Below, piece after piece: positions 1-64,000 of a stretch of DNA of 64,000 nt. The stretch covers positions 6,262,001 through 6,326,000 of the forward strand of contig CM024181.1 in assembly GCA_013433145.1 (NCBI GenBank), in the 5' to 3' direction. The first letter of the stretch is position 1. Every line of letters starts with the position of its first letter. The translations under genes were made by a program, and so were the position numbers. The notes beneath the pieces are model-generated. The model searched no databases, was not told the origin of the DNA, and saw nothing but the letters and a program-made list of their open reading frames with translations. This DNA comes from Ascaris suum (Eukaryota > Nematoda > Chromadorea > Rhabditida > Ascarididae).

Positions 1-706
1 AAGAATGTAGCTGAAGTTGAAGAGCAAGACCGTATGCAACAGAGATGATTTGATGCTCGTCACGGAGATGGGTGCCATCGTAAAACTCACGACTGAAAAA
101 ACATGCCTACCTAAAGTATATAATATATGATGAAACGAAGGCGAAAACTTTGCAACAAAATGAGCATTTTCATTTATTGCCCTAGGGGATTGCTTCCGGA
201 ATTATTCTTCACGAAAAAATATTTACATAAATTTTCGACAATTTTAACGTCCTTCATAGCAAAAAATCGATCACCATAAACATAAAATACACAACTAACA
301 TTTGAATGCGTCATAAATCTAGGCGAATGTTCTTTCCATTTGTGCATACGCTTATGGTGTGATTCATTTCTGATAGCAACGCGTATTTCAAAAAAAAAAA
401 AAAAAAAACAAAAAAAAAAAAAGGGTAGGAAGAAGTTATTAAATCAGATGCAAAGACATTCGGTGTTTTCTTTTCTTTTTTGGAAGCCCTTTTCTTCGTA
501 AATGGACGAGAGATTGTATATAAAAGTGAACGATGAAAATAGTGCAAGGACGCTTAATTAGATAAAAAGATGACACATTTTCAAATGCAATCCTTTCTCC
601 TAAAGAAGAAAATCGGATGTGGAGGAATTCGGAGCAATTTGCAACAAATGGAACAATGCTGGTTGTTAAAAGATTTTACCTTCTTTCTGGTCTCGAAGCT
701 GGTGAT

Positions 707-707
<1 letters not shown>

Positions 708-761
<54 letters not shown>
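708..761. repeat. (TA)n microsatellite
   Basis: An uninterrupted run of about 27 TA dinucleotides. The open frames overlapping it on both strands encode alternating Tyr-Ile and are artefacts of the repeat. Confidence 0.95.
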
Positions 762-763
<2 letters not shown>

Positions 764-3700
764 CAATATAATAATGTTTGAATAATAAATAAAGAGAAGA
801 AAACAGAAACGGGAACGAATTAAAACATAGTAAAAAGAGGAACAAAATATCGTTATATGGCGATAAAAAATGCTTCTATCACGATCATATGTAAAGGAAT
901 TAGGATAAAATCAAAAATCGCATGAAACCTTAATAACAGAGCGCATAATTTATCAACTAGCAAAAAAAAAATGCAACTTAAAACTTGGGAAAAATGAAAA
1001 TTTCCATCCAAAATTAATGGTAATCAACTTAGGTGAGATAGAAATTTGCGGATCAATGATGATTTCATAGTCCACTTCAAGTAATCCGTAGTGGAGTGAC
1101 CTAAGGGTTTAACATCATGCAAAGGACTTCGGTTCAATTCGGCTCCCATTCAACGTTTCTAGTCGGTTAGATTCGTTTAATAATTCAAAATTTTTTCTCG
1201 CCTCCACCCACATAGAGCCGTTAACGTAATTGCTTTTTCCGATAGTTTAAAAATGAGGTCTTGAACGTTGCAGTTCACCAAATAAAATGCCGCTCCACAT
1301 TTGCATTTTTTTTAAGAAGCAAGAAGGTTGAGATAATTTGTCGTACAACGACCTATAAACCTACTAATTGAACGCAACGAACTTGAAAAGAGTGAATGGT
1401 AAGAATTTTTATGCAAGAAAAATAATCATCGTTGAACAATATCGATTGACTGATTCGAATCACAATCGATGACAGTTGATAGATCTATTTGTGCATATAG
1501 AAATGAAACAACAACTGTAGAAATGAATTAAAGTCACGTGTCAAATTTCAAAGAACTTTCGACAGTTTTACATTAAACTTCGAAGTCGATGTTGTTCGTC
1601 GATCAACGTGATATTGGCAAATGACGAAATTAACATATGAAGTCAGGCAGGTGAAAATTAAATTCATTGACCACTACGACGAACGACAGAAAAGATGATG
1701 AACTCCTAATTCATCCCCTTTTTCCACCTTCTCAGTAGACAACGCTAGTTAAGAACCCCAATTGCAAATTTTTGGGCCCTCGAGTGCTCTATGCTCTATA
1801 TTCCGCAACACATTTCTTGTGAAAAACTTCAGTGAAAATCTCTTCTCGAGATTTCAAATATGAGTGAGATTATTCGATTCAGCTTAAGTGAAATACTCCG
1901 TTCTAATGATATTTTCTCTTATTTTCAAAATATAGCGTTTAATAAAAAGCTTTTTTCTTCTATGGGAAATTTTTGCAATCAAGCTAGCAAGCATTCTTGA
2001 AATACGGATCTCAACTAATATTTTTTCAGTGGAATATCAGTCATGTTTGTAAATAAGATTATAGAATATGGCTTCAATTATGCGGTCGTAAATTTTTACT
2101 CAGACGATTGGAGAAAAATTATTGACGAATTCGTCTATATGGAACATTCAATGAAATTTAAAATTATGAATTGTTGTTTGCATGGAAAATGCAAAAAATT
2201 GACGAAAATTCATCGCCGTTTTTAATTTCTAATAAAATATGTTTTCCTATATTAATAAATAATAAATGGTTTTTTTTTGTCAATTTTCGCCATAAAATTT
2301 CCAATATTTAAAATTTACTCTTTTCAAATCATAAAAATTGTACACTCTAATGAGTAGAAAAATTAAAAAACTAAAATGATAGCAAAATATAGAAGTTATT
2401 AAAATTACGTTGCAATATTTATTTGCACTCGAAAGTCTAGAAATTGCCTACTGTAACTCGGGGTTTAGTGTAAAATCACAACTTAGAAATATATATGCTC
2501 TACGAATTTATGAAGTATTTAAAATTTATTTGAAAGCCATTTTGTTTATTACTTTATTCTTATAAAAATAACAGCTTTATTGGGAAAATTGTAAGTGCGA
2601 ATGAATAGTGCCTATATATTTTGAATAACACTTTACCTCGAAATTTTCCCACAAAAAACAGGCGGAAAAGCATTAGATGAGTAAAAAAATATTTAAGAAA
2701 TGCGAAAATTTTACGACGAAATAGGGTATTTCCGTTTATAAAAGTGAAAAATTTCACTAACTAATGTGATTTTTTTAAATGTTTATTTAACAAAAAAAGA
2801 GATAAAAATTAAAAAATCCATCAAAAGTTGCAAAATTCGCTTTAAAAATAAGACTCTCCAACGCTGCTTCTCATCGTCAATACTTACGAGGTGGGAAGGA
2901 GACTGAATAAACGATCATGGGCAATGGGTGCCGAAATGGATGAATAAGAGAGAAGACAGCGATCACTGTGTAATTAATTCTATAAATTTGCACTCCAATA
3001 GACATGAATGCACACTGCAAATACCAATAGAACTAATTATGCGATAGGATGATTGCGATCATAAACGCTATCGTCGACTAGAAAAATATCAGTTGAAGGC
3101 CATTCTGTCTCGTTCCGCTATATATAATTCCCAACGATCTAGCAACGATAGTGGGGAAAACAGATTTGGTTCGGCTCCGGTTCCCGCAAGGAACATTATT
3201 TGACTCCAGAGTGGGGTCGGTATAATAGGAGGAATTGTAGGGGGGAGAGTAAACAGGAAGGATCGCGAAATGATACTTGCAGAGAAGCACCCTCTGCCTT
3301 GTCGACAAGGACAGCGACTGCTTCTCTCTCGCAATTCCCTTCCCTTTCCGCATCCAACCCCCCACCCCTCCCTCTCCAATCTTTCTGAAGGAAGATTAAA
3401 GGCTTTGGTTTTATACAGCACCTCGTGATGTCTTGCTCATATTTTTGGGCAGATGTAAGAATAGAATCATAAGGGACACGCGTTGAAAGTGCAAATCAGT
3501 CAAAGTCTTATTCAATAAAATTGCCCATTCTTTTAGTTTGGGACTAAAGTGTTGAAAGAGAGCAGCAACTACAAGAAAAAATATAAACATTTTTGCGATA
3601 AGGGAGAGAATTGATTTGCTGCGGGGAGGTGACAGAAAAAAATCTCTAATTGGAGGGAAGGACGGGGGGGGGGGGGGGAATGCACATGCTTTTCCCGGTA

Positions 3701-3781
3701 TTGTAGCTTGTACTTATAATATCGACACTACGCATGCAGCTCAAAACTTTTATGTCCTTTCTTTGTAAATAAATGAATAAA

Positions 3782-3783
<2 letters not shown>

Positions 3784-3813
<30 letters not shown>
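3784..3813. repeat. (TA)n microsatellite
   Basis: A short pure TA run of about 15 units, about 100 bases from a poly-G run at 3664-3678. Confidence 0.9.
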
Positions 3814-6800
3814 CGACGTTAATGGGAATTTTCGTAGCGATTTAAAAAAGATCATCAACTTGATATTAACAACAAATATAAATATTAATTGAGGTTTATT
3901 AAAAACGTGAAGAAAAATAAAACAAGTATAAACAGAACATATGAGAAAATATAAGAGTTGTATTTGTACATAATGCAGAGTTGTGCTTACTGATTTGAGT
4001 GAACAGATAAATACGAATTAATTGCTATGATGGGCACATTCCACGGCAAGCTGAGGCGCACCGTAAATTTTTACTCTTCAATTAACAGCTGTGTTACATT
4101 CAGATGCTGAATATACCGTTAATCCTCAAATATTTAAAGAGTTCAGTCAAAATCTATACGAATTTCAAATGAATTCATCATTTTTGAAATGCAAATATGC
4201 ATAAGCATAAATAAAAACAGACAGTGCACAAAAATGGGTTTGAAACGCGAAAACCAGTGGTCATTAAAGTTTTCATGAAATTTAACATCGAATAGATTTG
4301 GATTCAACAAAACAAACATAAATGAAAAGAGTGCAGATAAAATGGTGAATATTTGAGAAGTAGAATGCGAAAAATCTAAGCGCAATTCAGCGGTCGATGT
4401 CGTACAATTGAGTGCAATGTCACACTTAGATCGATGAGTACATCGTATCAACCGATCGAATCATCACAACGCTATAAAATTATCGAGGGAAGCAGATTTA
4501 TGCGGCAAGAAAATTATCGATTATCGACTACCAATTTTAATACGCAATTTCAAAGAGGTGAATGTTTCTCTTTGAAAAGGTTCAATGACCTTGCGGTAAC
4601 ACAACTCCATTCAAAATGAAGCACTGCCATTTCAGTGTCAACTCGAATCAAAAAAAAAAAAATTTCTGCGCTGTCTTTTTTAATAGCTGAAAATAGGGAG
4701 TGTTTTCCGCATGAATGAGGGAGGGGGAAGGTTGAGATAGAGTGGAAAAAAAAGGAGTATGAAGAGCAAGGAAGAACTCTCTGTGCTCGTCATAAAATGC
4801 TTGAAAAAGTTGTTTTTAAGAATTAGACGGCATTCTAAATCAACAGAAAATACCGCTACTTCCGCGTAGCTCATCCTATAAACTATTACGAATGTGAATT
4901 GCAAATAATAACTTCCATCATGTTGAATCATCAATAAATACCTTTAATGATTCTTTGTAAATCAAAGTGACGATTAATTTTTCTTAGAGAAATAAGCGGA
5001 AGCAATAAATTCCAATGAAATTCATTGCACGTTAATTTTTTATTCAAATTATATTAAACGACTCTTAAACACCATTAATGATCTTAGTAGACATTTATGC
5101 AAATTTTTGAAAATCTCTTCATTTCTTAATGAGATACGATCACATGCAAAATCTCAACACTGAAATTAGAGAAGTATTATAGCGCAGAAGTGAGGTGACT
5201 CTAATCTAAAGATCGATGAAATCGACGAAAACTGTTGAAAATTTTCATAGTTTATTAAAGAGGATTTTAAGTTCGAAGAAAATAAAGCGAAAAAATTACG
5301 CGCAAATATCCCTTTGTTCTCATCCAAATTATTTTTATTCTCGAAAAAAAAAAACTTAGAAATTAGAAAATACAAAACATTAATCATGAAGCATTGAAGT
5401 TCTTGATCAGTTATTTACTTGTAAAAAGATGTATTTTTACTGGCTCTAGTAATCATATTACTCTACTATTATTACTAGTAAGACTTACAGATGGTGACAA
5501 ATCACAAAGACCAGAAATAAGGAGCTCCGGAATTCGGAGCAAAAAAAATATGTAGATTCAAGATGGGGTCAATAGCTCCCATGGAGGTACTGCTAAACAC
5601 TTTTACGGTCAACATAATAAATTCGATTCTTCATTTCAGAATTTCTATCACATCCAGTAGTATTGCGTCCAATGAACATCAACCGAAAAACATTCAATGG
5701 ATATTTCGTTTAATATAACTAATCGCTGATGGAAAATATTTTAGCGTCGATAAAAAACCTTCAACCGGTTCTCTCAGCAAATTACCTGAGCAATGAACGC
5801 ATGTATAAAGTTTCAAATATTGTATAAATGAAATTAAATATGAAGTAATTAGCGAAGAAAAAACATCATACAATGGTGAGTAATTGAAAAACCAATATTT
5901 ATAAATCACGTTTAAGTGATTTTCTAGACGAGTGAACGAACAATAGAAGGTAAATAGGAAAATATCAAGGTATATCTGTGTTTTTTGCAGGTATAGATTG
6001 CAGGTACGGAATAGGCCAGTGAGTCGGTCAATAGCGAGAATTGAATGAGGAAAGTAACTAAAAATGTTCACACTATCGCACAATCGCTTCTACCTGTATC
6101 GAGTCACATTATGTATGGACCAAGCTTCATAGCAGCATCCATAGCTAACGATAGTTACGAGGTCTCATAATTTTAGCAACCTTCCAGGAATGAAGGTGCT
6201 ACCTGAGTACGCGAGCAAGAAAGCGCCTACGATAAAGATGGAGCACTCACGATAACGCTCCAAACGCTGCTGAAGTAGTAGAAAAATTGAAAGATGCAAG
6301 AGTAGGAAGATAACGTTTAGAAAGAAACTGCTCACTGGCTGTCAGCAACCGCCCTTCCTCGATTACCTAATCACAGTACAAGAAAGCTAATGAGGCGTTG
6401 ATACTTTTGGTAACCCTTGAAAGATGGGTTGATGCTTTACCCCATGAGCGAAAGAATTTCTTAGTTAACATCTACATCACAATGGACGTTATGCGGTTTT
6501 GAATTGCTTGAAAGGTTTAAACATGGAATACTGCTTAACATAAAAAGGTGAATATTTTTATATTGGAGACGAAACTAAGAGGTTAATTAATTCAACGAAG
6601 GTGAGTTCCCAACTTGTGAGATGCGTTCGAGACAATTCATCAAATAAGTTTGAGAAACGTCTGATATGAGTAACTTCAGTAACAGGAGAAGCTTGAAAGG
6701 TTGCAAAACGCGGGGTCTGGGTAGGTGACGATTTTCGAAACGGAGGTCCAGAAGAGGCTTAACTGGCCTATCTAGAATTTCGCTTTGACCACTACACTAG

Positions 6801-9137
6801 GTTCTGAGATTGAGAAACGCGGGAAATGCGGAGAGACAAAGCCTTCACAACTGGCATTTTTCCGCAAAGCAAACATCACATAAGAATAAAGACTCAAAAA
6901 ATGCAGATAAAGTTCAAAGAACAGATGCGGAAAAAAGATGAGAAGAGAACTGGATAAATGCAAGGTGGAAAAATAATAATTTTATGAAGAGAAAAAAAGA
7001 AATTGATATTTTTGTGATTTTTTCTTATCACAAACTTATCATAAATCAACAACTTATCAAAAGCATTTATAACAACCACCAAAGCTAAAAAAAAAACGAA
7101 AATAAATTCGAAAACTTAATATATTTATTAGAGTTTTATAAATTTGCTAAAGAAAAAATTTCAGCGCGAAATAAATATTTCATTTTTTATGTTTATTGTA
7201 CTGGAAAGACAACATTCCAATTGGAAATCAAAGATGAAATGTGCGGCCGCAATATCGATCGTAGGCGCACAATGTGATAATGCAATTTGGATGTTCGTTC
7301 ATACAACGTTGAGTGTTCTCCTCTCCAATCATCGCTTTACGCAGTTAAATTCCGCAAAAATAAGCAGATAAGCCATTTTTAATGATTTTGAGACTGTGAA
7401 TATGTAATATGATATTCGTTTTATTTATTGCTTAAAAGTGCAATGAAAACTGTGATAGCAGCATAATCACACGGGAATTGTTTCATTCTCGTGATTTATG
7501 CCATCGGTCAAAGACATAGGCGAAGGACGAAAAACAAAAGAGAATCGAATCGCCTCTTTTATAATTGTTAAATAAAATAAAAAGAATAAAGAGTACATAA
7601 CGTCAGATAGATGCAACGAAAGAATTATTGAAATTTTATGGCTCTGTAAACTTTCTTAATTGCATATACGACGAAAATTCGATGAAAAATTATGAATGTA
7701 AAAGAAAAATGAAAAACGATTACAGTGGGAAATAATCGCCCCAAGAAATATTTGGCAAATGGTAAAATTGTACTATTGCATTTATTTTCGTTTTTCTATT
7801 TCAAAAGTTTTTAAAAATTCGAAATGAAATTGCACGGCTGATTGCATCAATAAAATATCCATTCTTGCAATATATCTGTTATATCTTTTCGTCACTCTTT
7901 GCAAACACAATAACACTGATTAGGGACTATAGGAGCATTAATTTACTCAATACAAAAGCTTCATTAGGGAAGAGGAAAGGAGTATTTTCATCAATTCCAT
8001 CAACGCTACAACAATATTTCGAATGTTTGAAAAAAAGCTCATTTTTTGAATCTCAAAAGGAATGAGAGTCAAACGAGTAAGCATACGCAAGCGAGAATAA
8101 GGGTGTTTTTTTCTCCGCAAGCTTTACAAGGAGTCTATAGGAGAAGGAGCAGTATCCAAGGTGGTATTTGGGAGGAATGACGATCACTGATGCGATTGGA
8201 TGATTTAATCGAAGGCATGAAAATTAATTTCCCTTTTTGGAAATCGACAGAATTTTTATGAATAGAACAAAATTTGTATAACATTCATCTAGTGATTATT
8301 TCTTAGGAAGGAAATTCCACAGACGAAGAAAATAAGCTAAAAATATTTAAGCAATTTTATACGCCTTCTCGTACTTTATAAAAAAAAATGCATTCTTGGA
8401 ATTATTAGCCTCAGCCTATGTGTGCAGACATTTAATTATACGCCTACCCGATGGTTTCATCGCACGACTCAGAAAAAATGCTACCATAAGGTCGGTGTAA
8501 CTACTTTGGGTACTTTGGGGCAAATCAACAAATCATTCCTCTGCTTGATCCAACAAATTCTGGATCAATCCACGACCTGACCAAATATTTTAAAAATTTC
8601 AGGAACATTCAACTTTTGAGGCCGTTCTATGGAATCGAAATTTGCCTCGTTTCATGAGGCAAATGAGCCTATTGATGTAGCTTGATGCTGCAAACTTCAC
8701 AGCCTTCGTTTTCTCCAACCACAAACGAACTTGTAAATGACTCTATTGCCAGCCATTTAATTGACATTTATGCATCCATACCAACATCAGTCGCCTCGTC
8801 TCCCATTAAATAAAACTTAGAATTTAGAAGGGGGAGGGAGATGATGGATGAATTTTTAGTCATTTAGAGAATATTTGTATTAGTGTCAAATTTTTTGACG
8901 AACGAATTGATTGAAGAAAATATAGTGGAAATCTGCTTCAATCAAGCGTGGATATATGCGCATAAATGTTGTTTATTGAATTCAATTTTTTATGCCTCAA
9001 AATTTGGATAAACTGAACAAGAGGATACAAGAAACGGGGAATTAATAGAGAGTAGTGAAGAGAACAAAGAGATATGTGAAAGAGTTGAGCATTAACTTTC
9101 CGGAGGGACAACTGGGCAGCCAGTCATCCATCCTGCC

Positions 9138-9168
9138 AGCCAGCCAGCCAGCCAGTCAGCCAACCAGT
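9138..9168. repeat. (CCAG)n-type microsatellite
   Basis: Consecutive imperfect copies of CCAG/TCAG/CAACCAG read directly from the sequence. It lies in intergenic DNA, and no function is suggested. Confidence 0.85.
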
Positions 9169-10505
9169 CGATATGGCGCTACCTGCTTATGACGTAATTG
9201 GCAACAAAACGTTGATTATGTGCAGTGAGAGTGAACGAACGCTTCAAAGGCGTCAAGTGTGCACACGGTTGTCACACATTTTCTATAAACTTAAAGAGTA
9301 TTTTGCAATCGATATGTCGCTCAAACAAAGTCTATCACTGAAAATAGTCTACTCTTTGCATTTCTCTTATGAACTTTTTATCGGGCAATAATTTGAAGCT
9401 TGTCATGAGTCAGCCTTCCAGCGCCGAAGTTTTATATAACGGTCTAGAAATGTTTTGCCATAGAGCTATCACATTTGTAGCAGTATAATAATTTCTAGCT
9501 ATAATGCTACATTTACTGTCGAAGGCTCTTCAATGCATAAAAATTTCTCAAAAATACTCTCCCTTCCCCCTCCCCTCGTGCACGCACGCGTTTTTGATTT
9601 AGACGATTGTCCTCTAATTTCAAAGCGCCCTACTTTTTGGCAACCGCTTCCATAATCAAAACGCTCTTAATAGCACAATGAAATGATCAATAACATAACG
9701 CCATCCAACAATCAGCCTCATGTTAATGAGGCAATTCAGAAACAATTTCCTTTACAAATAGAACATAAAAATGCTTCCTGGAATGCTACTTTCAAAGGAA
9801 TTAGACGAACGCCTCTCAAGCAATAGTCGAATAGAACAACGTATATCGTATATGAAAGCCTTCAAATATATTATTTATTCTTTTAAGTATAATGCTTAGT
9901 GGAATATCTTCTGAAGTCATTGCTCATAAATATTTTGAATATCATTTTCATGTCCAAAGAGATGATCGCTCCATTTTTGACGATTCACTGTGAATGCTAT
10001 CGATATGAATACACTATCTCAAAACTGCAAAGAAATTTCGAATAATTTAGATCAAAGACTGATAACGAAATTTAAAAAAATATTCTCGAGGGTGTAAAGG
10101 GGAGAGGAATGGATATCGAAGAGAGGCGAATCGACTCCAAAATGATCGTAGCGAACACACTCGGAGCCAATAAATTTATGCGTTTAAAGCATTCCATCTA
10201 TCCATACAGATCCAATTTTTTAGTTGAACTAAATGCTCTATTAAAATGCTTTCATTCATCAAATTCATCAGTTCAATGTTTAGGTTTATTTTGTGCATTA
10301 TTGTTAATAGATACGAAAGGAAATCAACGCGTAAAAGCGTACATTAGAGGAAACTAGAGAAACATGCTTTAGGATAAAAGGAACAAAATGGAGTGATGAG
10401 GACGGCTCGCGAGGGCTGAATCGCATCGATTCTGCATATTTGAAAAGGCGAGACGACAGCGTACCACACAGCTGCCACATCGTCACTTTGCTTTATTGCC
10501 CTCCT

Positions 10506-10513
10506 TATAAATA
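10506..10513 (+). promoter_or_regulatory. TATA-like box upstream of a small ORF
   Basis: TATAAATA lies about 77 bases before the ATG of the 10,583 open frame, in a locally GC-richer patch. The spacing would put transcription start near 10,535-10,540. In such AT-rich DNA this match alone is weak. Confidence 0.25.
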
Positions 10514-10582
10514 GAAATGAGAGTGCACAGAACTCCACAAGTTAAGCGCTTAAGTGTGCGCAGCTAAGGTTTACTTCCATTC

Positions 10583-10879
10583 ATGTTTCTCCTGCACATC
10601 GATCCGCGATTCTCCTCTCCTCTTCCTACCCACCTCCTCCTCCTGTCGGTTGCTTATCCGGTGGACACGAGATTATATCGACCTAAGAGATGTCTGCGCG
10701 AAACGTGTAAATTCCCCTGTAGGGACGAAGGAACATTTGCCACTCCATCCGAACACCCCTCCTCATGCGGGCCACTGGACACCACTGACTCGCTTCCGAG
10801 ACCACATAGGTGCATCGAAGAGTCTTGTGCGAGGAAGCAGCTACATTCACCAAAAATCTTCAATGCTTCTCGACAGTAA
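10583..10879 (+). CDS. Possible small Cys-containing secreted ORF (98 aa)
   Basis: No family recognised. The frame starts at an ATG 77 bases downstream of TATAAATA. Residues ~15-25 (THLLLLSVAY) are hydrophobic but follow charged and proline residues, so a signal peptide is doubtful. The C-terminal half carries six cysteines, including CLRETC and CIEESC. No splice sites need to be invoked. Overlapping open frames on the same and opposite strand in this GC-richer patch lower its weight. It could equally be non-coding promoter-type DNA. Confidence 0.18.
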   Translation: MFLLHIDPRFSSPLPTHLLLLSVAYPVDTRLYRPKRCLRETCKFPCRDEGTFATPSEHPSSCGPLDTTDSLPRPHRCIEESCARKQLHSPKIFNASRQ

Positions 10880-11843
10880 TTCTCACGCCAAAAGAGGGGA
10901 GGGAAAAAGCAGATGGGGGTGGAGGGGAAAGGACGAAAATAAAGGATCCTACGGCCTAGATTTTCCTCCTTATATTTACGAACCAATCACCTAAACCATA
11001 CGACGGCAACTATGAGTGAGGCGTTAGTGTCTTGGATTTCAAACAATTAAAAAACAAAAATCTACGATAAACGGAAGAGAAAACACAAAGAAAAACACTT
11101 AGTTGAAAGGTCAACAAAAAAGAAGAAAGCAGAAAGTAATTGATGCATTACAGACATCAACAAAATCAAACAAAGCCTTTAAAAATAAAGATGCGAAAAA
11201 AAGAAGTGAAAAAAAATGAAGCCATAACCGCTGTGGAAGTCAATCCTACCCATTTAATAAGACCATCCAATGGTCCCTGTTCTAGTCATACTGCTAATGG
11301 AAAAATTCGCATATCCCGTAAAATGCAAATCGATCGATCATTGATACATCCTTATTTGACAAGCGTTCCACTACTGATCTCATAAATGAGTGGTAATTTT
11401 CCGAATCGTTTTGCAAAGCTTGTATCGATCAAATCGAAAAACTCACATTTTTTTTTTGTTGTAATTATTGCATCCAGAAATGATTGAAAATAAACCATAA
11501 TAAATTCATGCATATAATAGTAAGTTTTTTCATTATAAGAAATCAAATACAGGTTATTGTTTTATTTGAACTTTAAAAATGGGTGCTTTTAATGAATTTG
11601 TTTCATTTTTTTAATAATTTCAAAAATATGCGAAGAACTAAAAAAAAACCGGAGATGAACTATGGAATTACCGGAACACTGGTACCTGAGAAATTCAAGT
11701 TTAATGAACGAATAATTACTATATTATAATGAATACGCTAATGCGTAGTGAGAAGAACATGTAGAATGTAGAGCATTATTCCAGATATGAAAATATAGAT
11801 CGATAAAGAATTAGCGAACAAATTAAGAGATGGATCACATCAT

Positions 11844-14800
11844 TCAATAATGCAACGAGTTTGGTCGTGATGGCCATCTATGAACGACGGGTGGGAATCT
11901 GAATTGAAGTGGTTGTCCAATGTGTGAGACGTTCTCTTTGAGTGGTGTTGTATTCCAGTCGAATATTGGCAACGGATCATAGGTGGGACCTGATATCCCC
12001 TCGAATAATTGTGTCGCCATTAGAGAGACGTTCGTTGCCTCAAAAACACCTTCGTGAAAATGGATTATTGATTGCAATTATTGCTCTTTTATATGGTATA
12101 TGCGAAATTGTTTGCATAAATCTAAATGGCAGTCTGAAGTAAGAATTGAATTTTAAACAACGAATTCCGCTAGTTGTAATTTAGCTCGTTGGAAAAACTT
12201 GATGACTGATACTGTGGCACTACAAAACACCACTTTATCGTTTAAAACAAAAATAAAATTTTTTTCTGCACTTAAGATGAATCTACTTGATAGTGCCTAA
12301 CCCTCTTAATCAGTATATTACAATCATGTATATAAATAAATAACCACGCATTATATTTGTAAATGAAACCTATCAATGATTGCTCACTTTTGCGTTCATT
12401 TATCTTGTCTAAGAACGCGACCGGTCGATCAATTACGTAACTTCAAACCCGTCTCATGAGCGTTAAAAAATATATTTTATTCGTAACTAAGACAATCTTC
12501 TGTTAATAATGCCCACTGGGGCTGTATATTAATACTTGAAATGAGATAAAGTGATACTTTCATATCAGTAGCTCCATGATCACGGAATCCGAGTGCTGGA
12601 AATGGGTAAGTACCATTGGGTGGATTCAGGTCACTCCGGCATGAGATCGCGTTCTCTCCGCTATACGGTGGTGTACAGTTGCAGCGACTCAACGGATCGT
12701 GTTGATAATCGTTTGATCTTAAAGCACAATCAACTACTTTTTGTGATCTGCCTCATCCTATACGGTCAGCGAACGGATCACTACGAACTTTGATCTCACT
12801 ATATAATATCGCTAGCAAATGACCAAGTAATAATATCAATTAAGTGTAATAATGTAATTTCTAAGTAAGAAATGTGATTGACATCAGGTAAACAGGTGCA
12901 ATAATATGCATGATAACGCACACTTTGATAATGATATAATGCAAATCTGTTGATTCGATGCAACAAATATTTTGCAATTCTTCTCTACAATTTATTATAA
13001 TTCGATAATTTACTATTCGCCCATGCATCTAGTTCATCATGCGCCTTCAGTTAATCAATGATCAACATTTTTTTGGTGTATTTTGACGCAAATTATTGAA
13101 AATGTGCATTTCGTTGTTGTTTTTTTTTTCAATAATGGAAATTATTAAATGAGAAAATATCGGCAGTCGATTATCCAATCATCATCGCTTATCATTTATC
13201 GTTGTAACATATCACAGTTATCATTCAGTGATAAAGACTTCTAGCCAACAAGGACCGGAAGATCAACTATTCGATTCATTCAAAGTCTAATTTAAGAAAA
13301 CTGGAAATTAGGGTGGCTGCTCGATTACAGAAGTCTTGAATTTAACCTCAAGCTGACCTCATCAATTTGCGAAGTGTTTTCATGTCAGCGACTGTCGACT
13401 GATCACGTGCAAAGATCAACGCACGCGGATTTCCTTCATAGGTGAACCAATCACCGAATTTTTGCACAAATTTCCAACTGCCACTGCGATTGAAGATACT
13501 TGAAAAATAGCTGAAAATTATCGACGCTGAAAATATTAAAGAGAGAAAAAAGAATGAGAAAGAACAATGAAAAAAAAATAAAGGAAAAATTTCAGCCATT
13601 TTTAGGATTGCTGCCAAATGTTTTTTTTTTCAATCTAAAATAATATGAAAAGAGAAGTAATTGTCCGAAAATTTTCTTTTAATGACTAATAATTTTTTTC
13701 TTTGAGAAATTAGAAAAATTTCTTTATTTTCGCTAGTTTCAAAAAAGTTTTATCTAAACACAAAGTAATTGTATAAATTTGCAAATCTCTTATAGCATAT
13801 GTAGTGAGTGAGTCAACAGATCATCTATTTTCTACGTGGTTATAATGCAAGATTCGGCGACAAAAAATGCCCCGTATCCGAAAATATGTAATATCAATAT
13901 AGGAACTTGTCCTATTTGGTCCCTCAAAAAGTGAAAATCCTCAAAAATACTAAGATTTGGAAAAGCTTAAAAACGTTCAAGAAGTTTTAATTGTTGAATG
14001 TTGAAATCCTTGAAGCACATGAAACGATATGGAATTCGAAAGTAAACTCCAATAATCACCAAAACTTTAGAAGGATTCCTTCTGATATATGATTGTAAAT
14101 TAAGTCCTTAACTGGTTATAATTGAAGAAACAAAAATAACTAACGGAATATTATAGCTAGCCCAATATTTCTTCGCTGCAAGTATATGGGTGAGATCGGA
14201 ATGTTTGATCAATCCTCTATAATGATAATATTCTATGTTTGATAAGAAGATGGAACATTTCACTAAAACGTTTAATCAACAACTCTTTGCGACTGATAAC
14301 GCTGATAGCTTATCAAACCAAGAAGAAAATTCACTAAATTCATCATTCCAGCAATTATCCTAGAAGAACAGAAAATAATCATGAAGCAATCCTTTGCGGC
14401 AATAGTGAGGAAGTATCATTTAAGATTTACTCGGATTCAACTATTATACACATTTTCAGCATAACACGTGATAAGCGTGAGGGAAGTTTTGAAGCAGCAA
14501 AATAAAGGAAAATAGCACGCAATATTTCCACAGAAATTGAATTGCAAAAGATTTTGTATCTATCAGTAAAATACAAGGTGAAATGTTGCTGAATGGAAAA
14601 AAAAGCATTTCACTTAAAAGACACTTATTTGCACATTTTTACCGTTATTTTTCGCCAATATTTTACCTTTGTTACCTTTTCACTACCAATAAAGCTCATT
14701 CTATTACTGTCATATTTATTCGATCTCTTTGTTTTGAAATCGAATTTTGAATTGATTAAATCGGCTTTAATCTTTAAAGCTTTAATATTAAGGATTAAAT

Positions 14801-17800
14801 AATAATTCAAATTACAGGAATCCGTTTGAAAGTTAATTAAAATTTCGCAATGAATCGTCGCCTAAAACACTAAACATTTAGAAACTGACGGTAATTGTTC
14901 AAGGACGTGAAGTAGTCCAGTGCTGGGCAGCGGCTTATGCGGAGAGAACTTCTTATAATCAACTATCGACCATTGATTATTATATGTACCCGAATCGAAT
15001 CTTGCGAACGTTTTCGCCCATGATACAGCTGTATTTGCACTCCGATGTGCCACCTACAATGATCTTTTTGTGGCGTTTTAAGGGTTCTATTGATTTCTCT
15101 TTCGTCTTCATTGCTCTAATCGCTTTTTATGGTCATTCAACAGCAGAAATTGCACAAGAACAATAAATACATGCATAAATTTAAATGAGAAACTATATAT
15201 AATTATAAATATGCAAATATACAAACATACAAAAAATACCAAACTTCAAATATAAATATAATATATTTTCAAAAATGATGAATGAAAATGGAAAAACGAT
15301 TAAAGAACAAGCGAAGTTATTTGCAGTCTCTGTTTTGAAATTTCAAGCGATTATTATCCGTAAATATTTCATTAAACGTCTTTTATCAACATATAGCATT
15401 CGGAAGAAGTTTGACCACAAAGATGCATTTATATGTTGTTGATTTATTCCATTGTGACCAGTAAAAAGACCGTTTAACAACTTTAAACCTACAAATGGCC
15501 ATTGCTCGGAGTAGAGTTAAGATCTTTTATGAACTTATGCTGATAGTTGAGGTCTTTTAGGAGCTGTGATCTCTTAAAAGATGGAAATCTTTTATGAGAT
15601 CAACTTTCATCATAATCGATTGGAAGAACTTTGAACGATCCTATCATCAAAGGAAACGTTTGGTTTTATAGGTTTAGTAATGATAGCCTTACGGCTTGTG
15701 ATAAGATTATCAATCATGTTTTACCTGTATTCATATACAATATAATATAAGGTTTAGTAATGATAGCCATTTACCTAGTCAAAGTATAACGTTTAAATTT
15801 CATGAATTAAATAATTGCAGCTTGTAAAAATGCGATGAAATGTTTAAAGCATAAGAGAAAATACCTGCGAGCGTATCCATGTAAGTACGGATGTCGGTGT
15901 GATAAACTTGAAAGAACTCTCATTGTAGTTACTGATAGTCGTTTCCAATATCGCAAGTTTAGCAGATGTCAAGACGAAATCTTCATTTGATGCAAGTGTA
16001 CCTAAGTCATTCTTATATCAATGACAAATCGTACTTGAAAACTTAAATAAATTTTACTTGAGAACTTAAATGAGTACGAGTTGAAAATTCATTAATTATG
16101 CTATAAAATAATGTGAGTAAAATGCAAAATATGATTACTATAAGATTTAAAAGTGTATCTAGTTTACTGGTATTTTAAAATTTGTTTTATTATTTTCTCA
16201 AATATTCAAATGTATATATAATGGCTACATAAAAGTTGCTAAAGTGCCCGATTAGAGAAAACGCTGGCCTCTTGTTTGAATTCTCTTTCCTATAATTTTA
16301 TTAGCCGCACATTTCTCGTTCTTAGTTTGATATGCAAATTATCACTTGATTTTAATTAATGTAAACTCAATGTTTATAAAAAATACCGATCATTTTTTTT
16401 TTCAAAGAAAAATTCGCATATCTGAATTCACCAATACGAAATATTTTTATCACATGCTATGTGAAAATGCTTTGAATTTATTATTTGGTCGAAATGGAAG
16501 AAGAAATTCGCCTTTTTTCTTTGATTTCTGAGAAACCAAAATGCAATTAGAACTTAACATCAGAGAGATAGGAATGTAAATCTCATGTCAACAAGAAAGG
16601 AAACAATTAAACTTACGAAGAATGCAACTTAATGTAGAGAATGCTAAATATGGAACCTACTACAGAAATAACTGTTGCTGGGAATAGTGTAATAATTGAA
16701 ATCATCTTACAATCAAACATCTGGTAAATAAATTGAGTTCATTCATTGCAGGAGGATAGATATCAACGAGCATGATAAACATCAAAGATAAGGATGGCTA
16801 TTAAGTTCTGATAAACTGTGAGCTTAGCTATACTGTTAGATAATTTTTTACAGTAGTGCAATAGTAACTGAATTTTTTTTTTTTTGATTCAAAAAACTTT
16901 CTCTCAATATTTTTAATGACTGCCTAATAGTTCAGCATTGGCGACGTTTCACTTCAAGAATCCAAATAGAAACTCTTTAAATTATTTTCATTAATAATTG
17001 AAACAATTATTACCTGGATAGCCGGATAAAGTAACGGTATGTCCTGGATTACTGCTTTTGCAAAGTTTGAAACTGTATCGCTTCTGCATTTTCAGCATTG
17101 TTGAATAGCTAGTCCACGTGACGTGTGAAAACAATAGATCTTCGTTACTATCAAGTAGCTGGAAGAGTCATACTGAATTGTTTATTTTAAATATGCTTCG
17201 ACAATATCAGCACCAATAACAAGTGGAGGTTACTTAGAAAAGAACAAGCTGTGATTAAAGGGATTACTTTCAGGCCACTGCCTTGGAAATTGATTCCGAC
17301 TGAGGAATCTAATCAAGAAAGGCAACTCGAGACAGAATACCACTCGTGACTGAGTGAGGTTTGAAAGGACATCGTAACATTAATAAATTCGCTGAATGGC
17401 TTATTTTTTGTTTCTAAGAGGAAACTGTTGGGTGGACGAATAGAGAGACGCGCATAATCAACTTGCAAATATTAACTGTTTTATACCTTGATAAACGCCG
17501 AACAATGCCCCGATCCGAACGCTCGCGAGATCAGATGTGGGGGTCGCTTAAATTTCGCTTCTAGATCTTCGACATCTCCAGCCAATTGTAACATACTAAA
17601 ATTGCTGTCCAGATAATTTATAAGAATTGGATTATTGCACAAGAAATGGACAGCAAAATATTTATCTAGAATATACAAAATACGGAAAGGTAAAAAGGAA
17701 TATGCGAGCATTCCATTCAAAAATTTTATAGAAGCAAAAATTAGCACAAAAAAAGGAAAAACTAAGCAAGATGAATTGCGGAGCATCTACATCAACTTTT

Positions 17801-20800
17801 CGAACATGTTTCTGCATCCTATATCCTTATAATCTGGTTCATTTTTGTTCACTCATTACAGACCAACGCCTCATAACCACCGTAAACATTTTCATTGAGT
17901 CTTTAATAAGGTCAAAGTTGGAAAAAAGCTTTAGAATGAAACCGGCGATACAGCTGGCTGGGTAAAAGTTATTCAATGTCGACTCTAAAACCTTCAAGCA
18001 AAACCACAACAACTTTGTAATCGGATTATGTCATTGCCCCTGATTAGAAAAAGTTCTTCCCTTATTATACAAAGAGGGAGTCACTCGCTGAAAGGTCTTC
18101 TAACTTACTATATAGGATGGACTGTGAGATCGTTTGGTGATTTAGCGTAAGTGGGATCCCCATCATATCCTGCAACCAGTCCTTCGAGTTGATTCAATGT
18201 GAAATTAACCTACAAAACGAGCGATTATCGTGATTTCAGGCTGGAACATATCTGTATGAATGCAGTTGCAGAAAGGGAGTCACTCGATCTTAATATGCTG
18301 TTGGAATATCGTCAAGGAGAGATTTCACTTTTTCCTTTTATCGACTTCCTTGTGACGTTCTCTTCGTCTACATCTCCCCCCAACCTCTCCTGCTCCACTC
18401 TGCGGCGTTTGCTAGCAAAAAACGAACTCCTCTTCTTTCAGTTCCACCAATGTCTCTTTCATAAGATTTTTTTTCTTTTTCACTAATTTTCTACTTCTAC
18501 TGCGTGTGCTATCTGCCCAATTTGCCTTTTATAAATGAGGTCGATTTTTGGCTTTTTCCTCAGTTTTTTTTTACAAAAATTCCCCTCAAAAACTGTTCCA
18601 ATCAAGACCTCCATCGTGAAAAACCTTCGCCAAAAGTTTTTGAAATTAAAAATATTCTCACATCCGGAAATCCACCCATATGTAAGTCTAGGTTACAGCT
18701 CGATTATTGACTTTGCGTAATCTAATTAAGTTTTTGTGTAAACTGCTTTGTGCCTGGCGTCCCATCCAAAGTTACTTATTGAGAGACGTCTTAGAGACAT
18801 CGGTGACACGACAACATACTTGGTGTGATAGGAAGCGATTGGCAACTCAGCTCTGCTAGGAGACGTGTGAGAGGGGCAAAAAGGTGAATGAGATCGCGAC
18901 AGTTCAGCAAGGCTTCAACATCTGAACGCTAAGAAGTGGCATTCCAGTAACGAAAGTAGTGCTCATTTAGCGTCAGAAGGGGTCACACATTTTGCTTGTG
19001 ATGGACACGAAAGCACTGGTCTGCAGATTCTTTTTGGCGGAGACAAACAAACTTTGAAGGGTTAACATTGATAAGGAAGACGGAAAACAACAGTAAAAAT
19101 AACCTGCTTCCAATAAGCATCATCGGGATTCGCCGTAATCTTCGCTTTCATCCATAAAAAATTCTTTAGAAGGAAAGTAGCCAATCGCTCACAGTATTCT
19201 TGTGCTCCTTTACAGTAATCGAATACGGTATTTTGTAAATGCATTTTGATAAGCTCACGACTCACCTCACCTAAATAGTTGCAATGTTATCAATTCTTTA
19301 TGCAAACCGCAACATAATCAGCAACAACTATCTGTCAATAATCAGCAAAACCAATATTGGAGGCTAGAAAAAACAATTCATGCCGAGGAGTGAAGTGACA
19401 GCATTTTGCGAGTGAATATCGAACAGGTGACGTAAGATGCATATGAAATAGATACAAGTACTCTAATATAGGTCTTCTGCACACGAATGCCCACCAAAAA
19501 TCCATTTGGAGAGGACGAATTCGAAGCTTACCTTCTTGAGCCTAATTCATTCCACTAATATTATGACGGGGGAAGGTGAGAGGGAGAGAGGGAGTTGTAC
19601 ACAACTGTTATCTGCGTGTGTGCATAAAATCATTTGTGTAACGTTATTTAGTCACTTGTTTAATGATATTTACCTAGTTGACTCTTTCCCGCTAATTCAT
19701 ATCCTGTTTATCTCCAATGGCTTGCATTTCTTTGAGTGAACTTCAGTGAAGAAATGCTCATTTATGAAATAAGAATTTCCGATCAACCAACACTAAGGGG
19801 ATCGTTGAATTTTTGATGGACGATGTAAATTTAGTGGGTTTTAAAGTGAAATACAAAACGAAGCAATAGAATGTTTTTGGCGTGAATATGAATCTATGAA
19901 TATTGTGGAAGAACCTTCGAATATTTCTTCGAAGAAGCTAACCTTCAGCAAATCCTGCTGCATAGGCTAGTGTATAATCGGCAACATGTTCATCAAACGC
20001 ATCCACATTTATAAAAGCCCATCTGAAATGATGCCCGGTGATTTTACTTTTAGCATACCGCAAACCTATATAGAACGTGCGACTCCAGTATTTTACCTCT
20101 TTCCGCTGGCCAGTTATTCGTATGCTTGATTAGTAGCATTCAGATGATTGAGCTGTTTCCTCATTTACCTGGCTAATGAAATATAATAAATGCAGAATAC
20201 CTGTCCGCGAAGGTTAATGCGAATTTCGATGCACATCAATTCATGTATTTAGTTTCAGTGGATTTTTCGATGAATCATTTTGTTATTCGCCCAAACAACA
20301 CGAAAAAAAATCCACGTTTTCAGTCAGCACTTCGAAAAAAAAAATCCAAATTCAAAAAATACGAACGGTCTACTTGCATTTGTCATAGCAACCTTGAAAA
20401 TGCCTTATTAACTCACCTGCAATCGGTCGATAAATCTTCGTAACGCTAATGGTTGCATAATTTTCAGCTGTAAAGAGATGTTGAGATCAACAAACAACTT
20501 ACTTGTATGATTTTTGCCCAGTAAGTCATCATATGTTACTAGTCAAAAAACCTAGAAGTAACTCGATCGTTGAGCATTTTACGACATCGTCGGATAAAGC
20601 AGTATTAATAAAAAAAGTGAACATCTTGACAAGGAGTTCTTTGCATTTTTGGGAGTAATTTGCAAAGGGGGAGGGGGATGGGGAATTTCTTTTACGAGAA
20701 ACATATAATACCTTTGAACATCCAAAAATTATTATAACAAATTCGTTATTCACAATACGATAAACACACGAAATGAACTTATTGTTGAGCTTAATAGGCT

Positions 20801-21474
20801 CAAGCTCTGCAAACTGCTTTAAGCGTAAAAAATAATTTACCTGAAATTTCAACCACTTATTACAAGTTATTTTTCGACCTACCCAGTGGAATTAATCGAA
20901 TTGATAAATTCAGCCTTTGCAATATCCCTCACGCAATTTGTAGTCTTATCATCTCTTCGTTGTATTTGACCATCCGAAGACACACAAACGACAACCTAAA
21001 TATGATCCATATTTATAGCTGCTATTATTCGTAACTACCGTTTAATTGTTCTGTTAGCACTCAATAATTTTCCCGAATAATTTTCGCTTAGGAGTAAATA
21101 AGGGAGTGATTACTAGAGAAAAGAATGATAATTGATGCAGGATAAGATTCTGAGATAAAATAGCTGCTCTGACTTCATTTCGACATTTCTGATTCCTCCT
21201 GGTTTTTGAAAAGCTTCCTGTGCAACCCCGATAGAAATCCTGAATCGAACCGGCTTGCAAGGCACCCTCGAAAGTAATTCTAGAGCATCGTTTAAAAATT
21301 CTGACTTGAAATTATGGTTACGATCTACGAAGGGTAACACAGAATGAAGCGTAGAAACAAAAGAACGACCTCATTTTTTGGATCCTGATGAAAAGCACGA
21401 ACTTCTGGATGTTTTTCACTAACAGAAGAAGCTTCATCAAACGCAATAATGCAACACATTAGAAGCAGCAGCAT
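11844..21474 (-). CDS. Phospholipase B-like (PLBD family) protein, 13 exons, 551 aa
   Basis: Putative Ntn-type amidase/phospholipase B-like glycoprotein, normally lysosomal or secreted. Exons on the minus strand: 21424-21474, 20883-20995, 19943-20022, 19104-19270, 18109-18209, 17487-17604, 17014-17158, 15865-16001, 14890-15053, 14145-14216, 13358-13510, 12558-12717, 11844-12038. Every junction keeps phase and uses GT-AG; the total is 1656 nt including stop. Residues 1-17 are a short hydrophobic signal sequence. Family landmarks in order: NSINSTGWAF (~50-58), GDVEDLE (~180-186), GSGHCSAFIK (201-210) with the predicted autocleavage nucleophile Cys205, LETT (~278), SGTYNNQW (325-332), YWASYN (376-381), GDWFTYEG (~402-409), RSDLNPPNGTYPFPAL (~462-477), SGPTYDPLP (503-511) and GQPLQFRFPP near the end. 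Length is close to vertebrate PLBD2 (about 590 aa). The exon 1/exon 2 junction (GTTAGT donor) is the least certain. The family is established; the substrate here is unknown. Confidence 0.97.
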
Positions 21475-24190
21475 TGTTGAACGAACGAGTGTGGCGGATG
21501 CAACTCGAAATATGCTCCTCACACAAGTCGCCAATGAATTTTGCAGAAAGTCAGCTGATAAGGTGCAATCTTGCTCGTACGCCCTCTCCAAGGGTAACGA
21601 CATATATCACGCCTTCAAATTATTTATCATCCTCTCCTCCGCACTGTTAGGCTGCGTTTCTATAACTCGCCACCCCCCTCCCTCCCTCTCAAACAATTTA
21701 CATATTTATGACCTAATGTGTGCAATAAATGTAAACTAATGCACATCTCTCTCAACTACCGAAAGAGATAATAGAGAGCGAAACAAGTTGTTAAGAACTA
21801 ACGACTAAAACGTTCCTCATGAATCGGTTCAACAAATTAAATCAGTAGATCGACGAAATTCATTCCCTCGCAGCTTTGTCTCATCATTGTATAAAACCAT
21901 ATCTTTATGCTTATTTTATGCAAACCTAATATTTGTAAAATGCATCACTCTCGTCGGTGTATTTTTTTAATGAATATATGCGAGAGCGCGTTTTGCCCAC
22001 CTATGATGAACGCTTACAGTGCAATTCATTTACTTGAGACATGCGATATTGGTAATCATAAATGAAAACTATTTATTGTAGCGATTCGTTAATATTACAG
22101 TTTTATAAATATAGATCACAAAAGTGTAATACACATGATTGCATCTAAATACTTTGTAAAAATACTCGTCATATTTTAGCCAATAAATATGTAATTCAAT
22201 TTTTTTATGAATTTTATGAATTTGCTAGCGGTCTTAACAGTTTGCTCAACAGTCTTAACAGATCCAAATTCAACTTTGAGCGATTGAAACTGCTGCAAAT
22301 AATAACATTTCAAAAAGCCGCAAATGAGTCACTCGTTTTTTGTCGAAGAAATGAAAAAGGACGACCGAAATGCCTCTTGAGTTGACTCCTTTTTTTTTCT
22401 CAAAATTTCTGCAACTATAGCTTTTTTAAAGTTTATTTGTTTTCTGATATGTGGCTCATATCTTGAGGTTCCTTACCTTGCTAGCAACTCTTCCCACCTT
22501 ATTGGGTGTAAGGCGAGTGCCCTACTCATATAATAAGCAGCAGTGAGAGATGGGGACTTGCCCGTTTAGCATTCAGAGAAATAACGGCAATTCTAACAAT
22601 GAAATTAAAATCTGCACAGTTCGATTTATACCTTTAAAAATCAATGTTTGCAAAAATATGTCACGAAATAATTGAAAACTCGGCTAAATATGAGCAACAT
22701 TTCGTTGTTGCCAGCTGTATTCCTGGCGATGATGAGTGCATTTTGTTGCCACAAATGAAGCGCTACGGATCACACGAAACCTTGAAATTGCAGAGTGCTC
22801 TTCCGGAATATATCTCCTCCTCAGTAGCTTTGGTCACCAAAATGCTCATTCTACCTACACTAGGTCAGTTTATGTCTCCTATTATCGCGAGGACCTGAGT
22901 CTTAAGTCTACTATTCGATTCGTTCAATTCAAGAGCAGGGCCCGCATATCAACGTCAAGCTATGAATGCTATTTAATTCTGTGGTGTCTCCGGTTAGGAT
23001 TCTGCGCAGTTCTGAAAATCTTATGCCTGCAGTAAACTCACATTCATCGGAGGAGTCGATGGAGTTCAGTATTGCAATCGAATATCACCTATATCTAACA
23101 GCACCTTAAAAACCCCGTTGCTGCTTCGTTCTCCTTATGAGAGCTGAACAATATCTGAACACCTTATGTCGGGACTGTTGATTCGTAGTTGCTTGCGGCG
23201 GACATTTGATTGCTGAGCGTGCATGCGTATTTTATGGAGAAATGACATGTGGAAAAACCACCATCTGCTTACTTGTGATACGGAATGGTTTGGTTTTTTA
23301 AGCAAAAGGGAAAAATTACTTTGTTTAGTTTAGATTTCAAAAGAAACTGTAAATTATTCAAAAGTTGTTCACACTATCAGCAATACATAATTCAGCATTT
23401 TAAGGCGGAAATCGAATATTTTTCAGGTGCTGCGACAATGAGCCTCTTAGATCAATTTCCTTGACCGAGCACGCAATATTTAACCTTTACATTTCTAGAG
23501 GATACTTCATACTGCACATACTTGAATATATCCTACAGAAAGAACTTAAAATGCATCACGTTGTCGAAATGCATGAATAGTTTCAGTTTCTCGCCACCTT
23601 TCCGCCATCAGTCTGCAGTCCGCATTACATCTTTTAGATTTGTTGTACAGTTGAATGAAACTTCATGACGACTTCATTCAAAACAGGGGATCAAACGTTC
23701 GGACTTTCGATCAGATCCATTCACTCAGAAAGCTCTCTTGTCGATCTTGTCAGTAGTAGTTATTGATCCGTCTTGTTGTTTCATCTGCACTGATTTTGAT
23801 AGCCGTTGCTCAAGGGATCATTCTAGTGCATCGTTGTTGACAGCGCGCAACATGATAAAGAGTGGCATTCTGTCGATCACACCTTTGCGCGATTTTTGCA
23901 CCTGATCAATCTCGATAGCCAGCCGGGTATTATCTCTACACATCACAGATTATCTGAGGGTCAAAGCGCGCCTTTCCCGCTAATGCAAGCGAGCGAGCCT
24001 TATCAGCAACCTACAGGGGGATTTGATCCACTATCATATCTTTTAATATGGTCTAACATATCACTAACATTACCAGATTGTGTTTGTGTCGAGTCACTCA
24101 GCAAATGCTCTGTCCATTGCCGCGTATCATTCCTTTATTCAGAACCGTCGCAATGATCTAGGCGGCAAACGTTGCAAGCGTGGCAAGAGG
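21475..24190. other. Intergenic region upstream of the PLBD-like gene, no gene recognised
   Basis: This should contain the PLBD-like promoter. No TATA box or trans-splice acceptor stands out immediately upstream of the ATG. Two overlapping plus-strand open frames at 22,644-23,035 have no recognisable domain and no convincing splice sites. AT content falls toward the right, into the structured island. Confidence 0.4.
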
Positions 24191-24192
24191 GC

Positions 24193-24200
24193 TATATAAA
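24193..24200 (+). promoter_or_regulatory. TATA box (TATATAAA) at the left of the structured island
   Basis: CTATATAAAGAGG is a canonical TATA context, 54 bases before the ATG at 24,247. Expected initiation is near 24,220-24,230. The surrounding DNA is not AT-rich, so this match is more meaningful than the many AT runs elsewhere. It resembles a TATA-driven single-exon gene or mobile-element promoter. Confidence 0.5.
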
Positions 24201-24246
24201 GAGGAGCGTAGAGGCACATCATTCATTGTTCGTCTCCAGTCGTGCG

Positions 24247-24441
24247 ATGATGGTGGCAGCGAGGGTAGTAGTAGCGTTGTCGTGTATGCTGATGCGTGTG
24301 GGTCGGGCATCATCGGCGGTGTTTCCACCCTACAGAGGAAGGAATCGACGACAAGTATGGTGGAGTCGCTGCAACGATTTAACTGCGACTCTCTCCATGT
24401 CGTCATCATCAGTGAGTTCCTCGACTTTCGAGATCCCTTGA
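24247..24441 (+). CDS. Possible 64-aa secreted-type ORF behind a TATA box
   Basis: The product is not recognised. The frame begins with two Met codons and a run MMVAARVVVALSCMLM that reads like a signal peptide, followed by an Arg-rich stretch (YRGRNRRQVWW) and a Ser-rich tail. The stop codon lies at the end of the first arm of the long inverted repeat (24,408-24,441), so a transcript would carry the fold at its 3' end. Other frames are also open here, so coding status is unproven. A structured non-coding transcript is the main alternative. Confidence 0.3.
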   Translation: MMVAARVVVALSCMLMRVGRASSAVFPPYRGRNRRQVWWSRCNDLTATLSMSSSSVSSSTFEIP

Positions 24442-24579
24442 GCCCACATGTGTCGTCGACTTCAACATTCGGCTGAGGCGTGAGTGTAGAAGACCGACAC
24501 ATGCGGATTCAAGGGATCTCGAAAGTCGAGGAGCTCACTGATGTCGTCTTCATGTCGTCTTCTACACTCACGCCTCAGC
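24408..24579 (+). repeat. Interleaved inverted repeats A-B-A'-B' (pseudoknot-like)
   Basis: Arm A 24,408-24,441 pairs with A' 24,509-24,542: 34 bases with a single T:G pair. Arm B 24,472-24,494 lies inside the A/A' loop and pairs perfectly over 23 bases with B' 24,557-24,579, which lies outside it. A third short pair, CATGTGTCG at 24,447-24,455 with CGACACATG at 24,495-24,503, extends the A hairpin. As RNA this is an H-type pseudoknot or two mutually exclusive long hairpins. As DNA it is two overlapping palindromes. Confidence 0.9.
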
Positions 24580-24662
24580 TAAGTTTTTCGATATTTTTTA
24601 TTTCCGATGGTCGTGTTCTCAAAACCCTTTCCTAACCTCGGGGGGAATGCGAAGATTAGCCA

Positions 24663-24744
24663 GGGTTTTAGAGGTTGTGCTAAAATCTGCAGTAGGTGAC
24701 TGTCGACGGAGATGTGGAAGGTTTTAGAGGTTGTGCTAAAAACC
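24663..24744 (+). repeat. Duplicated small hairpin GGTTTTAG-N8-CTAAAA
   Basis: A 22-base segment beginning GGTTTTAGAGG occurs at ~24,664-24,685 and again at 24,720-24,741. Each copy folds as GGTTTTAG, loop AGGTTGTG, CTAAAA. The sequence between the copies is unrelated, so the duplication appears specific to the hairpin. Confidence 0.8.
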
Positions 24745-24858
24745 ACGAGTGCATGTGATGTGATGCCTTAGCGTCTGAGTATGTTTGAAATAGCCTGGAT
24801 GAAGGTTTGTTTCCCTGTACCACGCCATGAGTCATAAATCTGCATTCTTTTTGCGCAT

Positions 24859-24955
24859 AAAAAGTAGGTTTCATTCGTGCTAGCTTTTTGGATCTTCTTC
24901 GAAAATTGCTGCTCGGCGGCGGGAGCAGCTGCTAGCACGGATGAGGCTGCTTTTT
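24859..24955 (+). repeat. Composite stem-loop H1 with GGCGGCGG loop
   Basis: The outer arm 24,859-24,884 pairs with 24,931-24,955 (AAAAAGTAG with CTGCTTTTT; CATTCGTGCTAGC with GCTAGCACGGATG), including T:G wobbles. A ~22-base bulge on the 5' side separates it from the inner stem GCTGCTC/GAGCAGC (24,908-24,914 with 24,923-24,929). The loop is GGCGGCGG (24,915-24,922). The wobbles are T:G on the plus strand, consistent with a plus-strand RNA. The architecture matches H2. Confidence 0.85.
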
Positions 24956-25029
24956 ATTGCAGAAATTGTTTGCTGATTTCTGTCCAAAGAGGAGAGGCAC
25001 TTTCGGGTAAGCCCTCAAAACAACTTCAG

Positions 25030-25038
25030 TATATAAAG
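25030..25038 (+). promoter_or_regulatory. Second TATA box (TATATAAAG)
   Basis: AGTATATAAAGACTATAG repeats the TATATAAAG core of the 24,193 box. It lies about 700 bases upstream of H2; the first box lies about 670 bases upstream of H1. An open frame of 108 codons begins at 25,223. Functional status is inferred from sequence only. Confidence 0.4.
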
Positions 25039-25222
25039 ACTATAGGAAGTTGTTTACACCTCGTGTAGCGCATCCAGTGTCGATGAAATGACAGAGGTTT
25101 GTCGACAGATTTTGGTATTGTGCAATGTAACTGATCTGTCTGTCCACCGAAACAGTTCATAGCATTCCCAGAAATCCGTTGATAGGGAGTACATAACTGC
25201 CTAGAAATTACACCGGTTAGAA

Positions 25223-25549
25223 ATGACGGTGTTTTTCATCGTATTGAGAACACGGCCATTTAATTTTTATTTATTAGAACTAACTAAGGAGGATATTTAT
25301 TCCTCATTCAGTAAACGGCTGTCAGCTGACAGAGTCATGAAAACGAGCTGCAGTATGAAACAAGTAATAAATCATGTCATTAGGGGCGGTGGGATCATAG
25401 TAAATGAGTTCAGCTTGGACAGAAACAACAGAAAGCGGGACATGTCTTTTGAATGTTTTCAAAGTATCCTGCCACAACACTTCGTTCTTCTTTTCTATAC
25501 TGCACATTCAAACTGCCATAACTTCCAATCGAACTATGCCTGCGGGTAA
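25223..25549 (+). CDS. Unrecognised 108-aa ORF downstream of the second TATA box
   Basis: The frame opens with a hydrophobic start (MTVFFIVLRTRPF) and contains basic and Cys/His residues but no known motif. It contains the perfect palindrome CTGTCAGCTGACAG (25,319-25,332). An opposite-strand frame is also open. I list it only because of its position between the second TATA box and hairpin H2. Confidence 0.18.
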   Translation: MTVFFIVLRTRPFNFYLLELTKEDIYSSFSKRLSADRVMKTSCSMKQVINHVIRGGGIIVNEFSLDRNNRKRDMSFECFQSILPQHFVLLFYTAHSNCHNFQSNYACG

Positions 25550-25733
25550 GGGCGCGGAGAGGGAGGGAGCAGCGGGGAGTGATCAGTACCACTGACATTT
25601 CTTTTATCGAGGGGACGTTAGGCCGAGTACTGCAATCCGCTTTATACAGGCTATTAGTCTTCACGGAATTATAGCGGGGCAGAGAGAAAGTCTAGTCGCA
25701 ATAGGTATTCGCCCTTCATTTTGAGGTCTTTCT

Positions 25734-25828
25734 GAAGCTGTTCCTCATTCATACCAGTTGTTTTGGCATTGATTAAATTGTGCTGTTCAGCGGCGGGAAC
25801 AGCATCTGGTATGAGTGGGGACAGCTTC
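25734..25828 (+). repeat. Composite stem-loop H2 with AGCGGCGG loop
   Basis: The outer arm 25,734-25,757 pairs with 25,806-25,828 (GAAGCTG with CAGCTTC; CATTCATACCAG with CTGGTATGAGTG), with wobbles and one bulge. A 23-base bulge follows on the 5' side. The inner stem TGCTGTTC/GAACAGCA is at 25,781-25,788 with 25,797-25,804. The loop is AGCGGCGG. Compared with H1, the inner stem changes a C-G pair to T-A and the outer stem changes at several positions while remaining paired. Confidence 0.85.
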
Positions 25829-25849
25829 GCCCATCTCCATCTTATTCAT

Positions 25850-27360
25850 TTTAGTATCCACTTAGGGAGGGGGAGAGTTCCGGTAGATTCCCATCGTTTT
25901 TTTAAATGATGATCACATTGAGGGCTTTTGGTAGACGAGGTGATGTGGCAGCATAATAGAGCAGCGAGGCATTTTGCAGCGCATGACCTGTCAGCATCCT
26001 TAGTATCAGTGCATAGTTTTAGAGCATAAAGCAGTGACTGGCGGTCTGTACATGCTGAATGACTGCAGCGAGGGCTGTGTATGTGTGGCTGTGGAAGCAC
26101 TGTTATGCCGGCATTTAGCGTCAAGCTGTTTGCAGGACTATGGCGGACCCGATATGACACCGAGGTTCGGAGTCGACTCGTATGGAGGACTACGGAAGGA
26201 TCAATCTTACGCGGCGTTGAGCGTCGAGCTGTCTGCAGTCTCCAGAAGAGGGCCAGTATTTGAACGACGTGTTGTGGGATCGTGGAAGAAGCGACGTGAC
26301 GCCAATAGTGACGGTCGAATTACGAAAGAAACTCGTAAGCGTCCGTACATTTACGTATCCACGTCGAAATTCTGATACCCGTTCAGGCATTTGGAGCATG
26401 ACATTGAGGGCCTTCCTTTTAAAATTCTTCCTCACATAGCCTTATCAGATGGCACAGAAATCGTCCCGCAGACTTCGCACCGTTCATTAATTTTGCGATA
26501 TGCTAGGAGAATTGCTCCACGGAATTTCCATGAGGAAAATGGTAGGGGACGTGCTTCCAGTTAGCGTGTAGCCTTTACAATCTTTTTTTAAAGTCTTCTC
26601 AGTGTGTTTCTTTGAAAACATGGCTACGTTTTTTGTCGTTACTGGGTGCCTTAGCTGGCATGGATGACTAAACGGTCGGGAAGTGTTGTGCACTTCAAGA
26701 GCATTCATCTTACTCGGATTCATGCCCAAATTCTTGATGAAGTATGAGATTCCCCAGTACGAGCAGAGAACTATGGAGGAGCAGGCGGTCCGTGATCGCC
26801 TAGACATTTATGTCAATTTTACATCCGTGCATCTGATGGACCATTTCTTGCATTACTGGACACCGTGCTTGAAGATTTTTTTTTGCAGGTTTCGAAAATG
26901 GACGCTTCAATGCGTTGTAGCGGAATGAGCACTGCAGGAGTCGCTCAATGACTTGTGAAGGAGAGGCAATGATTCCGCACGCTGCCGTTGTAAAGAATCT
27001 CGACGTGCTGAAGGAGGACGGATTTCAACAACCTCGTCGTATTGTTTCTTTCTGTGCGATTTCTGTTTTAAACGATGTTGTATTATTCACGGTTGATACG
27101 AGGTGGCCAGACACTCACAGTTTAGTCGTTTTCAAAAGGCCGCTTCAAGCTGACTGTAGAGACCTCTTTAATAACTGGCATATTATATGTAATTGCTTTT
27201 TCTTTGAGCAAGCAATATGTGGCCTTTAATTCCTTACTATTTTGCAACCTTCGAGGCCTTATTCCAAAAAAACCCCCATTTCGCAGTTGTGGACTGATGG
27301 CACACCATCGCATTACGTGACCAAAGTTATTTGTTGTAGAATTTTAGTGTTACATTGTAT
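25850..27360. other. Less AT-rich stretch inside the structured island, no gene recognised
   Basis: Many overlapping open frames occur on both strands because stop codons are fewer here. None shows a known domain or consistent splice sites. One imperfect direct repeat of about 20 bases (AGCGTCAAGCTGTTTGCAG, near 26,117 and 26,220) was seen. Its origin (old mobile element, integrated sequence or non-coding locus) cannot be decided by eye. Confidence 0.4.
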
Positions 27361-27371
27361 GTGGATATATT

Positions 27372-27429
27372 TCAACATAGGTTTGTGCTTTAAGTACTCC
27401 GCCGCTACTTAAAGCACAAACGTTGTTGA
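27372..27429 (-). repeat. Stem-loop H3 with CCGCCGC loop
   Basis: GTTTGTGCTTTAAGTA (27,381-27,396) pairs perfectly over 16 bases with TACTTAAAGCACAAAC (27,406-27,421). The loop is CTCCGCCGC. Beyond a 3x2 internal loop, TCAACA pairs with TGTTGA. Read on the minus strand the loop is GCGGCGGAG, like H1 and H2. Confidence 0.9.
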
Positions 27430-27814
27430 TCACGTCGTTGTTTCCTGTTTGCAACGTAGTGGGCAAGTGCTTCACTCCTAATCCTTCTGCATTCATTTCC
27501 ATGGGGCATTTGATTTAGCCGAATTGAAATTCAACCAAAATTTATTTCGAATTCCACAGAAATGCTGATTCAAATTCGGTGTGAGGCCTACTCTTTGTTG
27601 GTGGAATGTTTTATTTGATGATTATTCATTTCTTGCAATTATGCGCGCATCATGTACTCAGCAATACATGGTGTGCGTTTTTGTTGCTTTGTGTTTTCGT
27701 TATAGTGGTTCCGATTACATCGGTATTGCGTTTACCTCTTACAATTATCAGTGCCACCTTGTAAATGATAGAATGATAAATTCAGCTATCTATTTTTTTT
27801 TGGGGGGTCATTAT

Positions 27815-27880
27815 GTGAAACACATTTGTATGTGTTTTAAATGTGCGGCCGCCATTTAAAACACATCTTCTGTGTTCCAC
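27815..27880 (-). repeat. Stem-loop H4 with GCGGCCGC loop
   Basis: ATGTGTTTTAAATG (27,830-27,843) pairs perfectly with CATTTAAAACACAT (27,853-27,866) around the loop TGCGGCCGC. After a 5x4 internal loop, GTGAAACACA pairs with TGTGTTCCAC with one exception, which would be a G:T wobble on the minus strand. The arm shares the TTTTAA core with H3 and H5. Confidence 0.9.
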
Positions 27881-28162
27881 TTTGAGGATTGGTCCGGATT
27901 TTTCGCCAAATTCTCCCACCACTTTATTCTATCTTATATGGCAATTCCCCATGTGTGGTTTCTTGGCGTTGATAATTGTGAGGGAAAATCTGTCAATGTT
28001 GATTTCTTCCTGAATTTCTAAAATTATTTTATTTGATAGGATTATTTCATTTTAACTGTTATTCTCTTATGTGATTATTGTAACGACTGACCAGCATCCA
28101 TGTATTTATGTATCTTAGTCGCATTTAATGCTCACAGTTGCATTTTTAAACGGCTGTTTTTG

Positions 28163-28219
28163 ACTGCGTGCATTTTAAACGACCGCCGCCGTTTAAACTG
28201 CACGTGCTGTGTTTGCAGT
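28163..28219 (-). repeat. Stem-loop H5 with ACCGCCGC loop
   Basis: GTGCATTTTAAACG (28,168-28,181) pairs with CGTTTAAACTGCAC (28,190-28,203) with one mismatch. The loop is ACCGCCGC. An outer pair ACTGC/GCAGT follows after an asymmetric bulge. A free copy of the arm-like sequence GCATTTTTAAACG lies just upstream near 28,140. Confidence 0.85.
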
Positions 28220-30769
28220 TTTGCAATGGAGATATTGTTTGTAAGTTTCCATTATTGGAATGGGTTTATATGGAATATTTTCCGTATTTTCTGGATACTC
28301 GAGGGACACACTTTTTTTGAGGTTCGAATATTTTATCGTTGCTTGTTTTACTCTTTAGTCAATGGAAGAACGACTATATGCTGTTGCTTTTCTAGCAGTA
28401 AAATAGATTTATGGAGGTCGCATTGTTTGCATTTCATTTCTGATCAGAATTGCATTCATAAAGGCGCCTGAGTTTCTCAAGAGTAAATGATTTTTGTCGG
28501 GTTTTCTAGAAGCGAGATGATTTTTATGCTTATTGGTGCACATAAAGCGAATAACACCATGTTTCCATTCCAATTTTTTTTCTTTCTTTTTGAATTTTCG
28601 TGAAGTGACTTTGAAGATGGAAAATCCAAATTCGATCTTCAACTTCGATTTTTTGAAACAAAGTAAGTAATATAATTTATAGGTTTTTCAATAATTTAGT
28701 TGCGAAATGTGTATGTTAAATACTATCGATGAGGCTTATCTAACCGATTGTAGTCCGATTTGAGGTACTAGGCAGAAACTCACTCAGCTTAATTAAACTT
28801 CGACATCTGACGTGAAGGAAATTGGCTTTCAGGTGAGCTTTCATTGAACTATTGCGGCTTACGGATGTGATGATCATTATCGATTGATTAAGGTTAGAGA
28901 TTAAAGATTAAGAATTGACTGGAAGTTAAAAATTAAAGCTAATGTAGGAAATGAGGGAGGTCTATTGTCAGTTTGCTACGGACTTTCTGCAATAAATATT
29001 GGTTTAATTGTTTTTTGGTTTCGAGGGAATCGACGCAAATCATTCGCGAAAAAATTTTGCGGCAATTTGAACACTTGAAATTCTCGAGTCCAACAATCGA
29101 CCATTGAGATTTGAAGTACACTAAAATCCATCGTACAATAAAGATTACGATGAGTAGAGTTATAATAACATTACAGAGTACTCAGTAAGTTTTCCTTAAA
29201 TTAAAAAAATTAAAAAATTACAGTTGAGCGATAAATAAATCGAAGATGGGAAATAGAAGAAAAACGGAAGTGAAGATCCCTTCCAGCGAAATCATTCGAC
29301 AGCTTTGTAAATATCCCACAAGCAAATATCATTAAAACTCGAAAGCCTCTTTACTCCTTTCAACATTGATATACGTGGTATGTCGGTCCTGCTTGAAAGT
29401 CTCCGCTTTTCGGACTTTCTGAACTAATCCAGCAGTTTCCGGAACCAGATTTAACCGATGATCACAGAGGAACAGGCTGAAGCCATCCTCGATGCAGTCG
29501 GGCAAAAGGCTTTAACACAGTCGAGACCGAACATTTAATAAAGGCTACAGCCACATTCAACTCGTCACCGTATTGTTGTGGCTCATGCCTGATCTTGGCT
29601 TTTTACAGAATTCAACCGAGATTCGTCTCATCCAATTCTGCTTGAAGACCTTCCCTTTTCCTTGCACTTCGACCATTTAAGGGGAACCTCATCCTGTGTG
29701 CAGGTAACTTTTGAGCAGCACTTACCTTACGGAACGCAACCCGTTTCCTCACTATCAGCAAAAACAGATTTATGTAATGCATTCAGTGAGAATCACTGCA
29801 GTGACTATCGATATCAAGAAAGTTGAAGAATTCATGGAAATTAAACGTTTGCAGGTAATATGAAGGATTCGCTTGACTTTTATTCTTTACAGAGGTGATA
29901 TACCAGATAACAATAGTAGTCAAACATCAATGATATTGCATAGAGACAACCTATATAGTTGGGTCAATTATAACGGGATATAGTTCACTGTAACGGATTT
30001 AAAAAAAAAAAAAACCGGAAGTATATGCAGTATAAAGTGAAATCAACTAGAACCTTAAGCAAATGCACTAAAACTCATCAACAAACTTGGCTAGTACTTA
30101 TTTAATACAGTCGTTTTCTTTAATGTAAATTATCCTCAGGTGAAGAAAACTTCCAAAGTTACTTTATTTATTGTCTTTGTTTTAAAAGAAAGTATAAAAA
30201 GATATGAATAATTGATAGGCTTATTTCTTTGAAAAGATAAAATATCATTGATGAATATATCACTGTTATCAGGAAAGATATTGAGGCGAGAAGTGTATAA
30301 AATGGCGAAGAAATGAGCATTTATCCCTTAATTTCTGGATAAGATCATCATCACTCATCCCTTAATTTCCGGATAAGATCACTTATCCGGAAATTTGGAT
30401 AAGATAAGATCGCTGCTTCATCTTTCGACTCTCACCTTTAAATTTTTCAATGTTAGAAGCTTTGAGGGTGACATTAAGCAAAAATATAAATAATATTTTA
30501 CATGGCATTTTATCTTTAATAATCATATACAATAAATACGGATGATTTTTTTTAGCGAATAAATAAAGCTATAGAATTAATCGCTTAGAAAATCTACTCA
30601 TTCATTCATTCATTTTCTTCAAGAGAAAAATTTTTTCAATAATATGAAAAAAAAACGATGAAAAATTATACAAACATAAATAATGAACAAAAGTGAAAAC
30701 ATTCATAAAAATATAACTTAAAAAAAAAATAAACATTCAATACATCAAAGCAATTAATGGTCTTAAAGC
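28220..30769. other. Intergenic region, no gene recognised
   Basis: AT content returns to the window's background. A minus-strand frame at 28,939-29,121 has no acceptor or motif and was not called. A short inverted/direct repeat cluster lies at 30,323-30,395 and is listed separately. Confidence 0.4.
30323..30395. repeat. Direct duplication ending in a perfect 14-bp hairpin
   Basis: ATCCCTTAATTTCTGGATAA and its near copy follow each other at ~30,323 and ~30,358. The second copy is immediately followed by its inverted copy: AATTTCCGGATAAG (30,364-30,377), loop ATCA, CTTATCCGGAAATT (30,382-30,395). Confidence 0.9.
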
Positions 30770-30988
30770 TTAAAGCTCGAACCAAATCTTAAAAGTTGAA
30801 CGAGTGGATTCATTAACAATATCGGAAGGAATTAGATTTGAGACTCCTAAAATAGAAAATAAAATTTCAATGAAAAATTCCTCTTTTTTTTCTTTAACTA
30901 TCAAGGTATTTTTTTCTGAGTTGAAAGGGAACGGATGGAAACGCTCATAGAAGGTTTCACTATAGTGAATTTGCATCTCTTTGCATAT
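30770..30988 (-). CDS. Possible terminal exon of unknown product (72 aa)
   Basis: The frame is open from a good acceptor (TTGTTGCAG) to a stop. The first 30 residues (ICKEMQIHYSETFYERFHPF and following) look protein-like; the rest is Lys/Glu/Phe-rich. A second acceptor-like TCTATTTTAG inside the block could mark a ~50-base intron, but splicing there would change frame. No upstream exon could be linked and no family is recognised. Confidence 0.25.
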   Translation of the reverse strand: MCKEMQIHYSETFYERFHPFPFNSEKNTLIVKEKKEEFFIEILFSILGVSNLIPSDIVNESTRSTFKIWFEL

Positions 30989-31430
30989 CTGCAACAAAAA
31001 AAATTTGCATTAAAAATATTTACAAGTAAAGTAATGCATAAACGAACAAGGAACAGTCGGAAATAGTAAATATTTTTACAAATATTTTCGCATTTATTCA
31101 ATCAAAAGATCGAAAAAAAATTATAGAGAAATTTAATGTATAAGAATTTCATTTGGTTATAAAATTGGGGCACAATGATGCGTACTATTAAATATCATGT
31201 ATATTCGAATTTAATATAGAAATACGAATAATTCTTGGAAAGGGAATTATTCATCTCCGAATCTCCGAACTCTCTGCCTCATCCCACCACCGTTTTCCGA
31301 TCCTTCTGACCTAATAAAGTGATTTTGAACTTCGATTTATTGATTTTTTTAAAAGTAGATCATTAATAAGTCAGTTTATAATCCTTAAACAAGATGCTTA
31401 TTTTTTCGATAGGTGATATCGGCGTTGAAT

Positions 31431-31504
31431 TCATAGACTCTTGTATCGCCGATGTTCACGTGGTAGATCGATTCCATTCAAATGTTCCACCTCTTCCGGT
31501 TGAG
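31431..31504 (-). CDS. Possible terminal exon, C-terminal 23 residues
   Basis: A TTTCCAG acceptor is followed by two bases completing a codon, then QPEEVEHLNGIDLPREHRRY and three more residues before TGA at 31,431-31,433. The peptide is charged and non-repetitive, unlike chance frames in this AT-rich DNA. No upstream exon was identified between here and the kinase gene. It may be the end of a gene whose other exons I could not recognise. Confidence 0.3.
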
Positions 31505-33540
31505 CTGGAAAAAAAAAATAAAAGTTGAGCAATTGACGATTTAAAGTGTATCATTTTTTAAATCTTAAATACCAATCAATTTATTGATTAATTTATTAGT
31601 ACTAACTTCAACATAAATATTAATAATTAATTTAAATATTAATACCAATATAATGATATAACTATCCTATCGGAATTCTATTACGCAAATTTACGATGAG
31701 ATCTTTTGTTTAGGAATGAATATTTAGAATATGGCCAACGATTTTGTTCAATAGAAACATCACGAACTTTTCAATTATGAAATAATTTATGCGCAAAAAT
31801 AAATGATCGAAAATTCTCAAATACAATTGGCACATACTCTTCCTCACCCCAGTGATTCCCATTCTGCCCTTCTCCCCCCCCCCCCCTTCCCCCCTCAACC
31901 TCCCAAATAATTTTCTAGGAAATATGCAGTTACTTATGTTGGAAATTTATGGCGAATTTATTTATTTATGACGAGTTTATTATAATTAATAAATTTTAAA
32001 AATCGATCTCATAAAATGAAATAATAATTTAGCTATAGAAGTGTGAAGAATACTCTTATTAAAGTAACTCATAAATGACAAATTTCAATATCACGCTAAT
32101 TCGGCTGCAAAATATTAGTGATGAATGCAGCATTGTGTGTTCCTAGAACATTAAAATCTTTTTCTCAGTAAGTTTGAATATATTTATGAAACGTGCGAAC
32201 TTCAATATCGAAATAAAATACAACGCATATCAATATAAAACACAGCCCATATGAATATAAAACGCAGCCCATATCGATATAAAACACTGCCTCTATCTTA
32301 TAATTAATTATCTAGAACTCGACGGCCATTAAATGTCTGTTAGCTCGAAGCGCTAAACGCGCATATCAGGATCGGATAGTTAGAGATTCATGGGGATGTT
32401 TTTCGCCAAAGATCGAAGGCGTTCTCTTGTCGCACAAGATGCTCTGGCGAAGAGCCGGTAAGGCACAAATGCGGAAACAAACTGTGTGAGGGAGGGGTCA
32501 TGTCTGCAAGAGTGCGATGGGTCCCTATTATAGCACATGCTAGCAGTGTAACACTCAACAAGTGCTAAAGGACAGCACATATAATCTGCCTATCCACGAA
32601 AGCTTTCACATTTTAATCTGTGATGAACAAGGAAAGTGACGGATATTGCAGCACCAGCAGAAACCCACAAGATTCAGTCAGCAGCAATTCTTCCACTGAA
32701 GGCATACTGCTTCCTGATAAAAATCAGTAAATGCAAGCGTGATGACTCCAGCCACTTCAAGCGGGACGTTGAGAGAATATGGAGCTATGAAGGGAAAGGG
32801 TTCCCACTAAACACATAATACCTTACAATCGAGTCCGCAGCTACGGTCGCGAGTTGTGGGGCTCCTTCCCACTTTCATACAAAGCTCTGTGGAATACCCC
32901 TCCACTAATACACCACGTGACACGCGAACCTTTGTAGTCGGTAAAAAGGTGCAACAAACATCACAAATTATATGAGTTGACCATTTCCGTACCCATTCAA
33001 TATAAGAACGAAAAAAAGCTACTACCGTTTCGCCCATTATAAACTAACTGAGCATCCATCGTAAATGCCTCTGCCTATACAGCAAACTTCAGAAAGTTTC
33101 CGGCGCAAATGACTCAGATGCAAATAACCTAATCGCAAGCGATAGATGAACGAAGCACGCTTGTTAACCAGCGTAATGAAGTCCTCACGCCGGAAAAGTC
33201 ATAGCATGTGAAACTACTTTTCAGTCGCCTCATCAATACGTCATGAGTGATAACCGAAACAAGATAATTCGCAATAGGATTTCAATAAACTTTTGTACAG
33301 ATAAAAGTGCTGCGTGAGATACTTGTGAGGTGAATAGAATGAATTTTATGCAAATTGTAGAGTCATACTAATTAAAACTAATTAAAATTAATTGTTACAT
33401 TGCAAAAAAAAAAAAAAAAAAAAATTCAAACAATAAAGCAGAATATTACAGCTAAAAAACTATCAGACTACGATAGAACCATAATGCACTGAACTCTTCA
33501 GCACTTTACATTTAAATATCAGTTACATTTTTATCTCAGA
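31505..33540. other. Region between the putative terminal exons and the kinase gene
   Basis: It holds a C-run near 31,878-31,888, a three-copy 22-bp minisatellite, and two minus-strand open frames (32,380-32,580 and 32,807-33,037). The first contains an acceptor-like CACTCTTGCAG before HDPSLTQFVSAFVPY, but no gene could be assembled from them. Confidence 0.35.
32226..32291. repeat. 22-bp minisatellite, three copies
   Basis: Three head-to-tail units beginning CATATCAATATAAAACACAG, CATATGAATATAAAACGCAG and CATATCGATATAAAACACTG, each ending in CC. They differ at two to three positions. Confidence 0.95.
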
Positions 33541-33546
33541 TTTATT
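33541..33546 (-). terminator. Poly(A) signal AATAAA of the kinase gene
   Basis: AATAAA on the minus strand lies 33 bases downstream of the kinase stop codon, the usual distance for a compact 3' UTR. Confidence 0.6.
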
Positions 33547-33578
33547 GAAATCTTTATAAATGATGATATTTAAACAAT

Positions 33579-36500
33579 TTAATCAAGTATCGCCTCAGAG
33601 CTCATCGCTTTTCTTCTAGTTAACTCCATCGATTCGGTTCTGATAAAATAATGTGTATTGGCAAGCCATCTGGAATCCAACATCTCTTGATAGGTAATTC
33701 GATCAGATGGTGATGGATGCAACATTTGATATAGCAATTCCTTCACATCATCACTGAGGAATATCAACTTCGGGAAACTCACTCTGAAACTTCACAGCAA
33801 ATATTCGGGATCAAAGAATACATATTGAAATCTAACAATAATTTACTTGATTTATTCAAAAAAGCGATCGCGTCAATTGTCGATCTATCGAATTGAAATG
33901 TGTTACGCACTTGAAACTTATTTGCTTTTCACTATCACAAAAGTAGATGCATAATGCGATTGTTATTTCATTAGCCGAATTTCGTGATGCATTACTGATT
34001 GTAATTCTAGGCATTGAAAAATATCGCTCTTAGATTCTTGGCACCAGAGCAATAATCTTTATTCAATGGCTAAATACCACTTTCTCTTTTTTTTTTTTCG
34101 CAAAAAGATAGTAAATCATTTAGCATAAGTAAATGCTCTAATTTAAGTGGAACTTTCATCCACGTTCATTACCTATAGGTAATTGTTCGAGTTATTATTT
34201 CCCTAACAAAGCGCACATTAGCAGCTTTAGATAAACAAGAATAAAGTTTTCCGGATTTTTTTTTAAATAATTAGAACGAGAAAATTTGCTTATCGAAGAA
34301 GATTTCAAAGCAAGCCTGTGTTGCAATTGTCGATTCAGCATCTTTCTTGGATTATTGGAATTATATGGCATAACGCCAGTGATCATTATATAGAGTACAA
34401 TCGCTGCGCTCCAAACATCGACGGTAAATCCATTATAGGGTATTTGCCTTAAATTCACTCTTTCCACACTAATCAGTTTGTTTCCGATAACTCCAAATAA
34501 AGTTTTTAGAATCTTCAAACACTTTCGTCGGTCAGATGCATTACGATGTTAGAGCTAAGACCGCAAAATAAAAAAAAGTGGACATAAGTTCCGCCCTTGT
34601 GGTTATCTGTAGAATCAAATACGCCATCACCTCTATACTCTGTACTGATATTCAATTAGAAGGATCCAAGTCGACGTTCAGTAAAAAGGACCAAAGATGA
34701 GGTTGTTCAGCAGAAACGACCCGAGTTGATGTTCAGTAGGATGGACTCAACATCACGGGCATTCATTAAAAATACAAAAAAATACTCTCTCATATTTGTC
34801 TCTCATTATTTTTATAATTAGGTCCTTTTTAAAGAATGCCACTTAGGACGATGTGAAACGATAGATAAGAAAACTTAGAGACTACCTATCAAAAGTAAGT
34901 TAGTTGACGATCACCGCCTTCGTTGTGCTGCTTATTCAACGATGAGCGCATAAGAAGCACTCATTGACCTGTACAGTGTTTACGCTTGATGGATGGGAAC
35001 CAATCGAGGTTCGGGAAAAGTGAAGGATGGGAAACGACAATGCTCTGCTTCTTCCTCCCCTCCACCATGTCCTGCCTCTCGCTTTCTGCATCTTTAAGTG
35101 TTGTAAAGTTGTTGCTTGCCGTAAATATCAACCTCTCTATGAAAGCACCTCACTGATGCGATTCGCACCTCCTGGCTGCAGTGGGTTGTGAAGTATGATG
35201 GGAAACGAAGAGAGGAAGGAGGAGAAGTTAACGAATACCGAAAAGGGTCGAAGGGACCAATTACTGCATTGAGGGAAAAAGGAGGGGAACAATAGTCATT
35301 CGAGAGCGCCTCACTTAACGAAGGGGCAGAAGGAGGTTTAGGCAGTCCCAATGGCAAGGACATAGCAGAAAAAGTCGAACGAATAAGATGGCCACATCAC
35401 AACTGACCATGCGATCTTGTGACGAGAGGCTATAGCTAAATAAGTATCACATACCTGAGTATTTCAGGAGCAGCATATGCGCGTGAGCCACAAAAAGTTC
35501 GCGACACATCACCGTCCTTCATCATACGCGCAAAACCAAAATCACATAACTTAACGTTGTCACATGAATCGAGAAGAATATTCTCGCATTTCAAATCGCG
35601 ATGGGCCACTTTAATCGATTTCAGGTACTAAATTGATATCTTCTCATGTTGAACACCTTTTCAATCATTATTTGCCATGAATAAACATTTCAATCTGTTT
35701 ATGCGAATAAGGTACGCAAAAAATTTTTAGGGCATCTTGAATGGATAATATAAAATGAGGAATTAGAGTGGACGGAGCTGTAAAGTAAAACGCTCGAAGG
35801 ATTGCCGCAGGCAGTTTTTATTTTTCATCGCAGCACCGTCGTAGCGTTGCATAGATAGTGCCAGAACAATGCATAAAGATCGATAAAGTTGTAAATGGGG
35901 AGAAAATCGGTTGCAAAACTATATCGTATCGAAAAGTGACTTCATAAAGACCTGAGCTATGAACTTCTCATCCTTTCTCGTTGCCTGAGATAATCTCAGC
36001 ATAACTGTAAACGGAATTTGGTTGACTCGTTTAACTTACTTCCTACTGAAAAAGAAATACAACAAAAGTTGCTTTGCGTTTTAATTGAGCGTACTTTATC
36101 AGTTTTTATTTCAATTTCTAAAATTATTTCGTGAATAAAATTCTTTCAGCATTTTATTTATTTATTTTTATTATTTTTTTGCTAATGCAATTATCTAAAT
36201 GAGGAATCAGTGCATGCCTACCATAAGCGCTTCAATTAGCTGACGGAAATAAAATCGACTTTCGTCTTCATTCAAACGTATATTGCCTTTAATCCTTCGT
36301 AGAAGGTCACCGTTGTTAGCATATTCTTCTACGAGGCATACGAAAGGTCCCGAGTGGATTACCTGTTTACATCGTCATCTATATAATCATCTCAAAAATT
36401 TCAGGAATAAACAATCTACCATCATGAACATTGGCTTCTTGAAAATTTTGTGGTATTTTAATTACTCGTTCATCAGTTTATCTGCATAGCTAACGTTTTA

Positions 36501-38932
36501 TGGTACTTTACGGTAGCCACATAATAAGTGACCCATGCGAATTATGAAGCACTAGTACCATGAGTCTTTAAATTTCTGCACCATCCGCATTATGGTCTAG
36601 CAAGATCTAGCAAATAAATAATGCAACTACATTCTTCCTTATTTCCAATATGGCAAATAGTGTGACTAGATCCTGCTCTAATGCTTTAATCAATTCCTTG
36701 CAACGCTCAACTGTGGTTGCCGGATCATTGATTGTATGGCTCATGAATCCTCCAACACATCGTTGAACTTCTATCTGCCTCAAGTGATCAGTTAACGCAG
36801 AACTATAAACGAAGAGAGATTTCTTCGAGTTTGTTTCAACAATTGAAGCACTGAAGAAGTTTGTCTGATTAGTGCATTGACGATGTTGTTACATATAGCA
36901 TTATATAATCGTGTTAAATTTGGCAACGCCGATCAGCACCGATCAGCAGCATCGTCCGAGCACTGAATCCACTTTTACGAAAGTTCCAAAGAAATGCATT
37001 AATACCAAAAAAAATACTGAAGCGAAAGTAGACGACAGCGATGAAGATCAAGAGGAAAGGAAGTAGAAAATAACGATCATGTCGGGGTCATTTGCTTCTT
37101 CCCATCAACACACGTAAACAGAACGCTGCACGCCAAAGGAAGACTCCAAACCAGTGGCGTTGACGAATTTCGAAATAAACCTTGAGTTTCAAAAAGGCGA
37201 ACTCAGCGTATTGATGATACGCGTCTGACTCTGAATCGGAAGACCAAGCAGAGGTGATCCATTTTTGCAGAATTCAGCGCTGGTTGGGAAGATGGAAAGT
37301 CATTAAGGAGGTATCCCAACCTGGACTGCGAAGTCAACCTCCTAACTAAAATGACCCTGACTCCGTGGCGCAACGGTAGCGCGTCTGACTCCAGATCAGA
37401 AGGTTGCGTGTTCAAATCACGTCGGGGTCATTGACGTCCTTGCATCAATGGATGTAAACAGGACGGTTCTTGCAGAATGCAAGACACCGGACCAGTAGGC
37501 CCTGACGCATTTCGAAATAGACCTTGAGTTTCAAAAAGGCGAGCTCAGCGTAGCGTCTGACTATGAATCGGAAGACAAGCAGGGCTGATCCATTTTTGCA
37601 GAATTCGGCGCTGGTTGGGAAGATGGAAAGTCATTAAGGAGGTATCCCAACCTGGACTGCGAAGTCAACCTCCTAACTAAAATGACCTGACTCCGTGGCG
37701 CAACGGTAGCGCGTCTGACTCCAGATCAGAAGGTTGCGTGTTCAAATCACGTCGGGGTCACTGACGTCTTTGCATCAATGGAGGTAAACAGGAAGTGGGA
37801 AGTTGCTTGGGAGAAAGGAAGACTTGAAATGAGTACTCTATGAGAATTTCAATTTGACTTGGAAGCTAGAGTGACGGGCTTCGCGTGTTGGAGATAAGGG
37901 GCTGACCCTGAACCGGAAGGGCTCGTTTCCAAGTCACGTCGAGGTTTTGCAGGTTTTGGCACAGCACTTTTCGGACCTGGATTCCGTAAATTCAGGCCAC
38001 ACTCGAGCTCTGTTTTTCCTGTTGAGGCATCAATTCGCATAGGCCATCACTGAACAAAATTCCGTGCTTATGCTCATTTTTTTCTGACTACCTGAAGCGT
38101 TGAAGCTCTTGATGAGCGGATTTAAATATTAAGTTGTTGTGGTAATCATGGCTGGAGGGTACATGTATTATAGATGGAATGCAACAGTCTATGCTAATTT
38201 TGAAATGAATGGCCATGTAATGATGCTTAAAAGTTAGCATTCACTCTGTTGTTAGACATCAACTATATAGTCGGAGAAGTGGAGAAATGGCGTCAATGAT
38301 GGGGCTTTGCGCCCTGCTCATTCACTTACTAACCAGTTTTCTAATCTATCAGCAAATAAAAATCCATATAGAATTATCGCATTCATTTTAGAACTATTCC
38401 ATGCACCGAAAGAAACTTTTTCCGGAAATGACCGCTTTCCGATGAGGCGACCGATGAAAAAAATGAGAATTCGATCGGTGGAAAATGCATAAAAATTCTT
38501 CAATGCAACTAATTGTCGGTAACTCCTATGAAATATGAAGTGTTGCATAGATCACCTCAGAGGTACCACATTAAAACCATTAATTTTTATAGATCTAGCT
38601 TCAGCAATTCCCCAACTCGAACCAACAAATAGACGTATAGACGATTACATATTTAGTCATTAAGAGGATTTTAGCAAAGTACACAATCGAAGAACAATTC
38701 TCCTCGAATGCATATAAAGAGGTGTCCATAACAAATCTCCCCATGTCCTCAACAAAAGCGTTGAGGATATAAAACGTTCGAACACATTGCAAATGGATTA
38801 ACTAAATATGAAAGTATCGTTGAACGGAAACTCACGTCGTAAACCTTTATGATATTGTCGTGGTTTAATGTTGGTACGATTCGCAACTCACGAGGAAGGA
38901 AATCTTTGATGTATCGTGATTGCAAGCTTGAA

Positions 38933-38983
<51 letters not shown>

Positions 38984-38987
38984 ATAT

Positions 38988-39071
<84 letters not shown>

Positions 39072-40673
39072 AAATAAATAAATAGATTACATATCGTTTC
39101 CTAAGATCAGAAACCTCTGAATATTTCAACCGCTCTGGGAGGGGGGAGGGGGAGCACTAAATGCAACATAAGCGGAGAACGAATTCATTGGAGAGGTGGA
39201 AATGATGGTTTTACCGCCCTTTATGACGTTGTGGGTATCAAAGGATGAGCTGCGTTATCCTAACACAAGCGCTTGAAATTGAGCGTACAAGTGATAGAAA
39301 CAGATCCCAAAAAACCTAATTTCCGATTTGATGGTAACAGTCCTATTCTAGACGATTTTAATAAATACCATTGTTGCATTTTATCATGTTCACAAACGAA
39401 ATAGGAGAGATGAAAGGGGCGCAGGGAGGAAGGGGGAAGTGGGGGGGGGGGGGGGGGGGAGGAAGGGGATTTAAATGAGCCGATATAAAAATTCAAAATA
39501 CGCTGAATTTTTGACAGGTATTTTTAATGTGGATTTACAAAAGTTCATTTGATAAGCACGGAAATTTTCCGCATAGAAGTACTGTGAGTTATGAGCAAAT
39601 TATTTTACTACTTTAAAACTGCAGCAGGGATGGAACCTGAGCTTGATCTCAAACTTTTCGAACGGCTAGAATCTGAGCTTTGAGAAGGAGAATGATTTTA
39701 CGAGATTGATCGATGCAATAAAGAAGTACCGTTTATCAATGATCTTGATTGCGACAGTCTTGTGCTGTCTTGAACTCCATGCTTTCTTCACCGTTGAGTA
39801 TGTACCCCTTCCTATAACGATGAGTACGAGTGAACACTCATATAACCCGAAGGCTACATAAACGTTAAGGAGATTAAGTACCGTAGAGTCCAACACATCT
39901 TCAACTGCATTTATTTTTGATATAATAGAGATTTTAGAATAAATCTGTTCATGTATAGACTTTTTAAAAAATCTTTTGTATTATCTGATTTTTGGAAATT
40001 TTCCAAAATGTAATTCGACAAGAAAATTTTTATGCATTCTGATTTTTGCAAATAGAATTTTTTCTACAATATGATATTTTCGATATTTACGCTCATACCA
40101 ATAGAGTTGGGCTTTTCAAAAATGTTCACCTCATTGCGTTTCTAATTTCATAGGTATAAATGTATAAATAAATTTATATGTAAACTCTAATCGTTGTGGA
40201 AAAAATCGTTCAAAATTAGGAAATTGAATTCCTAATAGTAACAACGTTACAACAATTAAAATAGCTTTTCAGTTCCCCCAATTTGGTGGTGTAACGTAAA
40301 ATCTATCACTTAAAATTTGCACAATTTCCTTCATCAATAAGCGTTTCGTAATCCACTCAAACTACCTAATAATGGATTCAGATTCCAACCAATAAAAAAA
40401 TGTTCACGAGATGCCCTTTGAATTATTAATACTTCCGTAATCAGTCATGTTCAAGTTCAGGGCAGTAGGAGGGAGAAGAGATATGGCGAATAACTGAGCT
40501 GTACAACTAAAGGGGTAGGGAGGAAATGCGGAGGAGAGAAGGTAAGCGGAAACGAGAAAATGTTATAGGCGTCAAGACGTACCAATGAGTTCTTCGCACC
40601 AGACACCGTTGTTCTTTAGCTCAAAATTGATTCTAATAGAGGTGAGACTTTCGTCGGGTGTTGCTTGAGACAT
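33579..40673 (-). CDS. TSSK-like serine/threonine protein kinase, 7 exons, 318 aa
   Basis: Protein kinase of the testis-specific (TSSK, CAMK-group) type; phosphorylates Ser/Thr using ATP, and relatives act in male germ cells. Exons, minus strand: 40583-40673, 39730-39853, 38836-38926, 36222-36362, 35455-35627, 34316-34447, 33579-33783. All phases close (957 nt with stop). Motifs in order: glycine loop IGRGTYSTV (44-52), VAIK with Lys67, FLPREL with Glu85 (TSSK-like), [19 protein letters not shown] (158-165), DFG (178-180), APE (202-204), [23 protein letters not shown], and [13 protein letters not shown] near the C-terminus. All catalytic residues are present and the length fits single-domain TSSKs. 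The start is the ATG of [10 protein letters not shown], since exon 1 ends in GTACGT and phases match. Intron 6 appears to use a GC donor. Intron 3 contains tRNA genes. Kinase identity is firm; germline expression is inferred from the family. Confidence 0.96.
34662..34770. repeat. Degenerate ~25-30 bp tandem repeat in kinase intron 5
   Basis: Four imperfect copies related to GACCNAAGTTGANGTTCAGTA follow one another (for example AAGTCGACGTTCAGTAAAA and GAGTTGATGTTCAGTAGG). They are intronic and have no visible coding or splicing role. Confidence 0.6.
36607..36850 (-). CDS. Unrecognised 80-aa open block inside kinase intron 3
   Basis: A good acceptor (ACTTCTTCAG) leads into 80 open codons ending in TAG. 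The peptide is protein-like: [20 protein letters not shown], then [20 protein letters not shown], then [10 protein letters not shown]. It cannot be an in-frame exon of the kinase: exons 3 and 4 join in phase 0 and encode contiguous kinase sequence, while this block begins in phase 2. It could be a nested gene, a pseudogene fragment or an alternative terminal exon. A possible donor (GTAGTT) precedes the stop. I do not recognise a family. Confidence 0.4.
37359..37430 (+). tRNA. tRNA-Trp (anticodon CCA), copy 1
   Basis: 72 nt with complete cloverleaf: acceptor GACTCCG/CGGGGTC with discriminator A, D-stem GCGC/GCGC, anticodon stem TCTGA/TCAGA with loop CTCCAGA (T33, anticodon CCA), T-stem GCGTG/CACGT with loop TTCAAAT. 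A-box and B-box promoters are intact. It sits in the third intron of the TSSK-like kinase gene on the opposite strand. Confidence 0.96.
37540..37590 (+). pseudogene. Decayed tRNA-like fragment between the tRNA-Trp copies
   Basis: GCTCAGCGTAGCGTCTGACT and the following bases retain a pairable anticodon arm (TCTGA, loop CTATGAA, TCGGA) but no acceptor or T-arm. An equivalent fragment in the preceding unit (~37,195-37,245) has loop CTCTGAA. They look like relics of a second tRNA in each tandem unit. Confidence 0.45.
37689..37760 (+). tRNA. tRNA-Trp (anticodon CCA), copy 2
   Basis: Identical over its full 72 nt to the copy starting at 37,359, so all arms and the CCA anticodon are conserved. It begins exactly 330 bases downstream of copy 1, which indicates recent duplication or gene conversion. 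Confidence 0.96.
37871..37946 (+). pseudogene. tRNA-Trp pseudogene
   Basis: A diverged third copy. GGGGCTGACCCTGAACCGGA and TTTCCAAGTCACGTCGAGGT align with the anticodon arm, T-arm and 3' end of the intact tRNAs, but the anticodon and several stems are destroyed. Confidence 0.6.
38931..39068. repeat. Compound (AAAT)n-(TA)n microsatellite at a splice acceptor
   Basis: A run of AAAT units (38,931-38,983) passes into long TA repeats. On the minus strand its end, TTTATTCAAG, is the 3' splice site of kinase exon 3 (38,926), so the microsatellite takes the place of the acceptor's upstream sequence. Confidence 0.9.
39441..39459. repeat. Poly-G run in kinase intron 2
   Basis: Nineteen consecutive G on the plus strand, embedded in a purine-rich patch. 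On the minus (sense) strand it is a C-run in the intron. Confidence 0.95.
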
Positions 40674-41618
40674 TCTACATTCGACTGAACGCAAACAAAA
40701 TATCGCACCGACGACTTGAATTAAACTGCATATGGCGCGGTATTAATAACAGTGCTGAGCAACAACATCAACAGTTAAGTGATAATCTGCAGTGCTGTTT
40801 TCATTGAAACCTGCTATTCCAGTGCTTTTCAGCAAATTTATGAAGTTTTATTCGAGTAGGGTTATTGTGTATTGTGCTTCCATAGAATTTCACAGAATAT
40901 AATAACAATATATCATTTTAGTGCGAGGTTGAACACAACGGAAATTTTGCTTTGGAGTACCCGAATCTCGAAACGTCCAGGTGATTCTCAAGGTGACGCG
41001 AACTTCGAAGTTTCCTGGTCACTCTCTGGACATCAGTAGCCCTGGAGCGGGCCAAGTGATTTCATGCTTAGAAAATAAGCAATCGTTCGTTCATTATGGA
41101 GCTAATAGGCGAGCCGATGGTTGTATCTGTTGCTCAGAAAAACTTGGAGGCGGGCACTTCAAGAGCACTTATAGGCGGATGGAAGTGCGTTCACATCTAT
41201 TCATCTATTAGTATGTTAAACTGTATTAACTACAGTAATGAAAAGTGGTGCGGCATAGTGCCAGTTTTTGAATGTTTTTTTCTCCCTCATTAAAGTGTGG
41301 TTTAAATTAAAGATTGACATATAAGAAAGCACAAATCTGAGAAAAGAAAACCCGAGCACTGCTCTCGACTTTAAGTATAACACAAGTTCACACCTGGTTT
41401 CCGCTCCGAGAAACTATAGCACTGCGACTCTTTCCCTCATTAGAATACTGCCCTTTTTTCGTTATACTACTTCGAGATGTTTTCGTTCAAGCTACAGTGT
41501 CCTCTTCCTTTCTTTCCAAGGATATGCAAAAAACATCAACACACACCAACAGTTAGTTAGAATCGTTCCCCATTCTGACATTCTATTTTTGCAGATAAGT
41601 GGAAAAACGTTGCCAAAA
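40674..41618. other. Upstream region of the kinase gene
   Basis: Presumed kinase promoter and 5' flank. No TATA box or defined regulatory motif was recognised. Short plus-strand open frames around 40,981-41,293 have no supporting features. Confidence 0.35.
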
Positions 41619-42073
41619 TTACGAAAAGCATTGACAGTGACGGTTTATCTTCTTCAGCCTCTCAAATATTCCTCTAGTTGTCAACGGCACAAAGTTGTCA
41701 CACAATTTGAGAGGTAAAAGATTTCTCGTCATCGAACCTTTGTATGGGTGGAAAAATAAACGGAGATTATCGATAACTTCCTTTATCCGATGACAGTTAG
41801 TCAACGCGAATGGTACTGACTGATATCTTATCATTTTGGGAGCAACTTTCGCTAATGTTTGGCATGCAACACATAAAATGCAATCATGATTGGAGCGATC
41901 AAAAAATAGTGCTATTCCACGCTGTATGATAGAAGAAAATTTGATATGAGCAAATTGTATGCATTTGTCAGAGACGATTCTCAAGTTCTCTCCTAATCTC
42001 ATGAAATTCATGCAATTTTCACACAGTTCTTCACTAGCTTCAGCTGCCACCCAACGTGCATCCGCATTCTTTT
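41619..42073 (-). CDS. Cys-rich putative terminal exon of unknown protein (~150 aa)
   Basis: This is one of the better unassigned frames in the window. A candidate acceptor (GGCCAG) is followed by KNADARWVAAEASEELCENC and runs to a stop. Cysteines are clustered as CENC, CILCVAC and CQC, eleven in all. The composition is balanced and not repeat-driven (for example TLAKVAPKMIRY, VIDNLRLFFHPYK). No known domain is recognised; the spacing does not match a standard zinc finger I can name. No upstream exon could be joined with confidence. It lies about 1 kb upstream of the kinase start, on the same strand. Confidence 0.45.
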
Positions 42074-46021
<3,948 letters not shown>

Positions 46022-46363
46022 ATGCGACATTTCCATTACGCAACTAAGATATAAAGTCTGCGGGAAAAGAAATATATGACTGAGCATATAACTGTGTAAA
46101 TATATGATATATAAAGGACGGGAAAACGTTTTATTTACAGATACAATATAAGCATGAACACAACGGTCATTGAGGCTGAATGAGGTATTCTCTAATTATA
46201 TGAAAAGTGGTGTAAAAGCGAATGATTCTAATAGAATTAATGAAAAATCTGCAAATCGTGCATCAGTGACTTATTCTGCTGATGAGTGACACATCTATTT
46301 GATTCTCTTTGAAAAAAAAAACAAGTATATGGATTTGTTCGGCAGGTATTTATTAACGATAGG

Positions 46364-46830
46364 TTAACGATAGTTAGCAAAGGTAAACAGTGGTGCTAAC
46401 GTATTTTTAAAAAAATTCTTCGAAGTGAGGGTCAACTGCTTATACACAGCGGCGTTGTATACCATAATGCGGTGTGACTGAAAATATTGATAAAGACAGC
46501 TGGCGGATTCCACGCATTTAGCTATCACTGGAAAGCTGTGAAGCGTTTTCTTTGCAACCGAAGAGAGAATCACTTTTGGATACCTTCGATGAAGTTCATG
46601 TGACATGCAGCCTTTTGCGGATCCGATGAGAACCACACCTGTGAGGCGTACTCTAAAACTAACCCGACGTAAACCACTAGTGGTCTAGAAGGTAGGGCAG
46701 AATTTCTGGAAGTGTAAGTGAGTAAGGTAATCGAAGCTCTTCTCTTACTTTTCTTTATGATGCTACAGGTATGCTATTGGAAGGAAAATATGGTGCCCAT
46801 AGTAATACCTAAGGCTTTGTTAATTATGTA
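46364..46830 (-). mobile_element. Decayed LINE (non-LTR) reverse-transcriptase fragment
   Basis: On the minus strand one frame reads ALGITMGTIFSFQ, a stop, then HTCSIIKKSKRRASITLLTY followed by VLEYASQVWFSSDPQ. This is the order of the LINE RT thumb region (LGI..LSF..H, then LEYAS.VW.P). A further stop after EGIQK and a frame change lead into the open block ending at 46,364. Only the end of the RT is present and it is broken by stops, so it is an inactive relic. The clade looks CR1/Jockey-like but is not certain. Confidence 0.72.
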
Positions 46831-49800
46831 TAGAATCTCCATTAATTACAATTAAAATTTAAATATATTAAATGCTGGTCACTTTATGCTGGTTACCTTA
46901 TGCAAAAATTATATCCAATGGATTGCACTATTGCCTAAATCACGATTAGTTGTATGTAACAAGTCAACAGTTTTAGCCTTTTAAGAGATTGAAAGATTGT
47001 TTGCATGATGCGGTCTCCAATAAGCACTAATAAATCATGCTCTCCTCAGGGAGCGCAACAGATTTCAGCGCTTATCGCTAATATGTGAGCAGCTGTGTGC
47101 CGTTATTCGTCTTTTAAGAAGCAGCACAGCGGGTTGTGATGTCGCATCAACATAGCTTTTTTCTGGTTCATCTCCCTTCCCCCTCCCCTCCCCCTCCACC
47201 CGTCCACTTCCTCCGCCCGCTCTTGTACCAGACAAATCATGATAACTTCAGCAGACGCTTACTTCATGACGAATGTGATGCATCCTTACCATATTTCTTT
47301 AACTTCTCTAAAAAATTCATTTTATTTCTTTGAAATTTCATGAACTGGGGATTTGCCTTAATTAAAAATATTTCTGAAACTCATTGAGAATTTGAAAGAG
47401 CAGATTAAAAAAGAAAACTGAAAGAGCGACAAAGAGAAAAAATCAAAAAGAATCAAAAATGTTGATGGTCGAGGAATTGAGTGAGACCTTGTGGTTTCTT
47501 AGTATGAGAAAAAGAGGGATACATGAACAGCTGCTGTTATTCACTCTCTTACTAACAGATTTCAATTTACCCGTGCTCCCTCCTTTCAAATGCCCATCTT
47601 CTAGTTTAGACAATTAAATTACGAATTCATAGCGCTACTATTTGTTTTCACTTATAAATCCCCATGGCAATGATCGATATTAGCAATACTTGTTTCTGAT
47701 GGGAAATTGAAGTAGGTAAATGACGAAATTCAAGCAGTTTCATATTTGATGGATATTCTCAATTCTTTGATGGTGCCCATGAGATGTTCGAGGCATTCGA
47801 ATGCAACATGCAAATCATAGAGGTTAAGATTCAATGCGTTAAAATATTTCATTAATAAATTATCCTCCGCAATCCCGCATTTATTATGCCCTCTAGAGAG
47901 ATGCATTCGTTTCTGGCATACAGGTGAGCAGACGCCTGTATGCTTTGGCAGATGAGTGGCATGTATAATATGCGGAGGGAATGCAGCTGCGGATAGGGGT
48001 CATCCCGGAGGGTGTACACTCCGTTGGTGAGATGTATCGTACCGCAAGCAAAGAAAGGTGTATGATGCGTGGAGTTCTGTTAGATGGGTTGCTCACACTC
48101 TCGAAAGAGGCGCCAACTTGCGTAAGAATCTCTCCCACATAGCCGTAACCCGTAAACAACCCGCCACCCTCACAGATATCGCCTCAAAAATCATCTGCCG
48201 CACACAATCTTATCGTTGCGCACACAAATGACGTTCCAATCTTGCAAGAAAAAACTTCACCACTGACTTTTGATAATAAGGTTTATTTCATTAATATTCT
48301 TGTAGGTAGAAAGATAACTATCATAGCAGTCGACATATTATACTTGAAAGTTTCTACCTTTGGTTACATTTCATCCCACTCATACAAGTGAAATCGACTA
48401 AGGTCTAGACTACGTTCTATAAATATAGATAGACCCATCGTCGAATTTTTGTATCGAGTTTTGGGCGAAATGACTGCTAATAGAAGCTTTATTACCGTAG
48501 GTGTAGAAGCTGAATCTTGCGTTTAATTCGTCAAGTATGCAATGAACGAACTACAATATAGAATTCTTTAAAATAGAGCAGAATTCACTTTCACCTCTCA
48601 AAATTCCGTAGAACCTACCGCTAACAAAGAATAATTCAAGCTTCACGCATCTTGCAATCACCTCTTCTGATCTATAGAGAACAAAGTACATGTGAGAATT
48701 AATTTTGAGACTATTTTACCTGTTGTTCTATTAGTCTCATAATAATCTCGTCATGAGCTAAAAAGTATGACCTTTCTCGGTAATTATATGGTTGTCGGAT
48801 AAAAAACTCCATTTCAGAACTTTTGCTTCAACATCGCTCCGTTTGATGTTAATCTGCTCCAGCACAAAAAAAAACATGCTTGACACCGCTGTGCAACCAC
48901 ACCTCAAAATTGACATCCCCCACTCTTCAATGTCTGCCCTCTTTGGTCTAAAGGCATCTTGCATGAAATTACTACAGTTGCATGTGTCTCGCACTTGCAA
49001 CCTATCGACCCACAAATCCAGGCTTGTACACATGTCACGCTCCGCCATCGTTTATGCTCTCTTTTCGCGTCGTTCTCGTAGTGGTGTGTCCCGTCTCTAC
49101 CGTAATCTGCGTCGGCGGGAAACCGTTGGCCACTTGCTGCCGATGGGTGGTGCATCGTGTATGCCCACTGACCACCATCTCATTTGCCTGCATCCGTCCA
49201 TCATCACATATTTCGATCACATGGAAAGCAAATCCATCACTGTAGTGCTATTTGCGTCTTGTGCTTTGGTCACTCGCCGTTTTGAGAGTAGAAATTTTCG
49301 GCTCAAAAGCGAAAACATCAAAAAAAGAAAACCTGAATCAGGCAAATAAAAGCGTTTTAGCTTATTCTAACATTCGTTGCGAAAACATCCAAAAAAGAGA
49401 AGATGAGCTGAACAATTCCATTCATCAGCAACTCGAACTTCAGTCTCGTAGGTGATTCTAAATGAAGGACTGAAAATTTTCATTTCTTCGAACAACTCAC
49501 AGCGAAACGCATTAGATAACTTTTTGCCACTATATGCACAAACTTATATGAAGAAGTAGCATGATAGCATTAGACAAGAGGAGGATGGATAAGGTGGAAA
49601 CAAGACGACCGAGTCGAAGGGGTGACGTTGTTTTGAGGGGAAGGATGGCGAATATTGCGATTTTCTTAGATCGATTCAAATTTCCTTCATGTCTTTTTTT
49701 TTTTGCGATTAATGCATGTGCAATATATTTAAAAAAAAAAAATGCATTTTCCCAATAATATTCTAACTTATACTGAAAATTTCCTTATTAGATAACCGAA

Positions 49801-50868
49801 AAGTTTAGATATTCCTTTCAGATATTTCCCAATAACCGAAAAGTTTTATTCTAGAATTTTGCTCTTATTAGATATTCCTTTAATTCGATGAAAAACCACA
49901 AATAGAAAAATTTAATATTTAAATGACATTAATCTCATTTGCATAATGTTGTGAGTATAATTTTATTAAGTTCACTATTATCAATTAAAAACTAAACGAC
50001 ATTCAGTGTAAGGCATCAAACGATCGCAGTAATAGTCGAAGTCATGCAACATGGCACCGCTTCTCCCTTTCAACCTATCCTTCGTCCTCTTCTTGAGAAG
50101 TTTAAGGTCTTTAGTGAATCTAATATGTGAGGATGTGCATTCACGCTAAATGCCCGTCAATTTTTATTCGATATGTGCACGATGAGAACGTTTTCAATGA
50201 TACTATGATTGCTGCAGTTCATCTATTCATCACTCGTTATCTTCTCTTATTGCAGACAAAACGTTACCGACTGATTACAAATGCAAACAGAGCAACAAAA
50301 TCCGATCGGAGGGCAAAGGGGGGGGGGGTGAATCTGCGCAATGAGAATAGAGGACTCTTCGTTATATTTCAGGTGCAGTAGTAACCTGCGAAAAGGGATG
50401 CATGAAGCAATAACAATTCCGTGCAACTAGCGGACGCCAGGTTTCAGGAACTCCTCATGTAAAGTATAGAAAAGCGTAATCTCTAAATTGAAGCAGTAAT
50501 TTCTAGGTAGATTTACAGTATTGAACATCTCTTTTTTATTTAAAGTAGTCACAATGACCTCGATTTTTGTGCATCTCGAATTTATGACCAGCAGATGATT
50601 TTTGAAAGTATAAACTTCCAGAAAAAATTATAAAATGTAAATTTTTAATCATTTTTGAAAATGTTTGCGGAATTATACGTTTGCAACAGCATTTCTGCGC
50701 TTATAAAGTGCAGGTCTATATATGTCTGTCTGTTGCGGAGTCCCAGCTTGCGAATTAGAAAGACCGAGGAGATAAAATATCTGAGAGACATAATCAATGC
50801 AGGCAAATTGCAGAAACGAATTTTCACACTGGATCACTAATTTCTAAAGAACGAATGAATATTTGAAA
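46831..50868. other. Intergenic/accessory region with unassigned open frames
   Basis: The longest open frame of the window (48,792-49,349, plus, 185 codons) lies here, but two or more frames are open on the opposite strand over the same GC-richer patch and none has a known motif. A small hairpin GCATACAGG/CCTGTATGC lies at ~47,920-47,950. Duplicated CCGAAAAGTTT segments lie at 49,795 and 49,838. Confidence 0.35.
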
Positions 50869-51018
50869 ATGGTTTTTTCTGGAGACATTCTATGGTTGCT
50901 CGTGTGCTTGACGCAGTCAGTTTACACAATCGGCCGGCCTAAGTGCAGAAATTGCAAAAATCGTACTAATATCAATTCCTCGGTGTGCTTTCTAACTTGT
51001 GTTGGAATTGAATCATAA
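50869..51018 (+). CDS. Possible 49-aa secreted Cys-rich peptide
   Basis: A single open frame with a convincing signal peptide (MVFSGDILWLLVCLTQSVYT), then a short basic mature region containing KCRNCKNRTNINSSVCFLTC, i.e. four cysteines as CxxC-x10-CxxxC, and a stop five codons later. An N-glycosylation-type NRT and NSS lie between the Cys pairs. A 3' splice-like TTGCAG lies ~55 bases upstream and could serve as an acceptor. The frame might continue by splicing at the TGT|GTTGGA donor-like site. It could be a neuropeptide-type or secreted effector-type precursor; no family is assigned. Confidence 0.4.
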   Translation: MVFSGDILWLLVCLTQSVYTIGRPKCRNCKNRTNINSSVCFLTCVGIES

Positions 51019-51070
51019 CCTTCCCAAATCTAAGCACTGGTCGATTTTGTAACCGCGCTAGTGATTATTT

Positions 51071-51207
51071 CCAATTGCAGGTTTGGTCTGAATCCACAAC
51101 ATCCAGTATTTGGGGCTGTGTTCAGTCCTCAGTGGTTAGACTTCGATTTTACAGCCAGGTTACTGGAGCAGCCTTACTGGACCAGCCTCACATCAGCTTC
51201 ACATTAG
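51071..51207 (+). CDS. Possible exon of unknown protein
   Basis: A CCAATTGCAG acceptor is followed by a frame reading FGLNPQHPVFGAVFSPQWLD then FDFTARLLEQPYW to a stop. It could be a second exon of the gene starting at 50,869, but the phase of the only obvious donor there (0) does not fit this frame (needs 2 bases). Listed as a candidate only. Confidence 0.22.
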
Positions 51208-52188
51208 TATAGTTAGTTATCGTATTGCTACCATCAAACCGTGGCTGGAATCAACGTGTCATACTTGGTTCTGGTAGGCAAATAATTTTGACGATCAGGA
51301 AGCGTATTCATCCGCACTTTTCCAGCACATTGCATTAGCGATCGTCCGGTAGCATGACCTGAAACTTTAAGATACTGCAATAAAAAAGTTGAATAAAAAA
51401 CTTTTAAGCAGTTAAGGAGATGTGCTCATTATCGGCATATGCTGCTTGTAACCAAAGATCCTCTGTGCAACACATACGGAGCACTATATGTTGTATTTGT
51501 ATAAGTGGTGGTGACTGGAGGTGTGTATCACAAACGGATTGCATCGTTGGCAGTGACGATGCCCTAAGGCAAGCATTAACGACAGCGAATAAACCATTTC
51601 ATTGATACAGCGTTGTATTAGAGGACGACACTTTCTCGGACTTCATGCACTGATTTGAGACTTGAGCTGTATATGTTTCTATGTTGAATCCATTCCGAAC
51701 ATAATTCCTGGACGTGCTAGCATACAACCTCTAGGCATTCCGTGCATGTTTACCTCTCTAAGTCAGTGGCCGTTTATCTTTTAGAACTTACTAACTTCAC
51801 GATCAATTTAGTAGAATTCATGAAGTGCAATAAGTTGAAACCTATAAGTGTTGATATTTGAATGTCTAACGAATAGAGTCCTCTCAAAGATTTCAACACT
51901 TCATGATCTAATTTACGTTTCGTTAACATAATAAGTTCCACGGCAATGAAAATTTCTTGAAAAAGAAATTTTGATTATTATTGGTTTCTAATATGTGTTT
52001 TTAGTGCTTGTTGTACTATTTCATAATAAACTTGATTCACGTTTTTATTTTGTTGACTTTATTTTCTGCAGTTTTAAATCCGAATATTAAATTTAAGCAG
52101 CCTTAAAATTGGCCGAAACAACTTTACTTTTCCACAACAAACATGTTTTAATGAACTATAATCGAAGAATTGATGTGCTATTTTCCAG

Positions 52189-52376
52189 CTTCTAACAAAA
52201 CTTTAAGGGATTATACAAAATATCTTTCCAGAATAAATATTACTCAATATTTTTTAACGAGTAAATGTAATTCTTTAAACGGTCATGCTCATAATAGTTC
52301 TAGCAGTGGTAATCATCTTGCTTCAATGATGACGTCTAGAAAGAGGCCAACTCGAACAATAGCGCACTTCATATAG
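52189..52376 (+). CDS. Putative C-terminal exon of unknown protein (61 aa)
   Basis: A strong acceptor (ATTTTCCAG) opens a frame that starts SNKTLRDYTKYLSRINITQ, passes through a Ser/Asn/His-rich linker and ends RKRPTRTIAHFI before TAG. Hydrophilic and basic, it resembles the cytoplasmic tail of a membrane receptor. No transmembrane exon was found upstream that could be joined in phase, so the identity is open. Confidence 0.4.
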
Positions 52377-54756
52377 AAATTCTTTCCTTGCAACATCACG
52401 AGGATTTTGTTTGTTAATCGCTCCAATTTGCTGATTTCAAACCTCTTCAGTTCAGTCTAGTTCCGTTAAAATATCAAATCCTGTTTACACCCTAAAATGA
52501 TGCGTTTATTTTGGTGAAAAAAAAAACAACCGGAAATACCATCGAACAAGGAGTTGTTGATTATACCCTTGTGTCTATATTGAAGCTGCCTTTTATTTTA
52601 AGAATCCCCTATCGCATCACTCCCAATGAACTCTTTATGATTCTAATCAAAAATGAAGTTTTTTTTCCCTATGATTGATGAAAATTATATTTTTATTTCA
52701 CTTAATTTGAATATCTCATAATATTTCGAATTGTTTTTGTCGCGAAAAAATATTGCGATTTGAGAAAAAATTAAATGAAAAATAAGTAAAAAAGTTTCTA
52801 TTAAAGAAATTTTCCTTTTATTTTCATTGAAAATTTTTCATTTTTTTTTTCCTTTTATACTATGGATTTCCGTTGAATTCTTACGCCTTTTTGAAGATAA
52901 CAATGAAATAAGTGAAAAATTGATTATTTAAAGAGAAAAGGATAGAAAAAAAGAGAGAAAACTTGGGATTTTTTTTTTTTGTTTTAGCATAAATGTAAGG
53001 GAGATGAAGAGAGTTCTTTTTTTTTTCCGATATAAGGAATAATCAATAAAAGGGGTCAGAGGGCGTGTTTACAGGCGGGCTGCCTATGCTCGTGTACCGT
53101 TCGTTGCACTGTCAGAGGGTGTTGCGTAACTTGTGTCAGCGCGCTTCCTGACCTATGCCCATACCCTTCCCATCATATAAACTCACCTTCACTTCCTTCA
53201 TGGTGGTGATATCGATAAACATCCCTCCTCAGTGATTGCTTCTTCCCGGGTTTTTGGGAAAGCCCGACCTTGATTTGTTAAAGAAATACTGAACACTAAT
53301 TATACGTATTTGCTAATTTTTAATCGCAAAGCACATTACGTTATCAGTGAAGAGGAGTGTCGGTGGGCACGTGTGCTTGTGTCTGTTTGTCTGTTTGTCT
53401 GTTTGTCCGCCTGACCGTCGCTCGGGAAGCCCGAACCGGTGAATAATCGAGAGGTGGCTTGAGAGCAATCTATACCACGCAACAGCACTCTGCGCCAAAC
53501 TTTAAATAGGTTGATTAATTTCAATACTCAAATGCGCAAAAATTTTGCGTCGATCAATTTACATTTACCAGGAATGAACTTGGCCTAGATCCAACCGAGC
53601 CCGGAAAACGAATCTCTCAAAAGTGATTTGTATAAGAAGCGGTTGTATGATCCCATTATCCGAGAAATGCATTAATCCGCATGTTTATTATTTATTGAAA
53701 ATTGATTGCAAAAATTTCTCTTTAAATAGGCTTATTGGAACTCATATGATATCGCTGAGGAAATTCATGGCCTTTTTTCTATGGTGAAACAAAAAAAAAA
53801 AAAGAATAATGCACGTTGCTCGGAGTTTTTTTTTGGAGGAAGGGTGAAAACACGAAATTCTTCATATCTAGAGATTGAAAGTATATCGCACTAGTCGGCA
53901 AAACGTTTACTAATAAAACCGCCGAAGATATGTTTTTTCGGCAATTTTTCCACTTTATAAAAAAAAAACTTTTTTTCTCAAACTTTTAAATTAAGATGAT
54001 CGTAAATGCAGAGTATTTTGATTGTGGAACGAGTAAGTTAGTAGATGCTTAACTAGCTCATTGTGTAACTCATGAAATTTCAATATCTAGTGAATTTTTA
54101 TTACTTATACTATTATTTAATATTGTATTACTCTTTTAATTTTACTTGTTACTCCTTAAAGTCTTACTGTTACTTCAAGTTTTATTAAATTATTAGAGTT
54201 TTTTTTTTTCACAAAACTTTATCATTGAAAAAATTGTAATATTCGTTAATATTCTACTAGATATAGCGATTATTAATACGAGAAATAAATTGCTTTTATT
54301 TTGCATCGATTTTACAAATATTTCGAAAATGAAATAAATAGAAAGTAAATATTTCGTTCATCAACGATATATTTTACACGAATTCTCTTGTTTGACTAAT
54401 TTTCATGGCTATTTTTATATTTCTTTAGGCTAAATATCACTAAAGTGGCGAAATTTGCTCATTTTACTACTTCATTGAATGTCCTATATCAAACAACATG
54501 TATTATTTAATTGGAGAAATATACTGCCAACTGGAACTAGTAAAGAGAAGTGGCCGTATTGTATCAGGAGAGGTATACCTAAAATAGCCAGTCACAACAG
54601 ATAGTTTCCTTATGACCAGAACATCAGATTTTTATGGCGACATCTATCAACATTTACTGCTTATTATTTCTTACTCGTTCAATTTAATAAGACCATTGTT
54701 CTTGAAGAGACTCCCAACTAGACGGGAAGGTTTATACTGAACACAAATGTTAGCGA

Positions 54757-54759
<3 letters not shown>

Positions 54760-54830
<71 letters not shown>
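54760..54830. repeat. (TA)n microsatellite
   Basis: About 35 pure TA units; overlapping Tyr-Ile frames are artefacts. Confidence 0.96.
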
Positions 54831-54832
<2 letters not shown>

Positions 54833-56435
54833 GGATTCATCCGAAAATATAGGAAAGTAAACATGCACATATGAAACAGATTTTCATAGGCATATGAGCC
54901 GATCCAGAAAAAAGTACGAAATATGTTCTGGAAGAGAAGAGGTTTCAAGCAGCCATATGATTTGTTCGAAACAGAGATTGTTTATTGATGAATTTGCAAG
55001 TTCATTTACTATTCACTGTAAATCCTGATTTAAATATGCAAATTTATGTTGTGTTGTTGACCACTGACTCTATCTCCTTCCCATTTAAAATGATTGAAGA
55101 GTTTATTGATGTCAGTCTTGATGAGTTTTTCGAATGATTCTTAGATAGCAAATATTTGCGACGTGCGATCTCATATTTAACACACCTGATCGCATAGCCT
55201 TTATTTTCCATACACGAAAATTGTCGTTTTTTAGTCTTTGTTATGTGCGCACAAGAGCTTGCCGTATAATTTCAGTTTGTTGTACGCTCTGATCCACAAG
55301 CATATATGAGTTGGCACCCTTCGGATAATTGTGGGGAGGCATGCAGCGAACAATTAGGTGCCTAGCTGGTTCAGACGTACTGTCACATCGTCGTCGCCCC
55401 CGATCCGAGCAGCAAGCAGATGGTGTGTCGTTGGCCCAGGGCGCGTGGGCGGGGCAAAGCTGGATGGAGCCGGGAGGAACGCCACTACAATCTCGCTACA
55501 CAGCAACCGCATTTTGTGATGAACCGTGCCCTCGGTTGTTACCCACGGCTGCAAACCTCCCATTTGGCAGCCATTTTTCGCTTTCCAATGTTGCATATCC
55601 CCCTATTTCCAACACTCGTATTCGTTGCTTGATGCATTTGCTTGTCTAACTAAATTTTCACAAGGGGTTAATCAAACGATGAAACCAGCCGATTGTTCTG
55701 TTTTGGAATGAAATTTGTTCACTACCTGCAGTCCTTTTTCCCCCTTTCTTTCCCGTTTATAGCCGCTAACGAACTGGCACAGTCAATTTGAGGTAGAGGT
55801 AGTCTATCTTTTTTCCTCAATCTCTAGCGTGATCCCATATCATCCTCCCCTCAAAAATGAGTCATTTGAAGGAAGTCCCCGACTTCTTTTGAACGAACAA
55901 ACGTACTAAATGATTTACCGTTATGATTTACAATTTTGCAGTTCTCTTCAATTGATCACTCATTTTCACACATCACGGACATTTTACAGAATAATACCCT
56001 TATAACTTACTTGATCCAACCACCATCCCTAGAAGCCTTTTATTAGAGATTTGTTTTTGTGACCAACCAATATAAAATGAAAATCTAATTGATATAAGCT
56101 TTCAACATCTTTAAATATTTGTAATTAATTACACAGTTGATAATTCACTACGAAAAACTATAAAGGTGATCTCTCTCTCTCTATGGTGCATATTATTCTC
56201 ATCAAATTTTGTTCCCTTAATTGCTGTTGTTCTTTATGTATAATCCTCAGACAGACCGACAGACACATACATATACACATAACAAACACGTGACGTTGCA
56301 ATAGCGCTCTTTTGTAGAGCAAATTTCTGATAGCTTCTTAAGTATGCAGCACTAATGCTTTCATCTTTTAAACGAACTGATCGAGTGCGCCAATAGAGCG
56401 TTCTATGAAAAGTTCGTGTTCTCGCGTTTATTGAG

Positions 56436-56533
56436 ACCTGATCGTTTGAAGTTATAACCTGATCGATACAAGTTGAAAACTGATCGGTATAAATTGAAAC
56501 CTGATCGGTACAAATTGAGACCTTTCCGGTTGA
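56436..56533. repeat. ~21-bp minisatellite, about five copies
   Basis: Successive units related to ACCTGATCGGTACAAATTGA, diverged at one to four positions each. The opposite-strand frame is repetitive (FVPIRF, FIPISF, LVSIRL) as a consequence. Confidence 0.9.
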
Positions 56534-58153
56534 TAGAATGCGTGCATTTTTTTCATTTGTGTATTTAATTGTAATATAGGTGTATCTCGAAATTGATTGA
56601 TCATTTTGATAGGTGGTAGAGGATTCATTGTATCATATAGGCTACTCGTCAAATTTTGCAGATCAAATTTCGATCATTCCAAGCATGAGTACTATTATTT
56701 TCGATTTTGTTTTCTAGCGCCATTGATTATGTTTCCTTTGAAAGCTGTTATGTAATATTTTTGTTTCATTTATTACCTACCTTTTGAGATAATTGTAATC
56801 CGACGGTGATATTGGCGAAGAAAAATCCTCGAATTATAAGGAATAAAATTACGAAATTCTCTTAATTCTTATTGGAATTATACAATTAATTTTAGGTCAA
56901 TCCATAATGAAGAGATATTTTGCAATAATTAAATAAATAATCTCAAGATCATAATGAACGAAAATGGAATGCTCTATGTTGTGTTCATGTCTTTTGCCTA
57001 TATTATATGTCACATTCAATGGTGTTTTTATTCGTAAACCTCAAAAATAGAATATCTAACTGTATGCAATAGATAAATCGGCACTGAAATTTTCATGAAT
57101 AAATTTTGAGGATTTATTAATTAAAAAATATTATTTATTTAACTTTCCACCTATATTGCCTCTTATATTTAGTTGTTTTAGCGCTATAGCAGTGTGGAAT
57201 TTTTCAATCTTCCACCCCTCTCCCATATGTTTTCCTGTTTCGTAATTGTTAGTTCGTCTTCAAGAACTCATGAAATGCTTTTTTTTTCTTTTTATACTCA
57301 CCCCCCCCCCACTTTTTTGCCTCCTTTTTTTATAGCACATTTGTTTGAGCCTATGTTTAGGAAACTAGTTTGAGCCTGTATTAATGGCCATCCGAACAAG
57401 AGGTTCTCCCTCTTTTCCTTATGTAATCAATCTAATATTTCTATCTTTTAAAAGGGATCTAACTGTTTTTCTCCCGTTCTATAGAGAGGTTCAGGAAAGA
57501 AAAGATAGCAAAAACGTCGGAAATTTCCCGATTTTTTCAAAAAAACCTGAAGCACATATATCGCAGCTGAATTTAAAATTGTGTTGCATAGCAATGGTCA
57601 GGTCCTGAGTGACCAGCTTTCAGTTCTTTAAATGACTAGAAGTGACCACTTAAAAAAATTACACCTTACTAGATTGTTATTTTGCAGCTTATTTATGATT
57701 CGTATAAGCGATGCCATATTCTCTGCTCGCGCAAATTGCTTATCCAAACACTTTCTATGTCAGTTTACCTGAACCTTCACCGTTATCCTCTCTCAAGCTT
57801 CTACCTGGCCTAATCGTTAGTTTACGCGATAATTTGAAAAATTATCTTCAATTATTTCGTATTTTTCAACGATGTATCGCTAATTTATAACAGCGCTCAT
57901 TCGCCAGTCATAAATTCTAATAACACCAAAGGCATTGGCCGAATACCTATTCGCTCAATCCAAGCGTAAGGCTTAAGTTCGATTCTCTCGTATAGGTTTT
58001 ATTTCAAGCTTTCATCGATTGTAATATAACGTTAATAGAGAAGGTAAAAGTTATGCTTTTAGAAGTCTTTCAATTCAAAAATATTAATTATTCATTCGAT
58101 GTATTTTGCAACTAGAAATGAAATTTATTTTTCTAATCGGTAAATTTCCTTTG

Positions 58154-58240
58154 TTTTCCTGTATTATTAATTAAAAGTTTCTATTTACCTGTATTGTTAA
58201 TTAAAAATTATATTTACCTGTATTGTTAATTAAAATTATC
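58154..58240. repeat. ~29-bp minisatellite, three copies
   Basis: Units sharing TTTACCTGTATTGTTAATTA, with the last two nearly identical and the first slightly diverged. Confidence 0.9.
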
Positions 58241-58448
58241 TTTAATAAGTTCCTGGCGGATAATTCATAGGGGTAAGCGGAAAAAATATAAAAACTTAAA
58301 TTTTCGATTGAACTGAATTTGAGTGGAAAATCTGGAATCATCAACTAAGAGAGATTCTAAGAGCTGATCCGAGAAGAAGATTATTAAATTTAAAATCTCT
58401 TTCCTGGAAAATATTTCCACAGGCTATATTTTGTAAACTGTTAAGCCT

Positions 58449-58484
<36 letters not shown>
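58449..58484. repeat. (GA)n microsatellite
   Basis: About 18 GA units ending in GAAGTGCA. A 44-bp direct repeat containing TGTTGGAGTCGGAGT follows at 58,561-58,620. Confidence 0.95.
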
Positions 58485-58487
<3 letters not shown>

Positions 58488-60515
58488 GCACTTATTTAGT
58501 GTTTTTGCTTCGAAATGCGCTAATTTTGCTAACTATTGAAAAAGTGAGATATATTTGCTGTAAGTGTTGGAGTCGGAGTCATTAAGAAATATTTTTACTG
58601 TAAATGTTGGAGCCGGAGTTTATTTCAAGTATTACATATAGGCAGAATTGAATATAGTAAAAGTGACAATTGTATACACATATCAATGTTGACGAGTGTG
58701 GCCACTTTAGGATCGCAAAATGCGTCAGTGTTGTGGTCTTTTTTTTTAATGCGTGACGGTATGTAACGCTGCGCGAGTTTTTTCCACGTCGGCTAGTCAC
58801 AGAAGCGCACACCGGCTTGCTGCCAGCCTTGCCTTTTAGCGTATTACACCTTCGTGCAATCATCTTATTCATTCGATTATTTCGCCCTATGGCATTTTCT
58901 CGTCATTTCTTTTCGTATAATTCATTTTCAACTCTTCTAATTTCTATTCCATCATATCGTTCTCTTAGCAATAATTATCAACAAATCTCATTTAATTGAT
59001 TTATCCGTCATTTAGAGAGGTTTTTTTGTTGGATATTTAATCGATTGTTTATGTAAGTAAAACTTATGAGGGTATAAAATTTGTCCATGCTTTAAGTTCT
59101 CTAAGATAAACTTGTTTATTAGTGATTTATTAATTTCATTATCAAATTACAAGGAAATTTATGCTGCAATTTTTTTTTTTTTTTTTTTTTGGCACGCTTA
59201 TGAAGTGTTTAGTCGTAAAATTTGAAGAAATTATAAAACGCTTATTTTTAAATACGTTTATAAATGATTGAAGAGGTGGAAAATTTTACGCCAAAACTTC
59301 TATATTAGCAACAATTATCGGATTTGAAAATCTTCTAAAGCATTATGACGATAAATTATTGAAACTTATAGATACACTCATCTATTTGCATTCATAAACG
59401 AAATATCACCTCATTGGGCATTTTTAGGTTCGAAAAAAAAAACCTTGCAAAGCTTTTTTCTAACTGGTGCTGTTGAGAGTGAATTTCAACAAAGTACCAC
59501 TTCGAAATTTCTCAAATCAAGTTTTATTTCAACTTCTTACTTATTACTGTAAGTTTTTCTTCTTTTGCTTGTATTGTGCTTGAAAAATTCTTTCAGAGGA
59601 TAATATCTATGCTGAGGATTCCATGAGATTTTTTTTTTTGCGCATTTGCAAAATTTCCATGCACTATAGCTAAAAGAAGAATGATCTTCTTTGAAACTCA
59701 ACTCTAGAAAGGATTGAGCTTTTCGGTATTTTTGACCTGAGGTTCATGAACATGTCTACATAGAGTTTACTGCACATGACTTATGCTTAGGTTGGATCTT
59801 CCTTCCCCCTCATCTCTCCTTCAGGTTGAATTTCAGCACCATTCATTGGTTTATCGGATGCAGTTCTAATGAACGTTGCTGGGAATATTTGCATATTTCA
59901 AATGATTGATGGGTTCGTAGCGTGAACTCGTGCAAAGTCTTGCCTGAATGAATTATTTTCTATTTTCTTTAATAAATAACTTGCACATTTGCATTCTTGA
60001 AAGCAACTTTTTGAAGAGTCGTTCTGTATATAGTCACCATTATCTTTTCCCTCTCTCTCTGTCTTCATCCTCTCTTTCTCTCGCTCTCTCGCCTTATACA
60101 TAAGTTCATATTAGTAATAGATGGAAATTATAAATAATCTCAAAATTTCGCAGGCTTAAGATGCCCTCATAAATTGGCTTTACGATAAGTTGCAGGTGTA
60201 ACAGAATTACAGCTTACCGAGAATTTGCATATTTAATAAAAGGTTGCATAAATGAAAAAAGTAAACATTTCATTGGTACTTTATTTTAGTTTCGTGCAGG
60301 TAACCGGATGGAAAAATTCATAATTACATAGAAATTTCTGAAGACTCGTCGCTGTACACATTTTCTGAACTTATTATGTATTCCTCATTTTCGATAGAGG
60401 GAATCCCTCCTCCCTCTCCTTCTCTCCACCACTTTCCGTTTATCCCTCTATCTTCGTTGCGCATTTTCACAGTATTATCGGATCAGTTATGCAATCGCTG
60501 CTTAGCCTCCTCTAA

Positions 60516-60767
60516 GTGTGGTTGCAACAAGCACACATCGTGCCAGCCATCTGTCACGCTTTTGATTCATTTTTCGAAACAGTGTGGTTTTTGCCAACCG
60601 TAGGCGATCTATCGTGCCAGCCGATTCGAGATCGAGCTCGCATAGCCATGTGGTTTCGTAGAGAAATTGAAGATGCCTCCAGTGCGGTTGTGTTATGTTC
60701 GTCATTAATTCCATGTTTACTTCAAAGTTGGATTGCTCAACAATTGGAAAATCCTCAGCAATTATAA
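60516..60767 (+). CDS. Possible terminal coding block of unknown protein (83 aa)
   Basis: The frame is non-repetitive and protein-like: SFFETVWFLPTVGD, then MWFRREIEDASSAVVL, then SLIPCLLQSWIAQQLENPQQ to TAA. An acceptor-like GTGCCAG lies just inside it. An opposite-strand frame of similar length is open, which weakens the case. No family recognised and no exon joined. Confidence 0.28.
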   Translation: MWLQQAHIVPAICHAFDSFFETVWFLPTVGDLSCQPIRDRARIAMWFRREIEDASSAVVLCSSLIPCLLQSWIAQQLENPQQL

Positions 60768-61427
60768 CTTTTTTTGCTTTGTATTTATGCACTTAGAAAA
60801 TCATCGCTTGTTTTTTTTTTTCCAATATATCTATCGAATTTCTTTAGTATAAAGTGATTTTTATAAACGGTGGAATTAGCTTTGCATTGCGGCAAATTAG
60901 AGTTGCTTGAAAATTTTTTAATAACATTTCTTGAAAATTCCATGGAAATTTCCCAATAAAATTCTATAGTGATCTCAAAATTATTTATTTTTAATTCTTT
61001 TTAATATCTCAGATAATTTTCAAACATATCGAAGTCTCTATTTTGTAAATTGTAAACTCCCCAAAATTTCAGGGGAAATTTTATCCTTTTTTTTCGCACG
61101 ATCTTTATCCTTTTGAATTTTTTCGACACTTATTGAAAGCCAATTGTTCCAACTATGCCTCATATTTTAAGAACTTCTGATAATAATATCTAATAATTTA
61201 TATTGTTTCCTATATGCATATCTGCTTACCTTTCATGCGACCAGGTGTGTATGAATTCTTATACGAATTAACACCCACACATTTGTTGATGTTTGCAGTG
61301 GATAGTTGCCGCACAAATGGATTTTGTTTATTTCTTAGAGTTCGTTCTTGGTTGATGTAACGTTATAAATAAACCAAAGTCTGATACAGAATTCAAACTG
61401 AACTTTGTTTGATGATGAGTGGAAGCG

Positions 61428-61500
61428 TCGTCCGCGCCTGGATCTGAACTCGACAAGCTCAGCTTTCTGCGCAGTGCTTTAACCGACTGAGCTCATTCTG
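61428..61500 (-). pseudogene. tRNA-like relic with A and B boxes (SINE or tRNA pseudogene)
   Basis: On the minus strand, GAGCTCAGTCGGTTAAAGC matches a tRNA D-arm/A box and GAGTTCAGATCC a B box. The anticodon stem (CTGCG/CTGAG) does not pair properly and T33 is missing, so it is not a functional tRNA. A separate T-arm-like GTGGGTTTTGGATCCC lies on the plus strand at ~61,538. Confidence 0.55.
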
Positions 61501-62050
61501 TCAAATCATTTCGTTGAGTGCCGCAAAGCGAGAGGTTGTGGGTTTTGGATCCCAAATGAAATGCAGCGCTTTAATTCATCAAAGACTATATTTTATTTTA
61601 TTTAGTTCAGGAATTTTTTTTTTTTTTTTTGAGTTTCTAGTGAAAATGCGATAATATTGTTGCATACTAATCAAAGATTGATCGATAGTAAACAACTCAT
61701 AAAGTGGGATGGATAAGAGATAAAGAATTGCTAATGAATTTAATTAGCGTATTTAAGTTCTTTTTTGATTCTTATTTAATTCAAGTTTATAACGGAGATC
61801 ACTTGAAAATTATTCTATTTTCACGTCATTTTTTGAAGTGTCTTCAATTGTTTATAAAGATCCTAGCGCTCTTTAGACATTTCGTGATGTTCGTTGACGC
61901 ATTTGTTTCTTTGCTGCGATATAGTTCATAGATGAAGCTCGCTGATAAGTGTTCATGTGAAGTTTCATACTTTATCTTCGTATCATCATTTAACTCGACC
62001 ACCGCTCCTTAACAGTCGTGAAATCAGAATGGAAACCCACAAATCTGACC

Positions 62051-62051
<1 letters not shown>

Positions 62052-62133
<82 letters not shown>
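62052..62133. repeat. (TA)n microsatellite upstream of the right-hand gene
   Basis: About 40 TA units, ending roughly 320 bases before the ATG at 62,452. Confidence 0.95.
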
Positions 62134-62134
<1 letters not shown>

Positions 62135-62451
62135 ATATTTGAACTGCAAGTTTATGGCACTCGAGCTTAAATTCTTTTCAGTGTTTGTACACTTTCTGTG
62201 ATATAAATGCACGTTACCTAACAATGTTCGGCTTTCATAGCGCACAAAGTTATGAATCCGTTGTAAAATGTGTTTATTTTTCTCACTGGTTGAAGTGAGT
62301 GTTTTAACAGGCCGAAAGTTGATGGCGACCTGAGGCAGCACGAAGTCAAGGTCAGGAAAAGAAGTGAAAAGGCTTGGGGACGAATAAGCATCATTTGTGG
62401 AAATTCTATGCAAATCATTTGCTAACTTTGTAACAAGCTACTCGGAAGAGG

Positions 62452-63849
62452 ATGGCGGCAAGCCTAGATCAGTTGGCTGCAGTAGCGCAATTCGAACTAG
62501 CTGCTAAAATGCAATCTATTGTTGATATGTACGGTACGGTGAATCGTGATGAAAATAAGGACGAAGAACGATGGCCGCCACAGACTCCGACTAGCTCCGT
62601 TCCGGAGCACGACGATGAAGACATGGAGCATCTTTCGCCTCTTCAACAGCACAACATACAATCTGTTAGTGTTTTTCGCGCTGTCATTCTCCATGTGTTC
62701 ATTCATGCACATAAAATGTCGGGTGTTTGTCACGCGATCATTGGCTTTCTTTTTTTATGTGGAGAATGCTTCGATGCGATGAATGAAAATCTTTGCTTTC
62801 AACGGATATCGGATTGTTTGTGAGCCTTAAGGATTCACTCTTTTTTCCAAGTTTTGTTGTAATAAACATATTACAATGAAGGCTAATAAGTAGATCGGGG
62901 GAACGGAAAGGCGGGGAATTAGGCTTTTACGAGATTCAGCTGTTGTCATTCTCTAAGTCGAGTTCTTTTCGAATTGTCATCTTCTCATTTCTCGATGGAT
63001 CTCATCGTTTTCTTTTTCTTTCGTTTTCGAAGTTGCTTAAAAGGAAAGATAAAAGCAAAAATGCTCAATAATAAATTGAACAGTTCTGATACCGCCTCTA
63101 AGAACTCGATCGTTTTTATCCAAAATTTATGCTAATGGCTGTGAAGAGTATCAAAGACAATGCTGCTGGATATCGGTTTGTGCTGGATAGCTGCGATCGG
63201 TTTTATTATTTGAAAGTATATCAACTATGGTCTGAAGTAAAGATAGCATTCTTTTAAGAATTCAACGGATAACTCGTCGGCGATTCCCATTTCGATAGCT
63301 ATCACTGAAACGGCCAACACAAGTGTTCCATCATCGATGCCGCCGGTAATTCTTTTTTTTTACCTCAATAATTCGCCACTCAATTACTTTTCTTTGAATT
63401 TTTCATAAAATACTTCCGCAAAATTCAAAGTATTTTTTCTTTTCGTTTAACTTCAAAATGCACTCAAAAATTGCCGCAAAAAAAAATTTCTGTCCGTAAT
63501 ATTTGATTTCCGGAGGAATTGAGAACGTATAAGGAGTAATTATTTATTAGGGTCACGATTCTTTGACTAACTTTAGTCTCTTTGTTTCTTTTTATATTTT
63601 TACATAATTTTTTGAGAGATTTTTCTTCATTAATGTAATGCGCATAATTTTTATAAGCCCATATGTTTTTATTTTTCGCGACACATGGTCTTATAGCAGT
63701 TTAGAGGAAACTTCAGGATTTACCTTGTTCCGTCATCGTACCCTCATCGGGATTCTCGGATGGTGGTGTTGCGTCACATACTCCCAGCAGTGTTGGTACA
63801 AGTCCATCGCTTTCCAATGAAGGAAGTCAAACAGAGGCCACCACAGCTG
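62452..63849 (+). CDS. 5' part of a gene of unknown function, three exons, continues off the window
   Basis: Exon 1 62,452-62,664 begins MAASLDQLAAVAQFELAAKM and is followed by an acidic, proline-rich stretch (PEHDDEDMEHLSPLQQ); donor GTTAGT. Exon 2 63,259-63,345 (acceptor CTTTTAAG, donor GTAATT) encodes NSTDNSSAIPISIAITETAN and a few more residues. Exon 3 63,717-63,849 (acceptor CTTCAG, donor GTACCA) encodes a Ser/Thr/Gly-rich segment ending SLSNEGSQTEATTA. All joins are in phase 0 and exon 3 ends in phase 1, giving 144 residues before the right edge. The composition resembles the disordered N-terminus of a transcription regulator. That is inference; no DNA-binding domain lies within the window. 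Confidence 0.7.
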
Positions 63850-64000
63850 GTACCATTATATTTCACAGTGCTTAAAAAACAATTTTTTTTGTGCCGGTTT
63901 TACAAAATTTTCTCGGAATTGGTGCCAGTCATGTGTCTATGATCTCGATGTGAGGAAATTTAAATATTTCATTTATTTTTTTATAAACATTTCACTTATT

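What the first reader, a model, noticed from the sequence alone, without database searches (positions are those of the whole stretch)
24859..28219. A cluster of five composite stem-loops capped by CGG/CCG loops
H1 (24,859), H2 (25,734), H3 (27,372), H4 (27,815) and H5 (28,163) each have an outer stem, a bulge or internal loop, an inner stem of 7-16 bp, and an 8-9 base loop of GCGGCGG/CCGCCGC/GCGGCCGC type. The stems differ in sequence, so these are not simple copies; what is shared is the architecture and the loop. I found no similar hairpin with such a loop elsewhere in the window. It could be a family of structured RNAs, cruciform-forming DNA elements or mobile hairpins. I know of no described nematode element with this form.
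Basis: partly seen in the sequence, partly recalled or inferred. Interest (0 to 1): 0.85.

Follow-up and report, generated by a model that had tools for sequence, protein, structure and literature searches.

The report
Ascaris long RNAs with complementary loops
The five hairpins belong to a gene family of about fifty non-coding RNA genes spread over the chromosomes of the roundworm Ascaris, and their well-preserved loops could stick to one another like matching snaps.

Summary
The window lies in a 278-Mb genome whose contig sizes match the Ascaris suum germline assembly. The five hairpins are landmarks of a roughly 5.7-kb non-coding unit. I found 56 sites on 19 contigs: 49 carry both loop classes and 36 carry all five hairpins, in order. 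H1 and H4 are the best conserved bins of a 21-locus alignment. Hairpin cores diverge 3- to 8-fold more slowly than the body in the better-diverged duplicate pairs. Stems H2-H4 show compensatory changes. G·U changes are tolerated more than A·C, pointing to + strand RNA. A TATA box is kept in 20 of 21 loci; no coding signal was found. I read it as a family of structured long non-coding RNA genes. The loops are exact partners: H1/H2 (GCGGCGG) are the reverse complement of H3/H5 (CCGCCGC), and H4 (GCGGCCGC) is self-complementary. The likeliest mechanism is kissing-loop folding and dimerisation, as in oskar mRNA but with five loops. Transcription and kissing are inferred, not shown. No Rfam family matches; my paper searches showed no description.

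The parts
22940..28627 (+). Unit shared by the dispersed family (upstream region plus presumed RNA gene body); outermost limits, not reached by every copy
   Evidence: Collinear BLAST homology with 20 of 20 fetched loci; the three most diverged (L040, L042, L044) match only in pieces between 23,819 and 28,302. Closely related pairs share more flank.
23640..24240 (+). Conserved upstream (promoter) block
   Evidence: 41 match rows in the genome, all but one (C11:2933467) near family sites; column conservation 0.71-0.85 in most bins
24193..24201 (+). TATA box (TATATAAAG)
   Evidence: TATA motif at this place in 20 of 21 loci; alignment
24219..24224 (+). Initiator-like TCATTC, about 28 nt after the TATA box: inferred transcription start
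   Evidence: Motif in 13 of 21 loci in this bin; alignment. The start site itself is inferred.
24857..24957 (+). Hairpin H1: outer stem of 25 pairs, one-sided 5' bulge, inner 7-bp stem, loop A/G-GCGGCGG
   Evidence: A1 (21 loci): loop 7-mer in 21 of 21, 97.0% of cells paired, no double change
25734..25828 (+). Hairpin H2: same architecture as H1, loop A/T/G-GCGGCGG
   Evidence: A2 (20 loci); 6 pairs with double changes, covariation score reached by 0 of 500 shuffles
27373..27428 (+). Hairpin H3: 16-bp inner stem, loop NN-CCGCCGC
   Evidence: A3 (21 loci); 6 pairs with double changes in 14 cells, covariation score 0 of 500
27815..27880 (+). Hairpin H4: 13-14-bp inner stem, palindromic loop N-GCGGCCGC
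   Evidence: A4 (21 loci); 5 pairs with double changes, covariation score 3 of 500; 45 genome sites, CGGCCG intact in 41
28169..28202 (+). Hairpin H5: 7-8-bp inner stem, loop N-CCGCCGC
   Evidence: A5 (21 loci); hardly varies, so no covariation signal; 55 genome sites at up to 2 mismatches, 7-mer intact in 53
24396..24579 (.). Fold-back insertion private to this copy (not part of the family)
   Evidence: Inverted repeats I1 and I2; gapped in 20 of 20 other loci at 24509-24558

Best explanation
This is one copy of a family of roughly fifty TATA-promoter, Pol II-type long non-coding RNA genes in Ascaris suum. The RNA starts near 24,221 and carries five selected hairpins. Their loops form a three-letter adhesion code: two G loops (H1, H2: GCGGCGG), two C loops (H3, H5: CCGCCGC) and one self-complementary loop (H4: GCGGCCGC). 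Mechanism proposed: the G loops of the 5' half kiss the C loops of the 3' half through 7 G-C pairs, within one molecule or between molecules, and H4 kisses H4 of another molecule. The RNA thus folds into a compact scaffold, dimerises, or joins a network with sibling RNAs from other loci (an RNP granule or nuclear body). Shown by computation: the family, the fixed hairpin order, selection on hairpin cores and loops, compensation in H2-H4, strand bias, lack of coding signal, and exact loop complementarity. Inferred: transcription, the start site, kissing, and the scaffold role.
For: Family: 56 sites, 49 with both hairpin classes and 36 with all five, in the same order (built); the reversed-pattern control gave 1 hit against 95 and 0. 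H1 and H4 hold the four best conserved 50-base bins bar a tie with the promoter; nine of the ten strongest conserved-structure windows carry the hairpins' own stems. Selection in duplicate pairs: cores 2/148 changed against body 395/3521 (window copy and C24 copy), and 2/148 against 329/3349 (L038/L039). Compensation: double changes in 6, 6 and 5 pairs of H2, H3 and H4, and 19 Watson-Crick to Watson-Crick double changes on the tree. Strand: 64 WC-to-GU against 33 WC-to-AC events, P=0.024 against body rates. Loops: the 7-mer is intact in every aligned copy of H1, H2, H3 and H5 (21, 20, 21, 21); in H3 genome-wide 2 of 266 loop letters vary against 75 of 912 stem letters. Duplex energies: G x C loops -14.4 to -14.8, H4 x H4 -17.5, G x G -6.9, C x C -2.8 kcal/mol. 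The unpaired loop bases lie 5' of the 7-mer in both classes, so C loops are not simply inverted G hairpins.
Against: No RNA data were available, so transcription is unproven. The loops scarcely vary, so loop-loop covariation, the decisive sequence test of kissing, cannot be done. A protein that reads a G/C-rich loop could also hold the loops constant. H1 has no double changes and H5 does not vary. No single loop is indispensable at every locus: the H1/H2 7-mer is altered in 11 of 95 sites, H4 lost CGGCCG in 4 of 45, two of them becoming CCGCCGC, H3 is CCGCTGC in 2 of 38 and H5 is altered in 2 of 55. Other bins of the unit are about as conserved as H2, H3 and H5 (24,609-24,658 at 0.84; 23,659 and 23,809 bins at 0.82). 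In one young pair (L033/L037) whole hairpins differ more than the body (17/383 against 77/3067), and the promoter block is not slower than the body in three of the nine pairs (L038/L039, L030/L035, L042/L044) and about equal in two more (L029/L030, L032/L033). The strand test is modest at event level, and the structures were drawn with G·U pairs allowed.
Confidence: 0.5

Rival explanations
1. Structured long non-coding RNA family in which the GC-rich loops are binding sites of an RNA-binding protein, and their mutual complementarity is incidental.
For: Loops and loop-proximal stems are the most conserved letters of the hairpins; many RNA-binding proteins read hairpin loops (general knowledge).
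Against: One protein would have to accept GCGGCGG, its exact reverse complement and a palindrome alike. If all loops were merely G/C-only 7-mers, an exact reverse-complement relation between two classes has a chance of about 1 in 128, and a palindromic six-base third about 1 in 8 (my arithmetic, not a call).
Confidence: 0.27
2. DNA-level element: cruciforms extruded from duplex DNA, used in chromosome organisation, pairing or breakage.
For: Inverted repeats at about 50 dispersed sites; close pairs of units are all inverted (7 of 7 pairs under 150 kb).
Against: Excess of G·U over A·C change has no meaning in duplex DNA; strand-fixed loop asymmetry; a promoter upstream on the same strand. A review states that palindromes and hairpins do not mark Ascaris breakage regions (PMC9894435, passages). 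Contigs C3, C4, C10, C16 and C20 gave no site in these searches, so it is not a feature of every chromosome.
Confidence: 0.08
3. Non-autonomous mobile element (large MITE, Helitron or LTR derivative) whose RNA or DNA hairpins serve replication or packaging.
For: About 50 dispersed, diverged copies without coding capacity; hairpins with palindromic loops serve dimerisation and packaging in retroviruses (PMC7357161, passages).
Against: No off-diagonal direct or inverted match at the unit's ends at E 1e-6 in 20 loci, apart from the hairpins themselves and head-to-head neighbours (short terminal repeats would be missed); duplicate pairs share flanks of unequal extent with no common boundary; hairpin cores stay constrained in duplicate pairs, unlike dead copies.
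Confidence: 0.1
4. Precursor of microRNAs or other small RNAs cut from the hairpin arms.
For: H3 and H4 have about 20 pairs each; weak Rfam miRNA hit over H1 (mir-2797, 26.5 bits against a cut-off of 74).
Against: The loops are the most conserved part and the arms vary by compensation, the reverse of what mature miRNAs impose; no Rfam miRNA hit at the gathering cut-off.
Confidence: 0.05

Closest known systems
oskar mRNA dimerisation hairpin (oocyte entry signal, SL2b), Drosophila
   Same: GC-only six-base palindrome in the loop of an AU-rich stem, pairing loop to loop in trans (CCGCGG; PMC11567897, passages). H4 has CGGCCG in the loop of a TTTTAAA-rich stem. The paper shows that this kissing loop is needed for RNA granule assembly.
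   Different: oskar is an mRNA with one such loop. Here five loops of three types lie in a presumed non-coding RNA made by about fifty genes. Sequence homology was not tested.
Retroviral dimerisation initiation site (HIV-1 DIS)
   Same: Six-base GC-rich palindrome in an apical loop with flanking unpaired bases (PMC7357161, passages); H4 has a nine-base loop of similar layout (the DIS loop size is recalled).
   Different: No coding capacity and no terminal repeats seen here; four further complementary loops.
bicoid 3' UTR dimerisation domain III, Drosophila
   Different: bicoid pairs an apical loop with an internal bulge in an mRNA; here apical loops face apical loops.
Giant ornate bacterial RNAs (GOLLD, ROOL, OLE)
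   Same: Large RNAs that form homo-oligomeric complexes (PMC12286853, abstract start in a search listing only).
   Different: Bacterial; no Rfam match here at the gathering cut-off apart from two tRNAs elsewhere in the window.

Membership tests
Structured long non-coding RNA gene family | No conserved reading frame | tested here: met
   No three-base periodicity, indels mostly not multiples of three, no shared long frame; no Pfam domain above its cut-off in the seven frames of the unit that were tested
Structured long non-coding RNA gene family | Conserved promoter on the sense strand | tested here: met
   TATA in 20 of 21 loci, initiator-like motif in 13 of 21 about 28 nt on; but the block is not slower than the body in all duplicate pairs
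Structured long non-coding RNA gene family | Stable transcript exists | not testable with these tools
   No RNA reads available
Kissing-loop RNA (oskar or DIS-like function) | Apical loops complementary to each other or self-complementary, with GC-rich contact of 6 bases or more | tested here: met
   Exact 7-base reverse complement H1/H2 to H3/H5; CGGCCG palindrome in H4
Kissing-loop RNA (oskar or DIS-like function) | Complementarity kept in evolution by compensating loop changes | tested here: inconclusive
   Loops scarcely vary; H4 in two sites changed to a C-type loop
Kissing-loop RNA (oskar or DIS-like function) | Physical dimerisation or loop-loop binding | not testable with these tools
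   Needs gels or structure probing
Rfam families (4227 models) | Score at or above the gathering cut-off | tested here: not met
   Only two tRNAs in the window; best sub-threshold hit in 22,900-28,800 is on the private fold-back, 43.9 bits against 80
DNA transposon, MITE or Helitron | Defined termini (terminal repeats, target-site duplication) | tested here: inconclusive
   No terminal repeats at E 1e-6 in the comparison of the window with 20 loci; homology ends differ between pairs. Short terminal repeats and target-site duplications were not searched for.
LTR retroelement derivative | Promoter block repeated directly at both ends | tested here: not met
   Window against 20 loci (6.5 kb downstream of H1 held): plus-strand hits collinear only; minus-strand hits are hairpins and head-to-head neighbours
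microRNA precursor | Arms more conserved than the loop | tested here: not met
   H3: loop 7-mer 2/266 varied against stems 75/912
Ascaris chromosomal breakage region | Location at a known break | not tested
   Break coordinates not available here; a review says breakage regions share no motif, palindrome or hairpin (PMC9894435 passages)

The most novel reading that the evidence does not exclude
Ascaris makes a dispersed family of about fifty non-coding RNAs that act as pentavalent, self-complementary 'sticker' scaffolds. G loops pair with C loops and the palindromic loop pairs with itself, so transcripts from different chromosomes assemble into one RNA-driven body. It would be a natural multi-loop kissing code that selection keeps nearly letter-perfect while the rest of the RNA drifts.
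Probability: 0.35. Interest if true: 0.9.

Novelty: new variant of a known kind. Interest (0 to 1): 0.76.

Why it matters
Naturally functional RNA oligomers are described as rarely observed (PMC7357161, abstract start), and the animal case best studied among the papers seen here, oskar, uses a single loop in one mRNA. A large gene family of non-coding RNAs in an animal, with five loops forming an internally complementary set under purifying selection, would be a natural experiment in RNA self-assembly with about fifty variants. It also gives a concrete, testable lncRNA family in Ascaris, where a 2021 review lists lncRNAs among areas not extensively studied (PMC8065839, passage).

Tried and rejected
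Coding gene: rejected. Known RNA family: none at the gathering cut-off in the unit; the MIR5565 match lies on the window-private fold-back. Covariance-model search of the genome: a model of H1 was built but this genome does not accept models (error), so IUPAC patterns with mismatches were used, and all site counts are lower bounds. Poly(A) signal or splice sites: no AATAAA or ATTAAA reached 9 of 21 loci, and the splice-like motifs found (GTA[AT]GT near 24,774 in 12 loci) are too weak to call, so the 3' end is unknown. CCGCGG-loop hairpins at C15:290857 and C21:7976056 looked like orphan H2 hairpins; the two loci are 98% identical to each other over about 2.9 kb, carry no other such hairpin in the 3 kb held, and no match to the family showed in the part of the listing I printed (first 30 rows), which were tandem AT-type matches only, so they are set aside. 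A role in programmed DNA elimination was considered and not pursued: no break coordinates, and the literature says hairpins do not mark breaks. Not-in-print statement: searches (open-licence PMC papers only) showed no description of this family; some searches listed only 15 of 668, 12 of 76 and 8 of 36 papers. Papers: passages only of PMC8837657, PMC9894435, PMC7357161 and PMC11567897; passages and the figures/tables section of PMC8065839; all others only as search listings.

Rows dropped: L043 was left out of the H2 alignment because H2 is missing or unalignable there (20 of 21 rows); L040, L042 and L044 were left out of the structure scan, and gappy rows per window; identical rows are collapsed; one of the 39 strings (an H4 site) was left out. 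Of 46 other family loci planned, 20 were fetched.
Full report
WHAT WAS CHECKED. The five hairpins are present at the stated places. In the window, GCGGCGG, CCGCCGC or CGGCCG occur 10 times; 5 of these cap a perfect stem of at least 7 bp, and these are H1-H5. None of 200 dinucleotide shuffles of the window produced even one such hairpin.

WHERE IT IS. The window is C19:6262001-6326000 of a 277.8-Mb genome with 97 contigs. Contig lengths of 12,190,940 (C13) and 23,121,577 (C2) agree with the N50 of 12,191 kb and the largest scaffold of 23.1 Mb given for the Ascaris suum germline assembly (279 Mb, 109 scaffolds; PMC8065839, table). The contig count differs (97 held here), but the organism is taken as A. 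suum on that ground.

A DISPERSED FAMILY. H1 and H2 match 39 and 40 places in the genome, and the H3-H5 stretch gave 95 match rows, several per site. Patterns for the hairpin cores gave 95 sites of the H1/H2 type against 1 for the reversed pattern, 55 H5 sites at up to 2 mismatches (the 35 rows at 3 mismatches are all but one the other strand of the same palindromic sites), 45 H4 sites and 38 H3 sites plus one H4, with 0 for each of the last three reversed controls. Clustered, these make 56 sites on 19 contigs. Of these, 34 read G-G-H3-H4-H5 and 2 more have an extra H5; 49 have both hairpin classes, 4 only the G class and 3 no G class. In one search three H2 sites known only from BLAST were added to the 95. 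Counts are lower bounds because of the mismatch limits.

THE UNIT. Twenty loci of 10 kb were fetched and oriented. All 20 show collinear homology to the window; its outermost limits are about 22,940 and 28,627, beyond which only the closest copy (L025) continues to the right. The three most diverged loci (L040, L042, L044) match only in pieces between 23,819 and 28,302. In the 21-sequence alignment the best 50-base bins are H1 (0.94, 0.89) and H4 (0.88, 0.85), with the promoter bin 24,109 at 0.85; H2 reaches 0.84, H3 0.84 and H5 0.82. Some bins outside the hairpins do as well as these last three (24,609 at 0.84; 23,659 and 23,809 at 0.82; 24,759 and 24,809 at 0.81), and much of the body lies at 0.65-0.80. 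The promoter block has TATATAAAG (24,193-24,201; 20 of 21 loci) and an initiator-like TCATTC at 24,219 (13 of 21 in that bin). No codon periodicity, no frame-keeping of indels and no shared long reading frame were seen, and no Pfam domain above its cut-off was found in the seven frames tested. The spacing of the hairpins is largely kept: H1-H2 706-884 nt in 20 loci, H3-H4 304-461 and H4-H5 241-379 in 21; H2-H3 is 1,452-1,763 in 19 loci and 2,790 in L042; L043 lacks a recognisable H2.

STRUCTURE UNDER SELECTION. Pair counts: H1 97.0% of cells paired, no double change, the pair-keeping changes being all between Watson-Crick and G·U. H2 94.4%, 6 pairs with double changes, covariation score reached by 0 of 500 shuffles. 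H3 94.1%, 6 pairs and 14 cells, 0 of 500. H4 95.0%, 5 pairs, 3 of 500. H5 98.5% but almost invariant, so without covariation signal. Sliding the partner by 1-3 columns drops pairing to 11-55%. For H1 and H5 the shuffle control shows no excess. On a tree built from the body, 19 Watson-Crick to Watson-Crick double changes fall on single branches. In a scan of 120-base windows along the unit (up to 18 loci, 8 column shuffles each), nine of the ten strongest windows carry the hairpins' own stems; the fourth (28,190-28,309) only clips H5 and shows a small helix of its own. Genome-wide, H3 loop 7-mers vary at 2 of 266 letters against 75 of 912 in the stems, and H4 at 5 of 315 against 36 of 810 (the patterns pre-select, so these are indicative).

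SELECTION IN SINGLE COPIES. If the copies were dead, cores and body should diverge alike after duplication. All nine pairs examined, cores against body: window/L025 2/148 and 395/3,521 (P=4e-6); L038/L039 2/148 and 329/3,349 (P=3e-5); L042/L044 12/148 and 799/3,019 (P=2e-8); L030/L035 12/147 and 824/3,232 (P=8e-8); L026/L028 14/147 and 834/2,816 (P=4e-9); L032/L033 3/148 and 185/2,832 (P=0.01); L033/L037 1/148 and 77/3,067 (P=0.11); L029/L030 0/147 and 80/3,363 (P=0.03); L026/L027 0/147 and 66/3,116 (P=0.04). Some pairs share a locus, so they are not all independent. Against: whole hairpins, outer parts included, differ more than the body in L033/L037 (17/383), and the promoter block is as fast as or faster than the body in L038/L039 (20/140), L030/L035 (30/118) and L042/L044 (37/140), so constraint on it is not seen in every pair. 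Local gene conversion is not excluded as a contributor.

WHICH STRAND. A transition in a Watson-Crick pair gives either G·U or A·C as seen on the + strand. In pairs whose commonest state is Watson-Crick, 98 G·U and 40 A·C cells were seen; body rates predict 247 and 198, so both are suppressed but A·C twice as much. By tree events the counts are 64 and 33 (P=0.024 against body rates), and 36 G·U states return to Watson-Crick against 3 A·C states. This agrees with the promoter: the + strand RNA is what is selected. The bias is modest, and the structures were drawn with G·U allowed.

THE LOOPS. Aligned at the 3' side, the loop 7-mers are GCGGCGG in H1 (21 of 21) and H2 (20 of 20), CCGCCGC in H3 and H5 (21 of 21 each), and CGGCCGC in H4 (20 of 21; with a preceding G in most copies, hence GCGGCCGC). 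The first two are exact reverse complements; the last is self-complementary. Genome-wide the 7-mer is intact in 84 of 95 H1/H2-type sites, 36 of 38 H3 sites and 53 of 55 H5 sites, and H4 keeps CGGCCG in 41 of 45 (two of the other four have become CCGCCGC). The extra one or two loop bases lie on the 5' side in both classes, so the C-class hairpins are not inverted G-class ones. Predicted duplex energies separate the pairs: G with C -14.4 to -14.8, H4 with H4 -17.5, G with G -6.9, C with C -2.8, H4 with the others -9.5 to -10.2 kcal/mol (free duplexes, not constrained loops).

READING. The best-supported core statement is a family of structured long non-coding RNA genes (about 0.9 in my judgement). 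The proposed mechanism on top of it, kissing between G and C loops and H4 homodimerisation, has about even odds: complementarity is exact and conserved, but loop-loop compensation cannot be tested because the loops hardly vary, and there are no RNA data. The closest studied case is oskar mRNA, in which a six-base GC palindrome in one loop drives dimerisation and granule assembly, and a two-base change abolishes dimerisation (PMC11567897, passages). Here the same principle would be used with five loops of three types in a multi-gene non-coding RNA.

WHAT IT IS NOT. No terminal repeats at E 1e-6 and no common end points were seen, as a transposon would need: homologous stretches between duplicate pairs run to different lengths, several to or near the edge of the fetched 10 kb. 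Short terminal repeats and target-site duplications were not searched for, so this is not closed. Not a miRNA by its conservation pattern. Not an Rfam family. Cruciform DNA does not explain the strand bias or promoter.

ARRANGEMENT. All 7 pairs of units closer than 150 kb are in opposite orientation, 5 head-to-head and 2 tail-to-tail. How the family spread is open.

LIMITS. 20 of 46 other loci planned were read in full; the rest are known only by matched strings. No other ascarid genome was searchable here. The paper library holds only open-licence papers.

Noticed in passing
window 24396-24579: A fold-back insertion (60-nt arms 85% complementary plus 23-nt arms 100%) sits just inside the presumed transcript of this copy; its middle (24509-24558) is gapped in all 20 other aligned loci. 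It gives sub-threshold MIR5565 matches on both strands.
   Followed up: partly
C2:8354869-/8358276+, C7:10130055-/10133432+, C19:2557021-/2560424+, C14:4517308-/4520606+: Head-to-head pairs of units with H1 hairpins about 3.3-3.4 kb apart, the two arms of several pairs giving the same or similar match scores, as if palindromes kept alike by gene conversion; all 7 close pairs in the genome are inverted.
   Followed up: partly
L045 (C15:290857) and L046 (C21:7976056): A lone hairpin with the H2 inner stem but loop AGCCGCGG, containing CCGCGG, the palindrome of the oskar loop; the two loci are 98% identical over about 2.9 kb and carry no other such hairpin in the 3 kb held.
   Followed up: partly
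C14:4830674 and C19:7331345: H4 hairpins in which the palindromic loop has become CCGCCGC, the H3/H5 type.
   Followed up: no
C23:4548146/4548383, C23:4937482/4937719, C1:6217205/6217586, C19:8424490/8424857: Units with two H5 hairpins 237-381 bases apart.
   Followed up: no
C11:2933467-2933695: A match to the promoter block (72%) with no hairpin site found nearby.
   Followed up: no
window 37358-37431 and 37689-37761: Two tRNA-Trp genes (anticodon CCA) on the + strand, about 257 bases apart, with equal Rfam scores.
   Followed up: no
window 34195-34548 and 39666-39980, minus strand: Open stretches with weak protein-kinase domain matches (below the Pfam cut-off), possibly exons of one kinase gene.
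   Followed up: no
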